Assembly (NCBI RefSeq): GCF_009193175.1
Contig: NZ_VUKE01000015.1
Span: forward strand, 1-64,000
Reading direction: 5' to 3'
Source of the DNA: Georgenia ruanii
Lineage (GTDB): Bacteria; Actinomycetota; Actinomycetes; Actinomycetales; Actinomycetaceae
DNA: 64,000 nt
The number at the start of each line of letters is the position of its first letter. Position 1 is the stretch's first letter. The translations under genes were made by a program, and so were the position numbers. Shown piece by piece: positions 1 to 64,000 of this stretch. Under the pieces are notes generated by a model that saw nothing but the letters and a program-made list of their open reading frames with translations, was not told the origin of the DNA and did no database searches.

Positions 1-460
1 ACGCCGCGGCCTGCTTGGCGTAGCCGTGGACCTCCCGGATCGTGTCGTCGACGTCGACGAACGCGATGTCCTCCGCGCCCGCGCCGCTGACCAGGACGGG
101 AACTTTTCGAGCGAGCCCCGCCAGCAGCGCGCCGCTGATCTTGTCGAGCTGCTGGACGTGGCCGTGGGTGAACGAACGCAGGAACGTGCCCAGCGTCGAC
201 GGTGCCCGCACCCCGGCGAACAACCTGCCCATCCCGCCATGACGCAGCAGGTTCAGATCATCGATCGAGTCCGCCCCGGCGAGCATCCCGCCGACCACGC
301 TCGCCGCCTTCACCCCCGCGTTGGGCGAGGGCACCGTCAACCCCTCGAGGAGGTCGTGCAGACCAGCGGCCTCGGCCAGCCGCAGCGCCGGCACCAGACC
401 CGCCGCCGACACCAGATTCGACTCATCAAAGACCGGGCGAACCGTGTGAGAGGGTTTCAC
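1..460 (-). CDS. IS1380-family transposase, N-terminal part
   Basis: The first 153 codons of a transposase that runs off the left edge. It starts at GTG (458-460) with V-K-P-S-H-T-V-R-P-V-F-D-E and contains GADSIDDLNLLRHGG and GVRAPSTLGTFLRSFTHGH, the conserved N-terminal block of IS1380-family DDE transposases common in Actinomycetota. The catalytic core lies outside the window, so integrity and activity cannot be judged. The gene reads away from the truncated exporter gene at 503-1015, as expected if the element inserted into that gene. The family call rests on recalled N-terminal similarity and is fairly firm. Confidence 0.85.
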   Translation of the reverse strand, partial: MKPSHTVRPVFDESNLVSAAGLVPALRLAEAAGLHDLLEGLTVPSPNAGVKAASVVGGMLAGADSIDDLNLLRHGGMGRLFAGVRAPSTLGTFLRSFTHGHVQQLDKISGALLAGLARKVPVLVSGAGAEDIAFVDVDDTIREVHGYAKQAAA

Positions 461-575
461 TTACGAGGTGCCCTTCTGGGTGGTCGGATCTCGACGTCGC
501 AATCAAGATCTTCCCCGCCCGGAAGGGCTCTCTCGTTCTACGCCACGCTCACCACACCGGTGGATCAGGGCTGAG
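1..575 (-). mobile_element. IS1380-like insertion sequence, one end
   Basis: The transposase plus the roughly 115 bases upstream of it form one end of an insertion sequence. The inner junction is inferred to lie near 545-580, where the neighbouring LysE-type reading frame loses family resemblance. No terminal inverted repeat or target duplication can be confirmed because the other end is outside the window. Confidence 0.45.
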
Positions 576-1015
576 GCGCTGATGGTCGACCCCGCCACGA
601 GCGCGGCGAAGTAGATCACGGTGGCGGGGTTGACCAGCGTGAGCGCGAAGACCGTGGCGAACGCCCGGCCCGGGGACGTGCGCGGGGCGGCCCGGCGTGG
701 GACGGCGGACGCGCCGTCGGGCTCGCGAGGCCGCAGCGCGGGCCGCACCAGCCACAGCGCGAGCCCGACGAGGACGACGGCGGAGCCCCAGCGCAGCGGC
801 TGGGCGACGGCGGCGATGGCCGGTGCGACGAGGGCGCCCACGAACACGGCGACCGCGGCGTAGAGCCCGTCGACGAGCGCGGCGCCGAGCCCGCCCGCGG
901 CCGCCGTTCGCCACCCCTGCTGGGAGCCGAGGGTGAGCAGGTACGCCGCGATGGCGCCGACCGGGATCGCGATGGCGTAGCCGGCGGCGACGCCCGCGAG
1001 GAGCGCGGCGGTCAT
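503..1015 (-). pseudogene. Truncated LysE-type amino-acid exporter
   Basis: 170 codons from ATG (1013-1015). The N-terminus is hydrophobic and typical of LysE/ArgO exporters (GYAIAIPVGAIAAYLL), followed by helices and the family-like LTLVNPATVIYFAALVAG near residue 145. After that the sequence turns into a short hydrophilic tail and stops. LysE proteins are normally about 200 aa and need further C-terminal helices, so this copy is cut short, most simply by insertion of the adjacent IS1380 element. It is probably non-functional. The alternative, a naturally short exporter, is less likely. Confidence 0.65.
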
Positions 1016-1251
1016 GGCGGCGGCCGGCGCGGGCCGGGCGCCGGGTACGGGGAGGCGACGGGCACGGCGCAGGTATAGCAGGGTGCGCCCCACGGCCGCC
1101 CCGTTACGCCCGCGGAGCGCACGGCTCGGCACAGCGCGTGCGCAGCTGCCGAGCTGGCGGAACGGTACGCCCGCCGGCGGGCCGGGTCGAGCCCCGACAT
1201 CACCCAGTGGCGGTCGCAGGGGCATCCGGACGACCCCGGTACCGTCGGGCC

Positions 1252-2118
1252 GTGATCCTCACGCGCGCCTGGCTGGCCGCCGCGGTGCTCGCCGCGGTCG
1301 CCGCGATGGTGACCGCCGCGCCCCGCCTCGCCATGGCCCTCACGCCCTTCGCCGCCCTGGTGGTGCTCCTCGGCCTGCTGCCGCTCCTGCTGGCCGTCAC
1401 GTCCGCGCGGCGGGGCGCGGTGGCCGGCGTGCTCATCGCGGTCGGCGCGGCCCTGATGGTCGCGGGCGCGCTCCTGGCCGCGCGGCACGACTTCCTCGAC
1501 CTGCGCCTGGCCCTCCTCAGCTGGGGGATCCTGGCCCGCGCGCCCCAGGCGCTCGCCCCGCTCGGCGGGATCGCCACCGGGGCGGCGCTGGTCCTGGCCG
1601 GGACCGCGGCGCTGCGCCGGCGCCGCCCGGCCGTGGCGGCCCTCCTCGGGGCGGCCACGGCCACGGTGTTCGCCGCCGTCTGCGCGGCATCGTCCGTCCG
1701 GCGGGCGGGGGGAGCGCTGCTGGTCATGGACCGCTCGGGGCTCGTCGTCGCCGGGGTGCTGCTCGTGACGGCGCTCGTCCTCCTCGTGGGTGCCGTCGCC
1801 CGGGTCATGCCCGCGGCGCCCGCCCGGACGGCGCCGCGATCGGCGGCAGCGCGCCCGCGCGGCGCCGCACCGGTCGCATCGCCGCCGCCGTCGCGGGCGC
1901 GGGGCTCCTGGTCGCCGCGGCCGTCGGGTGGTGGCAGCACTTCGGCCCGCGGTACCGGCCGGCCGAGGTCTTCCCCGACCCCGCGCTGGCCTCGTGCGTG
2001 GCGGTCGCCCTGGACCGGGCCCCGACCGCCACGGTCTCGGCGCGCGACCTGGCCGGCCTGCACTCCCTCGACTGCTCCGGCACCGCCGTGCCCGGGGGCG
2101 GCGCGATCACCGACCTGA
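1252..2118 (+). CDS. Membrane half of a split membrane/LRR protein
   Basis: From GTG at 1252 the frame encodes six hydrophobic segments in about 190 residues (for example AWLAAAVLAAVAAMV, GVLIAVGAALMVAGALLAA and VVAGVLLVTALVLLVGAV). After about position 1825 this frame becomes Arg/Pro/Ser-rich low-complexity sequence to a stop at 2118, while good coding sequence resumes in the -1 frame. The real product is therefore likely the six-helix region continuing into the LRR protein at 1827-2759. A frameshift by mutation, sequencing error or programmed slippage is possible. No family was recognised for the membrane region, and a start further upstream at 1138 cannot be excluded. Confidence 0.5.
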   Translation: MILTRAWLAAAVLAAVAAMVTAAPRLAMALTPFAALVVLLGLLPLLLAVTSARRGAVAGVLIAVGAALMVAGALLAARHDFLDLRLALLSWGILARAPQALAPLGGIATGAALVLAGTAALRRRRPAVAALLGAATATVFAAVCAASSVRRAGGALLVMDRSGLVVAGVLLVTALVLLVGAVARVMPAAPARTAPRSAAARPRGAAPVASPPPSRARGSWSPRPSGGGSTSARGTGRPRSSPTPRWPRAWRSPWTGPRPPRSRRATWPACTPSTAPAPPCPGAARSPT

Positions 2119-2759
2119 CCGGGCTGGAGCTCCTGCCCTCCCTGGCCACCCTGGACCTCAGCACGAACCGGGTGCACGACCTGCACCCGCTGACGCGGTT
2201 GGCGAAGCTCGGCGACCTGCGCCTGACCGGCAACGAGGTCACCGACCTGGGCCCGCTGGCGGGCCTCCCGCTCACCAACCTCGGCCTGTCACGCAACGCC
2301 GTCACGGACCTGGCGCCGCTGGGTGAGGTGCCGACGCTCCGCTGGCTGGGCCTCGCCGGCAACCGGGTGCACGACCTCCGGCCGCTCGCCGCCCTGCCGG
2401 TCCTCGTCGAGCTCGACCTCACCGACAACCGGGTCGACGACGTCACCGCCCTGGCCGCCAACACCGCCCTCGAGCGGCTCACCCTGCGCGGCAACGGCGT
2501 CGCCGACCCCTCGCCCCTCGGATCGCTGCCCGCGCTGACGATGCTCGACCTGCACGGCAACGCCGTCGCCGCGGCCACCACGTTGACCGGCTTCCCGGCC
2601 CTGTCCGAGCTCTGGCTCGGCGAGAACCCGCTGGTGGACGTGACGCCGTTGACGGCGCTCCCGGCCCTGACCGGCGTCGATCTCGAGGGGCTGGCGCCGA
2701 GCACGCCGGGCATCACCGAGCTGCGAGAGGCCGGCGTCTACGTCGGTGGACGAGCCTGA
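1827..2759 (+). CDS. Leucine-rich repeat (internalin-like) domain protein
   Basis: This frame encodes a basic linker, one transmembrane helix (AAAVAGAGLLVAAAVGW), then about nine 22-residue leucine-rich repeats of the internalin/SDS22 type, such as LATLDLSTNRVHDLHPLTRL and LVELDLTDNRVDDVTALAAN. No ATG, GTG or TTG start exists near its 5' end, so the given start is arbitrary. The LRR half appears to be the continuation of the six-helix frame upstream after a -1 shift between about 1795 and 1860. The joined protein would have seven helices and an outside LRR domain, probably for protein binding. Function unknown. Confidence 0.6.
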   Translation, partial: DGAAIGGSAPARRRTGRIAAAVAGAGLLVAAAVGWWQHFGPRYRPAEVFPDPALASCVAVALDRAPTATVSARDLAGLHSLDCSGTAVPGGGAITDLTGLELLPSLATLDLSTNRVHDLHPLTRLAKLGDLRLTGNEVTDLGPLAGLPLTNLGLSRNAVTDLAPLGEVPTLRWLGLAGNRVHDLRPLAALPVLVELDLTDNRVDDVTALAANTALERLTLRGNGVADPSPLGSLPALTMLDLHGNAVAAATTLTGFPALSELWLGENPLVDVTPLTALPALTGVDLEGLAPSTPGITELREAGVYVGGRA

Positions 2760-2802
2760 CGCCGGTGGCCGACCCCGCCCGGCCCCTTCGGCCCGGCGGG
2801 GC

Positions 2803-3357
2803 CTACCCCTGCCGCCCCATCCGTGCCAGCAGCCGCACGTGCCGCGGCGCGTCGGCCGGGGCGGTGACGCCGGCTCGGCAGACGCCATCGTCGTAGAGGT
2901 GCTCCCCGAAGCCGTCCAGCGCCCGCTCGACCCGGTCGAGCTCGTCCACGGTCCAGGCGACCTCGAGGCCGTGGGCCCGGGCGAGGTCCCAGCGGTGCAC
3001 GAGCAGGTCGAAGCCGTAGAACCGCGCCAGCGTGTCCGCGACGGTGACCCGGCCGAAGACGCCGTCGAACTCCTGCGCCATGAAGGCACGGTCGGCGACG
3101 ATCGCCCGCATCGCTCCGTGATGGGCGGCCCACGCCTCCGCCACGGCGCCCTGCGGCGGGGCGTCGAGCGCGCGGCCCTGCCGCGCGAGGAAGTCGCGCT
3201 GGGTGTCCATCACGTGCCTCACCACGTCGGCCGCCGTCCAGCCCTCGCACGGGCTCGGCGCGGTCCAGTCGCCGCCGGCGCGCACCACCTCGTCGAAGCG
3301 GGCGGCATCGGTCTCGAACTGGTCGAGCAGGTCATCCAGGGTTGTCATGGTCTCCAT
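2803..3357 (-). CDS. DinB-fold / maleylpyruvate isomerase N-terminal domain protein
   Basis: 184 aa from ATG at 3357; a second in-frame ATG at 3348 is equally plausible. It matches the actinobacterial TIGR03086/MDMPI-N group: an early SPCEGWTAADVVRHVM segment, a central helical bundle, and GFDLLVHRWDLARAHG near residue 120. Members adopt the DinB/MDMPI metal-binding four-helix fold and often use mycothiol or act as unknown thiol-dependent enzymes. The His residues in VVRHV and LLVHRWD are the likely metal ligands. It is divergent from the AraC regulator at 3410, 52 bp away, which may control it. Substrate unknown. Confidence 0.75.
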   Translation of the reverse strand: METMTTLDDLLDQFETDAARFDEVVRAGGDWTAPSPCEGWTAADVVRHVMDTQRDFLARQGRALDAPPQGAVAEAWAAHHGAMRAIVADRAFMAQEFDGVFGRVTVADTLARFYGFDLLVHRWDLARAHGLEVAWTVDELDRVERALDGFGEHLYDDGVCRAGVTAPADAPRHVRLLARMGRQG

Positions 3358-3409
3358 GGCGTCGACTCTGCCCGCCGGCGATGGCCGCAGTCTTGAAAGA
3401 ATCCGACAC

Positions 3410-4249
3410 GTGAGCGAACCGCGACGGATCGACCCGGTCGAGCGGGCGCACCTGCGCGACGCCGAGGGGTACGCGCCGCCGATCTCCCGCTACACGCCGT
3501 CGCCGGACCTCGGCGGCCTCGTCCGCCGGTACTGGCTGCCGGTCTGGTCCCTGCCGCCGGGGCACCGCTCGGTGCAACGGGTGCTGCAGTACCCGGTCTG
3601 CCTCCTCGTCGTCACCGACGCCGATGCCTGGCTGGTCGGGCCCGTGGCCGGCCTGTCGACGCAGGAGCTCGCCGGCACCGGCTGGGCGGTGGGGGCCATG
3701 CTGCAGCCCGCGGCCGGCTCCCTGCTCCTGGGCGGCCCGGTCACCGCGGTCACCGACCGGCGCGTCGACCTCGGCGCCGTCGCGGGCCTCGACGGCACGG
3801 CGCTCGCACAGGCGGTCCGCGACGCCGTCGGCGACGCCCCGGCCGACGGGCAGCGCCAGCGCGCCGCCGTCGCCGTGATCGAGGCCGCGCTGGGCCCGCT
3901 GCTCCCGGTCGACGAGGAGGGCGCGCTGGTCAACGCGATCGTCGAGCACGTCGAGGCCGACCCGACGGTGCAGCGGGTCGCGCAGCTGTGCGCCAGGTTC
4001 GGCCTCACCGAGCGCACCCTCCAGCGGCTCACCGCCCGCCGGATCGGGCTGTCGCCGAAGTGGCTCATCCAGCGCCGCCGCCTGCACGACGCCGCCGAGC
4101 GGCTGCGCGTGGTCCCGGAGGGGCGCAGTCCCGGCCTGGCGCGGCTGGCCAGCGAGCTTGGGTACGCCGACCAGGCCCATTTCGCGCGCGACTTTCGCAC
4201 GGCCACCGGCCTGACGCCGCGGGAGTTCGCGGCCGAGCCGCGGAGATGA
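3410..4249 (+). CDS. AraC-family transcriptional regulator
   Basis: 279 aa from GTG at 3410, preceded by a GAAAGAA ribosome site. The N-terminal 170 residues contain a sensing region with RRYWLPVWSLPPG and a VLQYPVCLLVV strand, as in the DUF6597-type effector domain of actinobacterial AraC proteins. The C-terminus holds two helix-turn-helix units: FGLTERTLQRLTARRIGLSPKW and LASELGYADQAHFARDF, the second being the AraC signature. It is divergent from the DinB-fold gene at 3357, the obvious candidate target. The ligand is unknown. Confidence 0.87.
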   Translation: MSEPRRIDPVERAHLRDAEGYAPPISRYTPSPDLGGLVRRYWLPVWSLPPGHRSVQRVLQYPVCLLVVTDADAWLVGPVAGLSTQELAGTGWAVGAMLQPAAGSLLLGGPVTAVTDRRVDLGAVAGLDGTALAQAVRDAVGDAPADGQRQRAAVAVIEAALGPLLPVDEEGALVNAIVEHVEADPTVQRVAQLCARFGLTERTLQRLTARRIGLSPKWLIQRRRLHDAAERLRVVPEGRSPGLARLASELGYADQAHFARDFRTATGLTPREFAAEPRR

Positions 4250-4289
4250 CATCACATGGCTTGACGTGACGTCACACTGACGCCATAGT
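4247..4289 (+). promoter_or_regulatory. Promoter with repeated TGACRTCACA operator
   Basis: A -35 box TTGACG (4261-4266) and a -10-like CATAGT (4284-4289) are 17 bp apart. TGACATCACA (4247-4256) and TGACGTCACA (4267-4276) are near-identical direct repeats, 20 bp apart, so they lie on the same DNA face; the second fills the spacer. This layout suits repression, most likely by the ribbon-helix-helix protein encoded directly downstream. Confidence 0.55.
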
Positions 4290-4296
4290 GATGCCC

Positions 4297-4785
4297 ATGG
4301 ACATCACGCCGTACGTCGAGAGCCTGCGCCAGGACCTGCTCACCGCGGCCGAGGCGGGGGGCGCGGAGACCCGCGCCGCCGCCGAGCGGCTGGTGCCGGG
4401 CCTGGAGCCGGCGGTGCGCCTCGCCCTCATGGACGCCCTGTCCCAGGCGGCAGCGGAGATCACCAGCGAGCTCCCGGCGGGGTCGGTGGAGGTCCGGCTG
4501 CGCGGACGCGAGCCCGAGCTGGTCGTCGACGTCCCCGAGGCGCCCGCCGCGGCGCCGCTGCCGCCCGAGGACGAGGACGACGGCGAGACCCTCGCCCGGA
4601 TCACCGTGCGCATCCCCGAGTCCGTCAAGGCGCGCGCCGAGGAGCTCGCCGCGCGCAGCGGACGCTCGCTCAACAGCTGGATCGTCGGCGCGCTGCGCGC
4701 CGCCACCCGCGAACGCGTCATCGACATCGACCTGTCCGGCACGTCGCCCCGCCAGCGTGGGCGTCGCATGACCGGCTGGGTCTGA
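4297..4785 (+). CDS. HicB-like ribbon-helix-helix regulator
   Basis: 162 aa. The start at ATG 4297 (MDITPYVES) was chosen because it lies 7 nt after the -10 box, the spacing of leaderless transcripts; ATG 4291 and GTG 4288 are alternatives. The N-terminal 90 residues are helical and acidic. The C-terminus, ITVRIPESVKARAEELAARS followed by GRSLNSWIVGALR, is a typical ribbon-helix-helix fold of the HicB/CopG type. No HicA toxin is adjacent; instead the next gene is DUF4097. This pair is common in Actinomycetota and is better read as a regulator with its target than as a toxin-antitoxin pair. Confidence 0.75.
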   Translation: MDITPYVESLRQDLLTAAEAGGAETRAAAERLVPGLEPAVRLALMDALSQAAAEITSELPAGSVEVRLRGREPELVVDVPEAPAAAPLPPEDEDDGETLARITVRIPESVKARAEELAARSGRSLNSWIVGALRAATRERVIDIDLSGTSPRQRGRRMTGWV

Positions 4786-4825
4786 GCCCACCACCCGGCC
4801 GACCGGCCGGCCAGAAGGAGACACC

Positions 4826-5650
4826 ATGCACCAGGCGTTCCCCACCCCCGGCCCTGTCGAGCTCTACGTCGAGCTCGGCGCCGGCCGCCTCACCGTCCGC
4901 GCCGGCGAGGTCACCGAGACCGCGGTGACCGTCGAGGGCCGCGACGCCGACCAGGTGAGCGTGGACCACCACGGCAACCAGGTCACGATCCTCGCGCCCC
5001 GGCGCTGGATGGACCTCCTCGGCGCGTTCCGCGATCTCGCGGTGACCGTCGACCTGCCCGCGGGCAGCACGCTGGCCAGCAAGCTCGGCTCCGGTGACCT
5101 GCGGGCGACCGGCCCGCTCGGACCGACGCGGGTGCGCAACGGCTCCGGCAGCGTCCGCCTCGCCGAGCTGCGTGGCTCCGCCGTCGTCGAGAGCGGGTCC
5201 GGCGAGATCACCATCGGCGCGGCGCTCGGCGACCTGCGGGTGCGCTCGGGCTCGGGCGACGTCCGGGTCGAGCGGACGGGCGGCAGCGTCGGCATCGTCA
5301 CGGCCTCCGGCGACGTCGTCCTGGGCGAGACCGACGGCGACGTCGTCGCGCGCACCGCCTCCGGCGAGATCAACCTGCGCGACGCCCGCTCCGACGCCCG
5401 GCTGACCACCGCCTCGGGCGACATCACCGTCGCCGCCGTGCACCGCGGCGAGATTCGCGCCAAGGCGGTCTCCGGCGACGTCCGGGTCGGCGTCCCGCGC
5501 GGGATCCCGGTCTGGACCGACGTCAGCAGCATCAGCGGCAAGGTGGTCTCCACCCTCGAGGGCGCCGGCCGACCCGCCGAGGGCCAGGACTTCATCACGG
5601 TCCGGGCCTCCACCGTCAGCGGCGGGGTCTACCTCGACCAGCTGACCTGA
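4826..5650 (+). CDS. DUF4097 beta-strand-repeat protein
   Basis: 274 aa from ATG at 4826 with a strong AGAAGGAGAC ribosome site. The body is a series of short repeats with an S-G-[SD]-[GI]-x-V/I pattern (GSGDVRV, ASGDVVLGE, ASGEINL, ASGDITV, VSGDVRVG), which form a right-handed beta solenoid typical of DUF4097/adhesin-like proteins. There is no signal peptide or membrane helix, so it is probably cytoplasmic. It lies 40 bp downstream of the ribbon-helix-helix regulator and is likely cotranscribed. Biochemical role unknown. Confidence 0.8.
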   Translation: MHQAFPTPGPVELYVELGAGRLTVRAGEVTETAVTVEGRDADQVSVDHHGNQVTILAPRRWMDLLGAFRDLAVTVDLPAGSTLASKLGSGDLRATGPLGPTRVRNGSGSVRLAELRGSAVVESGSGEITIGAALGDLRVRSGSGDVRVERTGGSVGIVTASGDVVLGETDGDVVARTASGEINLRDARSDARLTTASGDITVAAVHRGEIRAKAVSGDVRVGVPRGIPVWTDVSSISGKVVSTLEGAGRPAEGQDFITVRASTVSGGVYLDQLT

Positions 5651-5715
5651 CGTCGGCGACGGCGGACCGGTCGTTCGCGCCCGGCCCGGGCCGACCTGGG
5701 GGCCGGCGACGTCAG
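5647..5715. terminator. Inverted repeat between convergent genes
   Basis: CTGACGTCG (5647-5655) and CGACGTCAG (5707-5715) are perfect 9-bp inverted arms. They contain the stop codons of both convergent genes (DUF4097 and the formate/nitrite-type channel). The space between holds a CGGCCCGGGCCG palindrome. This may act as a bidirectional terminator, but no T-tract is present. Confidence 0.35.
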
Positions 5716-6554
5716 CTCGCCGACCGGCCGTCCTCCTGGTCCCCGCGCACGCTGGACCACTCCATCTGCAACCGTTCCTTGCTGCGCACCAGCCGCAGCA
5801 GCGTGACCAGCCCGAGCCCGCCGACGACGTTGCCGACCACCGTGTAGGCGAACCACTGCGCCCACTGGCCGTAGCCGAACCCCGCCCGGCCGGTGTGCAA
5901 GGCACCGAAGATGAGCAGCGAGTCGAGGACGGAGTGGAACAGCTGTCCGCCGGCGAGCAGGAAGGCCGCCGCGACGGCCGCGGCGATCTTGGCCGGCATG
6001 GAGTCGGTGCCGTGCTGCATCCGCGTCATGAGGGTGATGACCGCGCCTCCGAGGACGGCGAGGCTGAGCGACTGGACCGACAGCGGGGCCGTGGCGAAGT
6101 GGCTGCCCGCCCCCACCAGGGGCGCCGCCAGGCCCGGGAAGGCCGCGACGATCAGCCACATCATGAGCCAGCCGCCCACGAGGTTGGCCACCAGGGTCCC
6201 GCCCCACAGCCTGAGCATCTGCGACCAGTGAGCCCGGCGGGCGGCCACCGTGAGCACCGGGATGAGGAAGCCCTCGGTGAACAGCTCGCTGTGGCCCAGG
6301 AGCAGGGCGAGGAAGCCGATCGAGAACGCCAGCCCGGCGAGCAGGTGGCTGTCGGTCTGCTCGAGCACGAGCAGGAACGCCAGGACCCCGACGGCGACCT
6401 CGGTGCCGCCGAAGAACCCGGTCACCAGCACCTCGCGCCACGGCCGGTGCAGCCGCTGCACCCCCTCCTCGACCTGCCGGTCGAAGGCTTCCTCGAGCTC
6501 GTCCTCCATGGGGCCGCCGGTGTGGCCGAGCTGGCGGCGGTCGACGTTCGACAT
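5712..6554 (-). CDS. Formate/nitrite transporter (FNT) family protein
   Basis: 280 aa from ATG at 6554, with GGGAGGG upstream. A hydrophilic N-terminus (DELEEAFDRQVEEGVQRLHR) precedes six hydrophobic segments. SIGFLALLLGHSELFTEGFL and a later GGQLFHSVLDSLLIFGAL are typical of the FNT pentameric channel fold, with the conserved His in the second half (GGQLFH). Family members pass small monovalent anions such as formate, nitrite or hydrosulfide. This branch, often annotated only to family level in Actinomycetota, has no known substrate. It stands alone, convergent with DUF4097. Confidence 0.82.
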   Translation of the reverse strand: MSNVDRRQLGHTGGPMEDELEEAFDRQVEEGVQRLHRPWREVLVTGFFGGTEVAVGVLAFLLVLEQTDSHLLAGLAFSIGFLALLLGHSELFTEGFLIPVLTVAARRAHWSQMLRLWGGTLVANLVGGWLMMWLIVAAFPGLAAPLVGAGSHFATAPLSVQSLSLAVLGGAVITLMTRMQHGTDSMPAKIAAAVAAAFLLAGGQLFHSVLDSLLIFGALHTGRAGFGYGQWAQWFAYTVVGNVVGGLGLVTLLRLVRSKERLQMEWSSVRGDQEDGRSAS

Positions 6555-6703
6555 GACGCCCTCCCGGGCCGTGGTGCGTGGCGCGAGCAGTCTGCCACCG
6601 GCCCGGAGCGCCCGCCGCCGGGAACGAGGACCGCAGGGCGCCCCGAACCGGGCCGCCTCGGCGATGATGGAGGGACCTGACCGCGCGCCGAGGAGCACCC
6701 ACC

Positions 6704-7135
6704 ATGAGCCAGCGGATCCACTTCATCACGGTCGCCACCAAGGACCTCGACGCCGGGCGCCGCTTCTACCAGGACGGGCTCGGCTGGGAGCCGCTCATGG
6801 ACGTGCCGGACGAGATCATCTTCTTCCAGGTGGCGCCCGGCCTGGTGCTCGGGCTGTTCCAGGCCGACAAGTTCGTCCAGGACCTCGGCGGCGCCGTGCT
6901 CGGCACCGACGTCTCGGGCCTCATGCTCTCCCACAACGTCGAGAGCCCCGAGCGGGTGCGCGCCACGGTGGAGAAGATGGTCGCCGCGGGCGGGACCGTC
7001 CTCAAGCAGCCGACCCAGAGCGACTTCGGCGGCATCTTCCACAGCCACGTGCAGGACCCCAACGGCGTGATCTGGGAGATCGCGCACAACCCCGGCTGGC
7101 ACCTGGAGCCGGACGGCACCGTCGTCTTCGAGTAG
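6704..7135 (+). CDS. VOC (glyoxalase/bleomycin-resistance) family protein
   Basis: 143 aa from ATG at 6704 with GAGGAG upstream. It has the two babb modules of the vicinal-oxygen-chelate fold: IHFITVATKDLDAGRRFYQD at the N-terminus and a C-terminal HVQDPNGVIWEIAHNPGW, which carries the usual D-P-x-G-x-x-W-E pattern. The metal site probably uses His6 and the Glu of WEIAH. It is a single-domain protein that should dimerise. Such proteins range from isomerases to drug-binding proteins; no substrate can be assigned. Confidence 0.83.
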   Translation: MSQRIHFITVATKDLDAGRRFYQDGLGWEPLMDVPDEIIFFQVAPGLVLGLFQADKFVQDLGGAVLGTDVSGLMLSHNVESPERVRATVEKMVAAGGTVLKQPTQSDFGGIFHSHVQDPNGVIWEIAHNPGWHLEPDGTVVFE

Positions 7136-7150
7136 CCGCGGGAGGCGGCT
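7134..7150. terminator. Hairpin after the VOC gene
   Basis: AGCCGC-GGGAG-GCGGCT is a perfect 6-bp stem beginning in the VOC stop codon, in a 59-bp gap between convergent genes. There is no T-tract, as usual in high-GC genomes. A terminator role is plausible. Confidence 0.4.
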
Positions 7151-7194
7151 CTCGCGACGGGCGCCGGCCGGGCGTGGGCTCGGGGCGGGCCGGC

Positions 7195-8823
7195 TCAGCG
7201 GATGGTGACCGACCGGTCCAGCCAGGTGAGCACCTGCTCCTGACCGAAGGGCCACAGCCCGCCGAGCGGGGCGGCCGGCTCGGCGAACGTCGGCGTGCCG
7301 GGCAGGGCCAGGGGCGCCCGAACGGCGTGCACCGGGGCGTCGTCGGGCAGCCCGGCCAGGCGGCGGGCCGCGGCGACGCCCGCCTCGAGATCCCCGAGCT
7401 CGTCGACCAGGCCCACGTCGACGGCGTCGCGGCCGCTCCAGATCCGGCCGCGGCCGATCTCGTCGACCCGTTCCGGGCTCAGCCCGCGGCCGGCCGCCAC
7501 CCGCGCCACGAACCGGTCGTAGACCTCCCGCATCATCCGCTCGGCCCAGGCGCGCTGGTCGTCGCTGAAGGCGCGGGCGGGGCTGGCGAACAGCGCCCGC
7601 TCCCGGCCCACCGCCTCGGGGTTGAGCCCGTGGCGCTCGTTGAACTGGGCGAGCACCGGCTTGCCGACCACCACCCCGATGCTGCCGGTGAGGGTGAACG
7701 GGCTGGCGACGACGTGCGCGGCCTGGGCGAGCACGTAGTACCCGCCCGAGCCGGCGACCTCGCCCATGACGGCGACGACGGGCTTGGGGCTGGTGGCCAC
7801 CGCCCGGCCGATGAGGTCCGAGGCCAGGGCGGAGCCGCCGCCGGAGTCGACGAAGAGCACGATCGCGCCGATGCGGTCGTCGCGCTGGGCCCGCCGCAAC
7901 GCGGCGACGACGGTGTCCGCGCCCGCCTGGGGCCCGCCGAGGATCGGCAACGGCGGGCCGCCGCGGCTGCGGCCCGTGACGATGATCCCCACCACCGGCA
8001 CGACGGCGATCCCGGTGGCCCTGCGGGTGAGCTTGCGCGCGGACAGCTGCGGCCGCATGAGCTCGAGGGCCCGGACCCAGTGGTGGTCGACCGGGGTGGC
8101 GATCTCGTCGTCGTAGGCGATGCGGGTGATGAGCCCGGCGTCGAGCAGCTGCCGGGCGCTGCTGAAGTCGGCGTCGAACCAGCCGCGGGCCGTCGCCCGG
8201 TCCGCGACGCGGGCGTCGGCGACCGCCGCGAGCCAGCTCTCCTCCGCCGAGGCGACGTAGGCGGTGAGCTGCTCGCGGTTGTATTCGTCCATGCGGTCCT
8301 GGGAGTACGGCGTCAGCGCGGACTTGTACTCCCGGATGCGCAGGTTCTCGAACGCGATGCCCTTGCGGCTGAGGAACGAGCCGAAGAAGGTCTGCTCGGC
8401 GGCGAACCCGGGGACGGCGACCTCGGCCGACTCCGGCGCCACCACCTCGGCGAGGCGCGCGGTGACCAGCAGGCTGCGCATCGACACCTGCGGGAGGTAC
8501 CCGACCACCCGGGTCTTCTCGGCGAGGCGGCCGAGCAGCGCGCCGATCGCGGACGACGTCGCCAGGCCGGCCGTGAACCCGGAGACGCGCACGAGGACCC
8601 CGCGCACCCAGCCGGCGTCGCCGAGGCGCTCGAGCCGGGCCGCGAGCGCCTCGAAGGTCTCGGTGCGCTGCAGCAGCGCCTGCACGCCGCCGGCGGTGCG
8701 GTGGGTGGGATAGCTGCCGTGCAGGTCGAGCACCACCCAGTCCGGGCCCTCCCCGGCCGAGTCACGGCCGAGGGCGATGCGGACCATCTCGGGCAGGCGC
8801 GGCAGCTCCGGCAGGCGCGGCAT
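7195..8823 (-). CDS. sppA: S49 peptidase, SppA-like (signal peptide peptidase)
   Basis: 542 aa from ATG at 8823. It has the double ClpP-like architecture of long SppA: an N-terminal half with IREYKSALTPYS, where Lys167 corresponds to the general base, and a C-terminal half with GAIVLFVDSGGGS and EVAGSGGYYVLA, where Ser359 is the likely nucleophile of the Ser-Lys dyad. FTLTGSIGVVVGKP follows as in the family. Unlike E. coli SppA there is no N-terminal membrane anchor, so the enzyme may be cytoplasmic or peripheral. It would degrade cleaved signal peptides or other membrane-associated peptides. Monocistronic by position. Confidence 0.87.
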   Translation of the reverse strand: MPRLPELPRLPEMVRIALGRDSAGEGPDWVVLDLHGSYPTHRTAGGVQALLQRTETFEALAARLERLGDAGWVRGVLVRVSGFTAGLATSSAIGALLGRLAEKTRVVGYLPQVSMRSLLVTARLAEVVAPESAEVAVPGFAAEQTFFGSFLSRKGIAFENLRIREYKSALTPYSQDRMDEYNREQLTAYVASAEESWLAAVADARVADRATARGWFDADFSSARQLLDAGLITRIAYDDEIATPVDHHWVRALELMRPQLSARKLTRRATGIAVVPVVGIIVTGRSRGGPPLPILGGPQAGADTVVAALRRAQRDDRIGAIVLFVDSGGGSALASDLIGRAVATSPKPVVAVMGEVAGSGGYYVLAQAAHVVASPFTLTGSIGVVVGKPVLAQFNERHGLNPEAVGRERALFASPARAFSDDQRAWAERMMREVYDRFVARVAAGRGLSPERVDEIGRGRIWSGRDAVDVGLVDELGDLEAGVAAARRLAGLPDDAPVHAVRAPLALPGTPTFAEPAAPLGGLWPFGQEQVLTWLDRSVTIR

Positions 8824-8940
8824 GCCGCCCAGGGTATCCGGGCCCCGGCGCGCCCGGCGCGGGTCCGTCACCAGCGCTGCCCGACGAAATCTGTCTGAAC
8901 AAATCACACCTTTTGCGGACACCCGCCCTCGGTTTACGCC

Positions 8941-9522
8941 ATGATGGGGGGCATGCACGCCGAGCACGTCGACCCCCGCACCCGCCGCACCGTCACCGCG
9001 CTGCGCACCGCCCTGCTCGAGCTGGCGGGCAGCACGCCGGTCGGCGAGATCGACATCTCCACCCTGTGCCGCACCGCCGGGGTGCACCGCACCACCTTCT
9101 ACAAACACTTCGCGACGGTCTCGGACCTCGGCCGCTGCCTCGTGACCGGACTGCTCACGCGGATCGACGACCCGGCGATCGCCGTCGAGGGGGGCTTCTC
9201 CGGCTGGCTCACCGCCGTGCTCGAGCAGGTGGCCGGGAACCGCCACGTCTACCGCTACATCCTCACCGACCGCGGCGACCCGGCGGTGCAGCGCCTGCTG
9301 TGCGAGCGGCTCACCGCCGCCACGCACGCCGCCCTGGTCGCCGCGGCGGCACGCGGCGAGGACCTCGACATGGACCCCGCCGCCCTCGCCGGCGCCCTGG
9401 GGTACGGCTGCTACGGCCTCGTCGAGGCCGCACTGGCCGACGACACGCTCGACATCCGCGAGACCGTCGACGGCATCGTCGCCCTGCTGCCCGACCCGCT
9501 GCGCCCGGTGCTCGTCGCCTGA
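8941..9522 (+). CDS. TetR/AcrR-family transcriptional regulator
   Basis: 193 aa from ATG at 8941; ATGs at 8944 and 8953 are also possible and the ribosome site does not decide. The N-terminal helix-turn-helix is IDISTLCRTAGVHRTTFYKHF, the TetR signature. The C-terminal region is helical (AALAGALGYGCYGLVEAAL) and should bind an unknown ligand. The gene is divergent from the SppA-like gene, with 117 bp between them that may hold its operator. Confidence 0.82.
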   Translation: MMGGMHAEHVDPRTRRTVTALRTALLELAGSTPVGEIDISTLCRTAGVHRTTFYKHFATVSDLGRCLVTGLLTRIDDPAIAVEGGFSGWLTAVLEQVAGNRHVYRYILTDRGDPAVQRLLCERLTAATHAALVAAAARGEDLDMDPAALAGALGYGCYGLVEAALADDTLDIRETVDGIVALLPDPLRPVLVA

Positions 9523-9527
9523 CCTCG

Positions 9528-9583
9528 CGGGCCGGCGTCGCCCCACGGGCCAACGTCGCCCCCACCGGGCCGGCGTCACCCCG
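9528..9583. repeat. Three imperfect 19-bp tandem repeats
   Basis: CGGGCCGGCGTCGCCCCA, CGGGCCAACGTCGCCCCCA and CCGGGCCGGCGTCACCCCG follow one another between the TetR gene and the nitroreductase gene. The block is noncoding. It could be an operator array or slipped-strand expansion. Confidence 0.55.
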
Positions 9584-9656
9584 CCGGCCTCGCGGAGGCA
9601 TCGACTCCCGGCGCGGTGCGCTCCCCGCCCTCGGGGCGGCGGGGATGATCGGCGTC

Positions 9657-10262
9657 ATGGAGTTCCAGGAGGTCGTCCGCCGACGCCGGATGGTGCGCCG
9701 CTACTCCCCCGACCCGGTCGCCCCGGCGGCGGTGGACCGGCTGCTGCGCAACGCCGCGCGCGCCCCCAGCGCCGGCTTCAGCCAGGGGTGGGCGTTCCTC
9801 GTCCTCGACCGGCCCGCCGAGGTCGAGCGCTTCTGGGCCGCCGCCACGCCCCCGGAGCGCCTGGCCCGGCCGGACGCCTGGCTCACCGGCATGCGGACGG
9901 CACCGGTCGTCGTCGTCGTGCTCACCTCCAAGACCGCCTACCTGGATCGCTACGCCGAGCCGGACAAGGGCTGGACCGACCGGGACGAGGCGCGCTGGGC
10001 GGCGCCGTACTGGTGGGTGGACGCCGGCATGGCGTCGCTGCTCCTGCTGCAGACCGCGGTCGACGAGGGGCTGGGCGCGTGCTTCTTCGGCGTCCCGCCC
10101 GGCCGGGTGGACGCCCTGCGCGCGGAGTTCGGCGTCCCCGCCGACCACGCCCCGGTCGGCGCGGTCACCGTGGGCCACCCCGCGCCGGCCCCGGCCCGCG
10201 GCTCGGCCGCCTCCCGCCCCCGGCGCCCGGCCGCGGAGGTCGTCCACCGCGGACGCTGGTGA
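9657..10262 (+). CDS. Nitroreductase family protein
   Basis: 201 aa from ATG 9657 (MEFQEVVRRRR); an ATG four codons earlier is possible. FMN contacts are expected at the basic N-terminal RRRRMVRRYSPDPV motif and at RNAARAPSAGFSQGW. The C-terminal FFGVPPGRVDALRAEFGVP, then VGAVTVGHP, is typical of NAD(P)H-dependent nitroreductases and BluB-like enzymes. The insert DEARWAAPYWWVDAGMA is usual for the actinobacterial subgroup. The reaction is likely reduction of nitro or quinone compounds; F420 use cannot be excluded given the nearby cofC/cofD, but the fold is FMN-type. Confidence 0.82.
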   Translation: MEFQEVVRRRRMVRRYSPDPVAPAAVDRLLRNAARAPSAGFSQGWAFLVLDRPAEVERFWAAATPPERLARPDAWLTGMRTAPVVVVVLTSKTAYLDRYAEPDKGWTDRDEARWAAPYWWVDAGMASLLLLQTAVDEGLGACFFGVPPGRVDALRAEFGVPADHAPVGAVTVGHPAPAPARGSAASRPRRPAAEVVHRGRW

Positions 10263-10316
10263 CCAAGCCGTTGGTGACCGAGCCGCTGATGACCATGCGG
10301 CCCCGAACCCGGCGGG

Positions 10317-11000
10317 TCAGGAGACCTCATGGGGCGTCCCGACGACGGCGGAGCGGAGCCGGTCCCGCACGTCGCCGGGCAACGCGGCCCAGTCCTCGGG
10401 GGTGTCGAGGTCGGCCGCGGTCCCGGCCCGGCGCACCAGCTCCACGCCCAGGCCGAGCCGGGCGGCCTCGGCCGCGTGCGCGGCGCGGCTGCCGGGGCCG
10501 AAGCGGAACGCGAAGCTGCGCGCGTCGGTGTCGAGGACCAGGGCGTTGGTGCCCTCCCCGGCGCGGTCCGGGGCCAGCACCACCGGCGCGGCGGGGGCGA
10601 GCAGCGCTCGGACGTCCGCGGCCGTCAGCAGCGGCAGGTCGGCGTGGGCCACGAGGAGCCGGGAAGCGCCGGCCGCCGCCGCGGCGTCCCGGCCCAGGGC
10701 GACGGCGGCGTTGAGGCCGGGCCGGTCCGGCGGCTGGGGCACGAGGCGCAGCCGCGGGGCGGGCTCGAGGGCCCGGGCGGCGAACCCGGGGTCGCCGGTG
10801 ACGACGAGCACCGGCACCTCGGCGAGCAGCGCGCCGACGACGTGCCGGGCCAGTACGGTGACGAGCCGCTCGCGCTCGGCGGCGCCGAGCACGCCCGCCA
10901 GGCGGGTCTTCCCGCCCGCGCGCAGGGGGACGACGGCGACGGCGACGTTCCCGGCGTCCGCACCCGGCCGGTGCGTCGCGCCGCTCCCGGCGTCCGGCAT
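10317..11000 (-). CDS. cofC: 2-phospho-L-lactate (or phosphoenolpyruvate) guanylyltransferase
   Basis: 227 aa from ATG at 11000. It is a small nucleotidyltransferase: VAVVPLRAGGKTRLAGVLG is the NTP-binding start, AHADLPLLTAADV carries the metal-binding Asp, and DLDTPEDWAALP is the family's C-terminal signature. CofC/FbiD activates 2-phospholactate or, in mycobacteria, phosphoenolpyruvate with GTP as the first step of F420 side-chain assembly. It is translationally coupled to cofD through a TGATG overlap, so the two products act in sequence. The preferred substrate cannot be read from sequence. Confidence 0.88.
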   Translation of the reverse strand: MPDAGSGATHRPGADAGNVAVAVVPLRAGGKTRLAGVLGAAERERLVTVLARHVVGALLAEVPVLVVTGDPGFAARALEPAPRLRLVPQPPDRPGLNAAVALGRDAAAAAGASRLLVAHADLPLLTAADVRALLAPAAPVVLAPDRAGEGTNALVLDTDARSFAFRFGPGSRAAHAAEAARLGLGVELVRRAGTAADLDTPEDWAALPGDVRDRLRSAVVGTPHEVS

Positions 11001-11926
11001 CACGCCGCGGCGAGCAGCTCGTGCGCGAGCCGCTCGCGGTCCTCGGCGCCCCCCAGCACGGTCCGGGTGACCACGACGTCCATGCCCAGGGCCCGGATGG
11101 CCGGGGCCAGCGCGGCGTCCTGCTCGTCGATGACGAGGACGTCCAGCAGCCCCTCGTACAGCCGCGCCACGCCCAGGGCGGAGACCTCGTGGCCCAGCGC
11201 CTCCAGCATGGCGGCGGCCGGGCCCTTGAGCGCCTGCCCGCCGACGATGGGGCTGACGCCCACACGGCGCGCCGAGGTGGCGGCCAGCGCCGCGCGCACG
11301 CCGGGCACGGCAAGGATCGGGCCGATGCTCAGGAACGGGTTCGACGGGCCGAGCACGACGACGTCCGCCGCCAGCGCCTCGAGCACGCCGGGGGCGGGGG
11401 CCGCCTGCTCCACGCCGTCGAGCACCACCGACCGCACCGCGTCGCGGTGCCGGCGGGCGACGAAGTACTCCTGGAACGGCAGCAGCCCGGCGTCGGTCTC
11501 GACCTGGGTGGCCACGCGGTCGTCGGTCATGGGCAGCAGCCGGGCCCGCACGCCGAGGGCGGCCGTGAGCTCCGCCGTCACCTCGGACAGGCGCGCCCCG
11601 GCCCGCAGCAGCGCGGTGCGCCGGACGTGGGTGGCAAGGTCCTGGTCGCCGAGGGTGAACCAGGTGTCCGCGCCGAGCCGGCCCAGCGCGCCGAGGGTGG
11701 CGAAGGTGTCGCCGTCGACCCCCCATCCGGTGGCGCGGTTGATCAGGCCGGCGAGGGTGTACATGACGGTGTCGAGGTCCGGGCTGATGGACAGCCCGTA
11801 GATGACGGCGTCGTCGCCGGTGTTGGCGACCACCGTGAGGTCCTCGACCGCGCGCGCGAGGCCCTCGGCGAGCTTGGCGCCGCCGCCGCCGCCGGAGAGC
11901 AGGGTGACGGTCGGAGCTGCGGGCAC
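11000..11926 (-). CDS. cofD: 2-phospho-L-lactate transferase (F420 biosynthesis)
   Basis: 308 aa from GTG at 11926. The N-terminal LLSGGGGGAKLAEGL, then ANTGDDAVIYGLSIS with SPDLDT, are the GDP and Fo binding motifs of CofD/FbiA. GPSNPFLSIGPIL and SPIVGGQALKGPA follow as in the family. The enzyme joins the activated phospholactyl or phosphoenolpyruvyl unit to Fo, giving F420-0 or dehydro-F420-0. The stop overlaps the cofC start by one base. No cofE, Fo synthase or F420-dependent reductase is adjacent, so the rest of the pathway lies elsewhere. Confidence 0.92.
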   Translation of the reverse strand: MPAAPTVTLLSGGGGGAKLAEGLARAVEDLTVVANTGDDAVIYGLSISPDLDTVMYTLAGLINRATGWGVDGDTFATLGALGRLGADTWFTLGDQDLATHVRRTALLRAGARLSEVTAELTAALGVRARLLPMTDDRVATQVETDAGLLPFQEYFVARRHRDAVRSVVLDGVEQAAPAPGVLEALAADVVVLGPSNPFLSIGPILAVPGVRAALAATSARRVGVSPIVGGQALKGPAAAMLEALGHEVSALGVARLYEGLLDVLVIDEQDAALAPAIRALGMDVVVTRTVLGGAEDRERLAHELLAAA

Positions 11927-12015
11927 GAGGGCAGCATAGGCGCCGCGCCGGGTCCGGCGGACGACGCACCCGTGGGGAGCCGCGACCGGACGCGGCCCAG
12001 GGGACGAGGCGCCGA

Positions 12016-12267
12016 CTAGGCGCGCGGCTCCTCGCCCGGCGCGCGCTGCACCACCAGCGGGCGCAGCCAGGCCCAGAGGAGGAAGACCGCCGCGACGACG
12101 ATCAGCCCGATGCCGGCGATGAGGTTGGCGTTGATGCCGCCGGTCTTGGCGAACTCGGGGTCGGCCACCAGGCCCATGAGCACCAGGACGACCCCGTAGA
12201 ACCCCAGCAGGATCCCGATGACGTTGCGGATGTCGAACGCGCCGACCTTCCGCTTCTCCTTCTGCAT
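12016..12267 (-). CDS. Small two-helix membrane protein next to a symporter
   Basis: 83 aa from ATG at 12267 with a GGAGG ribosome site. A basic start (MQKEKRKVG) leads into a hydrophobic segment (IRNVIGILLGFYGVVLVLMGL) that the family would place in the membrane; a second helix is GIGLIVVAAVFLLWAWL. It lies 14 bp downstream of the sodium:solute symporter gene and is surely cotranscribed. Small hydrophobic partners are known for some SSS transporters, so it may be an accessory subunit, but this is inference. No named family was recognised. Confidence 0.7.
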   Translation of the reverse strand: MQKEKRKVGAFDIRNVIGILLGFYGVVLVLMGLVADPEFAKTGGINANLIAGIGLIVVAAVFLLWAWLRPLVVQRAPGEEPRA

Positions 12268-12281
12268 GCGTGGTACCTCCG

Positions 12282-13988
12282 TCAGGCGAAGATGATGTTG
12301 AGGATGATGACGAGCGCGAGCGAGACGCCGGCGAGCGGCACCGGGCGGCGCCACCAAGGCAGCCGGACGGACACGACGTCGCGCAGGTTCTCCTTCGGCG
12401 TCAGGGAGTAGACGAACCCGACGAGCTCCGCCTCCGGCTTGCGTCGGGTGAAGGTGGAGACGACGAGGCTGACGATGATGTCGACGACGAAGGCGGCGCC
12501 GGCGGCGACGAACGCGGAGCCCTGGCCCGGAAGGGTGATGACGTCGGCCTGGTGGAGGATGAAGACCGTCAAAGCGGCGAGCGTGCCGAGCACCAGGCCG
12601 GACCAGCCCGCGGCGGGCGTCATGCGCTTCCAGAACATGCCCAGGATGAACGTCGCGAAGAGCGGCGCGTTGAAGAACCCGAAGAGGGTCTGCAGGTAGT
12701 CCATGAGGTTCTGGTAGTTCGACGCGATCAGGGCGGTGAAGATCGCGACGATGCAGGCGAGCAGGGTGGCGATGCGGCCGGCGCGCACGTAGTAGGCGTC
12801 GCTGCGGTCCTTGACGACGTACTCCTGCCACAGGTCCTGGGTGAAGACGGTGTTGAAGGCGGAGACGTTGGCCGCCATGCCGGCCATGAAGGCCGCGAGC
12901 AGGCCCGCGATCGCCAGTCCCAGCAGCCCGTTGGGCAGGACCTCCTTCATGAGCAGCAAGATCGAGTCGTTGTAGGTCACGCCGCTGGTCGAGGGGGTTC
13001 CGGCGTACTGGGCGGCCTTGTACTCCGACAGCGAGGGCACGAGGACCGCGGCGATCATGCCGGGGATGACGACGATGAACGGGACGAACATCTTTGGGAA
13101 CGTGCCGATGATCGGGGTCTTGCGGGCCGAGGTGATCGAGTCCGACGCCATCGCCCGCTGGACCTCGACGAAGTTCGTCGTCCAGTACCCGAACGAGAGC
13201 ACGAAGCCGAGCCCGAAGACGATGCCGATGACGGATGCCAGGTCGGAGCTGAACCCGGTCAGCTCGGTGGCCGGCCAGGAGTGCAGCTGCTGCCCGTCCC
13301 CCGGGCCGGCGGTCACCGCGGCGACCAGGCCGTTGACGCCGCCCACCCGGTGCAGGCCGACGAGCGTGAGCGGGAGGAGGCCCGCGACGATGACGAAGAA
13401 CTGCAGCACCTCGTTGTAGATGGCGGCGGAGAGCCCGCCGAGGGTGATGTAGCTCAGCACGATCGCGGCCGCGATCACCAGGGAGTAGATCAGCGGCACG
13501 CCGAGCAGGGCGTTGAGGATCTTGCCGAGGAGGAACAGGTTGACCCCGGCGATGAGCAGCTGGGCGAGGGCGAAGCTCAGCGAGTTCACCAGGTGCGCGC
13601 CGACGCCGAAGCGGCGGAGCATGAACTCCGGCACCGAGCGCACCTTCGAGCCGTAGTAGAAGGGCATCATCACGATGCCGAGGAACAGCATGGCCGGGAC
13701 CGCGCCGATCCAGAAGTAGTGCACGGTCGGCATGCCGTACTGGGCGCCGTTGGCGGACATGCCCATGATCTCGACGGCGCCGAGGTTGGCGGAGATGAAC
13801 GCGAGCCCCGTCACCCAGGCGGGCAGCGCGCGGCCGGAGAGGAAGAAGTCGATCGACGTCGAGACCCGCCGCCGGGCCGCCAGGCCGATGCCGATGACGA
13901 AGACGAAGTAGACGACGATGATCACGAGGTCGATCCACCGCGCATCGATGCGCAGCGCCGGCGACCCCAGCTGAGCGGCGAACGTCAT
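12282..13988 (-). CDS. Sodium:solute symporter (SSS) family transporter
   Basis: 568 aa from ATG at 13988, preceded by GGGAGTG. It has about 14 hydrophobic helices. The N-terminal FFLSGRALPAWVTGLAFIS, then NLGAVEIMGM, and the long cytoplasmic VPEFMLRRFG segment are characteristic of SSS proteins in the SGLT/vSGLT branch. VQRAMASDSITSARK is also typical. The protein couples substrate uptake to sodium. The neighbouring divergent PfkB-type sugar kinase suggests a sugar or polyol substrate, but this is only contextual. Confidence 0.87.
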   Translation of the reverse strand: MTFAAQLGSPALRIDARWIDLVIIVVYFVFVIGIGLAARRRVSTSIDFFLSGRALPAWVTGLAFISANLGAVEIMGMSANGAQYGMPTVHYFWIGAVPAMLFLGIVMMPFYYGSKVRSVPEFMLRRFGVGAHLVNSLSFALAQLLIAGVNLFLLGKILNALLGVPLIYSLVIAAAIVLSYITLGGLSAAIYNEVLQFFVIVAGLLPLTLVGLHRVGGVNGLVAAVTAGPGDGQQLHSWPATELTGFSSDLASVIGIVFGLGFVLSFGYWTTNFVEVQRAMASDSITSARKTPIIGTFPKMFVPFIVVIPGMIAAVLVPSLSEYKAAQYAGTPSTSGVTYNDSILLLMKEVLPNGLLGLAIAGLLAAFMAGMAANVSAFNTVFTQDLWQEYVVKDRSDAYYVRAGRIATLLACIVAIFTALIASNYQNLMDYLQTLFGFFNAPLFATFILGMFWKRMTPAAGWSGLVLGTLAALTVFILHQADVITLPGQGSAFVAAGAAFVVDIIVSLVVSTFTRRKPEAELVGFVYSLTPKENLRDVVSVRLPWWRRPVPLAGVSLALVIILNIIFA

Positions 13989-14200
13989 GGGTCACTCCCT
14001 CTACTCGCCGGGTGACGGCGGCGCCTCCACGCTGCCCCCGCCCTGTGTGCTGACCTGTCGGCCCCCGGTTCCGGGCCCCTCCCGCGCTGGCAAACAGGAT
14101 CGTGCGATTCGTCCCATCCGGCCACCGGAGGACGACGACCGCTCCCGGTCGCACCCGCGCCGCACCCCCGGCACGATTCGGACGGCGGGAGGTGGGCCTG

Positions 14201-15118
14201 ATGGCTGACGTGGCGGTGATCGGACAGGTGGCGCGAGACCTGGTGCTCGCCGTCGACGAGCTGCCCGGACCGGGGGCCGGCGCGCCGGTCACCGCGCGCC
14301 TCGAGCTGCTCGGCGGCGCCGCCAACCAGGCCGTCGGGTGCCGCCAGCTGGGCCGCTCGGCCGCGCTGGTCGGTGTGGTGGGGGACGACGAGGCGGCGTC
14401 GGTGATCATCCGCCAGGCCGGGGACGACGGGCTGGACACCTCCGCGGTGGTGGCGCGGGGCGGGGCGATGACGGCGCTGTACGTCGACGTCGTCGAGCGC
14501 GGCGGCACCCGCCGGCTCCTCGAGCACGTGCCCGACGGCGTCCGGCTCACCCGGGACGACGTCGCGGCGGCCCGGGACGTGCTCACCGCCGCCCGCGCGG
14601 TGCTGATCCAGCTGGGTCAGCCGGGACCGGCGGTGCTCGAGGCCGCACGGGTCGCGACCGACGGCGGGACGTTGGTCGTGCTCGACGGGTCCTTCGCGGA
14701 CGCGTCGGTGCGCGAGGAGGTACTCGCCCGGGCCACGGTGGTGCGCGCCGACGCCGGGGAGGCCGCCGAGCTCCTCGGACGCACGGTGACCGGCGTCCCC
14801 GAGGCCCTGGCCGCGGCCCGGCGGCTGCTGGACGCGGGCCCGTCCTTGGTCGCCCTGGCCGTCGGCCAGGAGGCGAACGTGCTCGCCTGGCCCGGTGGGC
14901 ACAGCGTGATGCCGCTGCTCGGTGGCCGTCGGGTCGACCCGACCGGCGGCGGGGACGCCTTCCTCGCCGGGCTGGTCACCGCGCTGCTGGACGGCCAGGA
15001 CCCGGAGACCGCCGGCTGGTGGGCGTCCGCGGCCGCCGCCCTGACGGTGGGGCGGCTGGGCGGCCGGCCGGACCTCGCCGTCGACCGGGTGGCCGAGGCG
15101 GCGCGCCGGGCCCGGTAG
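14201..15118 (+). CDS. PfkB-family carbohydrate kinase (ribokinase-like)
   Basis: 305 aa from ATG at 14201 with GGGAGGTGGG upstream. Features of the ribokinase fold: VIGQVARDLVLAVDELPGPG at the start, LELLGGAANQAVG (first PfkB signature region), and DPTGGGDAFLAGL at about residue 247, where the Asp of GGGDAF is the catalytic base (the second PfkB signature is usually D-T-x-G-A-G-D). Substrate is probably a free sugar or nucleoside. It is divergent from the SSS transporter across 212 bp with no clear operator, suggesting uptake plus phosphorylation of one compound. Confidence 0.85.
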   Translation: MADVAVIGQVARDLVLAVDELPGPGAGAPVTARLELLGGAANQAVGCRQLGRSAALVGVVGDDEAASVIIRQAGDDGLDTSAVVARGGAMTALYVDVVERGGTRRLLEHVPDGVRLTRDDVAAARDVLTAARAVLIQLGQPGPAVLEAARVATDGGTLVVLDGSFADASVREEVLARATVVRADAGEAAELLGRTVTGVPEALAAARRLLDAGPSLVALAVGQEANVLAWPGGHSVMPLLGGRRVDPTGGGDAFLAGLVTALLDGQDPETAGWWASAAAALTVGRLGGRPDLAVDRVAEAARRAR

Positions 15119-15254
15119 CCGCTCCGCGCGGCTCGAGCCACGGCGCGCCCCCCGGCGTCGCCGCCTTGCCCGCCCCGGCGGCCGGTGCGAGCCTGGGCGT
15201 GTCCGGCCGACGGCTGGCCGGCCGGTTCCCTCGAGGACGAAGGGACGACGGCTC

Positions 15255-16247
15255 ATGAGCCACATGCGTGCGCGGCCGCTGGCCGCGATGGCGAAGGGCG
15301 CCTCGGAGAGGCGGCAGCATCGGGCCACGGGATCGATGGCCAGAGGGTGGGCCACGGGACCGATGGCGACAGGGAAGCGGGCGGCGGCCGCCATGGCGCT
15401 GGGTGCCATGGGACGCCGGTCGATGGCTGCCGGCGGCCACGGGCCGATGGCTGCCGGTGGCCACGGGCCGATGGCTGCCAGCCGGCACGGACACGGACAC
15501 GGGCACGGGCCGATGGGCATGATGCCCGGGGGGCCCGGGGCCGCCGTCGTCCGGGCGATGCTGGTGAAGAAGGCCCTGTCCCGGAGCCCCATGGGGCGGG
15601 CCGAGATGGCCGCCTTCGTGAAGGGCGCGCTCCTGGCGGAGCTGGCGCGGTCGGGGGCGTTCCGCGGGACCACACGCGTGCCGCCGGGGGCCGAGGCCAC
15701 CGCGACCGCGCTGCGGGACGCCGGGCTGCTCGTGCTGCGCACGGGCGTCGGCGGGGTGCTCCTCGCCCACGGCTGCCAGAAGCTGTTCGGCTGGTTCGGC
15801 GGCGGGGGCGTCGCGGGCACCGCGGCGGCGTTCGAGCAGATGGGCTTCACCCCGGGCGCGCCCAGCGCCGTCGCCGCCGGGCTCGGCGAGGCCGGCGGCG
15901 GGACGCTCATCCTGGTGGGCCTGGCCACCCCGGTCGCCGGCGCGGCGGCCACCGGCACGATGATGGCCGCCTCCGCCGTGCACTTCCCCGCCTTCTTCGC
16001 GCAGCAGGGCGGGTACGAGTACACCGCGCTGCTCGCCGTCTCCACCGCCGCCCTGGCCCTCACCGGCCCCGGCGGCTGGTCGCTCGACGCCCTGCTCGGC
16101 TACCGCCTGAACAAGCCGTGGATGTCCGTCGTCGGCCTGGTGGCCTCCGCCGTCGCCGCGACCGCCGTGCTGCAGCGCCGGGCGCAGCACCTCGCGAGCG
16201 CCCCGCCGCCGGGCCCGCCCACCATGGAGGGCGAGCCGGAGGGCTGA
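15255..16247 (+). CDS. DoxX-family membrane protein with Met/His-rich N-terminus
   Basis: 330 aa from ATG at 15255. The C-terminal 200 residues are DoxX-like: LRTGVGGVLLAHGCQKLFGW, a GEAGGGTLILVGLATPVAG helix and two further helices. The N-terminal 110 residues are unusual: rich in Met, Gly, His and Arg, with a repeated GGHGPMAA unit and a HGHGHGHGPMGMMPGG stretch that could bind copper, nickel or zinc. A middle segment (MLVKKALSRSPMGRAEMAAF) may be helical. DoxX proteins are linked to thiol or oxidative stress. The extension looks like an added metal-handling tail. Confidence 0.8.
   Translation: MSHMRARPLAAMAKGASERRQHRATGSMARGWATGPMATGKRAAAAMALGAMGRRSMAAGGHGPMAAGGHGPMAASRHGHGHGHGPMGMMPGGPGAAVVRAMLVKKALSRSPMGRAEMAAFVKGALLAELARSGAFRGTTRVPPGAEATATALRDAGLLVLRTGVGGVLLAHGCQKLFGWFGGGGVAGTAAAFEQMGFTPGAPSAVAAGLGEAGGGTLILVGLATPVAGAAATGTMMAASAVHFPAFFAQQGGYEYTALLAVSTAALALTGPGGWSLDALLGYRLNKPWMSVVGLVASAVAATAVLQRRAQHLASAPPPGPPTMEGEPEG
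15421..15480 (+). repeat. 24-bp in-frame tandem repeat in the DoxX gene
   Basis: Two and a half copies of a 24-bp unit (CGATGGCTGCCGGYGGCCAC plus GGGC) encode the repeated MAAGGHGP. Repeat length is a multiple of three, so copy-number change would keep the frame and alter the number of His/Met residues. Confidence 0.7.
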
Positions 16248-16281
16248 GACCCCCGGCCCGCCCGCTCGTGCAGCGATCGGG

Positions 16282-17700
16282 TCAGCGTCCCGCCAGCGCC
16301 GTCTCCACCGCCCGCAGCTCCTCGGCCTCCTGCCACGAGCGCGGCCCGGAGGCGAACGCGCCCCGGTACCGGGCGGCCGGGTGGCGGTCGTTGACGAGGT
16401 CGGTGCCGAAGAGCTTGTGCCGCAGGGTGCCCTCGGCGTACTCGGTCTTGGCCAGCCCCCGGCGCTGCAGCGTGGGCAGGAGCCGCTCGTTGAACTCCTC
16501 GTACGTGCCCGGCAGGCGCAGGTTCATGAGGTTGATGCCGTCGACGCCGGCCGCCTGCCACGCGGCGAGCCGGTCGGCGATCTCCTCGGGGGTGCCGGCG
16601 ACGTAGGCGTTGTGCAGCCGGGCGTGGGCGAGGTCGGCCAGGGTCGGCTCATGGTCAGGCGTCGCCCGGCGCAGCCACTCCACGTGGGCCCGGCCCCCGT
16701 TGTTGGGGATGTCCTTGAGGAGCGTGTCATCGGGCAGGCGGGTCCCGTCCGGCAGGATGCCCAGCGAGGCGTGCGTGAGGTAGCCGGTGACCGAGGCGTA
16801 CTCCAGGTACTCCGCCTCCTTGGCGGCCACCTCGGCCGGGGTGGCACCGACGACGAGGGTGAGGCCCTGGAAGAACGTGATGTCCTCGGGCCGGCGGCCG
16901 GCCGCGACGGCGAGCCCCCGGGTCCGGCTCACCTGGTCCCGGGCCACGTCGGGGTTGGGCGTGACGATGAAGACGGCCTCGGCGTTCTCCGCCGCGAAGC
17001 GGGTGCCGCGGGGGGAGCCGCCCGCCTGGAAGAGCACCGGGGTGCGCTGCGGGGACGGCGCGGGCAGGTGCGGGCCCTCGACGGTGTACCGGGGGCCCGA
17101 GTGGTAGATCTTGTGGATCTTCGCCGGGTCGGCGAACCGGCCGCCCGCCTTGTCCTTGAGCAGGGCGCCGTCGTCCCAGGAGCCCTCCCACAGCTTGTAG
17201 GCCACCTCGAGGTACTCGTCCGCCCAGTCGTACCGGGCGTCGTGCTCCGCGAGCGCCGGCAGGCCGAAGTTCCGCGCGGCGTTCTCCTGGGTGGAGGTGA
17301 CGATGTTCCACGCGATCCGCCCGCCGGAAAGGTGGTCGAGGGTGGAGACCTGGCGGGCGAAGTTGAACGGGTGGTTCTGCATCACGTTGGAGGTGTAGGC
17401 CAGCCCGAGGTGCCGGGTGTGCGCCGCGAGCGCGCCGAGCAGCACGGCCGGGTCGTTCGACGGGATCTGCAGGCCCTCGTGGACGTTGTCCACGTACTGC
17501 CCGTCCGCCGGGCCGTACAAACCGCTGACGTCGGCGAAGAAGATCGCGTCGAACAGCCCGGCCTCGAGGGTCTTGGCCACGTCGATCCACAGGTTGAGGT
17601 CGTCGAACTCCGCCTGACGGGCGTCCGGGTGGCGCCACTGCCCGTGGTGGATGTGCGAGGCGGTGTTCATGACGAAGGCGTTGAAGAGCAGGTGAGTCAC
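16282..17700 (-). CDS. LLM-class flavin monooxygenase, SnaA/NtaA/DszA type
   Basis: 472 aa from GTG at 17700. It shows the class signature of FMNH2-dependent monooxygenases: LLFNAFVMNTASHIHHGQW at the start, LGLAYTSNVMQNHPFNFARQ, then DHLSGGRIAWNIVTSTQENA and an AARNFGLP segment, as in NtaA, SnaA, DszA and YxeK. These enzymes cleave C-S or C-N bonds using reduced flavin from a partner reductase. It is the last gene of the operon and its GTGA start overlaps the stop of the DszC-like gene. Substrate unknown; an alkyl thioether, sulfone or S-substituted cysteine is plausible. Confidence 0.88.
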   Translation of the reverse strand: MTHLLFNAFVMNTASHIHHGQWRHPDARQAEFDDLNLWIDVAKTLEAGLFDAIFFADVSGLYGPADGQYVDNVHEGLQIPSNDPAVLLGALAAHTRHLGLAYTSNVMQNHPFNFARQVSTLDHLSGGRIAWNIVTSTQENAARNFGLPALAEHDARYDWADEYLEVAYKLWEGSWDDGALLKDKAGGRFADPAKIHKIYHSGPRYTVEGPHLPAPSPQRTPVLFQAGGSPRGTRFAAENAEAVFIVTPNPDVARDQVSRTRGLAVAAGRRPEDITFFQGLTLVVGATPAEVAAKEAEYLEYASVTGYLTHASLGILPDGTRLPDDTLLKDIPNNGGRAHVEWLRRATPDHEPTLADLAHARLHNAYVAGTPEEIADRLAAWQAAGVDGINLMNLRLPGTYEEFNERLLPTLQRRGLAKTEYAEGTLRHKLFGTDLVNDRHPAARYRGAFASGPRSWQEAEELRAVETALAGR

Positions 17701-19028
17701 TGCGCTGGCTCCTTGTTCTGCGTGGAGGTGGCGACGCCCACGGCGCCGACGAGGTCAGGGATGCCTCCGTTGACGGCGTGGTCGCCGACGACGCGCGCCC
17801 GGTAGACGAGGGGGTTGTGGGAGAGGATCGTGCGGGCGTTCCGCCAGTGACGGTCGAGCGCCGACCCGATCCGCACCGCTGACGACCCCAGTGCGTCGAA
17901 GAGGTGGGTGGATGCGCGCAGCACCAGATCGGCCAGCACGACCTGGACGCGGTAGACGTCGAGCTCGACGCGGTAGGTCTCCTCGAGGGAAGGGGTGCCG
18001 GCGCGGGAAGTTTGCTCGTACTCGGCCCGGGCTCTCGCGAAGGCGGGAACCGTGGACAGCACCAGGGCCCGAGCGCCGTGGGCCGCACTGACGACCTCTC
18101 CGACCACCTGCAGGATCTGTGGATCCTCACGGGCGAGATCGGCGTTCCCGTGGCTGTAGACCCGCTTCCGGGTCTGCACCGCCTCCGCCGTCTCCTCGGA
18201 CAGCCGCTGGGCGATCCCGGCCGCGGCAGCGAGCAGGACGACCTGGTACACGGCGCCGAGATAAGTCAGGCGCTCGGAGCGACGCTGCAGCGCATGCGGT
18301 TCGACGACCGCGTCGGTGAACACCGTGGTCCCGGTCCCGGTGAGCTTCTGCCCGAACCCGTCCCAGTCATCACTCATCTCGACACCCGGCTGGTCGGTGG
18401 AGACCAAGACGTTGACCTGCTCGCCGTCCTCCAACGAGGCGGAGACATCGATCCAGTCGGCGAAGACGCTGCCCGTCGAGTAGAACTTCCGCCCCGTGAG
18501 CCGCCAACCGTCGCCGGCGGGGGCCAGCACGGTCTGCTTCTTCAGCAGCGGCGTGCTACCGGGCTCGGTCGAGGCGTTCCCGACGATGTCCCCACGACCG
18601 AAGCGGGACAGCCACAGGTCTCGCGTCGAGCTGGGCGGTGCGGTGAGCTTCTCCTCGACGACGGCGATGTGCCCCCGGTAGAGATGGGCGACGTTCGGGT
18701 CGGCGGCCCCGAGGTCGATGAGCAACGCAAGGAGCTGTTCCCAGGTCGCCCCGTGGCCGCCGAACCTCTGAGGCACGCGCAGCGCGCCGAAGCGCACCTC
18801 TCGCAGCCAATCCACCGGCTCGAAGGGCAGCACGCGGCCGAGCTCCCGTTCGAGGGCGGTGGCGGCGATGCGCTCGAAGACGGGCCGGAAGACCGCCTCA
18901 AGCTCCGAGTCGGTGGGCGGAGCCTCGTGGCGGTGACTGCGGTGAGGACCGGGCAGAACTTCGGCCACGTCCGCTTCTGCCGTCGTGTCGAGGGATGTCC
19001 GGTCGTCCTGGGCGGTCGACATCGTCAT
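17697..19028 (-). CDS. Acyl-CoA dehydrogenase-fold monooxygenase, DszC/SfnB-like
   Basis: 443 aa from ATG at 19028, chosen because it overlaps the upstream ATPase stop as ATGA. It has acyl-CoA dehydrogenase architecture: an N-terminal helical domain (LREVRFGALRVPQRFGG), a middle beta domain (GNASTEPGSTP and WRLTGRKFYSTGS, the flavin-contact strands), and a C-terminal helical bundle. The catalytic Glu of true acyl-CoA dehydrogenases is not evident; this is the group that includes DszC and SfnB, which use reduced flavin and oxygen. With the SnaA-like enzyme it probably forms a two-step oxidative desulfurisation route. Confidence 0.85.
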   Translation of the reverse strand: MTMSTAQDDRTSLDTTAEADVAEVLPGPHRSHRHEAPPTDSELEAVFRPVFERIAATALERELGRVLPFEPVDWLREVRFGALRVPQRFGGHGATWEQLLALLIDLGAADPNVAHLYRGHIAVVEEKLTAPPSSTRDLWLSRFGRGDIVGNASTEPGSTPLLKKQTVLAPAGDGWRLTGRKFYSTGSVFADWIDVSASLEDGEQVNVLVSTDQPGVEMSDDWDGFGQKLTGTGTTVFTDAVVEPHALQRRSERLTYLGAVYQVVLLAAAAGIAQRLSEETAEAVQTRKRVYSHGNADLAREDPQILQVVGEVVSAAHGARALVLSTVPAFARARAEYEQTSRAGTPSLEETYRVELDVYRVQVVLADLVLRASTHLFDALGSSAVRIGSALDRHWRNARTILSHNPLVYRARVVGDHAVNGGIPDLVGAVGVATSTQNKEPAQ

Positions 19029-20659
19029 ACGGTGACTACTTCCTTCTGGGTTGCGATGCGCGGGATGGCCGAGATGAGGTCGCGGCTGTAGGGGTGCTGC
19101 GGGGTGCCGAACACGGCCTCGACGTCGCCGTGCTCGACGACGCGGCCGTCCTTCATGACGAGGACCCGGTGGCTGACGTGGTGGATGACGCCGAGGTCGT
19201 GCGAGATGAAGAGGTACGACACGCCGGTCTCGCGCTGGAGCTCGACCAGGAGATCGAGAACCTGCGCCTGGACCGAGACGTCGAGGGCCGAGACGGGCTC
19301 GTCGCAGACGATGATCCGCGGCTGCGGGGCAAGGGCACGGGCGATCGCCACGCGCTGTCGCTGTCCGCCGGACAGCTCGATCGGTCGCCGGCCGAGCACC
19401 GTGCTGGGCAACCCGACGGCGTCGAGCAGGTCGGCGCACCGTCGCCGGCGTTGTGCGCGGGGCGTTCCGGCGACACCCACCGCCTCGCCGAGCACCCGCG
19501 CGACGGTGTAGCGAGGGTCGAAGGAACCGAGCGTGTCCTGGTACACCACCTGGACGGCACGCCGCTGGGCGACCCGCTGGCGGTTGTCCAGCTCCGCCCA
19601 GGACCGCCCCTCGATCTCGACGTGCCCGGTGTCCGGTTGCGTCAGGCCGAGGAGGATCCGCGCGGTGGTGGACTTGCCGGAGCCGGACTCACCCACCAGG
19701 CCGAGGGTCTCCCCGGCCCTCAGCTCGAAGGAGACGTCCTCGACCGCGGCGTGGGCGTGACCGGCCGGGGAGGTGAAGGTCTTCGTCACGGCCTCGGCAC
19801 GAGCCACGACAGTTTCGCGCGCCGCCGCCAGCCGGGGAGATCGGCCGCCGGGCACCGCGTCGATCAGTAGACGGGTGTAGTCCTGCTCCGGGGCAAGTAG
19901 GACCTGGGCGGCGGGCCCTTGCTCGACGATGTCGCCGTGGTTCATGACGGCGATGTGGTCAGCCAGGCGACTGACGACGGCGAGGTCGTGGCTGATGAGC
20001 AGCAGGGCCCTCCCCTCCGCCTTGAGCTGCTCGAAGAGGTCGAGAATCTGGGCCTGGACGGTTACGTCGAGAGCGGTCGTCGGTTCGTCGGCGATGATCA
20101 GGTCGGGGTCGCCGGCCAGTGCGGTGGCGATGAGGGCCCGCTGGCGCAGGCCGCCGGAGAGCTCGTGCGGCAGCTGGTCGGCGCGGCGCTCCGCGTCGGG
20201 GATCCCCGCCCGGGCGAGGCGCTCGACCGCCTGGGCACGTCGTTCAGTCCGGCTCAGCTCCGGCTGGTGAGCGTGGATCGCCTCCTCGACCTCACGCCCC
20301 ACTGTGCGTAGGGGGTCGAGCGAGACGAGCGCGTCCTGGAGGACGAAGCCGATCCGGCGTCCGCGTACCGTGCGCCAGCCCCGTTCTCGCAGCGTGAGCA
20401 GGTCGGCGCCGTCAAGCTCCAGGCGCGTGGCCTCGACGGTCGCACTCGTGCCCGCCAGGCCGATCAGGGCCCGAGCGGTGACGGACTTGCCGGACCCGGA
20501 CTCGCCGACGACGGCGAGGCACTCGCCTCGGCGCAGCTCGAAGGACGAGTCCCGGACGGTCGGGGCGGAGTGCCCGAAGCTCACGCGCAGGTTGGCGACG
20601 GTGAGCAGCGGCCGGGTGAGACTGACGTTCTCCGCGGCGTGCAGCAGCTGGGTGGTCAT
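19025..20659 (-). CDS. ABC importer ATPase with two nucleotide-binding domains (Opp/Dpp type)
   Basis: 544 aa from ATG at 20659. Two complete ATPase domains are fused: first Walker A GESGSGKSVTARAL (about residue 55), signature LSGGLRQRAL and Walker B LIIADEPTTALD; second Walker A GESGSGKSTTARIL, signature LSGGQRQRVAIA and Walker B IIVCDEPVSALD. The PQHPYSRDLISAIP tail is typical of OppF/DppF, so this is an OppDF-like fusion as in GsiA. It energises the two permeases upstream. Overlaps both neighbours by 4 nt. Confidence 0.92.
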   Translation of the reverse strand: MTTQLLHAAENVSLTRPLLTVANLRVSFGHSAPTVRDSSFELRRGECLAVVGESGSGKSVTARALIGLAGTSATVEATRLELDGADLLTLRERGWRTVRGRRIGFVLQDALVSLDPLRTVGREVEEAIHAHQPELSRTERRAQAVERLARAGIPDAERRADQLPHELSGGLRQRALIATALAGDPDLIIADEPTTALDVTVQAQILDLFEQLKAEGRALLLISHDLAVVSRLADHIAVMNHGDIVEQGPAAQVLLAPEQDYTRLLIDAVPGGRSPRLAAARETVVARAEAVTKTFTSPAGHAHAAVEDVSFELRAGETLGLVGESGSGKSTTARILLGLTQPDTGHVEIEGRSWAELDNRQRVAQRRAVQVVYQDTLGSFDPRYTVARVLGEAVGVAGTPRAQRRRRCADLLDAVGLPSTVLGRRPIELSGGQRQRVAIARALAPQPRIIVCDEPVSALDVSVQAQVLDLLVELQRETGVSYLFISHDLGVIHHVSHRVLVMKDGRVVEHGDVEAVFGTPQHPYSRDLISAIPRIATQKEVVTV

Positions 20660-21555
20660 GCTCGTCTCCCTTCGAACTTCGCTTGCAGTGCCCTGCCGAG
20701 CACGCTCGTGCTCACGACCAGCGCGGTGATGGCCAGACCGGGGAAGGTGCCGTACCACCAGGCCTGCTTGAGGAACGTGCGGGAGGTCGCGAGCATCGAG
20801 CCCCACTCAGGAGCCGGTGGAGAGACGCCGAGGCCGATGAAGCTCAGCGCCGCGCCGGCAAGAGTCGCCGTGCCGATCCCGATGGTCGCGATGACGATGA
20901 CTGGCCGAAGGGCGTTGGGCAGCACGTGCCGCAAGAGCACGTGGGTCCTGTGCAGCCCCAGGGCGTGAGCCGCTTCCACGTAGCTCGACCGGCGGACCGT
21001 CAGGGCCTGAGCCCGGATGACGCGGGCGTAGCTCGGAATGGTTGCCACGCCGATGGCGATGAGCGCATTGGTGGGGCCAGGACCGACCACCGCGATGATG
21101 ACGAGCGCGAGCAGCATCTCCGGGAACGCGAGCCCGACATCGACGATGCGCATGAGCAGCGCATTGGTGACGCGGTGGCCGAGGGCGGCCGAAAGTCCGA
21201 GGAGCGTGCCGCCCGCGAGGGCGATAGCGACGGCACCGAAGCCCAGGATGAGCGAGTTCGCGGAACCGTGGACGATCCGGCTCAGGACGTCCCGCCCGTT
21301 CTCGTCCGTGCCCAGCAGGTGATCTCCGCTGGGGGCGGCGAGGATGCCCTGGGGGTTCACCTCGTCATACCCGTGGGGCGCGATGAGCGACGGCGCGAAC
21401 GCCGACAGCACGAAGAACGCGAGGACGACGGCGGCGAGGCCGACGGTGATCCGCCGACCGGCGCCGGACCGCGGCGCTCGGCGGGCGGGGGACGCCGGTT
21501 GTGCGATCGGCCCCGGGTCCTGCAGCGGCGCCGCGGCTGTCTCGGTCGCGCTCAT
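20656..21555 (-). CDS. ABC importer permease, DppC/OppC type
   Basis: 299 aa from ATG at 21555, overlapping the downstream ATPase by ATGA. It has an N-terminal extension and the OppC N-terminal domain, then HLLGTDENGRDVLSRIVHG, a hallmark of DppC proteins, and the EAA-loop region YVEAAHALGLHRTHVLLRHVLPN. Six transmembrane helices are expected. It pairs with the DppB-type permease encoded just upstream. Confidence 0.92.
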   Translation of the reverse strand: MSATETAAAPLQDPGPIAQPASPARRAPRSGAGRRITVGLAAVVLAFFVLSAFAPSLIAPHGYDEVNPQGILAAPSGDHLLGTDENGRDVLSRIVHGSANSLILGFGAVAIALAGGTLLGLSAALGHRVTNALLMRIVDVGLAFPEMLLALVIIAVVGPGPTNALIAIGVATIPSYARVIRAQALTVRRSSYVEAAHALGLHRTHVLLRHVLPNALRPVIVIATIGIGTATLAGAALSFIGLGVSPPAPEWGSMLATSRTFLKQAWWYGTFPGLAITALVVSTSVLGRALQAKFEGRRA

Positions 21556-22478
21556 GCTGGCTGCTCCTTCAGACGGCGGTCGATGACCGGGTAGGCGAGG
21601 TCGACGAGAAGGCTGACGACGGCGAAGGTGGCGGCGCTGAGCAGCACGATGCCCATGACGACTGGCAGGTCCTGGCCCGTCACCGAGGCCAGGAGAAGCC
21701 GGCCGATGCCTTGCCTGTTGAAGAGCGTCTCGGTGACGACCGCCCCGCCCAGCAGGGCTCCGACGAGGTAGCCCGACGTTGTCAGGTAAGGCACTAGGGC
21801 GTGGCGCAGCGCATGGCGCACCCGCACGGCGGTGTCGCCCAGACCACGCGCTCTCGCACTGACGACGAACGGCTGCTCGAGCGCCTCCTCCAAGGCCGTG
21901 CGAAGCACCTGGGTGAGAAGACCCGCGATGGGCAGACCCAGCGTGAGCGCGGGCAGGACGAGCGAGAGCGGCTGGCCGCTGCTGATCGACGGAAACCAGC
22001 CCAGCCCGTACGAGAACGCGCTCAGGAGCAGGAGGCCCAGCCAGAAGGTCGGCGTCGAGGCCAGCGCAACCTCGAAGACGCCGGAGAGCCTGCGCACCGG
22101 GCGGCCGGCGGTGGCCAGGGCCACGACGACGGAGAGGACCACGGCTACCGCGGCGGCCCCCAGGGCGAGGGCAAGGGTCGGTCCGAACTGCTCGGCAATG
22201 GCCACCGACACGGGTCGCTGCAGCCGGTACGACGTGCCGAGGTCACCGGTGAGGAGTCCGCCGAGGTAGGTCGCGAGCTGGACGTACAGCGGCTGGTCCA
22301 GGCTGTAGTCCTGGCGGATCTGCGCGAGCAGATCCGCGGTGGGCTGGGCCTCCGGTCCGCCTGCGATGGCCAGTGCCGGATCTCCCATGGCGCGCAGCGC
22401 CACGAACGTGACCATCGCGGCTCCGAGCACGACGCCGATCGCTGCGAGCAGCCGGGCGCCGACTCGACGAGCCGTCAC
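21552..22478 (-). CDS. ABC importer permease, DppB/OppB type
   Basis: 308 aa from GTG at 22478, chosen because GTGA overlaps the stop of the binding-protein gene. Features of DppB: a first helix (ARLLAAIGVVLGAAMVTFV), a periplasmic DYSLDQPLYVQLATYLGG segment, GDLGTSYRLQRPV, the EAA-like ARARGLGDTAVRVRHALRHAL loop and a C-terminal GAVVTETLFNRQGIGRLL. Forms the membrane channel with the OppC-like partner. Confidence 0.92.
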   Translation of the reverse strand: MTARRVGARLLAAIGVVLGAAMVTFVALRAMGDPALAIAGGPEAQPTADLLAQIRQDYSLDQPLYVQLATYLGGLLTGDLGTSYRLQRPVSVAIAEQFGPTLALALGAAAVAVVLSVVVALATAGRPVRRLSGVFEVALASTPTFWLGLLLLSAFSYGLGWFPSISSGQPLSLVLPALTLGLPIAGLLTQVLRTALEEALEQPFVVSARARGLGDTAVRVRHALRHALVPYLTTSGYLVGALLGGAVVTETLFNRQGIGRLLLASVTGQDLPVVMGIVLLSAATFAVVSLLVDLAYPVIDRRLKEQPA

Positions 22479-24145
22479 CGGTCGAGCCAGACGTCGAACC
22501 AGTACGGCTGGAGGTAGGCGTAGTCGAACGTCACGCCCCTGACGTCGTTGGGAAAGGCTGCCGTGCGGGGGTCGCCATAGAGCGGAACGCTCGGCACCTC
22601 CTCCACGAGCAGGGCCTGTGCCTGACGGTAGAGGTCCGTGCGCTCCGCCGGCTCGGTGGACTTCCGCGCGCGCTCGACCAGCTCGTCGAACTCGATGTTG
22701 GAGAAGTTGGAGACGTTCTGGCCGACGACCTCGTCGGTGGAGATGTTCGCCGAGGACCATCGCAGCCACAGCATGTCGGCGGTGTTGCTCGACCACAGGC
22801 CGGCGTAGAGGTCATAGTCCCCGGCCCACATGCGCTCGGAGAGCTGCTGATACGGCAGTAGCTCGATCGCGATCTCGATGCCCGCCTGCTTGGCCTGGGC
22901 CTGAGCAAGCTCGGCAAGCCGTTGGCGGGCGGCATTCGTACCGTCGAGGGGCAGGGTGGCGGTCAGGCGCTCGCCGTCCTTGGTCCGGTAGCCGTCGGTG
23001 TCCCGCTCCGTCCAACCGACCTGGTCGAGCAGCTGGTTCGCCAGCTCCAGGTCGTACGTCAGCTCCACACCCAGGTCGTCGGCGTAGTCCGGGGTCGAGG
23101 AGGTGAGGAAGTTCGACGCCTGCCACTGCCCGAACGACGCAGCAGCCACGATCTGCTCACGGTCGATGGAGTGGAGCAGCGCCTGCCGGACGCGCTTGTC
23201 GTCGAAGGGAGCGCGGCTGTTGTTGATGTGGAGGGCGAACGGCGTCCCAGGCCGGATCTCACGGATGAACCCGAATTCCTCGCTCTGCTCGAACTCGGCG
23301 ACGTTCTCCGGCGGGACGAAGTCGATCGCGTCCACCTCACCGGACAGCAGTGCGTTGTACCGGACGGGGTCCTCGCCGACGAACAGGAGGTTCAGGCTGT
23401 CGACGTAGGCCGGCCCGTCGTGCGTCCCGGGCGGGCCCCAGTTGTAGTCCTCGTTGCGGACGTACTCGATGCTCTGGCCCTTGTTCCACTTCTTGACAAT
23501 GAAAGGACCTGATCCGATCGGCGCGTCGCAGGTGGTCTCGGGCGACTCGGTGAGCTGCTTCGGCGAGAGCAGCGCGAAGTAGCTCTGCGCCAGGATGTTG
23601 ACGAACGAGTTGTAGGGCTGCGTGAGGTGGACCTCGAGCGTGTACTCGTCCTTGACCACGGACTCCTGGTAGGGCTTGAAGTACGCGGCGGAGAGCTGTG
23701 ACTTCGTCGCGGGGGTGACGATGTAGTCGAAGTTGACCTTCACGGCCTCCGCGTTGAGGGGGGTCCCATCCGTGAACGTCACGCCCTCGCGGATGTGCAG
23801 GGTGTACACCGTGCCGTCTTCTGAGACCTCGTAACCGGTCGCCAGCCACGGTTCGAACTTCCCGTCCGCGGTCTGCCAGAACAGGGAGTCGGAGTACGGG
23901 CGTGAGGTGATCACGCCTGCAGAGGCGTCGATCAGCGGGTTGATGCACGCGGGCTCCGCGCCGTTGGTCGCGACGGTGAAGTCGCCCCCCGGCTTCGGCT
24001 CGCCCGAGGGCTCGCCGGCTCCCGCGCCGGAGGCCCCGGAGCAGCCCGCGAGGACCAGGGCAACGCCCGCGAGGCCGACGGCTCCGGCGAGCGCCGGTCT
24101 TCTGCGGCCCGCGGTCGCAGGTCGGTGGCGGGTGGGTGAGGTCAT
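22475..24145 (-). CDS. ABC importer substrate-binding lipoprotein (family 5)
   Basis: 556 aa from ATG at 24145, with AAGGAG upstream. The signal sequence ends in a lipobox, LVLAGC, with Cys35 as the lipid-anchored residue; a Ser/Gly-rich spacer follows. The rest is a cluster-C (DppA/OppA/GsiB-like) binding protein with the WLATGYEVSEDGTVYTLHIR signature and a VRQALLHSIDREQIV segment. It captures the substrate outside the membrane. Peptide-type binding proteins accept peptides, glutathione, nickel chelates and many other ligands; the operon suggests a sulfur-containing compound. Confidence 0.92.
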   Translation of the reverse strand: MTSPTRHRPATAGRRRPALAGAVGLAGVALVLAGCSGASGAGAGEPSGEPKPGGDFTVATNGAEPACINPLIDASAGVITSRPYSDSLFWQTADGKFEPWLATGYEVSEDGTVYTLHIREGVTFTDGTPLNAEAVKVNFDYIVTPATKSQLSAAYFKPYQESVVKDEYTLEVHLTQPYNSFVNILAQSYFALLSPKQLTESPETTCDAPIGSGPFIVKKWNKGQSIEYVRNEDYNWGPPGTHDGPAYVDSLNLLFVGEDPVRYNALLSGEVDAIDFVPPENVAEFEQSEEFGFIREIRPGTPFALHINNSRAPFDDKRVRQALLHSIDREQIVAAASFGQWQASNFLTSSTPDYADDLGVELTYDLELANQLLDQVGWTERDTDGYRTKDGERLTATLPLDGTNAARQRLAELAQAQAKQAGIEIAIELLPYQQLSERMWAGDYDLYAGLWSSNTADMLWLRWSSANISTDEVVGQNVSNFSNIEFDELVERARKSTEPAERTDLYRQAQALLVEEVPSVPLYGDPRTAAFPNDVRGVTFDYAYLQPYWFDVWLDR

Positions 24146-24166
24146 GGGGTGCTCCTTGCGGTTGGA

Positions 24167-24184
24167 CGGCTCGGCAACGAGCCG
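24167..24184 (-). promoter_or_regulatory. Intra-operon hairpin before the binding-protein gene
   Basis: CGGCTCG-TTGC-CGAGCCG (read on the minus strand) is a perfect 7-bp stem with a tetraloop, in the 107-bp gap between the flavin reductase and binding-protein genes. It is the only sizeable gap in the operon. It may be an mRNA processing or stability element that raises binding-protein expression, or a weak terminator. Confidence 0.4.
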
Positions 24185-24252
24185 GGATCTGGGCATGCGA
24201 GGTCGGCACGGATGCCGTGGTCGGGCGTCCGTGCGGAGGGATGGGACCGAAC

Positions 24253-24795
24253 TCAGAGGAGCCGGCTGTGCTCCCCGAGCTGGTGGTAGGCGTGGTCGAC
24301 GTAGACGAGCGGGTCCTGGCCGGCGTCGTGGTCCGCGAGGACGGCGCGCACGACGACGAGGAGGCTCTCCCCGGCGGGGGTGCGCTGCTCGATGTGCCCG
24401 CGCACCCAGGCGGCGCCACCGCGCAGCACCGGCTCGCCGCTGGGCAGGGGCAGCCAGTCCACACCGGCGAAGCGGTCGACGTTCTTGCGGGCGAACTGGG
24501 TGGCGAGGTGGGCCTGGTCCGCCGCGAGGAAGTTGACGGCGAGGGAGGACGCGGCACGCACCGCCGGCAGCGACGACGACGTCCCGGCCACCGAGAAGCC
24601 GAGGAGCGGGGGCTCCGCGGAGATGGAGAACACCGAGGTGGCGGTGAACCCGACCGGGCCGTCGGGGCCGCGCAGGGTGATGACGGCGACGCCGGCGGGG
24701 TGGTTGCGGAAGACGGTCTTGAAGCGCTCTGCGCTGATCTCCGCCGGGGCGACGCCGGGCAGGTCGAGGGCGTAGCTCTCGCTCGCGGCGCTCAC
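24253..24795 (-). CDS. Flavin reductase (HpaC/DIM6-like)
   Basis: 180 aa from GTG at 24795, overlapping the upstream FMN reductase gene as GTGA. It has the split-barrel flavin reductase signature: FRNHPAGVAVITLRGPDGPV, GFTATSVFSISAEPPLLGF and LAVNFLAADQAHLATQFA, ending in VYVDHAYHQLGEHSRLL. It would supply reduced FMN to the monooxygenases of the operon using NAD(P)H. Two different flavin reductases in one operon is noteworthy. Confidence 0.9.
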   Translation of the reverse strand: MSAASESYALDLPGVAPAEISAERFKTVFRNHPAGVAVITLRGPDGPVGFTATSVFSISAEPPLLGFSVAGTSSSLPAVRAASSLAVNFLAADQAHLATQFARKNVDRFAGVDWLPLPSGEPVLRGGAAWVRGHIEQRTPAGESLLVVVRAVLADHDAGQDPLVYVDHAYHQLGEHSRLL

Positions 24796-25334
24796 GCCGT
24801 CACCGCCGTCAACGCGGCGAGGGCCGGGCCCTCGGTCGCGATCCACTCCGCCACCAGCGCGTGGGCCTCCGGGAGCTGCGTCTCGGTGGCCAGGACCGGG
24901 CGGGTGGGCACCCGGGCCCCCAGCTCGGTGAGCACGGGGCGCAGGTGCAGGTCCGCGGCGGCCAGGTGCACCGGGTTGCCCGCCACCTGCACCGGTACCG
25001 CGGCCACGCCGGCCAGGCCGCCGGCGCCGTACCGGTCGAGGAACGCCTTGAGCAGGCCGGTGTAGGTGGCCTTGTACGTGGGCGTGGCGACGACCAGCAC
25101 GGCCGCCGAGGCGGCGGTCTCCAGCGCCCGCTCGAGCGCCGGCGTCGCCGGTGCGAACAGGTCGCCGGCGAGCGCCGAGAGGTCGACAAGCGCGGTGCGG
25201 GCGCCGAGGCGAGCGGCGACGGCGGCCGCCACCTGCTCGCCGAGCTGCTGGGTGCGCGAGTCCGGTCGCGGGTTGCCGGAGACCGTGACGACGGTCAGCG
25301 GACCGGTCACAAGGGGAAGAGGCGTGGTGGTCAA
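24792..25334 (-). CDS. NADPH-dependent FMN reductase (SsuE/MsuE-like flavodoxin fold)
   Basis: 180 aa. The start is taken at TTG 25334, 7 nt after an AGGAG site; GTG further in (VTGPLTVV) is an alternative. The protein has a flavodoxin-like fold: VTVSGNPRPDSRTQQLGEQVA binds the FMN phosphate, followed by VLVVATPTYKATYTGLLKAFLDRY, a hallmark of SsuE/MsuE. It reduces FMN for alkanesulfonate-type monooxygenases. First gene of the operon. Confidence 0.88.
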   Translation of the reverse strand: MTTTPLPLVTGPLTVVTVSGNPRPDSRTQQLGEQVAAAVAARLGARTALVDLSALAGDLFAPATPALERALETAASAAVLVVATPTYKATYTGLLKAFLDRYGAGGLAGVAAVPVQVAGNPVHLAAADLHLRPVLTELGARVPTRPVLATETQLPEAHALVAEWIATEGPALAALTAVTA

Positions 25335-25948
25335 GGTGAGCTCCTGGGACGTCAGGTCGCCCGGACCGGTCCACGAAGGACCGGGAACGCTTCGGCGGGC
25401 GATGGCGAACGGGCCGCGCGGCGAAGGTGCCGCGGACCGGCGGGAGAAAGAGCGGGGGCGCTCGGAGGGTCCGCGCCGATGGGCGGCGCAGACCGGCGCC
25501 GGCTCGGCGGCGGCACGTGAGACGGTGCGACCGGCGGCGGCGCCGCGCGGAGGCCTGGGGGCCGCTAGGGCCGGGGGCGGCTCAGGCCGCCGGGGTCTCC
25601 GCGCGCCGGGGCATTCGACACCAGGTCGGCATGGCGTGCGGGAGCGCGGACGGGGTGGCGGTGACGTCGCGGTGACGGTCAGCGCGGTGCGCGTCGTGCA
25701 CGACATCCCCCTTCGTCTCTCATGGCGCCTCTGCGGCGGCGGGCCACCTGGCCCGGCAGTGAAGAAGGTACGACGGCACGTCCGGAACCTCAGCCCTCGT
25801 CACCTGGCCGAGACGTGCCCGACGCCGCATCTCGTCCCGCGGTCACTTCGGGGGGATTTGCCCGACCCCCTTGCCCCGCCCGGGCGGATGCGATAAACGC
25901 GACCGGCCGGCGTCGCCACGGCGGCGCCGGCCCAGACCGGCGAAGCCG
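25335..25948. other. Long gap upstream of the organosulfur operon
   Basis: 614 bp without a confident gene. On the minus strand it should contain the operon promoter and a long leader. Short minus-strand frames with Cys codons are visible: MRDEGGCRARRAPR (start at 25722) and MPTWCRMPRRAETPAA (start near 25631). Neither has a clear ribosome site or -10 box. A GGGCCA-CC-TGGCCC palindrome lies at 25741-25754. No SAM riboswitch pattern was recognised. Confidence 0.4.
25905..25932 (-). terminator. Hairpin after the sigma-linked gene
   Basis: GGCCGGCG (25905-25912) and CGCCGGCC (25925-25932) form a perfect 8-bp stem with a 12-nt loop, 16 nt past the stop of the minus-strand gene at 25949. Likely a terminator, although without a strong T-run. 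Confidence 0.5.
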
Positions 25949-26395
25949 CTAGAGCAGCGCCGGGTCGTCCGTGACGTCGGCGATGCCGACGTGGATGGGC
26001 AGGTCCCGCAGCCGGTCGGGCGCCAGCCCCAGCGCCGCGGACAGCGCCGCGGCCACCTGGGCCCGCACGTCCTGGGCCAGCGGGAGCAGGGGCGTGCCGT
26101 ACAGGACGACCACCTCCGCGGTGACAGCCTCGAGCTCTTGCCGGTCGTCGGTCGTACAGCGCACGCGCACGGCGCCGGCCTGGGCGACGGCGTCCAGGGC
26201 GTCGCGCACGCAGGCCACGAGCACGTCCGCGGCGACGTAGAACTCTCCCGCGGGGTGCCGTCCCCGCACCGGGGCCGAGGGCCGGAACACCGCCAGGGCG
26301 CGGGCGAAGAGATTCTCCCGGATGGCCACCCAGCCACGGTCGGTGTGCTGGCGCAGCGTGGTCGCGGCCCGCTCCAGCGCGCTCTCGCCGTTCAT
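25949..26395 (-). CDS. Unknown protein coupled to the ECF sigma factor
   Basis: 148 aa from ATG at 26395, overlapping the sigma factor stop as ATGA. It is soluble, with a mixed fold: VRGRHPAGEFYVAADVLVACVRDALD, then VRVRCTTDDRQELEAVTAEVVVLYG and a C-terminal VGIADVTDD. The central pattern resembles Asp23/Gls24 proteins, as do several genes across the divergent promoter. It is not a typical membrane anti-sigma factor. It may regulate the sigma factor or belong to the Asp23 system; both are inference. Confidence 0.6.
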   Translation of the reverse strand: MNGESALERAATTLRQHTDRGWVAIRENLFARALAVFRPSAPVRGRHPAGEFYVAADVLVACVRDALDAVAQAGAVRVRCTTDDRQELEAVTAEVVVLYGTPLLPLAQDVRAQVAAALSAALGLAPDRLRDLPIHVGIADVTDDPALL

Positions 26396-26949
26396 CGCCA
26401 GCCCTCCAGCTTCGTCTCCAGGCTCCGCCGGGCCCGATGCAGCTGCCCGCGCACCGCGTCGACCGTGGTGCCGCGGACCGCGGCCACCTCGGCGTAGCTC
26501 AGGCCCTCCACCTCGACGAGCAGCCAGGTGGAGCGCTGGGCGAGGGGCAGCTCGCGCAGAGCCCGGTCGAGGGCGCCGAGCAGGTCGCCCGCGAGAGCCT
26601 GCTGCTCGGGCCCGGCGCGCTCCGGGGCGGCCAGCGGCAGCTCGTCCACCGGCTCGGTGGGCGGGGGCCGGCGGCGCAGGAAGGTGCGCACCTGGTTGAT
26701 GGTGAGGGCGAACAGCCAGGTGCGCAGCGCGGCCTCGCCGCGGAACGCGGGCAGGCCGCGCCACGCTGCCACGAGCACCTCCTGCAGGCAGTCCTCGGTG
26801 TCCCCGGCGTCCTCGAGCATCCGGTAGGCGTACCGGTAGAGCGCCGGGCCGTGCCGGTCCGCGATCACCCGGAACGCCGTCCGGTCGCGCAGCGCCGCAC
26901 GCCGGGCCAGTGCCGCGTCGGGCAGGTCCTCGCCCGCTCCGCCCGCCAT
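26392..26949 (-). CDS. ECF-type RNA polymerase sigma factor
   Basis: 185 aa from ATG at 26949. Region 2 is AFRVIADRHGPALYRYAYRM with the following DTEDCLQEVLVAAWRGLPAF; region 4 is LPLAQRSTWLLVEVEGLSYAEV followed by VDAVRGQLHRARRSL. The linker is Pro-rich. It is divergent from a six-gene Asp23/AmaP cluster over a 143-bp gap, strongly suggesting that cluster is its regulon. No zinc-binding or membrane anti-sigma factor is adjacent. Confidence 0.88.
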   Translation of the reverse strand: MAGGAGEDLPDAALARRAALRDRTAFRVIADRHGPALYRYAYRMLEDAGDTEDCLQEVLVAAWRGLPAFRGEAALRTWLFALTINQVRTFLRRRPPPTEPVDELPLAAPERAGPEQQALAGDLLGALDRALRELPLAQRSTWLLVEVEGLSYAEVAAVRGTTVDAVRGQLHRARRSLETKLEGWR

Positions 26950-27092
26950 GTCGCCCCCGTCCGCGCCGACAGCCAGGTGTGACGCACCTCACAGCCACGT
27001 CGCCGTGAGGTTCGCGCCGAGGTGCGCGTCTCACCTATGACCGTGACATCGGCGACAGATGTCGGCAACTCGGCCAGCGAAAGGAACCTCCT

Positions 27093-27566
27093 GTGAGCGA
27101 GCAGACGCAGGGCACCTCCGGCGGCGCCGTCAGCACCCGCGAGACCGCCATGTCCCGGGGCGGCTCGGCCCTGAGCACGAGCCGGGGCACGACCACGATC
27201 TCCGACGTCGTCGTGAGCAAGATCGCCGGGATCGCCGCCCGCGAGATCAACGGCGTCCACGCGATGGGCTCGGGGACGGCCCGGGCCTTCGGGGCGATCC
27301 GCGAGCGCATTCCCGGCAGCACGACCAACCAGTCCATGGGTGTCCAGGTCGAGGTCGGCGAGACCCAGGCGGCGGTCGACGTGTCCATCGTCGCCGAGTA
27401 CGGCGTGGCGATCACCGACCTCGCCGAGGGCATCCGCCGCAACGTCATCAACGCCGTCGAGCGGATGACCGGGCTGGAGGTCGTCGAGGTCAACATCGAC
27501 GTCGTCGACATCCACCTGCCGCAGGACGACACCCAGCAGCCCGAGCAGGAGCCCCGGGTCCAGTGA
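27093..27566 (+). CDS. Asp23/Gls24 family envelope stress response protein
   Basis: 157 aa from GTG at 27093 with AAAGGA upstream. A disordered Ser/Thr-rich N-terminus is followed by the Asp23 domain: TTISDVVVSKIAGIAAREIN, GVHAMGSG, VDVSIVAEYGVAITDLAEGI and VERMTGLEVVEVNIDVVDIH. In staphylococci Asp23 coats the inner membrane through AmaP. Here it is the first gene of a tightly coupled operon that ends with an AmaP-like protein. Confidence 0.92.
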   Translation: MSEQTQGTSGGAVSTRETAMSRGGSALSTSRGTTTISDVVVSKIAGIAAREINGVHAMGSGTARAFGAIRERIPGSTTNQSMGVQVEVGETQAAVDVSIVAEYGVAITDLAEGIRRNVINAVERMTGLEVVEVNIDVVDIHLPQDDTQQPEQEPRVQ

Positions 27567-27928
27567 CCACCGCCCCGTCCCCCGCCCCGCCGGCGGCCGT
27601 GGTGGCCGTCGCCGTCGCCGAGGTGGTCCTCGCCGTCCCCGGCGTTGCGCGGCTGCACCCGGGCGCCTTCGGGGAGGTGGGCACCTACCTCCCCGGGCGC
27701 CGGGTTCCCGGGGTCCGGCTGCGGCCCGACGGCGTCGAGGTGCACGTGGTGGTGGAACGCGCCCTGCTGGACCGGCGGGTGCCGCTGCCCCAGGTGGCCG
27801 AGCGGATCCACCGTGCGGTCGCCGCCCTCACCGGCGGGCCCGTCCACGTCTTCATCGACGACCTCGCCGAACCGCCTCGTCCCCCGGCCAGCGGTGTGCC
27901 GCTGGCGGCCCCCATCCCCCTGGAGTGA
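27563..27928 (+). CDS. Asp23-related small protein
   Basis: 121 aa from GTG 27563, overlapping the previous stop as GTGA. An Ala/Pro/Val-rich start leads into VLAVPGVARLHPGAFGEVGTY and GVRLRPDGVEVHVVVERALLDR with LPQVAERIHRAVAALTGG, matching the strand-helix pattern of Asp23 domains but much diverged. Probably a second Asp23-type subunit. Cytoplasmic. Confidence 0.7.
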   Translation: MTTAPSPAPPAAVVAVAVAEVVLAVPGVARLHPGAFGEVGTYLPGRRVPGVRLRPDGVEVHVVVERALLDRRVPLPQVAERIHRAVAALTGGPVHVFIDDLAEPPRPPASGVPLAAPIPLE

Positions 27929-28110
27929 CCATGTCCGGCTCCGTGACCGGCCTGTTCGCGGGCCTGCTGCTCGCCGTCGCCGCCCTCGTCGGCGGGTTCA
28001 ACGGCTTCCTCCTCGCCCTCGTGCTGGGGCTGGTCGGCTGGCTCATCGGCGCGGCCCTGACCGGCGAGCTCAACCTCGAGAGCTTCCGCTCCGGCCGCGG
28101 CCGTGGCTGA
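27925..28110 (+). CDS. Small membrane protein (DUF2273-like)
   Basis: 61 aa from GTG 27925 (or 59 aa from ATG 27931). Nearly the whole protein is two hydrophobic segments, GLFAGLLLAVAALVGGFNGF and ALVLGLVGWLIGAALTG, ending with a short charged tail. Small DUF2273-type proteins accompany Asp23 genes in many Gram-positive genomes. Likely a membrane component of the Asp23 complex. Confidence 0.7.
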   Translation: MTMSGSVTGLFAGLLLAVAALVGGFNGFLLALVLGLVGWLIGAALTGELNLESFRSGRGRG

Positions 28111-28456
28111 GCAGCGCGGGGCGGTGCGCGTCACCGACCGCGTCGTCGAGCGGATCGCCCGCACGGCGGTCCTCCAGGTCGACGGCGTCGCGCCGGAGGG
28201 CTCCACGACCGGCGCGATCGGCGGCGCGCTGGGCCGCACCTACCCGCGGGTGGACTGCACCGTGGCCGGCGACCACGTGCGCGTCTCCGTCGAGATCGAG
28301 ATGCTCTGGCCGGCGTCCGCCGCCCGGGTGGCGCGCGAGGTCCAGGAGGCCGTGGCCGACCAGCTGGGACGGTACGCCGGGCTGCGCGCCGACACCGTCC
28401 ACGTCCTCGTGGCCCGGGTGGCGGCCGCGGCGCAGGAGCCCAGGAGGGTCCAATGA
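28103..28456 (+). CDS. Asp23/Gls24 family protein
   Basis: 117 aa from GTG 28103, overlapping the previous gene by 8 nt. It is a compact Asp23 domain: VRVTDRVVERIARTAVLQVDG, VDCTVAGDHVRVSVEIEMLW, VAREVQEAVADQLGRYAGL and TVHVLVARV. It differs enough from the first Asp23 protein to be a distinct paralogue, perhaps forming hetero-oligomers. Confidence 0.85.
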   Translation: MAEQRGAVRVTDRVVERIARTAVLQVDGVAPEGSTTGAIGGALGRTYPRVDCTVAGDHVRVSVEIEMLWPASAARVAREVQEAVADQLGRYAGLRADTVHVLVARVAAAAQEPRRVQ

Positions 28457-29196
28457 CCTCCCACCGCCCCCAGCACGCCGCGGCCCGCTCGGGCCCCGAG
28501 ACGAGCGGGCGTGCGCTCCCGCCCGGTGGTTCCGGCACCGTCGCCGCCACGGCAGGGCCGGGCGGTCCGGCCGTGTCCGGGGCGCCTGACCGACGTGCGC
28601 CGGGAGCGGCCGTGGCGCACGAGTCAGGCGCGGTCTCGGGGCCCGGGGGCTGGGAGCCCATGCCGCCCGCGACCCGCCCCACCCGCAGCGGCCCGATCGG
28701 CGTCGTCGGGCCGGTGCTGGCCGTCCTGCTGATCGCCGCCGGGCTGGTGCTGCTGCGCGACGCGCTGGTCGGCTACCGCGCGGTCCCCGGGCCCGCGTGG
28801 ATCCCGCTGGGTCTGGGGGCGGTCGACGGGTTGGCGCCGGGGACGGGGTTCCTCGTGGGCGGGATCATCGCCGTCCTCGTCGGTGTGTGGCTGCTGTACG
28901 CCGCCCTGCGCCGCCGGGTCCGTTCGCGGGCCGTGCTGCGCGCGCGCACCGGCGTCTACCTCGCGCCCGGCGACATCGCGCGCCTGGCCAGCGCGGCCGC
29001 CGAGGACGTGGGTGGCGTCGTCACCGCCTCCTCCAAGGCCGGCACGCGCTCGGTGCGCACGACCGTCCGCACCACCGGTGGTCCGGGCATCGACCAGGCG
29101 GTGCTCGACGCCGTGCACCAGCGACTCGACGTCCTCGACCCTGCCCCCCGCGTCACCGTCGTGGTGCGCGGGCCGACCGGGAGGAGTCGCTCATGA
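28453..29196 (+). CDS. DUF6286-type membrane protein of the Asp23 cluster
   Basis: 247 aa from ATG 28453 (ATGA overlap). A long disordered Pro/Gly-rich N-terminus of about 75 residues precedes two helices (IGVVGPVLAVLLIAAGLVLL and FLVGGIIAVLVGVWLLYAAL) and a C-terminal cytoplasmic domain: GVYLAPGDIARLASAAAEDV, SVRTTVRTTGGPGIDQAV and PRVTVVVRG. This matches the DUF6286 group seen with Asp23 genes in Actinomycetota. The C-terminal domain is itself Asp23-like in strand pattern. Confidence 0.78.
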   Translation: MTSHRPQHAAARSGPETSGRALPPGGSGTVAATAGPGGPAVSGAPDRRAPGAAVAHESGAVSGPGGWEPMPPATRPTRSGPIGVVGPVLAVLLIAAGLVLLRDALVGYRAVPGPAWIPLGLGAVDGLAPGTGFLVGGIIAVLVGVWLLYAALRRRVRSRAVLRARTGVYLAPGDIARLASAAAEDVGGVVTASSKAGTRSVRTTVRTTGGPGIDQAVLDAVHQRLDVLDPAPRVTVVVRGPTGRSRS

Positions 29197-29771
29197 GCCG
29201 GGGAGTGCTCGCCGTCGACCGTGTGGTCGCCTTCCTGCTCGGGCTGGTGCTCCTGCTGGCCGGTCTCGCGGCGATCGCCTGGGGGGCCGGGAGGCTCTAT
29301 CTCGTCTGGCCGGCGGTGCCGGCGGTGCTGCGCCTGCGGGCCCTGCGCGCCGCCGTCGAGCTCGGCTGGTGGGCGCCCACGGTCGCCGTCGCGGGCGTCG
29401 TCGCCGTCGCGCTGGGCCTGTGGTGGCTCCTCGCGCACCTCCCCCGGCGCGGCGTGGGCACCCTGGCCCTGCCCGGCGCGGGGGGCGGCGGGCTGCGCCT
29501 GGACCCCGACGCCGCCGTCGCCGCCGCCGCGGACGCCCTCGCGCAGGCGCCGGGCGTGCGCTCGGCCTCCGGGAGCATGCGGGACGACCGGGGCGAGCTC
29601 GTCGCCCTGCTCGACGCGACCATCGAGCCGACGGCGGACCTGGGCGCCGTCGTCGCCGCCGCCGAGCAGGTCAGCGCCGAGCTCGGGCACGTGCTGAGCC
29701 TGCCGGCGGCGCGCTGCCGGGTCGAGCTCTCGGTCGCCCGGCGCGGCCGGCAGCTGGCGCGGGCGGGGTAG
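29193..29771 (+). CDS. amaP: Alkaline shock response membrane anchor protein AmaP-like
   Basis: 192 aa from ATG 29193 (ATGA overlap). Two membrane helices (VVAFLLGLVLLLAGLAAIAW and APTVAVAGVVAVALGLWWLL) are followed by a soluble domain of about 100 residues: LRLDPDAAVAAAADALAQAP, ELVALLDATIEPTADLGAVV and CRVELSVARRG. In staphylococci AmaP anchors Asp23 to the membrane. Last gene of the cluster, convergent with metB. Confidence 0.78.
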   Translation: MSRGVLAVDRVVAFLLGLVLLLAGLAAIAWGAGRLYLVWPAVPAVLRLRALRAAVELGWWAPTVAVAGVVAVALGLWWLLAHLPRRGVGTLALPGAGGGGLRLDPDAAVAAAADALAQAPGVRSASGSMRDDRGELVALLDATIEPTADLGAVVAAAEQVSAELGHVLSLPAARCRVELSVARRGRQLARAG

Positions 29772-29780
29772 GGGTAGGGG

Positions 29781-30935
29781 TCAGACCCGCACGGCCAGCC
29801 GGGCGAGCGCCGCGTCGAGGTCGGCGACGAGGTCGTCGACGTCCTCCAGGCCCACGGACAGGCGCACCACGTTCTCCGGCACCGCCAGCGCCGTGCCGCG
29901 CACCGAGGCGTGCGTCATCGCGTCGGGGTAGCCGATGAGCGACTCCACCCCGCCCAGGGACTCGGCCAGCTGGAACAGCTCCGTGCCCTCGGCCAGCACC
30001 CGGGCGGCCTGCGGCCCGCCGGCGAGCGCGAGGGAGATCATCCCGCCGAAGCCGGACATCTGCCGGGCGGCGATCTCGTGGCCGGGGTGCTGGGGCAGGC
30101 CGGGGTAGTAGACCCGCTCGACGGCCGGGTGCTCGACCAGGCGCTCGGCGATCGCCTGGGCGTTGGCGCTGTGCTGGTGCATGCGCACCGGCAGGGTCTT
30201 GATGCCCCGGACCGTCAGCCAGGCGTCCATCGGCGCCGAGACGGCGCCGACGGCGAACTGGAGGAAGCCCACCCGCTCGGCCAGGGCGTCGTCGTCGAGG
30301 ATGACGGCGCCGCCCAGGACGTCGGAGTGCCCGCCGATGTACTTCGTCGTGGAGTGCACGACGACGTCGGCGCCGAGCGAGAGCGGGTTCTGCAACGCCG
30401 GGGAGGCGAAGGTGTTGTCCACGACCACCGTCAGCCCGGTTGCATGCCCGAGCTCGGCCAGCGCGGCGATGTCGGTGATCTTCATGAGCGGGTTGCTCGG
30501 GGTCTCCACCCACAGCACCTTCGTCTCCGGGCGGATGGCCGCCCGGACGGCGTCGGCGTCGGACATCTCCACGGCGCTGAGGTCCACGCCCCAGGCGCGC
30601 AGCACCCGGTCCAGCAGCCGGTAGGTGCCGCCGTAGACGTCGTTGCCGAGCACCACGTGGTCCCCGGGCGCCAGCAGGGCGCGCAGCAGGGTGTCCTCGG
30701 CGGCCAGGCCGGAGGCGAAGGAGTAGGCGTGCGCCCCGCCCTCGAGGGCGGCGAGCAGGGTCTGCAGGGAGTCCCGCGTCGGGTTGGCGCTGCGGTTGTA
30801 CTCGTAGCCGCCGCGCAGCCCGCCGATGCCGTCCTGGACGAAGGTGGAGGTCTGGTAGATCGGCGGGATGACGGCGCCGGTGGTGGGGTCGAACTCCTGC
30901 CCGGCGTGGATGGCGCGGGTGCTGAAGCCAGTCAT
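29781..30935 (-). CDS. metB: Cystathionine gamma-synthase/gamma-lyase (PLP)
   Basis: 384 aa from ATG 30935 with AGAGGA upstream. It is a Cys/Met-metabolism PLP enzyme: GYEYNRSANPTRDSLQ, FASGLAAEDTLL, VVVDNTFASPALQNPL and VVHSTTKYIGGHSDVLGG, where Lys198 binds PLP. Following the cystathionine beta-synthase gene by 10 bp, it most likely works in reverse transsulfuration, splitting cystathionine to cysteine, although synthase activity is also possible for this family. The same neighbouring genes occur in mycobacteria as cbs and metB. Confidence 0.9.
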   Translation of the reverse strand: MTGFSTRAIHAGQEFDPTTGAVIPPIYQTSTFVQDGIGGLRGGYEYNRSANPTRDSLQTLLAALEGGAHAYSFASGLAAEDTLLRALLAPGDHVVLGNDVYGGTYRLLDRVLRAWGVDLSAVEMSDADAVRAAIRPETKVLWVETPSNPLMKITDIAALAELGHATGLTVVVDNTFASPALQNPLSLGADVVVHSTTKYIGGHSDVLGGAVILDDDALAERVGFLQFAVGAVSAPMDAWLTVRGIKTLPVRMHQHSANAQAIAERLVEHPAVERVYYPGLPQHPGHEIAARQMSGFGGMISLALAGGPQAARVLAEGTELFQLAESLGGVESLIGYPDAMTHASVRGTALAVPENVVRLSVGLEDVDDLVADLDAALARLAVRV

Positions 30936-30945
30936 GAAGATCCTC

Positions 30946-32310
30946 TCAGGCGCCGGCGAAGGCCAGCAGGTCGTGACGGGTGAGCACACCGACCGGCACG
31001 CCGGCGTCGGTGACGAGCAGGGCGTCCGCCGCGCCCAGCGCGGTGCGGGCCACGCCCACCGGTTCGTTGATGCCGATCAGGGGCAGCGGCGGGCCGCTCA
31101 CCTGCCCGACGGGGTCGCCGAGCTGGACGCGGCCGGAGAAGACGGCGTCCACCAGGGCCTTCTCGCTGACCGACCCCGCCACCTCGCCGATGACCACCGG
31201 CGGCTCGGCGAGCAGCACCGGCAGCTGGGAGACGCCGTACTCGGTGAAGATGCCGATCGCGTCGCGCACGGTGTCGCCCGGGTGGACGTGCACGAGGTCC
31301 GGCAGGCCCCCGGTCTTGGCGCCGAGCACGTCGGCCACGGTGCGCTCGTCGCCGCCGGGGTGGAAGCCGTAGGAGCGCATCCAGTCGTCGTTGAAGATCT
31401 TCGCCATGTACCCACGGCCGCCGTCGGGCAGCAGCACGACGACGACGTCGTCCGCCGTCAGGTCCCGGGCCGCCCGCAGTGCGGCCACCACGGCCATGCC
31501 GCTCGAGCCGCCCACGAGGATGCCCTCCTCCTGGGCCAGGCGCCGGGTCATGGCGAAGGAGTCGGCGTCGCAGACGGCGATGACCTCGTCGACCACGGAG
31601 GGGTCGTAGGCGCCGGGCCAGAAGTCCTCCCCGACACCCTCGACGAGGTAGGGCCGTCCCTCGCCGCCGGAGTAGACCGAGCCGACGGGGTCGGCGCCGA
31701 CGACCCGGACGGCGCCGTCGGAGACCTCCTTGAGATAGCGGCCGGTGCCGCTGATGGTCCCGCCGGTGCCCACGCCGGCGACGAAGTGGGTGAGGCGGCC
31801 CTCGGTGTCGCGCCAGATCTCCGGGCCGGTGGTCTCGTAGTGGCTGCGCGGGCCGTTGAGGTTGGCGTACTGGTTGGGCTTGAACGCCCCGGGGATCTCC
31901 GCGGCGAGCCGGTCGGAGACGCTGTAGTAGGACTCGGGGCTGTCCGGCGCCACGGAGGTCGGGGTGACGACGACCTCGGCGCCGTAGGCGCGCAGCACGT
32001 TGCGCTTGTCGTCGCCGACCTTGTCCGGCACGACGAAGACGCACCGGTAGCCGCGCTGCTGGGCGACGAGCGCGAGCCCCACGCCGGTGTTGCCGGAGGT
32101 CGGCTCGACGATCGTGCCGCCCGGCCGCAGCTTGCCCTCGGCCTCGGCGGCGTCGATGATCCGTCGGGCGATGCGGTCCTTGCTGGACCCGCCGGGGTTG
32201 AGGTACTCGAGCTTGACGAGCACGGTGGCGCGCAGGTCACCGGTGACGTGCTGGAGCTTGACCAGGGGGGTGTTCCCGACGAGGTCGACGACGGTCTCGG
32301 CGTACTTCAT
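30946..32310 (-). CDS. cbs: Cystathionine beta-synthase with CBS domains
   Basis: 454 aa from ATG 32310. The catalytic domain has VGNTPLVKLQHVTGDL, LNPGGSSKDRIARRI with Lys44 as the PLP base, PTSGNTGVGLALVAQ and AGVGTGGTISGTGRYLKE. Two CBS (Bateman) domains occupy the last 120 residues (VHPGDTVRDAIGIFTEYGVS and GVPVGVLTRHDLLAFAG). It joins homocysteine with serine. No heme-binding extension is present, as usual for bacteria. Expression is probably controlled by the Cys leader upstream. Confidence 0.93.
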   Translation of the reverse strand: MKYAETVVDLVGNTPLVKLQHVTGDLRATVLVKLEYLNPGGSSKDRIARRIIDAAEAEGKLRPGGTIVEPTSGNTGVGLALVAQQRGYRCVFVVPDKVGDDKRNVLRAYGAEVVVTPTSVAPDSPESYYSVSDRLAAEIPGAFKPNQYANLNGPRSHYETTGPEIWRDTEGRLTHFVAGVGTGGTISGTGRYLKEVSDGAVRVVGADPVGSVYSGGEGRPYLVEGVGEDFWPGAYDPSVVDEVIAVCDADSFAMTRRLAQEEGILVGGSSGMAVVAALRAARDLTADDVVVVLLPDGGRGYMAKIFNDDWMRSYGFHPGGDERTVADVLGAKTGGLPDLVHVHPGDTVRDAIGIFTEYGVSQLPVLLAEPPVVIGEVAGSVSEKALVDAVFSGRVQLGDPVGQVSGPPLPLIGINEPVGVARTALGAADALLVTDAGVPVGVLTRHDLLAFAGA

Positions 32311-32429
32311 GTGTGGTCCTCGGGTGGGTGCGCGGCGACGGCGCGGCGCAGGTCGGCGGATGGGCAGGGCTGAGCGTGGGCGCTCAACAACAACACAGGC
32401 GGACGACCGAGGACATGCCCGGCACTGTA
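32311..32429 (-). promoter_or_regulatory. Promoter and cysteine attenuator leader of cbs-metB
   Basis: A -10 box TACAGT (minus strand, 32429 to 32424) lies 7 nt before the ATG of a ten-codon peptide whose last three sense codons are all TGT (Cys). About 70 nt of GC-rich sequence follow before cbs. The layout suits attenuation: ribosome stalling at Cys codons when charged Cys-tRNA is short would alter folding downstream. The exact terminator stems could not be drawn with confidence, and the -35 is weak. Confidence 0.6.
32384..32416 (-). CDS. Cys-rich leader peptide MSSVVRLCCC
   Basis: Ten codons, ATG at 32416 to TGA at 32384, ending Arg-Leu-Cys-Cys-Cys. All three Cys codons are TGT, the rarer Cys codon in such a GC-rich genome. 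The ATG lies 7 nt after the -10 box, so the message is probably leaderless. Cys-run leader peptides before cysteine genes are known from actinobacteria. It is likely a regulatory translation event rather than a functional protein. Confidence 0.65.
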   Translation of the reverse strand: MSSVVRLCCC

Positions 32430-32460
32430 GCGGACGCGTCCCGGGCGGCGCACCCAGCTG

Positions 32461-32892
32461 CTACCGGGCGGTGTCGGCGTCGACCGGCGAGACGGCGGCG
32501 TCGACCGGCGGGAGGGCGTCGACCGGCGAGACGGCGGCATCGGCCGGCGGGACCACCGCGGGCGTCTCGGGGAAGCCGGGGTCGTGGTCGAGGATCTCGA
32601 GCACCTCGCCCATGCGGGTGATCTCCAGGACGAAGGTGACGACCTCGGGGGGCTGGATGAGGCGGGGCGGGGCGGCGAGCCGGCGGGCGAACGAGCCGAG
32701 CGCGCCGAGCACCGCGGAGTCGATGAAGGTGACGTTGCGGACGTCGATGTCGACCGGCAGGCCAAGCGCGAGGGCCTCGGCGATGGCCTCGCTCAGCTCG
32801 CGGGTGAGGCTCATGTCCGCGTCGCCGCTCAGCACCAGCCTGGTGCGCGCCGGGGACGTGAGGAGAGCGACCTCTCCCATATGGTTCTGCAT
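32461..32892 (-). CDS. STAS-domain protein (anti-sigma factor antagonist-like)
   Basis: 143 aa from ATG 32892. The first 100 residues form a STAS domain: LVLSGDADMSLTRELSEAIA, DIDVRNVTFIDSAVLGALGS and EITRMGEVLEILDH. Ser in FIDSAVLG is at the position phosphorylated in SpoIIAA-type antagonists. The last 35 residues are a degenerate repeat (SPVDA, PPVDAAVSPVDA) coded by imperfect DNA repeats at 32461-32545. No partner kinase or sigma factor is adjacent. Confidence 0.8.
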   Translation of the reverse strand: MQNHMGEVALLTSPARTRLVLSGDADMSLTRELSEAIAEALALGLPVDIDVRNVTFIDSAVLGALGSFARRLAAPPRLIQPPEVVTFVLEITRMGEVLEILDHDPGFPETPAVVPPADAAVSPVDALPPVDAAVSPVDADTAR

Positions 32893-32934
32893 CCGTTGCC
32901 CCCGTTCGGTCCAGACTGCCCAGACCTGAGGGGA

Positions 32935-32963
32935 ACGCTACGCGCCGTCGTTTACTTTGTAAA
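32935..32963 (-). promoter_or_regulatory. Promoter of the STAS gene with TTTAC/GTAAA palindrome
   Basis: On the minus strand, -35 TTTACA (32963 to 32958) and -10 TAGCGT (32940 to 32935) are 17 bp apart. The -35 overlaps an AT-rich inverted repeat, TTTAC-TTT-GTAAA (32951-32963), striking in this GC-rich context and a candidate operator. Confidence 0.5.
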
Positions 32964-33046
32964 TCCCGTTGCGCGGCGACGGTAATGCCGCATGCATCCG
33001 CCAGTTGCGTGATCATGCGACCACCACCCTCCCAAGGAGGAGCGCC

Positions 33047-33400
33047 GTGAGCTTCGACGCCGAGAACCTGCAGCCGCCGTCCCCCGGGCCCGCCCTGGCC
33101 GGCGAGCAACGCGCGGACGGCGCTGCGGTGGCGCCGCGGTCCGCCGTCGTTCTCGTCGCCGGGAGCATCCTGGCCGTCGTCGGCGGCGTGGTGGCGGCCC
33201 TGGCCTGGGCAAGCTCGCTCCAGCACGCCCTCGTCGGGGATCTCGCCGGCAGCGACCCGGGCCGAGCTCCGATGGTCCTCGGCGCCCTGGCGGCCCTGGC
33301 CGGGATTGCCCTCCAGATCGTCGGCGTCTGGAGGCTGGCCTCCGGGGTTGACTACCTGGCGCAGCGGGAGAAGGACCGAGAGCACGGCCGGACGTCCTGA
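33047..33400 (+). CDS. Small two-helix membrane protein
   Basis: 117 aa from GTG 33047 with an AAGGAGGAG ribosome site. After a disordered Pro-rich N-terminus come two helices, VVLVAGSILAVVGGVVAALAW and MVLGALAALAGIALQIVGVW, then a charged tail, DYLAQREKDREHGRTS. No family recognised. It is transcribed divergently from the STAS gene and just before a TetR regulator. Confidence 0.7.
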   Translation: MSFDAENLQPPSPGPALAGEQRADGAAVAPRSAVVLVAGSILAVVGGVVAALAWASSLQHALVGDLAGSDPGRAPMVLGALAALAGIALQIVGVWRLASGVDYLAQREKDREHGRTS

Positions 33401-33487
33401 CCCACCCAGACATGCCAAGCCCCGGGGCGACGGCTATGGTCGCGGTGAGCCCAGAACGGACATCCCGGACAGGCGTGGAGGGGTGGG

Positions 33488-34183
33488 ATGGCGCCACGCA
33501 GCACCGAGCGGCCGACACTGACCCGAGAGGGCATCGTCGAGGCGGCCATCACGCTCATCGACCACCAGGGCCTGGGCGCGCTGAGCATGCGCCGGCTCGG
33601 CTCGGAGCTCGGCGTCGAGGCCATGGCGCTGTATCGGTACGTCAACGGCCGGGAGGACCTGCTCGAGGCCGTCGTCGACGACCTCACCTCCCGGGTACGC
33701 CTGTCCGACGACCTGCACCTCGGTCCGCACGGCAGCTGGCAGGCCTACCTGCAGAAGCTGGCGCACCAGATTCGAGACCTGACCTTCACCCACCCGCAGG
33801 TCTTCCCCCTCATCGCCACCCGGCCCCCGGCCGCCCCGTGGCTCCGGCCCCCGCTGCGCAGCCTGCGGGTGGTCGAGGACTTCCTGCAGGTCCTCACCGG
33901 GGAGGGCTTCAGCGACGACGACGCGGTGGCGGCGTACCGCACGTTCACCAGCTTCCTCATCGGCCAGCTCCTGCTCGCCGCGGCCCAACGGGGCGCCCCC
34001 ATGCCGGCCTCCGGGGAGATCGACGAGGGCGACGCCTCGGCGCCTCGCAGCACGGAGGCGATCGCCGAGTACCCGGCCATCGAGCGGCTCCGGGGCCGCC
34101 TGGCCGAGGACCACAGCGACGCGGAGTTCGAGCGGGCGCTGGAGGACCTGCTCAACCGGATCGACGCGCGGGTGAGCCGGTAG
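33488..34183 (+). CDS. TetR-family regulator with TetR_C ligand domain
   Basis: 231 aa from ATG 33488 with GGAGGGG upstream. The helix-turn-helix is GALSMRRLGSELGVEAMALYRY, the classic TetR form. The C-terminal domain (LVLAAAQRG-like helices, YRTFTSFLIGQLLLAAAQRG) resembles TetR/TetR_C_1 proteins that bind tetracycline-like or other hydrophobic ligands. No transporter is directly adjacent, so its target is unclear; the small membrane protein 88 bp upstream is one candidate. Confidence 0.85.
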   Translation: MAPRSTERPTLTREGIVEAAITLIDHQGLGALSMRRLGSELGVEAMALYRYVNGREDLLEAVVDDLTSRVRLSDDLHLGPHGSWQAYLQKLAHQIRDLTFTHPQVFPLIATRPPAAPWLRPPLRSLRVVEDFLQVLTGEGFSDDDAVAAYRTFTSFLIGQLLLAAAQRGAPMPASGEIDEGDASAPRSTEAIAEYPAIERLRGRLAEDHSDAEFERALEDLLNRIDARVSR

Positions 34184-34231
34184 ATCGGGCGACATCTCCC
34201 GCTCCCGCCACCTGCGAGAGTCGTGGCCGTG

Positions 34232-35239
34232 TCACGCGCATCGCAGCGCCTCCTGGAGTGCGGTGAGGTTCTGCCGCATGACCTGCTGGTAGTCCTTCGC
34301 CGGGTCCACGAGCCCCTCGACGGGGTCGAGCACGGCGGTGGTCACGCCCAGGTCCGCGGCCAGGGTTTCGGCCACCTTGGGGTTGACGAGGGTCTCGGCG
34401 AAGATGGTGCTGACGTTCTCGGCGCGGACGACGTCGGCGATCTCGGCCAGGCGCGCGGGGGACGGCTCCGCCTCCGGGTCGAGGCCGGCGATGCCCACCT
34501 GGTGCAGGTCGTAGGCGTCGGCGAGGTAGCCGTAGGCCTCGTGGGAGACGACGACGGTGCGGATCTCGCAGGTCGCCAGGCCGGTGCGGAACGCGTCGTC
34601 GAGCGCGGTCAGCTCTGCGGACAGGCGCTCCGCGTTGGCCGCGTAGTCGGCGGCGTTGTCCGGATCGATGTTCGCCAGCTCGCCGGCCACCTCGCCGGCC
34701 ACCGCCGCCAGGCGCGCCGGGTCGAGCCAGAAGTGTGGGTCGGCCCCGCGCGCACCGTGCTCGTGCTCGTGCCCGTGCTCGTGCTCGTGCTCGTGCTCGT
34801 GACCCTGCCCGTTCCCGTCTTCGCCGTCGTGGCGCTCCTCGGCGGCCGCGGCGAGGTCGGCGTGAGCGGCGGCGTCGACGACGTGAGCCGGGGCGCTCTG
34901 CCCGACAGCCTCGTCCACGGACGGCTGAAAGCCGTTCAGGTAGACGACAAGATCGGCCGTGCCCAGCTGCGCCACGTCGCGGGGGGCCAGCTCGACGTCG
35001 TGCGGCTCGGCCCCTTGCGGGGTCAGGCTCGCCACGGTGACGTGCTCCCCGCCGACCTGCTCAGTCACGTACTGCAGCGGGTAGAAGGACGCCAGCGCCT
35101 CCACCCGGCCGTCCTGGCCTGGAACGTCGGGGACGTCGCCCGACCCGTCACCATTCGAGCAGGCAGCCACGGTCACGGCCAGCGCGAGCGTGGTTGCCAG
35201 GGCAAGGAGGCGTCTCGGGCTTCGACTCATCTCGTTCAT
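34232..35239 (-). CDS. Zinc ABC transporter substrate-binding lipoprotein (ZnuA/AdcA-like)
   Basis: 335 aa. Start ATG 35239 was chosen because it sits 7 nt after a -10-like GAGAAT and outside the operator; ATGs at 35254 and 35230 are in frame. The signal peptide ends in lipobox VAAC, lipidated at Cys27. Cluster A-I fold: SFYPLQYVTEQVGGEHV, GAEPHDVELAPRDVAQL, a His/Glu-rich loop GHEHEHEHEHGHEHEHG, then DPHFWLDPARL and VSHEAYGYLADAY. The three conserved His residues coordinate zinc. No permease or ATPase gene is adjacent, so it may share a transporter encoded elsewhere. Confidence 0.92.
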   Translation of the reverse strand: MNEMSRSPRRLLALATTLALAVTVAACSNGDGSGDVPDVPGQDGRVEALASFYPLQYVTEQVGGEHVTVASLTPQGAEPHDVELAPRDVAQLGTADLVVYLNGFQPSVDEAVGQSAPAHVVDAAAHADLAAAAEERHDGEDGNGQGHEHEHEHEHGHEHEHGARGADPHFWLDPARLAAVAGEVAGELANIDPDNAADYAANAERLSAELTALDDAFRTGLATCEIRTVVVSHEAYGYLADAYDLHQVGIAGLDPEAEPSPARLAEIADVVRAENVSTIFAETLVNPKVAETLAADLGVTTAVLDPVEGLVDPAKDYQQVMRQNLTALQEALRCA

Positions 35240-35275
35240 GAGACTGATTCTCATTACATCTGAGACTGATAGTCA
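35239..35275. promoter_or_regulatory. Zur-type double operator in a divergent promoter
   Basis: TGAGACTGATTCTCA (35239-35253) and TGAGACTGATAGTCA (35261-35275) are two palindrome-like copies 22 bp apart, fitting the actinobacterial Zur box pattern TGAnAnTGATnnTCA. On the minus strand a TTGACT -35 (35276 to 35271) and GAGAAT -10 overlap them, so a bound repressor would block transcription of the zinc-binding lipoprotein and probably of the YibE/F gene opposite. Confidence 0.7.
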
Positions 35276-35283
35276 AACTCGAT

Positions 35284-36594
35284 GTGTATCGGCGTGGCCT
35301 TCGCGGCAGCCCGCCCACCGTCGGTGAGCATGGCCAGGTGCCCCGCTCAGACGCTCCGCCAGTCCCCCACTCCCGCGCCTCTGGGGCGCCCGTGCTGGCG
35401 CCGACGGAGTCGCACCGGGTGCGGTGGAGGCTGACGGCGATAGTGGTGCCGCTGATGGTTGCCACGGTCGTCGGCCTTGTGCTCCTGTGGCCACGCGGCG
35501 AGACCCCGGTGCGCTCAGTGCCCGTGCACGCTCCCGGCACGAGCATCGAGATCGGCACGGTGGTCGACATCCTCGAGGAGACGGGCTCGGCCGAGTTCGG
35601 CATGGGCGGGCAGGTGCGGGTGGAGCTCGAGACCGGTCAGGGGGCGGGCCACACCGTGCCCGCCCAGGTGCCGCCAGAGGTGATGGCCAACGGCGTGGAC
35701 GTCGGCGACCGGATGCGGCTGATGGTCATTCCCGAGGCGCTGGGCACCGGCAGCCCCTACATCTTCTGGGACTTCGAGCGTACGGTCCCGGTGGGGTGGC
35801 TCGCCCTCGGCTACGCCCTCGCCGTCCTCCTCGTCGCCCGTTGGCGCGGGCTGGCCGCCATGGTCGGCCTGGGCGCCTCACTGGCCGTGATGGTGGTCTT
35901 CGTGCTCCCGGCCCTCATGCTGGGGCACCCGCCGCTGCTCGTGGCACTGGTCGGCTCGGCCGCGATGCTGTTCCTCTCCCTCTACCTCGCCCACGGCGTC
36001 TCGATCCGCACGACGACCGCCCTGCTCGGCACCTTCGTGGGCCTGGCCATCACGGTCGTCCTAGCCCTGTGGGGCACCCGGGCGGTCAACCTGACCGGCA
36101 CCGGTTCCGAGCAGTCACTCACGTTGATCAACGCGTTCCCGAACCTGTCCCTGGCCGATCTGCTGCTGTGCGGCATCGTCATCGCCGGGCTCGGCGCCCT
36201 CAACGACGTCACGATCACCCAGGCCTCCACCGTGTGGGAGCTGCACGCGGCCAACCCCGCCCTGTCCCGGCGCCGGCTGTTCTCCCAGGGCATGCGCGTG
36301 GGACGCGACCACATCGCCTCCACCGTCTACACCCTGGCGTTCGCCTACGTCGGCACCGCGCTGCCGATGCTGATGCTCGCGGCGCTGATGGACCGCTCGG
36401 GCCTGGAAACCCTCATGTCCGGCGAGATCGCCGAGGAGGTCGTGCGCAGCCTCGTCTCCTCCATCGGCCTGGTCCTCGCCGTCCCGATCACCACCGGCAT
36501 CGCCGCCCTGCTCGCGCCCAACACTCCCTCCACCTCCTCTCGCACGGCCCAGACAGGTCTTGCGGCCAGCGGCTCCACAGTTGGTGGGCAGTGA
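35284..36594 (+). CDS. YibE/F-family membrane protein
   Basis: 436 aa from GTG 35284; GTG 35338 is a possible later start and neither has a good ribosome site. One helix (LTAIVVPLMVATVVGLVLLW) is followed by an extracytoplasmic region of about 90 residues and seven or more helices. The pattern LLCGIVIAGLGALNDVTITQ with a preceding SLADLLLC is characteristic of YibE/F. Its function is unknown, but the shared Zur-type operator places it in zinc-starvation response. The last 25 residues are Ser/Thr-rich. Confidence 0.83.
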   Translation: MYRRGLRGSPPTVGEHGQVPRSDAPPVPHSRASGAPVLAPTESHRVRWRLTAIVVPLMVATVVGLVLLWPRGETPVRSVPVHAPGTSIEIGTVVDILEETGSAEFGMGGQVRVELETGQGAGHTVPAQVPPEVMANGVDVGDRMRLMVIPEALGTGSPYIFWDFERTVPVGWLALGYALAVLLVARWRGLAAMVGLGASLAVMVVFVLPALMLGHPPLLVALVGSAAMLFLSLYLAHGVSIRTTTALLGTFVGLAITVVLALWGTRAVNLTGTGSEQSLTLINAFPNLSLADLLLCGIVIAGLGALNDVTITQASTVWELHAANPALSRRRLFSQGMRVGRDHIASTVYTLAFAYVGTALPMLMLAALMDRSGLETLMSGEIAEEVVRSLVSSIGLVLAVPITTGIAALLAPNTPSTSSRTAQTGLAASGSTVGGQ

Positions 36595-36804
36595 TCAGGT
36601 CGGTTACCTGAAGGTCATCGCCAGGCTCGGCGGGGCGGCGCGCGGCGAACCACGGAGCTTGTCGACCACTCCGACCCCGGCTCGCAGGGCCGATTCCAGT
36701 GGTGGTCGCAGGGCCTCGGCGCTTCAACATGCGACCTGCACAGCTGGCGGTCGCCGGGCGGGGCGGTCGGGGCTAACGTTCCTCCACGACGAGGGAGGCT
36801 GATG

Positions 36805-37060
36805 ATGGCCCGCTGGCTGCCGGTCGTCGCGGCGCAGGTGCCGGCCCGGGATCCTGGACATCGCCCGCACCATCGGCGGGGACCTCTTTGGCGCAATCTT
36901 CCTGGCGACCGTCATCATCCCCCGTTCACCGCGGGCATCGCGATCCAGGCCGCAGGGTCCCGCCTCATGTACGCCATGGGTCGCGACGGCGGCCTCCCGC
37001 GGCGAGTCTTCTGCTCATTCCTGCCCCGGCTCTACACACCGGCGTTCACCCCCCCCGGCT
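36805..37060 (+). pseudogene. Amino-acid permease (APC) remnant
   Basis: A fragment with two frames. Around 36851 one frame reads ILDIARTIGGDLFGAIFLATVI; from about 36925 the next frame reads FTAGIAIQAAGSRLMYAMGRDG and then LPRRVFCSFLPRLYTPAF, the loop region typical of actinobacterial amino-acid permeases. The N-terminal and C-terminal parts are missing and a frameshift separates the pieces. A GGGAGG site precedes an ATG at 36802-36807 by chance or as a relic. The rest of 36595-37129 holds nothing recognisable. Confidence 0.65.
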
Positions 37061-37129
37061 CGCCGAGGAGAGCGGGGAGGCGGCGCTCGAGCGGCCGCCG
37101 TCGTGAGCCCGAGGTGCTGAGGTGGCGAC

Positions 37130-37438
37130 ATGGCGAACATCGATCTGGTCAACGTCCCCGAGCGGCACCGCTACGAGGCACGCATCGCCGGCAAGCTCGC
37201 CGGGTTCACGCAGTACCGGGTGGTCGGCGACCAGGACGTCTTCGTCCACACGGTGGTCGACCCCGCGCACGAGGGCCGGGGCGTCGGGTCGGCCATCGTG
37301 CGCGGCGCGCTGGACGACGTGCGCGCCCACGGCCGCCGGGCGGTGGCGGTGTGCCCGTTCATGGCCGCCTGGCTCGGACGCCACCCGGGCCTGTACGACG
37401 ACATCCTCGACGAGGCGCCAGGCACGGCGCGGGACTGA
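37130..37438 (+). CDS. Small GNAT N-acetyltransferase (YidJ-like)
   Basis: 102 aa from ATG 37130. It is a minimal GNAT: EARIAGKLAGFTQYRVVGDQ, FVHTVVDPAHEGRGVGSAIVRG with the acetyl-CoA pyrophosphate loop E-G-R-G-V-G-S, and AVAVCPFMAAWLGRHPGLYDD. The ending with a conserved Cys-Pro-Phe is typical of the YidJ/COG2388 group, which acetylates unknown small substrates. Stands alone. Confidence 0.85.
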   Translation: MANIDLVNVPERHRYEARIAGKLAGFTQYRVVGDQDVFVHTVVDPAHEGRGVGSAIVRGALDDVRAHGRRAVAVCPFMAAWLGRHPGLYDDILDEAPGTARD

Positions 37439-37537
37439 CGCCGCGGCGGCCGGTCCGGTGCTGCGGGCTCCCGGCGGTCGTGCCGGCCGGTCCGGGGCCG
37501 TCGTGCGCGCGGCCCCGGACCGGTCGGCCCAGCGAGA

Positions 37538-38293
37538 TCAGGCGCGGCGGCGACCACCGAGCGCGAGCACTGCGGCGACGAGGCCGGCGGCGCCGACCAC
37601 CAGGCCGGCGATGCCGAGGGCGCGGGCGGCCGGGTCGCTGCCGGGTTGGGCGGCGGCGCCGTCGTCGGGAGCCGACACGCCGTGCTCGTGCGCACCGTCC
37701 GCCGCCAGGGCGACGGCGGGCGCGGGGCGCTCGGGCTCCTTGCCGTCGACGGCTGCCTGGTCCCAGGCGACGACGGTGCCGTCGTCGTAGGTCTGGGTGG
37801 CCGGCACCACGAGCTCGTCCACCAGCGGGAGCGGACCGGTGGAGATGGCGAACTCCTGGAACTGTCCGGGCTCGATGCGCACGCCCGGCTGGGCGGTCCA
37901 GGTGATGGCGGTGACCGCCTCCTTGATCGTGAGGTCGCCCATCTCGACGGGCTGGGGCAGCTGCTCGCGGGTGACGACCGCGTCCCACCCGGGGACGGGC
38001 TGGGTGCGGGCGCTGACCAGCGGGGTGTCGGTCGGGACGGTGACCTCGAGCTTGACGGTGCCGGCGGTGTCGGACTCGTTCGGTACGCGGAACGTCAGCT
38101 TCTCGTACCCGCCCTGCGAGGCCTCCCCGTCGGAGTTGACGCTGACGTGGGCGGAGGCAGGGCCGGCGAGCGCCGCGCCGGCCCCGGTGAGGCCGACGAC
38201 CAGCGTGAGGACCGCGCCGGTGCGGCCCAGCACGTGGCCTCTGGACTGGTGGGAAGCGATGGGACGCGGAGCGGGAACGCGAGGTGCGGACAA
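37538..38293 (-). CDS. YcnI-family copper-binding protein
   Basis: 251 aa. The start is taken at TTG 38293, 7 nt after GAAAGG; GTG 38326 would place the start in a strong hairpin. A signal peptide ending in PASA exposes His49 at the mature N-terminus, the copper ligand of YcnI (HVSVNSDGEASQGGYEKLTF). A VPNESDTAGTVKLEVTVP segment and IEPGQFQEFAISTGPLP follow. The C-terminus has a helix (ALGIAGLVVGAAGLVAAVLA) and a GGRRRA tail. It lies downstream of copC and a membrane protein, forming a copper module. Confidence 0.87.
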   Translation of the reverse strand: MSAPRVPAPRPIASHQSRGHVLGRTGAVLTLVVGLTGAGAALAGPASAHVSVNSDGEASQGGYEKLTFRVPNESDTAGTVKLEVTVPTDTPLVSARTQPVPGWDAVVTREQLPQPVEMGDLTIKEAVTAITWTAQPGVRIEPGQFQEFAISTGPLPLVDELVVPATQTYDDGTVVAWDQAAVDGKEPERPAPAVALAADGAHEHGVSAPDDGAAAQPGSDPAARALGIAGLVVGAAGLVAAVLALGGRRRA

Positions 38294-38326
38294 GATGATG
38301 CCTTTCGGGATTGGGGATGTGGTCAC

Positions 38327-38391
38327 CGCCGGGCGCGCGAACGCCCGGCGGCGGAGATGACCTGCTCAACCGCCCGCGCCGGAGGCGCGGG
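38327..38391 (-). promoter_or_regulatory. Two perfect hairpins between copC and ycnI
   Basis: CGCCGGGCG-CGCGAA-CGCCCGGCG (38327-38350) and CCCGCGCC-GGA-GGCGCGGG (38373-38391) are perfect stems of 9 and 8 bp. They fill the 130-bp gap between two copper genes. They may terminate copC transcription partially, stabilise mRNA or control ycnI. Confidence 0.5.
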
Positions 38392-38423
38392 TTCGATACG
38401 GCGGGGCCGGGCGGCCCCGCGGC

Positions 38424-39023
38424 TCACTGCCCGGCGCGGCGCCGACGCCGCACGACGGCGACGACCGCGGCGGCCACGAGGACCACCAGCACGACGACGC
38501 CCCACACGACCGGGCCGGCCGCGCCGGTCGAGGCGCCCGTGCTGGGGCTCTGCGCCGCGGTGGCGGACGGGGACGCCTCGGCCGTGGCGGACGGTGCGGA
38601 CGTGGACGGCGCGGGCGCCGGCGCGGCGGGCACATCGACCGTGAAGGCAAAGTGCCCCTCGATCGGGTGGCCGTCGCTGGAGACGACCCGCCAGGTGACC
38701 TGGTAGCCGCCGTTGGGCACCTCGGACGGGAGCGCCAGAGAGACGGTGTGCCCGGTGACCGCGGGCTTGGCGTCGGTGAGCGGCTGCCCGGCGGCGTCAC
38801 GGACGACGATGGCCGGGTTGATGTCGAGGACGTCGTTGTTGAAGGTCAGCGTGACGGTCGGTGGCGCGCTGGTCAGGTGCGCGCCGTCCTCGGGCGAGGC
38901 GCTCAGCAGGACGTCGTGGGCGCGGGCCGGTGCGGCGACCAGGACGAGCAGGAGGCCGACCACGACGGACAGGGGACCCCACCCGAGCGCGACGCGCCGG
39001 GGCAGGGGTGAAAGAACGGACAT
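38424..39023 (-). CDS. copC: Copper resistance protein CopC
   Basis: 199 aa from ATG 39023 with GGAG upstream. A signal peptide ends APARA, leaving His36 as mature residue 1 (HDVLLSASPEDGA), the copper(II) ligand in CopC. The second His set is in SSDGHPIEGHFAFTV. A Pro/Ser/Ala-rich linker of about 45 residues and a C-terminal membrane helix (VVWGVVVLVVLVAAAVVAVV) with Arg-rich tail anchor it on the cell surface. It lies between an unknown membrane protein gene and ycnI. Confidence 0.92.
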   Translation of the reverse strand: MSVLSPLPRRVALGWGPLSVVVGLLLVLVAAPARAHDVLLSASPEDGAHLTSAPPTVTLTFNNDVLDINPAIVVRDAAGQPLTDAKPAVTGHTVSLALPSEVPNGGYQVTWRVVSSDGHPIEGHFAFTVDVPAAPAPAPSTSAPSATAEASPSATAAQSPSTGASTGAAGPVVWGVVVLVVLVAAAVVAVVRRRRRAGQ

Positions 39024-39192
39024 GGGTACTCCAAGCGGTGTGCGAAGGCGCGGCCCAGGCATGCGGCGTGGTCATGGGCCACCGGACCTCTCCGCGTCGA
39101 CGTCGCCAGGGCGCACCCCGGAGGGGGAGACCTCCGAGGCGGCTGGTGGGCACGGCGGGCACACCCTGGGCCCACGACGGGCCAGGGCAACG

Positions 39193-39816
39193 TCAGAACG
39201 CGGGGGCGCCCCGAGGTGGCCCGCGGCGGGGCGCGACGTCGATCCCCGCGGACAGGCGGCGAGGCACCTGCACCCGGCGCCAGGCCCGGGCCCGCCGCCT
39301 GGGCGGCAGCTGGGCCGGTCGACGGCCCGGGACGGCGAACAGCAGGAACACCCGCTCGAGCAGCGCCCACAGCGCCCGCTCGCCCAGCAGCAGCACCGCC
39401 GCGCTGAGCAGGGTGGCCACGACGTGGGCACCGAACATGGCCACCGAGACGCCGTGCTCCGCATGAGCGGCAACCGCGTCACAGCTCATTGCGAGGGCAC
39501 CCGGCGTCGCGCCGTGATGACCGACATGAGCGTTCCCCGGCACAGTGCAGGCGGATGCCGCCTCGGTGGCGGCCAACGCGTGGTGCAGCGCCACCTGCCC
39601 GGCAGACAGGGCAACCAGCACGCCGGGTGGCGACAAACGCCACCGGGCCAGCACCGCGGACGCCAGGTAGACCAGCACCGCCAGCATCGCCAGCACCAGC
39701 GCGCCCGGCAGGCGGCCCCCGCCGACGAAGTGCGCGCCCACGCCCAGGCCGAGGATCGTCCCGGTCAGGACGCCCCCACGAACCAGACGCAGTACGCCAC
39801 GCCTGGGATCGTCCAC
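39193..39816 (-). CDS. Unknown four-helix membrane protein of the copper module
   Basis: 207 aa from GTG 39816. Four hydrophobic segments are visible: LTGTILGLGVGAHFVGGG, GALVLAMLAVLVYLASAVLA, PGVLVALSAGQVALHHALA and SVAMFGAHVVATLLSAAVLL. The loop between helices three and four has Cys, His and Met residues (NAHVGHHGATPGALAMSCD, then AAHAEHG), consistent with metal binding. The tail is very Arg-rich. It is not a recognised CopD. A TAGCCT -10-like box lies 6 nt before the GTG, suggesting a leaderless transcript. Likely first gene of the copper operon. Confidence 0.7.
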   Translation of the reverse strand: MDDPRRGVLRLVRGGVLTGTILGLGVGAHFVGGGRLPGALVLAMLAVLVYLASAVLARWRLSPPGVLVALSAGQVALHHALAATEAASACTVPGNAHVGHHGATPGALAMSCDAVAAHAEHGVSVAMFGAHVVATLLSAAVLLLGERALWALLERVFLLFAVPGRRPAQLPPRRRARAWRRVQVPRRLSAGIDVAPRRGPPRGAPAF

Positions 39817-39887
39817 GCCGCCAGGCTACCGGGGACGCGCCGGACGGAACGATTGCCCTGACTGTCGGTCCTCGGCGGGCCGGTAGC

Positions 39888-40880
39888 TCAGCGCCCGCGC
39901 GGCTTGAGCCGCAGGTGCGGCAGCTCCGGGGCGGGCAGCGGCGGACCGTCGTACCCGGTCACCGCGCCGAACCGGCCCAGCCCGTCCGCCTCCCCCGCGA
40001 GGGCCGCCTGCCACTGCGCGCGGGCCTCGACGATCTCCTCGTGGCTGCGGCCGACCAGGTTCCACCACATGAGCACCTGCTCGCCGAACGGCGCCCCGCC
40101 CAGGAGCACCGCCCGCACGGGCGTCTCCCCCGCCTCGAGCACCAGCGCGTCCGCGCCCGGGGCGAGGTAGGCCAGCCACGCGGGCCCGACCGGCCGGCCG
40201 GCCACCCGCAGGTCCCCGACGTCCACGAGGACGCCATGCTCGAACGCGGGGTCCACGGGCAGGTGCACGACGGCGCCAGCCGGGAGGTCGAGCTGGGCCG
40301 CCACCATCGGGGAGTACGCCCGGGCTGGCGACGTCACCCCGCCCAGCGTCCCCATGAACACCCGCACCCGGGCGCCGTCGACGACGAGCTCAGGCAGCTC
40401 GGGGACGTGCTCGAAGGCCGGCGGGCCGTCGCGGTCGGCGTCCGGCAGGGCGGTCCACAGCTGGATGCCGTGCAACCGCCGCTGGTGCGGGAAGCGCCGG
40501 AGCGTGCCCTCCTCCGAGTGGCAGATGCCGCGGCCCGCGGTCATGAGGTTGAGCTGGCCGGGCGCGATGGTCTGCAGCGAGCCCAGGGCGTCCCGGTGCA
40601 GCACCTCCCCCTCGAACAGCCAGGTCACGGTCTGCAGGCCGATGTGCGGGTGCGGGGCCACGTCCATGCCGCCGGAGACGGCGATGTCATCCGGGCCGTA
40701 GTGGTCGGCGAAGCAGAACGGCCCGATGAGGGAGCGCTGCCGCGAGGGCAGCGTGCGCCGCACCGTCATCGCCCGCGGCCCGCCCAGCGGCACGTCGCGC
40801 GGCTCGATCAGCTCGACGTCGACCGTGGCCGTCCCGGCCGCGCACAGCCGCTCCTGGGGTCGTGGCTCGAGGTTCGTCAT
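39888..40880 (-). CDS. Pirin-family bicupin protein
   Basis: 330 aa from ATG 40880, 6 nt after a TACGCT -10-like box. The N-terminal cupin has IGPFCFADHYGPDDI, GMDVAPHPHIGLQTVTWLFEG and LMTAGRGICHSEEG, where His residues and a Glu bind iron. The second cupin ends with LLGGAPFGEQVLMWWNLVGR. Pirins act as quercetinase-like dioxygenases or redox-sensing partners. Not linked to neighbours. Confidence 0.9.
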   Translation of the reverse strand: MTNLEPRPQERLCAAGTATVDVELIEPRDVPLGGPRAMTVRRTLPSRQRSLIGPFCFADHYGPDDIAVSGGMDVAPHPHIGLQTVTWLFEGEVLHRDALGSLQTIAPGQLNLMTAGRGICHSEEGTLRRFPHQRRLHGIQLWTALPDADRDGPPAFEHVPELPELVVDGARVRVFMGTLGGVTSPARAYSPMVAAQLDLPAGAVVHLPVDPAFEHGVLVDVGDLRVAGRPVGPAWLAYLAPGADALVLEAGETPVRAVLLGGAPFGEQVLMWWNLVGRSHEEIVEARAQWQAALAGEADGLGRFGAVTGYDGPPLPAPELPHLRLKPRGR

Positions 40881-40908
40881 GTCGCCAGCGTAGGAGGGCG
40901 GCGTCGCC

Positions 40909-42495
40909 TCAGCCCTCTCGCTCCTCCGCCGCGGATCGTTCCGCTGATCCCGTGATCAGGCCAGGGACGAACACGTCGCGGGCGAAGGCGAGATCTGCCT
41001 CCGGCAGCTCGCCGGCCCCGGGGCTGTTGAGCATCACGATGGCCGTCCGTGTGCCGTCGTGCGACTGACCGCGGAGCGTCGCGGCGCGGTCCGTGCGGTA
41101 GATGAAGCCGAGCCCTCCGGAAGCGTCGTAGGGCTTGTACTCAGGATCGTCGAGCAGGTCCGCGGGCAGACCTCCGGTGGTCTCGTCCTGGTAGGTGAAG
41201 GTCATCTCCGTGCCGGTCTCGAGATTTCTCAGGAAGCCCTCGACCGCGGAACCGTCGGGCAGGGGCAGCCGCCGCAGCCGGCCGAAGGTGAAGTCGCTGC
41301 CCCTGGCCAGCTCCAGGAGGAAGGTCGCCTCGGAGCCGGTGAGCGGCGTCGTTCCCGGCGGGGGTACGGCGCCCGGGAACGGGGAGGCGCCGTCGGCCGG
41401 CGGCGCGTTGGCGCCGCAGCCGAGGTGGCCGCACTCGGGCATCGTGTCGACGTAGATGTCCTCGAGGAACGTGGTGTACGAAGTGACGGTGTCCATGGGG
41501 ACGTCGTCGTCGCCGGAGACGATGTGCTCGACGGCGAGCAGCTCGCCGGTGGCTCGGTCGAGGATGACCCGGACCTCCTCCACATGTCCGTCGAGGTCGG
41601 GCGGGGATGACCAGCGCCGCATCTCCTCGGCCACGGCCGGATCGTCGGGGACGGGGTCGGGCCTGTAGGGCACGTGGCGGGCGGCGCCGAAGGCGAGCCC
41701 GGTGCGTCCGGCCCTGTCGGTCACCGTCCCGTAGCTGGTGACATCCAGGGTCGCCAGGCCGTCGAGGAACGCGGACCGTTCCGACGCTGCGGGGGCGCTG
41801 TACCGGCCCTCGCTGCTCCCGTACACGCTCAGGGCGGCGTAGGCCGCCTCGTCCTTCGGCGCGCCGGCGGTGAGCCGCTGCACGATCTCGCCGGGGGTGC
41901 CGCTGAGGTCCGCGGGTGGCGGAAAGTCGCCGGGAGCGAAGTCGCCGTACCCGTAGCGAGCGACTCCGTCGTCCTTCTGCAGCTGGCGGACGGAGCCGTC
42001 GGGAGCCACCCAGGTCTCGATCGAGACCTGCAGGGGGTCGGGCTCCATTGGGGCGCCCGGGGCCTTCCGCCCGAACGACCAGCTCTCTCCCGCCAGCCGC
42101 GTGTACCGGTAGGCGCCGGCGGGCGGGGTGGGGTCCGTTGTGGCCCGGACCCGGTCGGCGAGCTGTTCGAGCTCGGCGCGGGCGGCCGTGCCCTCGGGTT
42201 CGGTATAGGCGAGCATCGGCACGGTCGCCGCAGCGGGCGCCGTGGAACCGGTGCCGGTGATGATGCCCGGCAGCACGCCCGCGGCGGCCAGACCGAGGAC
42301 GAGGGCCGCGGCGGCACCCACCAGCGCCAGCCGCCGACGCCGTACATGGTGGGGGGCCTCGATCGCGGGCAGGGTCCGCTCGTGGGCGAGCACCCAGCGC
42401 AGCGTCGCGTCGACCTGGTCCGAGCCGGCGAGCGGCTCCTGGCGGGTCGGGTCGAGCTCGGCGAGCTGGGTGAGGACGGCGCGTTCGGCGGTCAT
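40909..42495 (-). CDS. CU044_5270-type membrane-anchored protein
   Basis: 528 aa from ATG 42495. A cytoplasmic N-terminus of about 50 residues precedes one helix (LALVGAAAALVLGLAAAGVL) and a large extracytoplasmic domain with QVSIETWVAPDGSVRQLQ and DIYVDTMPECGHLGCGANAP. Proteins of this kind (CU044_5270 family) sit directly beside ECF sigma factors in Actinomycetota and probably act as the sensor or anti-sigma partner. Its start overlaps the sigma factor stop as ATGA, so stoichiometric production is likely. Signal unknown. Confidence 0.75.
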   Translation of the reverse strand: MTAERAVLTQLAELDPTRQEPLAGSDQVDATLRWVLAHERTLPAIEAPHHVRRRRLALVGAAAALVLGLAAAGVLPGIITGTGSTAPAAATVPMLAYTEPEGTAARAELEQLADRVRATTDPTPPAGAYRYTRLAGESWSFGRKAPGAPMEPDPLQVSIETWVAPDGSVRQLQKDDGVARYGYGDFAPGDFPPPADLSGTPGEIVQRLTAGAPKDEAAYAALSVYGSSEGRYSAPAASERSAFLDGLATLDVTSYGTVTDRAGRTGLAFGAARHVPYRPDPVPDDPAVAEEMRRWSSPPDLDGHVEEVRVILDRATGELLAVEHIVSGDDDVPMDTVTSYTTFLEDIYVDTMPECGHLGCGANAPPADGASPFPGAVPPPGTTPLTGSEATFLLELARGSDFTFGRLRRLPLPDGSAVEGFLRNLETGTEMTFTYQDETTGGLPADLLDDPEYKPYDASGGLGFIYRTDRAATLRGQSHDGTRTAIVMLNSPGAGELPEADLAFARDVFVPGLITGSAERSAAEEREG

Positions 42496-43028
42496 CGGCG
42501 GGCTCCTTCCTCGACGAGGGGGCGTTCGGGCCAGACGTCGACCTGGGGGAGGCGGTCGAGGATGCGCAGCAGGTGGCGGCGGGCTCGCAGGAGCCGGACG
42601 CGGAAGGTGCCGGGCTCGCAGCCGAGCACGGCGGCGGCCTCTCGGGCGGTGAGCCCGTCCCAGGCGACGAGGGTGAGCACCTCACGCTCGCCGGCGGTGA
42701 GCTTGCCCCAGGCGCGGACGAGGTCGGTGCGCGAGGCGACGTCGGCGGCCAGCTCGAGGTCCACGGGCTCGGGCTCGGCGGCGAGGCGGACGTGCAGGGC
42801 GTGCCAGCGCCCGTGTGTGCGGGCCGCCGTGAGCATGAGGTTCCGCGCGATGCCGAAGAGCCATGGCCGCGGCTCCGCCGGCGCTGCGTCGAGCCGGCGC
42901 CAGGCCACCAGGAACGTCTCGGCGACGACGTCCTCCACCTGCGGGGGCGGCAGCCGCCGGCGGACGAAACGCTCGAGCTCGGCGCGATGTGCCCGGTAGA
43001 GGCGCGTGAACCTGTCTGCGTCTGACAC
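42492..43028 (-). CDS. ECF-type RNA polymerase sigma factor
   Basis: 178 aa. Start GTG 43028 (VSDADRFTRLY) was chosen with GAGGTGG upstream; GTGs further out give a basic extension not typical of the family. Region 2: LYRAHRAELERFVRRRLPPPQ, VEDVVAETFLVAWRRLD. Region 4: LTAGEREVLTLVAWDGLTAREA and LGCEPGTFRVRLLRARRHL. Coupled with the CU044_5270-type protein downstream, its likely regulator. Confidence 0.87.
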   Translation of the reverse strand: MSDADRFTRLYRAHRAELERFVRRRLPPPQVEDVVAETFLVAWRRLDAAPAEPRPWLFGIARNLMLTAARTHGRWHALHVRLAAEPEPVDLELAADVASRTDLVRAWGKLTAGEREVLTLVAWDGLTAREAAAVLGCEPGTFRVRLLRARRHLLRILDRLPQVDVWPERPLVEEGARR

Positions 43029-43225
43029 CCACACACCACCTCGTGCTCGGCGAACCAGCCCTGTCACCTTCTACATCGCCGGGACACCACCGTCCGTTAC
43101 ACGAGATCTGGAACGCCCAGCGGGCGGGGCACGCGCCGCGCCGCGCTCCTGGACGTCATCCTGGGGGCGCTTAGCACCTGACCAGCCACGAAGGCCTTCC
43201 GGTAACCCGCCTACCATCGGCCCTG

Positions 43226-44434
43226 ATGACCAGCTTCTCGACCCGCGCGCGGGCCGCCCTGCCGTGGGCCGTCGTCGTCGGCATCGTCCTGGTCGCGCTG
43301 AGCCTGCGCGGCCCGATCGTCGCCCCGCCGGTGGTCATCCGGGACATCCAGGCCGAGCTGGGGCTCTCCGCGACGGCGGTCGGGCTGCTGACCGGCCTGC
43401 CGGTGCTCTGCTTCGCCCTCGCCACCCCGCTGGCCACCCGGGTGATCCGCCGCGCCGGCCCCGAGATCGCCGTCGTCGTCTGCCTGCTCGGGGTGCTGGC
43501 CGGCACCATCGTGCGGTCTGCCGGCGGCACCGCGGTCCTCTTCCTCGGCACCGTGATCATCGGCGCCGCGATCGCGATCGGCAACGTCGTCGTCCCGGTG
43601 ATCATCCGGCGGGACGTGCCGTGGCAGCGCGCGTCGCTGGTGACCGGCGTCTACACCGCCTCGCTCAACGTCGGCTCGATGATCACCTCGCTCGGCACGG
43701 CGCCGCTGGCGGCGGTGGTCGGCTGGCGCTGGGCGCTGGCCACCTGGGGGCTCCTCGCCGTCGCCGGGGCAGCGTTCTGGGCGGTGCTCGCCCACCGCCG
43801 GGACCGCACGCCCCTGGTCCGGGCAGCCCGGTCGGCGGAGGAGCCGGCCGTCGGGGGCCGCGTCGGCCGGATCGGCTGGCTCCTCATGATCGCCTTCTGC
43901 GGCCAGTCGTTCTCCTACTACGCGGTCACCGCGTGGTTGCCGACCCTGCTGGCCGACACTCGCGGGCTCGGCGCGGAGAGCTCCGGCGTCATCGCCTCGC
44001 TGTTCCAGATCGCGGCCGTGGTCGGTGCCTTCGCGGTGCCGGCGCTGGCCGCCCGCACGCCGGCGTGGGTGCCGGTGGCCGTCATCGGGGCGCTCTGGTG
44101 CTCGCTGCCGGTCGGCCTGCTGCTCGCGCCGCAGGCCTACACCACCTGGTCGATCATCGGAGGCATCGCCCAGGGCGGCGGCTTCACCGCGATCTTCTCG
44201 ATCATCGCCCGCGTCACCCGCAGCAACCACGAGGCGGCCGCGGTGTCCGCCCGGGTCCAGACGGGCGGCTACGTCGCGGCCACCTTCGGCCCGTCGCTCG
44301 CGGGGGCGCTGCACGCGGCCACCGGCGCGTGGGTCGCGCCGCTCCTGCTGGTGCTGGTCGCGACGCTGACCTTCACCGGCGGGGGCATCGTCGCCGCCGT
44401 TCAGGCGCGTCGGCAGGGGCCCGCTGCGAACTAG
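43226..44434 (+). CDS. MFS transporter, CynX/NimT family
   Basis: 402 aa from ATG 43226 with twelve hydrophobic helices. The start (ALSLRGPIVAPPVVIRDIQA) and the ELGLSATAVGLLTGLPVLCF segment are typical of the CynX/NimT group, which takes in cyanate or 2-nitroimidazole in E. coli. RSNHEAAAVSARVQTGGYVAA is also conserved. The substrate is unknown. Its end overlaps the convergent response regulator by 4 nt. Confidence 0.88.
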   Translation: MTSFSTRARAALPWAVVVGIVLVALSLRGPIVAPPVVIRDIQAELGLSATAVGLLTGLPVLCFALATPLATRVIRRAGPEIAVVVCLLGVLAGTIVRSAGGTAVLFLGTVIIGAAIAIGNVVVPVIIRRDVPWQRASLVTGVYTASLNVGSMITSLGTAPLAAVVGWRWALATWGLLAVAGAAFWAVLAHRRDRTPLVRAARSAEEPAVGGRVGRIGWLLMIAFCGQSFSYYAVTAWLPTLLADTRGLGAESSGVIASLFQIAAVVGAFAVPALAARTPAWVPVAVIGALWCSLPVGLLLAPQAYTTWSIIGGIAQGGGFTAIFSIIARVTRSNHEAAAVSARVQTGGYVAATFGPSLAGALHAATGAWVAPLLLVLVATLTFTGGGIVAAVQARRQGPAAN

Positions 44435-45117
44435 CCCTCCGCCCGGCTGGCGCCCAGCCCGGCGTCCCGGGCCCGGGCGATCGCCTCGGCGCGGGTGGCG
44501 AGCCGGAGCTTGGCCAGGATCGTCGAGACGATGTTGCGCACCGTCTTCTCGCTGAGGAACAGACCGGCGGCGATGGCCGCGTTGGTCGCGCCGCCCGCCA
44601 TGAGCTCGAGCACCTCGGCCTCGCGCGCGGACAGCTGCGGGAAGGCGCGATGATCGGCCGCCGAGGGCCGCGGCCGGGCGAAGAGCTGGCTCAGCCGCGC
44701 CGCGATCGGCGCCCCGAACACCGCCTTCCCGGCGGCCACGACCCGGATCGACTCGACGATGTCCGCGCCGGCGGCCCCCTTGAGGGCGTAGCCGCGGGCC
44801 CCGGCGCGCATGGCGGCGAAGACGGCCGCGTCGTCCTCCACCATGGTGAGGACGAGGATCGCCCCCGCGGTGCCGGCGTCCACGATGCGCCGGGTGGCCT
44901 CGACGCCGTCCATCTCCCCCGGCATCCGCAGGTCCATGACGACGACGTGGGGCCGCAGCTCGACGCACAGGGCCACGGCCTCGGCGCCCGACGACGCCTC
45001 GCCCACCAGAGCCAGCCCAGCCGTGTCGGCGACGAGGCGGCCCAGGCCCTCGCGAAACAGGGGATGGTCGTCGGCGACGACGACGCTCAAGAGGTCCGCG
45101 GCGCCGGGGGCCGTCAT
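44431..45117 (-). CDS. NarL/LuxR-family response regulator
   Basis: 228 aa from ATG 45117. Receiver domain: acidic pocket Asp16-Asp17, phosphorylation site Asp62 (VVMDLRMPG) and Lys113. Output domain: FPQLSAREAEVLELMAGGAT, then LFLSEKTVRNIVSTILAKL, a LuxR-type helix-turn-helix. It is coupled to the sensor kinase by ATGA. It should bind DNA when phosphorylated; targets unknown. Confidence 0.92.
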   Translation of the reverse strand: MTAPGAADLLSVVVADDHPLFREGLGRLVADTAGLALVGEASSGAEAVALCVELRPHVVVMDLRMPGEMDGVEATRRIVDAGTAGAILVLTMVEDDAAVFAAMRAGARGYALKGAAGADIVESIRVVAAGKAVFGAPIAARLSQLFARPRPSAADHRAFPQLSAREAEVLELMAGGATNAAIAAGLFLSEKTVRNIVSTILAKLRLATRAEAIARARDAGLGASRAEG

Positions 45118-47150
45118 GCCCGTGCTCCGCTCGGGCCGCCCGGGCCGGGCGCGGCGGGCAGGAGCTCGCCCGCCAACGGCACACGCAGTCGAACGAGCGT
45201 GCCGCGCGGCGACCGCCGAGTGATGCTCAGGGTGCCGCCGAGCTCATCGGCACGCTCGCGCATCGACTGGATCCCGATGCCCGGCCGGTAGTCGGCCGCC
45301 AGCCCCGGCCCGTCGTCGGCGACGTCCAGGACGAGCTCGTGCCCGACCGCCAGGCGGATCCGGAACGCGGCGTCGCGGGCGTGGGTGACGGCGTTGGTCA
45401 TGGCCTCGAGCGCGACGAGGTAGGTGGCGCTCTCCACGGACCCGGGGAGCGGGGGGAGGCGGGTGCCGCCGTCGAACGCGGCGGCGCCGAGCTGCTCGGC
45501 CCGTTCCCGGATGGCGCCGGCGAGGCCCAGCGCGTCGAGGGCCGGGGGTCGCAGTGCGTAGACGAGGCGACGCACCTCGGCCACCGCGTCCTGCGCGGTG
45601 ATGTGCAGGTCCGCGAGGGCCCGTTCGGCGACGGCGGGTTTTTCGCTCAGGTGCCGCAGAGCGTGCTCGATGCCGAGCACCATCCCGGCGAGGGTCGGGC
45701 CGAGACCGTCATGGAGGTCGCGCCGGATGCGGCGCCGTTCCTCGTCGCGGGCGAGGACCAGGCCGTCGCGAGCGTCGCGCAGGGCTCGCACCAGCAGGGT
45801 CGAGCGCGCCGTGGCGGCCAGGTGGGGCGCGAGCCTGCGGAGCAGATCCCGGTCTCGTTGATTGATGTGGTCGACGCCGCTCTCGACGACGAGGTGGCCG
45901 ATCACCTCGCCGGCGAACGGCAGGGGCACCCGTTCCTTTCGTCCCCCACCCGGTTCACCATCACTGATGACGGCCACCCCGCCGACCTCGACGGCGGCGT
46001 GGCGCAGGCCGATCACCTCGGCCAGCGTCCGCACGCTGGCGGGCAGCGCGTCGTCCGGGCCTGCCGCGTCGGCGAGGCGCTGCGCCAACCGGGTGATGAC
46101 CTGCGCGGGGTCCGCACCGCCGCCGTAGACCACGCGGTTCACCCGCCGTTGGACGCGGTCACGCAGCGGCACCGTGGCGAGGACGGCGACGGCGACGGTC
46201 AGGCCGACGGGCGACCAGCCCGCGACGAGCGTCCCCAGAGCCCAGATCACGACGCCGTGCACAACGAGGGCCACGCCGGTCAACGCGGCATAGGCGACGG
46301 CCCGACTGACGACGAACCTGATGTCGAGCAGGCCATGGCGGACGATGCCCACCCACGCCGCGACGGCGAACAGCGGGAGCAGCAGGTCGGCGGCCGCCCC
46401 CATCCAAGGAACCCAGGCGCCCAGCCCGGCGGCCAGGTCCGCGGCGAGCCACGAGCCCGCCCACAGCCACGCGACGATGACGACCAGACGCAGGGCCCGG
46501 CGTGTCCGGTCGTCGGTGGCGTGCCGGAACCGCGTCGTGGCGGCCAGCGCCGCAAGCACAGCGGCGGGGGTGCAGAGCAGGATCCCGACGAGGAGCAGCG
46601 CGTCGAACGCGGCGCCGGTCGCCCGGGTCGACAACGGGTTGGGGATCTCGCCGGGAGCGGTCGCCGTCGAGCCGAACGTCGCCGAGACGGCGAGGAGGAC
46701 GACGAGCGCGCCGATGCCCCAAGCCACCGGACGCCAGCGGGCCGACGGCGGACGACCGGTGGGGAACAGCAGGATCCCGAGCGTCGACATGCCGATCAGG
46801 AGGGCGGCCCCGAGGGCCGAGGCGACGACCGCAACGACGAGACCGCCCTCCGAGGCGCGCCCGGCGTCGAGCACCCTCACCATCCACACCTCCGCGAGCG
46901 CCGCGGCGGAGCTGCCAACGGAGCCGACGAGCATGACCCAGCCCGCGGCGTTGCGCGGGGCGCTGCGCACGATGGCGCGGCCGACGACGCCGACGGCGAG
47001 CAGCAGCAGGGCCCCGGCGGTGTTGAGCCACAGCGTCGTCGTGAGCCGCGTGCCGATGAGCCCGATCACGGCCGCGCCGGTCAGCGCGACCGAGAGCCCC
47101 AGCAGGCCATCAGGAACGAGCCTGCTGGGGCGGAGCTCCGCGCTGCTCAT
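45114..47150 (-). CDS. Sensor histidine kinase (NarX/LiaS-type)
   Basis: 678 aa from ATG 47150; ATG 47159 would add three residues. About eight N-terminal helices form a membrane sensor region, followed by a GAF-like domain (about residues 370-470), then the HisKA_3 phosphoacceptor LARDEERRRIRRDLHDGLGP with His in RDLHDG, and an ATPase with EAMTNAVTHA, DVADDGPGL and GIGIQSMRERADELGG. Signals to the response regulator encoded after it. Eight-helix NarL-type kinases of this kind are common in Actinomycetota; the stimulus is unknown. Confidence 0.9.
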   Translation of the reverse strand: MSSAELRPSRLVPDGLLGLSVALTGAAVIGLIGTRLTTTLWLNTAGALLLLAVGVVGRAIVRSAPRNAAGWVMLVGSVGSSAAALAEVWMVRVLDAGRASEGGLVVAVVASALGAALLIGMSTLGILLFPTGRPPSARWRPVAWGIGALVVLLAVSATFGSTATAPGEIPNPLSTRATGAAFDALLLVGILLCTPAAVLAALAATTRFRHATDDRTRRALRLVVIVAWLWAGSWLAADLAAGLGAWVPWMGAAADLLLPLFAVAAWVGIVRHGLLDIRFVVSRAVAYAALTGVALVVHGVVIWALGTLVAGWSPVGLTVAVAVLATVPLRDRVQRRVNRVVYGGGADPAQVITRLAQRLADAAGPDDALPASVRTLAEVIGLRHAAVEVGGVAVISDGEPGGGRKERVPLPFAGEVIGHLVVESGVDHINQRDRDLLRRLAPHLAATARSTLLVRALRDARDGLVLARDEERRRIRRDLHDGLGPTLAGMVLGIEHALRHLSEKPAVAERALADLHITAQDAVAEVRRLVYALRPPALDALGLAGAIRERAEQLGAAAFDGGTRLPPLPGSVESATYLVALEAMTNAVTHARDAAFRIRLAVGHELVLDVADDGPGLAADYRPGIGIQSMRERADELGGTLSITRRSPRGTLVRLRVPLAGELLPAAPGPGGPSGARA

Positions 47151-47227
47151 GGCCCCCATGGTGACGTGCGATCGGGACCGGGACAGGCGGTTCCGTCCGC
47201 GTCGATACGGGCGGGCGCTCTCGCCGA

Positions 47228-47914
47228 TCACGCCCGGGTGCTGGGGAGGCACCGCAGCACCACGATGCCGAAGAGCGTGGTCAGCACGGCCGGCAGCATC
47301 GGCACGGGCATCACCAGGGCCGCGGCCAGGAGGACGGCCGCCGCGACGACGAGGACGCGAGCGGCCCGCCCCAGCAGCCGCGCTCGCCCGAGCACCACCG
47401 CCACGCCGCCCACCGCGACGACGAGGAGGCCGTACACCACCATTGCGGTCCATCGGTTCACGGCGTGCAGGCCGAGGGCGAGCTCCTCGACCAGCGGCAG
47501 GTACGAGGGCGGGTCGGCGAGCTTGAGACCGATGCTGAAGTACACCGTGACGACCGCGTCAACCAGTCCGAGGAGGCCCGCCCCAGTGGCGAGGACGGCG
47601 ACGACCGAGCCGCCAGGCAAGTCGCGCACCGACCGCCCCAGCCACAGCACCGTGAGCGACGTCAGCGCGAGGACGGCGCCGGAGAACACCAGCCAGCCGA
47701 TCCAGGCCGCCGTCGACACGTCCGCGTACTGGGCGATGGCCTCGGCGAGGGTCGCCGGCGTCGGCGGCGGGCCGCCCGGCCCCGCGACCGCGGTGAGGAA
47801 CAGAAAGGCACCGACCCAGAGCGGCAAGATGGCCACCGCTGTCCACGCCAGCCCTTGCGTGACGGGCATCGCGGTCACCGTAGGAGCCGGCCTCGTCTTG
47901 ACCTGATCGGACAT
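47228..47914 (-). CDS. Six-helix membrane protein, unknown
   Basis: 228 aa from ATG 47914 with GGCGGAG upstream. About six hydrophobic segments are visible (GLAWTAVAILPLWVGAFLFL, IGWLVFSGAVLALTSLTVLW, GSVVAVLATGAGLLGLVDAV, TAMVVYGLLVVAVGGVAVVL and two C-terminal). An extracytoplasmic loop (PPTPATLAEAIAQYADVS) follows the first helix. No family was assigned; it lies downstream of no clear partner and upstream of the kinase gene, and could be cotranscribed with it. Confidence 0.7.
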   Translation of the reverse strand: MSDQVKTRPAPTVTAMPVTQGLAWTAVAILPLWVGAFLFLTAVAGPGGPPPTPATLAEAIAQYADVSTAAWIGWLVFSGAVLALTSLTVLWLGRSVRDLPGGSVVAVLATGAGLLGLVDAVVTVYFSIGLKLADPPSYLPLVEELALGLHAVNRWTAMVVYGLLVVAVGGVAVVLGRARLLGRAARVLVVAAAVLLAAALVMPVPMLPAVLTTLFGIVVLRCLPSTRA

Positions 47915-48085
47915 GGCACTCCGCCTTCGGGGATCGACGACGGCCCGCGGCTGCGGGCCTGGCCCCGATGGTGGGGCCGAGGATGTCCCGCCCACCAGGG
48001 ACGGCGATCCCGACTTCCGGGATACGCCTCGCGCTCCCAGCGGCGGCGACACATCGGCGAAACACGCCCGTGCCAGGCTCGCGCC

Positions 48086-48592
48086 ATGGACATCGCACCC
48101 GTGCCGGCCGGTCAGTCCGTTCGTGCGGCTCAGGAGCTGGCCGCGCTGCTGCAGGCCTGCGTGGCCGACGGCGCGAGCCTGGGCTTCCTCGACCCGACCA
48201 CCGCCGAGGAGGCACGGGTGTTCTGGCACGGGGCGCTGACCGAGCCCGGGGCGATCACCTGGGTGGTGCGCGACGACGACGGGCGCCTGCTGGGCAGCGT
48301 GCGCCTGGTCCCGGCCCCGATGCCCAACGCCGGCCACCGCGCCGACGTCGCCAAGCTCATGGTCCACCCCGCCGCTCGCGGCCGCGGGGTCGCGGCAGCC
48401 CTGATGGCGGCCCTGGAGGACACCGCCCGCGCCACGGGCCGGACGCTGCTCGTGCTCGACACCGAGACCGGCAGCCCCGCCGAGGCGATCTACCGGCGCT
48501 GGGGCTGGGAGCCTGCGGGCGGCATCGCGGACTACGCGGCCGACCCCGGTGGCACGCTCAAGCCCACTACGATCATGACGAAGCGGCTCTGA
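48086..48592 (+). CDS. GNAT-family N-acetyltransferase
   Basis: 168 aa from ATG 48086. GNAT core: WVVRDDDGRLLGSVRLVPAP, ADVAKLMVHPAARGRGVAAAL with the acetyl-CoA loop R-G-R-G-V-A-A, and LLVLDTETGSPAEAIYRRWG with the usual C-terminal Tyr and WGWEPAG. Similar proteins acetylate amino-group substrates or antibiotics. Substrate unknown. It is followed by the DUF429-RelA/SpoT gene 38 bp downstream. Confidence 0.87.
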   Translation: MDIAPVPAGQSVRAAQELAALLQACVADGASLGFLDPTTAEEARVFWHGALTEPGAITWVVRDDDGRLLGSVRLVPAPMPNAGHRADVAKLMVHPAARGRGVAAALMAALEDTARATGRTLLVLDTETGSPAEAIYRRWGWEPAGGIADYAADPGGTLKPTTIMTKRL

Positions 48593-48630
48593 GCAGCGGG
48601 AATGTCGGCCCGACGGGGCAGAGTGTCCCC

Positions 48631-50466
48631 ATGTACTTCGTCGGCATCGACCTCGCCTGGGGCGAGCGCCAGCCCAGCGGCCTCGCCGTCCTCGACGACG
48701 ACGGCACGCTGGTGCACCTCTCCGCGGAGAGCACCGACGAGACCATCGTCGCCGCGCTCGCGCCGTACCGCGACGAACCGGTGCTGGTGGCGATCGACGC
48801 GCCGCTGGTGGTCACGAACGCGACCGGCAACCGGCCGTGCGAGGCGGCGCTGAACCGGGACTTCGCCCGGTTCGACGCCGGCGCCCACCCGGCGAACACC
48901 GGCAAGCCGGAGTTCGCCGGCACGCCCCGCGGGGCACGGGTGGCCAAGGCGCTGGGCCTCGACATCAACCCCGCCTCGGGGCGCGCCCGGCGCGGCATCG
49001 AGGTCTACCCGCACCCGGCCACGGTGGCGCTGTTCGGCCTGGGCCGGACGCTGAAGTACAAGCAGAAGCCCGGCCGGACCGTGGCCGAGCTGCGGGAGGC
49101 GATGCTGGCGCTGGTGGCCCACATCGAGGGCCTGGCCGGCGCCGAGACGGCGATCGTGGTCACCGAGCAGGCCGCCTGGCGCGACCTCGTCGGTGCGGTC
49201 CGGGCCGCAAAGCGCAAGAGCGAGCTGCGTCGCGCCGAGGACCAGATCGACGCGGTCCTGTGCGCCTACGTGGCGCGCTTCGCCGTCGCCCACCCCGACC
49301 GCACGACGACGTACGGCGACCTCGCGACCGGCTACATCGTCACCCCGACGCTCCCGCCCGGCCTCGTGCCCACGCCGCGCACCGTCCATCCCTCAACCGG
49401 GGAGCCGGTGCAAGCGGAGCCGGCCATGGCACCCGCGGCGGCGGAGCCGGCCATGGCACCCGCGGCGGAGCCGGCGACGGCCGAGCCCGTCCGGGAGGCC
49501 ACCCGGCGCGCGGTGCAGGCCTACGCCAATCAGCGGGCGGCGCTCCTCCAGGCCACCGAGCGCTACGTCGCCCTCGTCACCGGCCTGCTCGACGACGCCG
49601 GCATCAACTACCACGTGGTCGAGGGACGGACGAAGACCGTCGCGTCGTTCGCGGGCAAGGCCGCCCGCACGGTGGACGGGCACCCCGTCTACACGGACCC
49701 GCTGCACCAGATCACCGACCAGATCGGCGTGCGGGTGATCACGTACGTCCTCAGCGACGTCCAGGCGGTGGTGGAGGTGCTCGCCGACCAGCTCACGGTG
49801 CTCGAGGACCGCGACATGGCCCTGGAGACGGCGCAGGCCGGGCGGTTCGGCTACTCCAGCCGGCACGTCCTCGTCGCGACCCGCGGCGACGGCCAGAGCG
49901 CCGAGCTGCGGGACCGGATCGCCTCGGTGCAGGTGCGCACGGTGCTCCAGCACGCCTGGGCCGAGTTCGAGCACGACATCCGCTACAAGGGCACGGTCCC
50001 CGAGGCGTACGCCCCCGACCTCGACCGGCGCTTCACGCTGGCCGCCGGGCTCCTCGAGCTCGCCGACCGGGAGTTCTCCACCATCCGCGACCGGCTGCAG
50101 GAGAGCATGACGGACCACGAGCCGGAGTCCGACGAGGCCGACCCACGGATCAGCGCCCAGGACCTGGCCGCCTTCCTGGCGGGACGGTTCACCGACGCCG
50201 GCTGGTCGCGCACCGACCACTACGAGTGGGTCTCGGGGCTCCTGCTCGAGCTCGGCGTCACCTCGCTGCAGGAGCTCGGCGAGCTGCTGCGAGCGGTCGA
50301 CAGCGCGTCCATCACCGAGCGGATGGGGTACCGATACCCGCCCGGCGCCGTCCGCCGGCTCGACGACGCACTGCTCTCGATCTTCGGCGAGCGCTACCTC
50401 CGGCTGCACGGCAACGCCCGCCGGGTCGAGGCGCTGCGCGCCCGGCTGGAGAAGCTCCGCGGCTGA
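48631..50466 (+). CDS. DUF429 (RNase H-fold) fused to RelA/SpoT synthetase-like domain
   Basis: 611 aa from ATG 48631. Residues 1-235 are a DUF429 domain: YFVGIDLAWGERQPSGLAVL, VLVAIDAPLVV, RRGIEVYPHPATVALFG and AEDQIDAVLCAYVARFA, with acidic residues Asp7, Asp56, Glu124 and Asp208 in RNase H-like positions. An Ala/Pro repeat linker (EPAMAPAA) spans 260-285. Residues 290-490 are a RelA/SpoT domain: GRTKTVASF (Arg333, Lys335, Ser339), ITDQIGVRV (Asp363, Arg368), GRFGYSSRH and VQVRTVLQHAWAEFEHDIRYK. The Glu of the usual E-x-Q-x-R motif is Ser432. A helical C-terminal domain ends the protein. Predicted roles: nucleic-acid nuclease plus alarmone or other nucleotide-handling activity; both are inferred. 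Confidence 0.85.
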   Translation: MYFVGIDLAWGERQPSGLAVLDDDGTLVHLSAESTDETIVAALAPYRDEPVLVAIDAPLVVTNATGNRPCEAALNRDFARFDAGAHPANTGKPEFAGTPRGARVAKALGLDINPASGRARRGIEVYPHPATVALFGLGRTLKYKQKPGRTVAELREAMLALVAHIEGLAGAETAIVVTEQAAWRDLVGAVRAAKRKSELRRAEDQIDAVLCAYVARFAVAHPDRTTTYGDLATGYIVTPTLPPGLVPTPRTVHPSTGEPVQAEPAMAPAAAEPAMAPAAEPATAEPVREATRRAVQAYANQRAALLQATERYVALVTGLLDDAGINYHVVEGRTKTVASFAGKAARTVDGHPVYTDPLHQITDQIGVRVITYVLSDVQAVVEVLADQLTVLEDRDMALETAQAGRFGYSSRHVLVATRGDGQSAELRDRIASVQVRTVLQHAWAEFEHDIRYKGTVPEAYAPDLDRRFTLAAGLLELADREFSTIRDRLQESMTDHEPESDEADPRISAQDLAAFLAGRFTDAGWSRTDHYEWVSGLLLELGVTSLQELGELLRAVDSASITERMGYRYPPGAVRRLDDALLSIFGERYLRLHGNARRVEALRARLEKLRG

Positions 50467-50473
50467 CCGCGGC

Positions 50474-51280
50474 TCACGCCAGGGCGGCCACCTGCTTCTC
50501 GCGCCGCAGCGCTGCCGCTCCCGCGCGGACCAGGAAGAACGCCAGGACCCACAGCGCCACGCCGAGACCCAGCGCCAGCCACACGTTGAGGAGGACGACG
50601 CCGGCCACCTGGCCGACCGTCAGACCGAGCACCGGCAGCACCGCCACCCCCGCGATCTGCGTGGCGGCCTGCACGGTCGCGGCCCGGGCGGAGACGACGA
50701 TGTTGAGCCCGAGGGCGGCGGCGGTGCAGGCCGGGCCGAACCAGAGCACGGTGATCAGCCAGGGCCCGGTGGGCAGCAGCGCCCCGCCGATCGCGTTCCA
50801 CAGGACGGCGTCGACGACACCGGCGTAGAAGAGCTGGGCGAGCAGCCCGATCGTCAGGGCCGGCACCAGCGAGCTGAGCATCTTGCCGAGGAGGATGTCG
50901 CGGTCCGAGATGGGAGCCAGCAGCAGCCCTTCGATCGTGTTGCGCTCCCGTTCGCCGGCGATCGCGTCGGTCGCGAGGACCGAGGCGACGATGAGGGGCA
51001 CGAGCACCAGCAGCGGCGGCATGAGGTAGGTGGCGAAGATGACGGCCAGACGGGCCTCCACCGGCACGCTCTCGAGCGCGGACACCGGCAGCAGGGAGAG
51101 CAGTCCGTCGAGCTTGTCGGCGGCGGCGGTCTGCGGCACCTTGTACATGGCGTACGTGACGCCCGACATCGCGAGCACCAGGACGGCGGGGGCGATGATC
51201 ATCGGCACGAGCACGCCCGGGGAACGGCGCACGAGCAAGAGGTCCCGGCGGGCGATGGCCATCACGGCTCTGCGGTTCAC
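50474..51280 (-). CDS. ABC exporter permease (ABC-2 type)
   Basis: 268 aa from GTG 51280, overlapping the ATPase stop as GTGA. An N-terminal helix (VLVPMIIAPAVLVLAMSGVT), then a large extracytoplasmic part, a RNTIEGLLLAPISDRDILLG cytoplasmic segment typical of ABC-2/NatB-like permeases, and five more helices. It works with the ATPase encoded upstream as a type of efflux system such as sodium, drug or lantibiotic exporters. Substrate unknown. Confidence 0.85.
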   Translation of the reverse strand: MNRRAVMAIARRDLLLVRRSPGVLVPMIIAPAVLVLAMSGVTYAMYKVPQTAAADKLDGLLSLLPVSALESVPVEARLAVIFATYLMPPLLVLVPLIVASVLATDAIAGERERNTIEGLLLAPISDRDILLGKMLSSLVPALTIGLLAQLFYAGVVDAVLWNAIGGALLPTGPWLITVLWFGPACTAAALGLNIVVSARAATVQAATQIAGVAVLPVLGLTVGQVAGVVLLNVWLALGLGVALWVLAFFLVRAGAAALRREKQVAALA

Positions 51281-52275
51281 GGTCGCTCCTCGATCTTCCG
51301 CGCCGCGCCGGCGTGGAGGGTCAGGTAGAGGTCTTCGAGGGTGCCCGCGCGCGGCTCGACCCGGTACACGTCCACTCCGGCGGTGACGAGGTCGCGCAGC
51401 AGACCGGGGACGTCCGTCCGGCCGACGCCCTCGAGACGGAGCCGCCCCGGGCCCTCCAGGGCGGCGGTCCCGCGGCCCTCCGTCGCGGCCAGGGCGGCCC
51501 GCTCGTCGTCGGGCGCGATCTCGACGTCGACGGCGGTGTGACCGGCGCGGGCGGCGAGCTCGGACGGGTTGCCCTCGGCCACGATCTGGCCGCGGGCCAG
51601 GATGACGACGTCGTCGCACAGGGCGGCGGCCTCGGCGAGGTCGTGGGTGCAGATGACGACCGTGCGCCCCTCGTCGCGGCTCACCCGGCGGATCAGCGCA
51701 CGCAGCTCCCGCTGGGCGACCGGGTCCAGCGCCGTGGACGGCTCGTCGAGCAGGAGCAGCTCGGGGTCGGTGAGCAGCACCTTGGCGAGGGTGGCGCGCT
51801 GGCGCATGCCCGCGCTGTAGCCGGAGACCTTCTCGTCCAGCCGGTCGCCGAGCCCGAGCGCGCCGAGCATCGCGGCGATCCGGTCCTCCAGCCCGTCCGG
51901 CGGCAGGTCGAACAGCTCGGCGGCGAAGCGCAGGTTCTCCCGGGCGGTCAGCCGCTGGTCCAGGATGCTCGTGCCGGGCAGCATGCCGAGGCGGCGGCGC
52001 ACCCAGGCGCCGTGCTCGAGGGGGTCGCGACCGAAGACCCGGACCGTCCCGCCGGTGGGGGCGAGCAGGCCGGCCAGGTGCCGCAGGATGGTCGTCTTGC
52101 CGGCGCCGTTGTGGCCGAGCAGCCCGACCACGGAGCCGCGGCGGACCGTCAGGCTCACGCCGTCGAGGGCCGTCACGTCCGGCGGGAAGTGCTTGGTCAA
52201 CCCGCTGACCTCGATGACGCTCTCGCCGTCGCTCCCCCGATCGACCGGCGCCCGCCGGAGGGCTGCCTCTGTCAC
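51277..52275 (-). CDS. ABC exporter ATPase
   Basis: 332 aa from GTG 52275, 7 nt after GAAGGAG; a longer start at ATG 52320 is unlikely. Walker A GHNGAGKTTILR, signature YSAGMRQRATLAK and Walker B LLLLDEPSTALDPVAQR identify the NatA/DrrA-type ATPase. The C-terminal 100 residues, RLEGVGRTDVPGLLRDLVTA and VEPRAGTLEDLYLTLHAG, match DrrA-like C-terminal domains. Coupled to the permease. Confidence 0.9.
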   Translation of the reverse strand: MTEAALRRAPVDRGSDGESVIEVSGLTKHFPPDVTALDGVSLTVRRGSVVGLLGHNGAGKTTILRHLAGLLAPTGGTVRVFGRDPLEHGAWVRRRLGMLPGTSILDQRLTARENLRFAAELFDLPPDGLEDRIAAMLGALGLGDRLDEKVSGYSAGMRQRATLAKVLLTDPELLLLDEPSTALDPVAQRELRALIRRVSRDEGRTVVICTHDLAEAAALCDDVVILARGQIVAEGNPSELAARAGHTAVDVEIAPDDERAALAATEGRGTAALEGPGRLRLEGVGRTDVPGLLRDLVTAGVDVYRVEPRAGTLEDLYLTLHAGAARKIEERP

Positions 52276-52381
52276 GATGTCTCCTTCGACCGGCGCCCAC
52301 GGTGGGCGCGGCAGCGTCATCTTGCCGTGCCGACGCGGTCGGTGGCCGCAGCTGTCGCGCGTGTCCTCGCGGGCAGATTGC

Positions 52382-52966
52382 CTACGAGGCCCCGCTCCAC
52401 GCCGCGGGCACCAGCGTCCAGATGACCTCCGCCGGGCCGGTGCCGGGGTTGTGCCAGGTGTGCGGCTCGCGACCGGGGAAGGTGAGGGTGTCCCCGGTGG
52501 CCAGCTCGACGACCCGGTCGGGGAAGCGCAGCGTCAGCTCGCCGACGGCCACGTGCACGACCTCCACGTCGCAGTTGATGGTGTAGAGCTCGGCGCCGCC
52601 GTCGGCGCCGGGGTCCAGCGTCGAGCGCAGCACCTGGACCCGGGACTGCCCGCGCGGGGTGAGCAGGCGCTCGAGGGCACCCGTGCCGCCCATGTTGATG
52701 AGCGGGGCGTCGGCGAGGGCGACGACGGCGGTCTGGGCCGCCTCGAAGAGCGAGCCCACGGACAGCGAGAGCACCTGGCAGATGGTGAGCAGCGTCGCCA
52801 CGCTGGGCGAGGTCTCGTCGCGCTCCACCCGGCTGATGAAGCCCTTGGTCAGGCCCGTCGCCTCGGCCACCTGCTCGATGGTCAGCCCCTGCGCGCGCCG
52901 GCTGGCGCGCAGGCGCGCGCCGACGCGCACCCGGTCGTCCGAGGCGGTGGGATGCACCGGTCGCAT
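52382..52966 (-). CDS. XRE-family regulator with cupin domain
   Basis: 194 aa from ATG 52966, 6 nt after GGAGGAG. N-terminal helix-turn-helix: [41 protein letters not shown]-terminal cupin: [41 protein letters not shown]. Proteins of this type (PuuR, SutR and others) control nitrogen or polyamine genes. It is divergent from agmatinase across a promoter with matching inverted repeats, so it very probably regulates that operon and itself. Confidence 0.9.
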
Positions 52967-53041
52967 GCGCTCCTCCGTTCTGCCGGCCCCCATCTTGGCA
53001 GGGCCCCGCCTTGACAGGGCTCGACGCCCACCCCATCCTGT

Positions 53042-53069
53042 TGCGTCATACGCATTTTTTGTTGCGTAT
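53042..53069. promoter_or_regulatory. Operator repeats in the agmatinase promoter
   Basis: ATACGCA (53048-53054) and TGCGTAT (53063-53069) are perfect 7-bp arms around an 8-bp T-rich centre, and TGCGT-CAT-ACGCA (53042-53054) is a second overlapping palindrome. They lie between the divergent XRE-cupin gene and agmatinase, the natural binding site of the regulator. Confidence 0.65.
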
Positions 53070-53102
53070 CAGTATCCCAGAGGTTCCACCGAAAGGCTGC
53101 CC

Positions 53103-54059
53103 ATGGCCCACCCGCCGGTCCCGGACCCCGTCGGCCCGACCGACGCCAGCCGCGTGCCCCGCTACGCCGGGATCGCGACCTTCGCCCGCCTGCCGCGCCT
53201 CGAGGACGTGCCGCGCGCGGACGTCGCGATCGTCGGCGCGCCGTTCGACAGCGGCGTCAGCTACCGGCCCGGGGCCCGCTTCGGCCCGGCGCACGTGCGC
53301 GAGGCCTCCCGCCTGCTGCGCCCGTACAACCAGGTGACCGACGTCGAGCCGTTCGCGGCCCAGCAGGTGGCCGACGCCGGGGACCTCGCGGTCAACCCGT
53401 TCGACATCGCCGAGGCGGTCGCCGACATCCAGCGCGGCGCCGAGCACCTCACCCGCGACGGCACCCGCCTGCTCACCATCGGCGGGGACCACACCATCGC
53501 CCTGCCGCTGCTGCGCAACGTCGCCGCCCAGCACGGCCCGGTCGCCGTCCTCCACTTCGACGCCCACCTGGACACCTGGGACACGTACTTCGGCGCGCCC
53601 GTCACCCACGGCACCCCGTTCCGCCGCGCCTCCGAGGAGGGCCTCATCGACCGCGAGGCCAGCCTGCACGTCGGCATCCGCGGCCCGCTCTACGCGCGGG
53701 AGGACCTCCGCGACGACAAGCGGCTCGGGTTCGCCGTCATCGCCAGCCACGAGATCGAGCTCGACGGCCTCGCGGCCGCCATCGACCGCATGCTCGCCCG
53801 GCTGGGCGACCGCCCCGTCTACGTCTCGGTGGACATCGACGTGCTCGACCCCGCCCACGCGCCGGGCACCGGGACCCCGGAGGCCGGCGGGCTGACCAGC
53901 CGCGAGCTGCTCGCCATGCTGCGGGCGCTGTCCCAGGTCAACCTGGTCGGCGCCGACGTCGTCGAGGTCTCCCCGCCCTACGACCACGCCCAGCTCACCG
54001 CGGTGGCCGCCGCCCACGTGGCCTTCGAGATCCTCTCCGCGATGGCCCCCGCCCGCTAG
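53103..54059 (+). CDS. speB: Agmatinase/ureohydrolase family protein
   Basis: 318 aa from ATG 53103 with GAAAGG upstream. All metal ligands of ureohydrolases are present: His130 (TIGGDHT), Asp153, His155 and Asp157 ([10 protein letters not shown]), Asp244 and Asp246 ([20 protein letters not shown]). The enzyme hydrolyses a guanidino compound to an amine and urea. Agmatine is the usual guess, but guanidinobutyrate or other guanidino acids are possible. It heads an operon with an NCS1 permease and a nitrilase. Confidence 0.9.
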
Positions 54060-54131
54060 CCCGCCGCGGTCCCCGCCCCCCTCCCGCCCGCTCGCCCCCC
54101 ACGGCCAGTCCCCTCTCACGAAAGGACGACG

Positions 54132-55589
54132 ATGTCCGGCGGTCCTCCCCTCGCCCCCGAACGCGACGTCGTCATCGAGCGCCGCTCGATCGACTACATC
54201 CCCCGCGCCGAGCGCCACGGCCAGGTCTGGCACCAGGGCCCGTTCTGGTTCACCGGCAACTTCGTGCTGCCCACCATGGTCACCGGGTTCATCGGTCCGG
54301 TCCTGGGCCTCAGCGCGACCTGGAGCGTGCTCGCCGTCGTCCTCGGCGCCGGCTTCGGCACGTTCTTCATGGCCTTCCACGCCAACCAGGGCCCGCGGAT
54401 GGGCCTGCCCCAGATGATCCAGTCGCGCGCCCAGTTCGGCAGCCGCGGCGTCGTCTTCCCCTTCGCCGCCACGGTGTTCGTCTACGTCGGCTTCATGGTG
54501 TTCGACACCGTGCTGGCCACGCAGGGGCTGCAGCTGGTCCTCCCGGGCGGCAAGGCGCTCTGGTATCCGCTGCTCATCGCCCTGTCCATCGTCATCGCCG
54601 TGGTCGGGCACGACCTGCTGCACTTCGTCCAGCGCTGGCTGACCTACCTCCTCATCCTCGTCTTCGCCGTCCTCACCGTGGTGGCGCTGGTCAACTTCGC
54701 CGGCTCGCCGGGCACCGCCGCCTCCGCCGACGCGGGGTGGAGCACGAGCGCCTTCCTCATCCAGTTCTCGCTCGCCGCCGGGTACAACATCAGCTACGCC
54801 GTCTACGTCTCGGACTACACCCGGTACCTGCCCGAGCACGTCCCCGCCCCCAAGCTCATCGGCTGGGTCTACACCGGCGCCGCCGGCTCGGCGGTCTGGC
54901 TGATGTCCCTGGGCGCGCTGCTGGCCAGCCACATCCCGGACGCCGACGCCATCGGCGCGATCCGGCACGTCGGCGACCTGTTGTTCCCCGGCTTCGGCAC
55001 GTTCGCGGTGCTGGTCTCCACCGTCGCGCTCGTGTCGATCATGGGGGTCAACGCCTACGGGGCCATGCTCACCGGCACGAGCGCCGTCGACGGCTTCCGC
55101 CCGATCCGGCCCACCGTGCGGCTGCGGGTGGTCGGCCTCGCCGTGGTCGGGCTGGCCACCTTGCTCATCGCGCTGCTCATCCCGGACAACTACCTCGACT
55201 CGTTCAACAACTTCGTCATCCTCATGCTGTACTTCCTCGTGCCCTGGACCGCCGTGAACCTGGTGGACTTCTACTTCGTGCGGCACGGGAAGTACGCCAT
55301 CGCCGAGATCCTCAGCCCGCGCGGCATCTACGGCCGGTGGGCGTGGCGCGGCGTCGTCGCCTACCTCGTCGGGTTCGTCGCGATGATCCCGTTCTTCGCC
55401 ACCACCTTCTACACCGGCCCGGCCGCCGCGGCGCTGGGCGGGGCCGACCTGTCCTTCGCCGTCGGGCTCGTGGTGGCCGGCGGGCTGTACCTGATCCTCT
55501 CGCGCGACCTCGACAAGGGCGCGGAGGCGGCGGCCCGACGGCGCAGCCTGACGGTGCTCGAGGGCAGCCCGGAGGAGGTGGCCCGGTGA
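54132..55589 (+). CDS. NCS1-family permease (cytosine permease-like)
   Basis: 485 aa from ATG 54132 with GAAAGGACG upstream. About twelve helices. The N-terminal IERRSIDYIPRAERHGQVW, then FWFTGNFVLPTMVTGFIGPV, and later GLPQMIQSRAQFGSRG with WSTSAFLIQFSLAAGYNISY, are NCS1 signatures (purine, cytosine, hydantoin, allantoin). In the context of a ureohydrolase it may import a guanidino compound or purine-derived amine. Overlaps the nitrilase gene by GTGA. Confidence 0.9.
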   Translation: MSGGPPLAPERDVVIERRSIDYIPRAERHGQVWHQGPFWFTGNFVLPTMVTGFIGPVLGLSATWSVLAVVLGAGFGTFFMAFHANQGPRMGLPQMIQSRAQFGSRGVVFPFAATVFVYVGFMVFDTVLATQGLQLVLPGGKALWYPLLIALSIVIAVVGHDLLHFVQRWLTYLLILVFAVLTVVALVNFAGSPGTAASADAGWSTSAFLIQFSLAAGYNISYAVYVSDYTRYLPEHVPAPKLIGWVYTGAAGSAVWLMSLGALLASHIPDADAIGAIRHVGDLLFPGFGTFAVLVSTVALVSIMGVNAYGAMLTGTSAVDGFRPIRPTVRLRVVGLAVVGLATLLIALLIPDNYLDSFNNFVILMLYFLVPWTAVNLVDFYFVRHGKYAIAEILSPRGIYGRWAWRGVVAYLVGFVAMIPFFATTFYTGPAAAALGGADLSFAVGLVVAGGLYLILSRDLDKGAEAAARRRSLTVLEGSPEEVAR

Positions 55590-56662
55590 GCGCCGCGACT
55601 CCGGGCGCCGTCACGATCGCCTGCTGCCAGGTCGCCCCGATGGTCGGGGACCCGGTGGGCAACCGCGCCCTGCTGCGCGAGGCCGTCGCGGCGGCGGCCT
55701 CGGCGGGCGCCCGGGTCGTCGTCCTGCCCGAGCTGGCCAGCACCGGCTACATGTTCGCCGACCGCGACGAGGTGCGCGCCGCCGCCGAGCCGGCCGACGG
55801 GCCCACCCTCACCGAGTGGGCCGACCTGGCCCGCACGCACGACCTCGTCATCGTCGGCGGCTTCGCCGAGGCCGGCGCCGACGGCGAGGTGCACAACTCG
55901 GCCGCGCTCGTGGACGCCACGGGCGTGCGGGCGGTGTACCGCAAGGCGCACCTGTGGAACAGCGAGAAGGCGCTGTTCACCCCCGGGGCCGCGGCGCCGC
56001 CGGTGGTGGACACCGCGGTCGGCCGGATCGGCCTGATGGTCTGCTACGACGTCGAGTTCCCCGAGTGGGTCCGCCAGGTCGCCCTGCAGGGCGCCGACCT
56101 GCTCGCCGTCCCGGTGAACTGGCCGCTGTACCCGCGGCCGGACGCCGAGCGACCGGGCGAGGTGGTCAAGGTGCAGGCGGCGGCCAGCACCAACCGGATG
56201 GCCATCGCGTGCGCCGACCGCGACGGCGAGGAGCGCGGGCAGCGGTGGCTGGGAGGCAGCGTGATCGTCGACGCCGACGGGTTCCCGGTGACCGCCCTCG
56301 CCCTGGGGCTCGAGACCCTCGTCGTCGGCACCGTGGATCTCGCAAGCTCGCGGGACAAGGCGATCAGCGAGCGCAACGACGTCCTGGCCGACCGGCGCCC
56401 GGAGCTGTACGGGCGGGTCGCGAGGCAGCCCGCGGGGAGTGATTCCTTCGTGGCTGGTCACAGCCGCCCGCGCACCGGGGTGCGCTCGGCCGGGTCGCCC
56501 GCCTCGGGCATGACCAGCTCGGCGCGGACCCCGAGCAGCCGGACCTCCCGGCCGGGCTCGAGCCGGTCGGTCAGGGCCAGGGCCGCGGCGACGACGGCGC
56601 CGGGGTCCCGGGTGGGCTCGGGCAGCTTGCGGCCCACCACCTTGGTGACGAACGGGGCGTAG
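55586..56662 (+). CDS. Carbon-nitrogen hydrolase (nitrilase superfamily)
   Basis: 358 aa from GTG 55586. The catalytic triad is Glu49 (VLPELASTGY), Lys120 (YRKAHLWNSEK) and Cys153 (LMVCYDVEFPEW). The enzyme probably hydrolyses an amide such as N-carbamoylputrescine, or an omega-amide produced from the guanidino compound. The family usually ends near residue 285 (DRRPELYGRV); here the frame runs on for another 73 residues that are antisense to dinB (56458-56662), Ser/Arg-rich and probably meaningless. A sequence change may have removed a stop near 56440. Confidence 0.85.
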   Translation: MSAATPGAVTIACCQVAPMVGDPVGNRALLREAVAAAASAGARVVVLPELASTGYMFADRDEVRAAAEPADGPTLTEWADLARTHDLVIVGGFAEAGADGEVHNSAALVDATGVRAVYRKAHLWNSEKALFTPGAAAPPVVDTAVGRIGLMVCYDVEFPEWVRQVALQGADLLAVPVNWPLYPRPDAERPGEVVKVQAAASTNRMAIACADRDGEERGQRWLGGSVIVDADGFPVTALALGLETLVVGTVDLASSRDKAISERNDVLADRRPELYGRVARQPAGSDSFVAGHSRPRTGVRSAGSPASGMTSSARTPSSRTSRPGSSRSVRARAAATTAPGSRVGSGSLRPTTLVTNGA

Positions 56663-57543
56663 CGGACCTTGAGGGTCACCCGGAAGACCGGCCGGCCCTC
56701 CCGGGCGGCGTCGTCGGCCACCTGCGCGGCGAGCTCGCGCACGGCCGCCGTGACCTGCTCCGGGGTGGTGAGGTTGTGCTGGTAGGTGGTCTCGCGGCTG
56801 TGGCCGCGGGCGATCCAGGGGCTGTCGTCGACGACGGCGGGGCCCAGGCCGCGGCCGAGGTCGCCGTACCAGACGCCCATCCGCGGCCCGAACTCGGCGA
56901 CGAGGACCTCGCGCGGGGCGGCGGCGAGCTGATCGACCGTCGTGATGCCGTGCGCGGCGAGCCGCTTGGACACCTTCGCCCCCACGCCCCACAGGTCGAT
57001 GACCGGCCGCTCCCCCATCACCTCGACCCAGTTGTCGGCGGTGAGCCGGAAGATGCCGCGCGGCTTGCCGAACCCCGTGGCGATCTTGGCGCGCACCTTG
57101 TTGTCGCCGATGCCGACGGTGCAGTGCAGCCGGGTCGAGGCGAGCACCGCCTCCTGGGCGCGCCGGGCGAACGCCTCGGGGTCCTCGGTGGTCACGCCGA
57201 GGAAGGCCTCGTCCCAGCCCAGGACCTCGACGACGACGCCGAGGTCGCGCAGCGCGGCCATCACCTGCTCCGAGGCGGCCTCGTAGGTGGGCGCGTCGAC
57301 GGGGAGGAAGACGGCGTCCGGCGGCGCCTTGCGGGCGGCGAGCTTGAGCGGCATTCCCGAGCCGATGCCGTACGTGCGGGCGGCGTAGGAGGCGGTGGAG
57401 ACGACCGCCCGCTCGGTGGGGTCCCCGCGCCCGCCGACGATGACGGGCAGGCCGGCGAGCTCGGGGCGGCGCAGCACCTCGACCGCGGCGATGAACTCGT
57501 CGAGGTCGACGTGCAGCACCCACGGCTCGGCGGCGTCGCCCAT
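56458..57543 (-). CDS. dinB: DNA polymerase IV, DinB2-like (no steric gate)
   Basis: 361 aa from ATG 57543. A Y-family polymerase: LHVDLDEFIAAVEVLRRPEL (Asp13 and Asp15, metal ligands), ASYAARTYGIGSGMPL, and GWDEAFLGV with Asp111 and Glu112. IGDNKVRAKIATGFGKPRGI and LWGVGAKVSKRLAAHGI (helix-hairpin-helix) follow. The residue after Phe17 is Ile18, at the place where most Y-family enzymes have an aromatic steric gate. Mycobacterial DinB2 has Leu there and incorporates ribonucleotides. This copy also has the DinB2-like GWDE pattern, so similar activity is expected. Confidence 0.9.
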   Translation of the reverse strand: MGDAAEPWVLHVDLDEFIAAVEVLRRPELAGLPVIVGGRGDPTERAVVSTASYAARTYGIGSGMPLKLAARKAPPDAVFLPVDAPTYEAASEQVMAALRDLGVVVEVLGWDEAFLGVTTEDPEAFARRAQEAVLASTRLHCTVGIGDNKVRAKIATGFGKPRGIFRLTADNWVEVMGERPVIDLWGVGAKVSKRLAAHGITTVDQLAAAPREVLVAEFGPRMGVWYGDLGRGLGPAVVDDSPWIARGHSRETTYQHNLTTPEQVTAAVRELAAQVADDAAREGRPVFRVTLKVRYAPFVTKVVGRKLPEPTRDPGAVVAAALALTDRLEPGREVRLLGVRAELVMPEAGDPAERTPVRGRL

Positions 57544-57742
57544 GGTCCGAGTCTGGCCGGACGAGCGCGCCGTGTCGCCCAGAAGGCCCCGGGGTCCCTC
57601 GATCCGACATGCACCGGTCAGCAGGACCACCACCCCTGACCGCGCGGCCGCCTCGCCCGGGGGCTATATCCGGCACGAGGCGACCGATACCCTTTCTCAA
57701 GGGGGCGAGCTGGCACGGGGCCGGCATCCCCGGGGAGAGCAC

Positions 57743-60085
57743 GTGGATCTGGGGACCTGGGGCCTGGTCTATTCGGCGACCGTGGTGCTGATCGTCGGGA
57801 CGGTCTGGCTGGTGCAGCGCGGCCGCCCCGGCTTCGGGCGCCGCACCGGCATCGTCGTCCCGCTGGTGGCCGCCGGGGTGTACCTGACCTGGCGCGTGCT
57901 CTTCACCATCCCCCGGGACACGGCGTGGGACACCGCGTTGGGCATCCTGCTCGTCGCCGTCGAGCTCATCGGTTTCGCGCAGGCCGTGGCCTTCGCCGCG
58001 GTGACGTGGGAACCGGCGGCCGCCGCCCCGGTGCCGCTCTCGGCCCTGGACCGCCTGCCGTCGGTCGACATCTTCATCGCCACCTACGACGAGCCGGTCG
58101 GGACGCTGCGCACCACCGTGGCCGCCGCCGCCGGCGTGCGGTACCCGGGCCGGGTCACCGTGTACCTGTGCGACGACGGTGGCCGTGCTGAGGTCCGCGA
58201 CCTGGCGGAGACCTTCGGGGCTCGCTATCTCGCCCGCACCGACCATGCGCACGCGAAGGCGGGCAACCTCAACCACGCGCTGGCGCACAGCGACGGCGAG
58301 ATCGTCGTCACCCTCGACGCGGACATGGCTCCGCGGGCGGAGTTCCTCGAGCGCACCGTCGGGCAGTTCCGCGACCGGCAGCTCGGTTTCGTGCAGGCGC
58401 CGCAGGCGTTCTACAACGAGGACCCGTTTCAGTTCAACCTGTTCTCCGGCAAGGCCCTGCCCAACGAGCAGGACTTCTTCATGCGCACCCTCCAGGCCGG
58501 CAAGGCCCGCTTCAACGCGGTCATGTACGTGGGCAGCAACGCCCTCTTCCGCCGCACGGCGCTGGAGGACATCGGCGGCTTCGCGACCGGCGTCCTCACC
58601 GAGGACATGGCGACCGGGATGGTGCTCCAGGCCGCCAAGTACCGGGCGGCCTTCGTGCCCGACGTGATCGCGGCGGGACTGGCGCCGGAGAGCTTCCCGG
58701 ACCTGCTCAAGCAGCGCGACCGCTGGAGCCGGGGGAACATCCAGTCCGCCCGCCGGTGGAACCCGCTGACCCTGCGCGGCCTGACGCCCATGCAGCGATG
58801 GCTCTACGCCGACGGCGTCGTGTACTGGTTCTTCGGGCTGTTCAAGCTCGTCTACCTCCTCACCCCGCTCGCCTACCTCGTCCTTGGCGTCAGCGCGGTG
58901 CATGCGAGCCTGACGACGCTCGCCGTGTTCTGGCTCCCGTACTTCGTCTCCTCCATGCTCAGCTTCTCCATGGTCTCGGACGGCCGGCGCAGCTTCGTCT
59001 GGAGCCACGTGTACGAGATCGCCATGGCGCCCGCGATCGCGGTGGCCACCCTCAGCGAGCTCGTAGGCCTGCGCGTCCGCACCTTCGCCGTCACCCCCAA
59101 GGGCGCGGTGCGCCGGCAGCGCACCTTCGACTGGCGGGTGGTGTGGCCCCACCTGGCACTCATCGCGCTCTCGCTCTACGGGCTGGTGCACGTGACCGTT
59201 TTCGCCCCCGAGCGCTACGGGACGACCGCACTGGTGATCAGCGTGTTCTGGACGCTGTACAACCTCGCCGGACTCGTCATGGCCGTCCTGCTGTGCGTCG
59301 AGCGCCCCAGGCTGCGCGGTGCGGAGCGCACCCGCGTCGACCATCCGATGACCGCCCTTTTCCCCGATCTGCCCGCGGTGCCGGGCCGGCTGGTCGACCT
59401 CAGCGTCACTGGCGCGCGGTTCGTGCTGCCCTGGTCCGGCTCCTTCGGCCCCGAGCGCTTTCTCGACGCTCCCCGCCGGCCGGAGACGGTCGACATCCCG
59501 GGGATCGGCACGATCCGGGGGCAGAGCCGCTGGGTGGCGGACGTGGCCGGCGCGATGATGGTCGGGTTCGAGTTCTCCGGCCTGGACCCCGCTCGCACCG
59601 TCGCGCTCGTCCGGACCATCACCGCATCGCCGGGCTGGGTCCGGGACGACCACGAGGACCGTGCCGGGATGGGGGGCGCGGCCGCCCGCGCGCTGTCCGG
59701 GACGCTGCGCGGCGCAACCGAATCGAGGCGGGCGGAGGTGCGGGTGGACACCCGGGCCACCGCACGGCTGCACCCGCTCGTGGCACGACCATCGGCCCCG
59801 TCCGCCGCGCACGACCGGTCCGGCAGGCATGCCGATCTCAGCGCCATGCCGACCTTCGTGCGCGAGCAACGCGCCTACGTCGGCATCGTCGAGGAGGTCA
59901 GCTTCGGCGGCTGCCGCGTGCTGACGGACCAGCGGCTCGAACCCGGGGCGCTGTTCAGCGTGAGCATCGAGGGCCACCTCCACACGGCCGAGGTGGCTCA
60001 GGTGCGCTGGGCGCGCCGCCGGTTGAAAGGGTACGTCGCCGGTTTGCAGTTCGGCCGATCGGAGGCACGGGTGGAGGCACGATGA
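57743..60085 (+). CDS. Cellulose synthase-like glycosyltransferase with PilZ-like regions
   Basis: 780 aa from GTG 57743 with GGGGAGAG upstream. Two helices, then a GT2 domain with DDG near residue 142, TLDADMAP near 190, TED near 285 and QRDRWSRGN near 323, the D,D,D,QxxRW set of processive synthases. Several helices follow. The C-terminus holds two PilZ-like regions: RGAER..VDLSVTGARFVL (about 530-630) and RRAEVR..EEVSFGGCRVL (about 670-770), which would bind c-di-GMP. It resembles BcsA but the polymer is not known; no BcsB or BcsZ gene is adjacent. Confidence 0.9.
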   Translation: MDLGTWGLVYSATVVLIVGTVWLVQRGRPGFGRRTGIVVPLVAAGVYLTWRVLFTIPRDTAWDTALGILLVAVELIGFAQAVAFAAVTWEPAAAAPVPLSALDRLPSVDIFIATYDEPVGTLRTTVAAAAGVRYPGRVTVYLCDDGGRAEVRDLAETFGARYLARTDHAHAKAGNLNHALAHSDGEIVVTLDADMAPRAEFLERTVGQFRDRQLGFVQAPQAFYNEDPFQFNLFSGKALPNEQDFFMRTLQAGKARFNAVMYVGSNALFRRTALEDIGGFATGVLTEDMATGMVLQAAKYRAAFVPDVIAAGLAPESFPDLLKQRDRWSRGNIQSARRWNPLTLRGLTPMQRWLYADGVVYWFFGLFKLVYLLTPLAYLVLGVSAVHASLTTLAVFWLPYFVSSMLSFSMVSDGRRSFVWSHVYEIAMAPAIAVATLSELVGLRVRTFAVTPKGAVRRQRTFDWRVVWPHLALIALSLYGLVHVTVFAPERYGTTALVISVFWTLYNLAGLVMAVLLCVERPRLRGAERTRVDHPMTALFPDLPAVPGRLVDLSVTGARFVLPWSGSFGPERFLDAPRRPETVDIPGIGTIRGQSRWVADVAGAMMVGFEFSGLDPARTVALVRTITASPGWVRDDHEDRAGMGGAAARALSGTLRGATESRRAEVRVDTRATARLHPLVARPSAPSAAHDRSGRHADLSAMPTFVREQRAYVGIVEEVSFGGCRVLTDQRLEPGALFSVSIEGHLHTAEVAQVRWARRRLKGYVAGLQFGRSEARVEAR

Positions 60086-62505
60086 GCATTGACACCGAGC
60101 ACTTCTTCGCGGAACTGATCCGCTCGACCGACGCCGCCATCGTCGGATGGGGCGAGGACCGCTCGGTCCAGCTGTGGAGCCCGGCCCTCGAGCGGCTCCT
60201 CGGGTACCGCGAGGACGAGGCGCTGGGCCGGGACGGGAAGACGTTCCTGGTCGATCCCGACCCGTTGGGTGCCATCGCGGCGCGAGCGGACGTCCAGACG
60301 CGCCTGCGCCACCGGGACGGCTCGATCATCGACGTCCTGCTTCGCGCCTACCCCGTCGCCCACCCGATCACCACGGGGCCCGCCCGACCGGTCGCGGTGT
60401 GGGCGGTCCTGCACGACATCACCGAGCAGAAGCGGCGTGAACGCCTCGCCGAGTCCACGGCGCGGCGGCTGGCCCAGGCTCAGGAGATGGCGCACGTCGG
60501 CAGCTTCGAGATCGACCTCGTCACCCAGGAGCGGTGGTGGTCGGCCGAGTTCTGGCGGATCCTCGGTCTGCGCGCTTCCTCCACACGGCCGGCGCGCGAA
60601 CTCCACCTCGCGGTGGTCCACCCCGACGACCTGGCGGCCGTCGGCGCCCAGTGGGAGCGGCTCGACCGCGGCGAGCCCGGCGGGGAGATCGAGTACCGCA
60701 TCGTGCGGCCCTCCGGCGAGGTGCGGTGGGTCCGCACCCGGGCAACCGTGGCGATCTCCGAGCTCAGCGGCCACCCGGTGATCACGGGGACCACGATGGA
60801 CGTCTCCGACGTGCGCGACGCCTACCGGCAGACGTTCCAGGCCGAGCGCTCCTTTCAGGCGGCCTTCCAGCGAGCCCCCATCGGCATGGCGGTGGTCGAC
60901 CTCGACATGCGCCTGCAGCAGGTCAACCCCGCCCTGTGCGCCATCACCGGCCTTGATGCGGACGAGCTCGTCGGCGCGCCGACCTCGGCACTGATGCGCC
61001 CGAACGACCCGGCAGCGACGACCTTCGAGGAAGAGCTGCCCCACGACCCGGTCAAGGACGTCTCGGTGGAACGCGAAGTGACCCGGCGCGACGGATCGTC
61101 CGTCTGGGTAGCCGCGTTCATGTCATTGATGCGTGATGAGCACGGCGAACCCGCACAGTACTTCCTGTGGGTCGAGGACATCTCCGAGCGCAAGCGCCAG
61201 GAGCGATCCCTGGTGCACCAGGCCTTCCACGACCCCCTCACCGGGCTGCCGAACCGGAAGCTGCTCACCCGGCGGCTCGAGCGGTCGCTGGAGCGGGCCC
61301 GCCGCACCGGGCAGCAGGCGGCGGTACTGTTCATCGACGTCGACGAGTTCAAGATGATCAACGACTCCCTCGGCCACGGCGCAGGCGACCGGTTGCTCGT
61401 CGAGCTCACGCAGCGCCTGGCGTCGGTGCTCAGCAGCTCCGACATGCTCGCGCGGTTCGGCGGGGACGAGTTCGTGGCCGTCTGCGACCACGCGGACGCC
61501 GAGGACGCCGACCGGCTGGCCGCCCGCATCGCCCAGGTCACCGCGAGCCCGTTCGTCCTCGGCACGCAGGACGTCTTCGTCACGGTCAGCGTGGGCATCA
61601 CCATGGCCACCGGACACGAGACCATCTCGGCCGTGCTGCGCAGCTCGGACTCCGCGATGTACCAGGCCAAGGCCACCGGCCACGGGCAGTCGCGGATGTA
61701 CACCGAGGACATCCACGAGCGGGCCACGGCCAAGCTCACCATCGCGTCGCGGCTGGGGCGAGCGCTGGAGCGCGAGGAGCTCTCCGTGGTCTACCAGCCC
61801 GTCGTGCGGCTCAGCGACGACCGCCCGGTCGCCCTCGAGGCGCTGCTGCGCTGGCACGACCCGGAGCGTGGTCCCGTCTCACCGCTGGAGTTCGTCCCGG
61901 TGGCGGAGGAGACCGGCCTCATCGTCCCCATCGGGGAGTGGGTGCTCCGCCAGGCGTTGACGCAGATCACCACCTGGCGCACCACCCTGCCCGGGTGCCA
62001 AGGGCTCGGCATCAGCGTCAACGTCTCCGGTGCTCAGCTGCGTGACCGCGGGTTCGCCCAGGTGGTGGCGGACGCCGCGGAGAAGGCGGACCTCGACCCG
62101 GCGGCCATCCATCTCGAGCTCACCGAGTCGATCATCATGGAGGACATCGAGGACGCCGCGGGACAGCTGGAGCGGTTGCGTGCCGTGGGCGCGCAGCTTG
62201 CCATCGACGACTTCGGCACCGGCTACTCTGCCCTCGCCTACCTCAGCAAGCTCCCGGCGACGACGCTGAAGATCGACCGCTCGTTCATCGAGCCGCTCGC
62301 CCGGGACGCCAGCGCGGTCACGATCCTGCGCGCCATCATCGACATGGCTCGCGCCGCCGGGCTGACCACGGTCGCCGAGGGAATCGAGACGCCGAGCCAG
62401 AAGGCCCAGGTGCAGGCGCTCGGCGGGGAGCTGGGGCAGGGGTTCCTGTGGTCGCGGCCCCTGGCCGCCGAGGACGTGCCGGGCTGGCTGGCGCAGCACC
62501 GGTAG
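60082..62505 (+). CDS. PAS-GGDEF-EAL c-di-GMP turnover protein
   Basis: 807 aa from ATG 60082 (ATGA overlap with the glycosyltransferase). About three PAS domains (residues 10-115, 130-260, 265-395) precede a GGDEF domain with intact LARFGGDEFVAV and an EAL domain with intact EALLRWHDPE, ESIIMEDIE and DDFGTGYSALAYL. Both catalytic sets look active, so it may make and degrade c-di-GMP. Its coupling with a PilZ-containing synthase suggests local control of polymer synthesis. No membrane helix is visible. Confidence 0.92.
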   Translation: MSIDTEHFFAELIRSTDAAIVGWGEDRSVQLWSPALERLLGYREDEALGRDGKTFLVDPDPLGAIAARADVQTRLRHRDGSIIDVLLRAYPVAHPITTGPARPVAVWAVLHDITEQKRRERLAESTARRLAQAQEMAHVGSFEIDLVTQERWWSAEFWRILGLRASSTRPARELHLAVVHPDDLAAVGAQWERLDRGEPGGEIEYRIVRPSGEVRWVRTRATVAISELSGHPVITGTTMDVSDVRDAYRQTFQAERSFQAAFQRAPIGMAVVDLDMRLQQVNPALCAITGLDADELVGAPTSALMRPNDPAATTFEEELPHDPVKDVSVEREVTRRDGSSVWVAAFMSLMRDEHGEPAQYFLWVEDISERKRQERSLVHQAFHDPLTGLPNRKLLTRRLERSLERARRTGQQAAVLFIDVDEFKMINDSLGHGAGDRLLVELTQRLASVLSSSDMLARFGGDEFVAVCDHADAEDADRLAARIAQVTASPFVLGTQDVFVTVSVGITMATGHETISAVLRSSDSAMYQAKATGHGQSRMYTEDIHERATAKLTIASRLGRALEREELSVVYQPVVRLSDDRPVALEALLRWHDPERGPVSPLEFVPVAEETGLIVPIGEWVLRQALTQITTWRTTLPGCQGLGISVNVSGAQLRDRGFAQVVADAAEKADLDPAAIHLELTESIIMEDIEDAAGQLERLRAVGAQLAIDDFGTGYSALAYLSKLPATTLKIDRSFIEPLARDASAVTILRAIIDMARAAGLTTVAEGIETPSQKAQVQALGGELGQGFLWSRPLAAEDVPGWLAQHR

Positions 62506-62743
62506 GCCCGCCGACGAACCGGCCCGCGCACCCGCCGCCACATCAGATCGAGGTCTTGGCTGTCCTCACGGCCAGAACCTGGACCTGGTCAGGCCCTGAC
62601 GCGCCCACGAGCCGGCAACCGGGCCGCCGCCCGGGAGCAGCGGCTTTGCCTCCGCCCGCATGTGATGTCACCCCGAACGGCTGACGACGGGCGGGCACGA
62701 GCAGAACTTGACTGTCTTCCTCCGGCGGATGGGCGGTGCGCGA

Positions 62744-64000
62744 TGGCCAGGAGCGGAGTCCGCGGCGGTCCCGTCCGCGGGCGATCGTCCGTTCGGTCGT
62801 CGTCGCGGTGTGCGGGGTGGCGATGTCGGCCGTCGGCGCAGCGAGCACGGCGTAGACGGGGGCCTCGCCTGGTCGGCCGGCGCCCGAGGACGGCGGCATC
62901 GCGTGGACGAGCTGCCAGCCGGCATTCGCCGACGACGACCAGTTGCAGTGCGGCACGCTCTCGGTGCCGCTGGACTGGGACCGCCCGAACGGCGAGCACG
63001 TCGACCTGGCCGTCATCCGCCATCTCGCCAGTCGCCCGCGGGAGCGCATCGGATCCGCATTCCTCAACCCGGGCGGACCGGGACAGAGCGGCGTCGAGGT
63101 GGTCGGGGAAGGAGGGGCGGACTTCGACAAGTGGGGCGGGGGCCGCTTCGACGTGGTGGGCTGGGATCCGAGGGGCACCGGCGCAAGCTCGCCGGTGAGC
63201 TGCTTCCGCAGCGACTCCGAACGGGACCAGTTCTGGGCGGGCGTGTCCATCCCCCTCGACCACGGCCGAGTCGCAGGCCTACCAGCGCAAGACCGTCGAG
63301 CTCGCGCGCCGGTGCGGTGAGGTGGGCGGGGATCTGCTCAACCACATCTCCACCGCGGACGCCGCCCGCGACCTCGACGCGCTGCGCCAGGCCGTCGGGG
63401 ACCGCCGGCTGACCTACATCGGCCTCTCCCTACGGGACGATGATCGGCCAGACCTACACCAACCTGTTCCCGGACCGGGTGCGGGCGATGATGCTCGACG
63501 GCCTCGTCGAGCCGGTCATGTATTCCGCCGGCGCCGAGACGAGGACCGTCAACGACGTCGCGTTCACCGACGACGTCTTCGGCCAGTTCGTCGCGCTCTG
63601 CCAGAGCGCCGGCCCGCACCGCTGTGCGCTCGCCGGCCACGGCGAGACCGTCGAGAAGCGCGTGGCGCGGGTCTTCGCCACGGCGCGCCGGGCGCCGATC
63701 CCCGCACCGCACGCCGACCCACCCGGCGAGCTCAGCTACGGCGGCCTGCTCGCCACCACCTTCACGCCGCTGCGGCTGCCGGACGCATGGCCGCAGTTCG
63801 CAAAGGACCTGAACGCGGCCGCCGACGGTGACGCCTCGGCCCTGGAGACCGCGGCGCGGCAGCAACGGACACCCCAGGCCTACGCCGAGGCCACGAAGTC
63901 GGCGGCGATCTCGTGCCTCGACGGCCCCGCCCACCGGCCCTCCACCGCCTGGCCGCGGGTGATCGACGACCTCACCGACTCCAGCAGGCTCTGGGGACCG
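62744..64000 (+). pseudogene. Disrupted alpha/beta hydrolase (tripeptidyl aminopeptidase-like)
   Basis: The gene reads in three frames and runs off the right edge. A signal-like segment VVAVCGVAMSAVGAAS is followed by an in-frame TAG near 62847, then LQCGTLSVPLDWDRPNGEHV and LNPGGPGQSGVE, GWDPRGTGASSPVSC. The frame shifts at a C-run near 63250 (TVELARRCGEVGGDL) and again near 63430, exactly in the nucleophile motif GLS-YG. The next part reads TNLFPDRVRAMMLDGLVEP. These features mark a secreted SCO7095-type hydrolase. Both shifts fit one extra C, so sequencing error or true decay is possible. Confidence 0.75.

Follow-up and report, generated by a model that had tools for sequence, protein, structure and literature searches.

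The gene at positions 48,631 to 50,466 of the window (the whole 64,000-nucleotide stretch of Georgenia ruanii DNA that was analysed) encodes a protein that, by sequence, is orthologous to RelZ (MS_RHII-RSD) of the actRel subgroup, and it belongs to a large actinobacterial clade in which nearly all members have lost the canonical catalytic glutamate of the synthetase domain while the rest of the site is kept and a characterised member is reported to be active. The fusion of DUF429 to a RelA/SpoT domain is itself already known, having been in print since 2011, and the protein is of the known RelZ kind; what makes it worth testing is the clade-wide loss of the glutamate. We found no earlier mention of this loss in the literature searched, in which RelZ is covered through reviews and citing papers. 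The gene and its parts are as follows.

48631..50466, + strand: relZ-like coding sequence, DUF429-RelA/SpoT fusion of 611 amino acids, stop included (open reading frame with ATG at 48631)
48643..49314, + strand: DUF429 domain, residues 5-228 (Pfam PF04250, E 3e-27)
49393..49485, + strand: Ala/Pro/Glu repeat linker, residues ~255-285 (homologue gaps, low pLDDT)
49480..50106, + strand: small-alarmone-synthetase domain with flanking helices, residues ~284-492 (Pfam core 49624-49992)
49717..49719, + strand: codon of Asp363, the one canonical Mg-binding carboxylate that is left (counterpart of D107 in RelP and D264 in RelSeq)
49924..49926, + strand: codon TCG of Ser432, where canonical enzymes have their catalytic/Mg-binding Glu (E174 in RelP, E323 in RelSeq)
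50128..50463, + strand: helical C-terminal domain, residues 500-611, without a Pfam name

The layout described in the earlier note, a DUF429 domain joined by an Ala/Pro linker to a RelA/SpoT domain and a helical C-terminus, is present in full according to Pfam and the predicted structure, and so are the DUF429 motifs GIDLAWGER, VAIDAPL, EVYPHP and DQIDAV. The profile match to DUF429 and that to RelA_SpoT (residues 332-454, E 3.6e-16) both exceed the curated cut-offs and follow each other on a single polypeptide in the order of RelZ. When the best 80 of 450 relatives were aligned with the window protein, leaving out two DUF429-only open reading frames (in L060 and L077), all 81 sequences aligned from residue 1-3 to residue 599-611. 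The linker varies in length, with 77-78 of the 81 gapped at residues 259-267, and is modelled with low confidence (block pLDDT of 55, 43 and 40 for residues 251-280). The synthetase part matches RelQ and RelP structures in Foldseek (best E 1.6e-8). The C-terminal helical domain is found too in copies without DUF429. A tblastn search beside DUF429-only copies in 10 loci gave no significant synthetase remnants (best E 2.1).

Near-full-length homologues of the same architecture, among the best 80 of 450 relatives, occur in Georgenia, Nocardioides, Ornithinimicrobium, Mycobacterium and other genera, and the Georgenia protein shares whole-length homology and a common clade with the mycobacterial fusions (support 95/97 in a 111-row tree computed without column 432). 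The earlier note took the fusion for a convergent design that uses a different nuclease from that of Mycobacterium smegmatis RelZ. That idea has to be given up: the domain called RNase HII in RelZ (MSMEG_5849) corresponds to Pfam DUF429/COG4328 in the papers that describe it (PMC4429107, PMC4300193, PMC3153485, PMC5566576), and because of this identity we assign the Georgenia protein to RelZ; both have an N-terminal DUF429 domain and a C-terminal RelA/SpoT domain in one chain and are of the same family. The mycobacterial fusions, which stand in for RelZ in our comparisons, align with the Georgenia copy over its full length, but are 52-60% identical to it (in a set of 44 rows that represent 43 genomes, since L139 and L151 are one gene) and have a shorter linker; the function proposed for the Georgenia copy is that of RelZ.

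The RNase H-like nature claimed for DUF429 in the earlier note agrees with its published placement in the RuvC/YqgF clade. Acidic residues D7, E71, E124, D204 and D207 of this domain are invariant in the 81 sequences of the alignment described above, and D56 is present in 80. Structure prediction gave a mixed answer: the AF2 model of the domain is confident (mean pLDDT 94.9, pTM 0.93), but Foldseek returned no match at E 0.001 or better. The weak neighbours include RuvC/YqgF-like proteins (Ydc2, phage RuvC, TEFM, TerL, Spt6) mixed with actin-like/ROK kinases and GspL. RelZ resembles RNase HII (rnhB) in that reviews report an RNase HII-type activity for it; it differs in its domain, as none of 45 DUF429 rows matched the Pfam family RNase_HII at a limit of E 10, with HMMER filters dropping most matches above 0.1.

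In the synthetase domain, Ser432 stands in place of the catalytic Glu, as the earlier note had stated. It aligns with the Glu of the E-x-Q-x-R-T motif in solved synthetases, in a register that is not in doubt because the adjoining Q434, R436 and T437 are invariant in 81/81. Sequencing error is unlikely, since the 88%-identical protein of Georgenia thermotolerans (L002) also has Ser and Glu occurs in none of the 81 homologues (44 Gln, 30 Ser, 6 Ala, 1 Thr); a quirk of a single copy is rejected on the same grounds. The possibility raised beforehand, that homologues keep Glu and this copy is the odd one, turned out to be the reverse of what is found, as 127 of 128 distinct RelZ-clade synthetase domains lack Glu (71 Ser, 49 Gln, 6 Ala, 1 Thr), the one exception being L098. 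These residue counts come from 219 aligned rows, 19 of which were left uncounted, being identical sequences or, for L226 and L228, repeats of L096 and L097, and the set of 128 excludes 73 further mycobacterial genes. Ser is therefore not fixed, and the clade-wide feature, as read from the alignment, is the absence of Glu and not the conservation of Ser. A conserved Ser acting as functional substitute is accordingly rejected for the clade, where the position varies; in Mycobacterium it is nonetheless Ser in 122/122 genomes carrying the fusion, and M. smegmatis RelZ very probably has Ser as well because these genomes are uniform. Fusion is not the cause of the loss, since the seven clade members examined that have no DUF429 in the open reading frame all have Ser too. 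On the tree, Glu versus non-Glu takes 2 changes at this position and all states together take 11.

Outside the clade, 78 actinobacterial RelA/SpoT domains were examined and Glu is kept in 75 of them. This is a non-random set of 29 distinct sequences from the 30 best long-Rel loci, 25 RelS-like sequences (two earlier loci contributing to these) and others chosen by hand; it leaves out 25 long-Rel rows that had no loci, including the long Rel of the Georgenia genome in question. Six second-copy long RSHs, added to this set owing to their low scores, argue against a clean contrast: three have Asp and three Glu at the site, and the equivalents of K335 and K343 are both changed in all six, some to Arg. 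RelS of Corynebacterium glutamicum, another actRel enzyme, resembles the Georgenia synthetase in being extended with a C-terminal region and in having relatives that can be aligned with it. Unlike RelZ, it lacks DUF429, and its relatives keep Glu (25/25 distinct RelS-like sequences, from which the residue in RelS is deduced); RelS is reported to be Mg2+-dependent, with slight, unspecified deviations from the ExQIRT motif (PMC5566576), and to be most efficient with GTP. RelP and RelQ have the fold and the ATP-site residues in common with the Georgenia synthetase, but have no DUF429, have a shorter C-terminus and, in RelP, keep both Mg ligands, Asp107 and Glu174; in the Georgenia protein the former is kept as Asp363 and the latter is replaced by Ser432.

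The remainder of the site is nearly invariant. By alignment and spacing, RelP residues R78, K80, S84, K88, R91, R112 and H190, whose roles in the ATP site are described in PMC5794853, are all matched, by R333, K335, S339, K343, R346, R368 and H448. Across the RelZ clade R333, K335, S339, K343, D363, R368, Y408 and H448 are present in 128/128 domains and R346 in 123/128. Just upstream of the GYxSxH motif, D393, G397, R405 and R411 are near-invariant (each 126-127/128) and set the clade apart from RelS-like, RelP-like and long Rel sequences; the Georgenia protein departs at one of them, with Ala397. These residues would belong to the G-loop. Sequence comparison within the clade did not reveal any acidic residue newly conserved at a place where it would obviously compensate for the Glu. 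Both domains are under purifying selection, with dN/dS of 0.13-0.40 for the synthetase domain (six pairs) and 0.25-0.33 for DUF429, and a decaying synthetase domain is without support from these values.

On balance we favour the reading that the protein is a chromosomal stress enzyme, the Georgenia RelZ, in which a hybrid/R-loop nuclease is joined to a synthetase using one-carboxylate, metal-relaxed chemistry. By analogy with RelZ, which reviews describe as cleaving R-loops, the DUF429 half would be a metal-dependent nuclease of the RNase H/RuvC fold, with RNA:DNA hybrids and R-loops as its substrates; the link to stress and R-loops made in the earlier note is consistent with these descriptions. 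The synthetase half would bind ATP in the canonical site and, again by analogy, pyrophosphorylate a guanine nucleotide at its 3'-OH, with GMP probably the best acceptor. According to reviews, RelZ makes pGpp, ppGpp and pppGpp with the preference GMP > GDP > GTP, and its Km is given as ~1 mM for GDP and GTP. In the mechanism proposed for canonical enzymes, the Glu binds Mg2+ and takes up the proton from the 3'-OH. Asp363 is the only one left of the two canonical Mg ligands, and for that reason metal use and proton abstraction would have to differ from those of canonical synthetases. It is from such comparisons that we infer the activity, substrate and product of the Georgenia protein as well as its one-carboxylate chemistry.

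The wider proposal, to which we give an even chance, is that evolution has produced in the RelZ clade a metal-relaxed pyrophosphokinase, which transfers pyrophosphate from ATP to the 3' position of a nucleotide with one of the two canonical carboxylates. The Glu, regarded as essential for catalysis in those RelA/SpoT enzymes in which it has been tested, would be dispensable here. If so, this chemistry would explain why the pyrophosphokinase of RelZ is cited as Mg2+-independent (PMC5566576), and perhaps its preference for GMP. A clade that lacks the Glu and has a characterised member reported to be active implies either an alternative mechanism that has gone unrecognised or a misreading of the characterised enzyme.

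The main rival reading is that the synthetase half is a pseudo-enzyme that binds ATP and a guanine nucleotide or alarmone and uses this binding to sense the stringent response and to control either the oligomer or the nuclease half. The synthesis reported for RelZ would then be weak or have another cause. We regard this as rather unlikely, but it draws on several observations. SpoT E319 is presumably the same residue as RelSeq E323. The E323Q change is reported to eliminate detectable synthetase activity in RelSeq and E319Q to leave SpoT severely deficient, and Glu-to-Gln changes at such sites have been used to make synthetase-deficient enzymes. The drift of position 432 among Gln, Ser, Ala and Thr is what would be expected if no particular group were needed there, the ligand-binding residues are nearly invariant, and ssRNA and pppGpp are reported as inhibitors of RelZ synthesis. 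Against it, reviews and citing papers credit RelZ with pGpp and ppGpp synthesis at a stated Km, Asp363, which corresponds to a Mg ligand of RelP, is universal in the clade, and the seven members without DUF429 in the open reading frame retain the rest of the domain with no nuclease half in the chain to regulate. Three further observations speak against an active synthetase: the 49 clade members with Gln carry the same change as inactive RelSeq E323Q, the six with Ala have a residue able to bind neither metal nor proton, and Rv1366 of M. tuberculosis, called an orthologue in one review, is reported to be inactive.

We think it improbable that the synthetase instead pyrophosphorylates something other than a free guanine nucleotide, such as tRNA, an adenine nucleotide or the 3' end of an RNA. 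Several features would fit such a change: the base proposed to act on the acceptor 3'-OH is gone, the putative G-loop has clade-specific residues, the reported preference for GMP is unusual, and CapRel occurs among the lower-ranked fold matches. Against it, Tyr408, the expected guanine-stacking tyrosine, is present in 128/128 domains and the reported products of RelZ are guanine alarmones. CapRel, 32nd among the Foldseek matches, and other toxSAS proteins share the RelA/SpoT synthetase fold but differ in accessory domain, and no antitoxin-like gene was recognised among the six neighbouring proteins checked, which are a GNAT acetyltransferase, a histidine kinase, an ABC permease (tested in part), an ABC ATPase, an HTH-cupin regulator and an arginase-family enzyme.

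A phage-defence protein, in line with the phage-response role suggested in the earlier note, is very improbable: the protein matches two profiles that PADLOC classes as candidates, PDC-S44 over residues 1-242 (E 1.9e-82) and PDC-S33 (E 1.6e-10), but among its neighbours only the ABC ATPase and the HTH regulator match PADLOC profiles, generic-looking ones, a crude comparison of 110 loci found no widely shared neighbour (the commonest cluster occurs in 20, in varying places), and 80% of the protein is covered in none of 16 matching phage records and none of 34 plasmid records. Neither a defence island nor carriage by phages or plasmids is thus supported, and by a hand count the fusion is present in 122 of 396 Mycobacterium genomes. 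The RelZ of genome G277 is only 67% identical to that of G532, and the RelZ proteins of G264, G532 and G277 all have Ser at the glutamate site.

The window encodes an orthologue of RelZ, the Mycobacterium smegmatis enzyme also called MS_RHII-RSD or MSMEG_5849. Profile searches bear out both domains that the earlier note had read from the sequence alone, DUF429 and an alarmone synthetase:

48631-50466, forward strand: relZ-like coding sequence, an open frame of 611 codons
Residues 5-228: DUF429 domain (Pfam, E 3e-27)
Residues 332-454: RelA_SpoT domain (Pfam, E 3.6e-16)

The AlphaFold2 model of the whole protein (58 rows; mean pLDDT 89.2, pTM 0.53) is of low confidence across the Ala/Pro/Glu linker and folds the C-terminal 110 residues mostly into helices, as the same note had proposed. 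Foldseek matches the synthetase part to RelQ/RelP structures (best E 1.6e-8), with CapRel, RelSeq and long Rel ranked lower, and NCBIfam returns only a YjbM-type GTP diphosphokinase model, below threshold (57.4 bits against a cut-off of 320). The genome has a single second RelA_SpoT match, a 780-codon open frame with a long-Rel-like score. Upstream, a GNAT acetyltransferase gene (48086-48592, forward strand like relZ) stops 38 bases short of the relZ start.

The protein had been contrasted with M. smegmatis RelZ as a convergent design built on a different nuclease. That contrast falls away: what is called the RNase HII domain in MSMEG_5849 is, according to PMC4429107 and PMC4300193, the former DUF429. 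The fusion was therefore already known, and the window protein is a further member of it. In other papers, actRel synthetases from M. gilvum, M. smegmatis and M. vanbaalenii are listed as carrying DUF429 (PMC3153485, 2011), DUF429 is noted together with RelA/SpoT in Actinobacteria and assigned to the RuvC and YqgF clade (PMC3985635), and the RelZ nuclease domain, as COG4328, is reported in Marmoricola too (PMC5566576). We kept the best 80 of 450 relatives from a genome scan; with the window protein, these 81 proteins align from residue 1-3 through 599-611.

Modeled alone (45 rows), DUF429 reaches a pLDDT of 94.9 and a pTM of 0.93. Foldseek finds nothing at E 0.001 with this model; the weak top matches are RuvC-like nucleases or their relatives (Ydc2, phage RuvC, TEFM, TerL, Spt6), together with actin-like/ROK kinases and GspL. 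The Pfam model RNase_HII gave no reported match to any of the 45 DUF429 rows, in a search where HMMER filters remove most matches above E 0.1, and the RNase H-like DUF460 matched five of them (best E 0.0011). Given this absence and the mixed fold neighbors, "RNase HII" is best taken, for RelZ, as a label of activity. The last helix of DUF429 carries the pair D204/D207, which presumably resembles the Asp pair of RuvC.

Position 432, the canonical catalytic and Mg-binding Glu site, is Ser in the window protein. Glu is absent from all 81 aligned proteins, although Ser itself is not conserved (Gln 44, Ser 30, Ala 6, Thr 1). Among 128 distinct RelZ-clade synthetase sequences the site holds Ser in 71, Gln in 49, Ala in 6, Thr in 1 and Glu in 1, so the window copy is not an exception among Glu-bearing homologs. 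Glu is present in every distinct control (25/25 RelS-like, 7/7 RelP-like, 29/29 long Rel, 11/11 other SAS). Six degenerate second long RSHs of some actinobacteria (L244-L249) have Glu in three and Asp in three; their ATP motif is altered in all six, with the ATP-binding lysines changed. Together, 75 of the 78 proteins examined outside the clade, a convenience sample, have Glu.

In a 111-row tree built without column 432, for which the program warned of long outgroup branches and an unsettled bootstrap, the RelZ clade has support of 95/97, with two changes between Glu and non-Glu and 11 among all states. The sole Glu-bearing member (L098, from genome G078) branches beside the mycobacterial clade (84/86); its Glu is a reversal or a relic. 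Clade members lacking DUF429 in the open frame also have Ser (7/7 examined), and the loss is therefore a trait of the synthetase lineage rather than of the fusion. All 122 listed Mycobacterium fusion genomes have Ser, from which M. smegmatis RelZ probably does too. The literature searched, primary RelZ papers excepted, yielded no report of a clade-wide Glu loss in a group with a characterized enzyme; given that exception, we claim no priority.

The rest of the site is intact. RelP contacts ATP/Mg through R78, K80, S84, K88, R91, D107, R112, E174 and H190, according to PMC5794853; by alignment with solved synthetases and by spacing, these correspond to R333, K335, S339, K343, R346, D363, R368, S432 and H448. 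In the RelZ clade R346 is kept in 123/128 and each of the others, position 432 aside, in 128/128, as is Tyr408, which equates by motif to RelSeq Y308 and is expected to stack on the guanine. A further 72 mycobacterial genes have the same ATP/Mg-site residues and Tyr408 in 72/72, except at 346 (68/72). Across six pairs, dN/dS spans 0.13-0.40 in the synthetase and 0.25-0.33 in DUF429. The synthetase domain is maintained under purifying selection; these values do not support a decaying domain.

We take SpoT E319 to be the same residue as the catalytic Glu, whose position is naturally Gln in 49 of the 128 clade members. This is odd, for RelSeq E323Q, like D264G, is reported to eliminate detectable synthetase activity, and Glu323 has been proposed both as a Mg2+ ligand and as the acceptor of the proton from the 3'-OH (PMC13299517); SpoT E319Q is described as severely synthetase-deficient (PMC6085430). 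Such mutants would suit the main rival reading, in which the synthetase half is a nucleotide-binding pseudo-synthetase; yet reviews credit M. smegmatis RelZ with synthesis of pGpp, ppGpp and pppGpp, in the order of preference GMP > GDP > GTP (PMC7591505, PMC10112252). In the accessible portion of PMC5566576, the MS_RHII-RSD pyrophosphokinase is cited as Mg2+-independent, whereas Corynebacterium glutamicum RelS was found Mg2+-dependent; the mechanisms are called apparently divergent, unspecified slight deviations from ExQIRT are noted for RelS, and no active-site residue is tied to the difference. The second Mg ligand, Glu, is kept by all 25 RelS-like proteins but lost in 127/128 of the RelZ clade. 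Glu loss may track Mg2+-independence, a correlation between two characterized enzymes whose residues are taken from relatives. Most likely, one chain joins an R-loop/hybrid nuclease to a one-carboxylate, metal-relaxed alarmone synthetase; by analogy with RelZ, the DUF429 half would cleave R-loops or hybrids, and the synthetase half would make pGpp/ppGpp, under replication or transcription stress.

Matches at E 1e-20 occur in 37 of 197 genomes sampled from the class (read from the table: 12 fusions, 7 with the synthetase half only, 11 with DUF429 only, 7 distant synthetases). Of 396 Mycobacterium genomes, 318 have a match. Among the Mycobacterium matches listed, at least 122 genomes match in both halves (hand count; G543 and G257 partial), and the next 28 match in the N-terminal DUF429 part only. 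These 28, against the 7 of 37 synthetase-only genomes in the class sample, suggest that the halves were lost, or joined, independently. DUF429-only copies keep D7, D56, E71, E124, D204 and D207 (10/10 examined, of 11 found). That conserved half-proteins of both kinds occur naturally sits uneasily with the inactivity reported for separated RelZ domains (PMC7591505).

None of the 16 phage and none of the 34 plasmid records with a match reaches 80% coverage of the window protein, and the gene seems to be carried on the chromosome and passed on vertically. In a crude comparison of 110 loci, local synteny was common to the mycobacterial loci; the commonest neighbor cluster occurs in 20, its position and orientation varying. 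Some Mycobacterium genomes carry a DUF429-only gene in tandem beside the fusion (L039, L060, L077; the tandem loci L122 and L123 probably show the L039 and L077 genes a second time). At three loci among the best 80 of 450 relatives (L015, L019, L053), the gene next to relZ, downstream and convergent on the opposite strand, encodes a RelP-like small alarmone synthetase that has the Glu.
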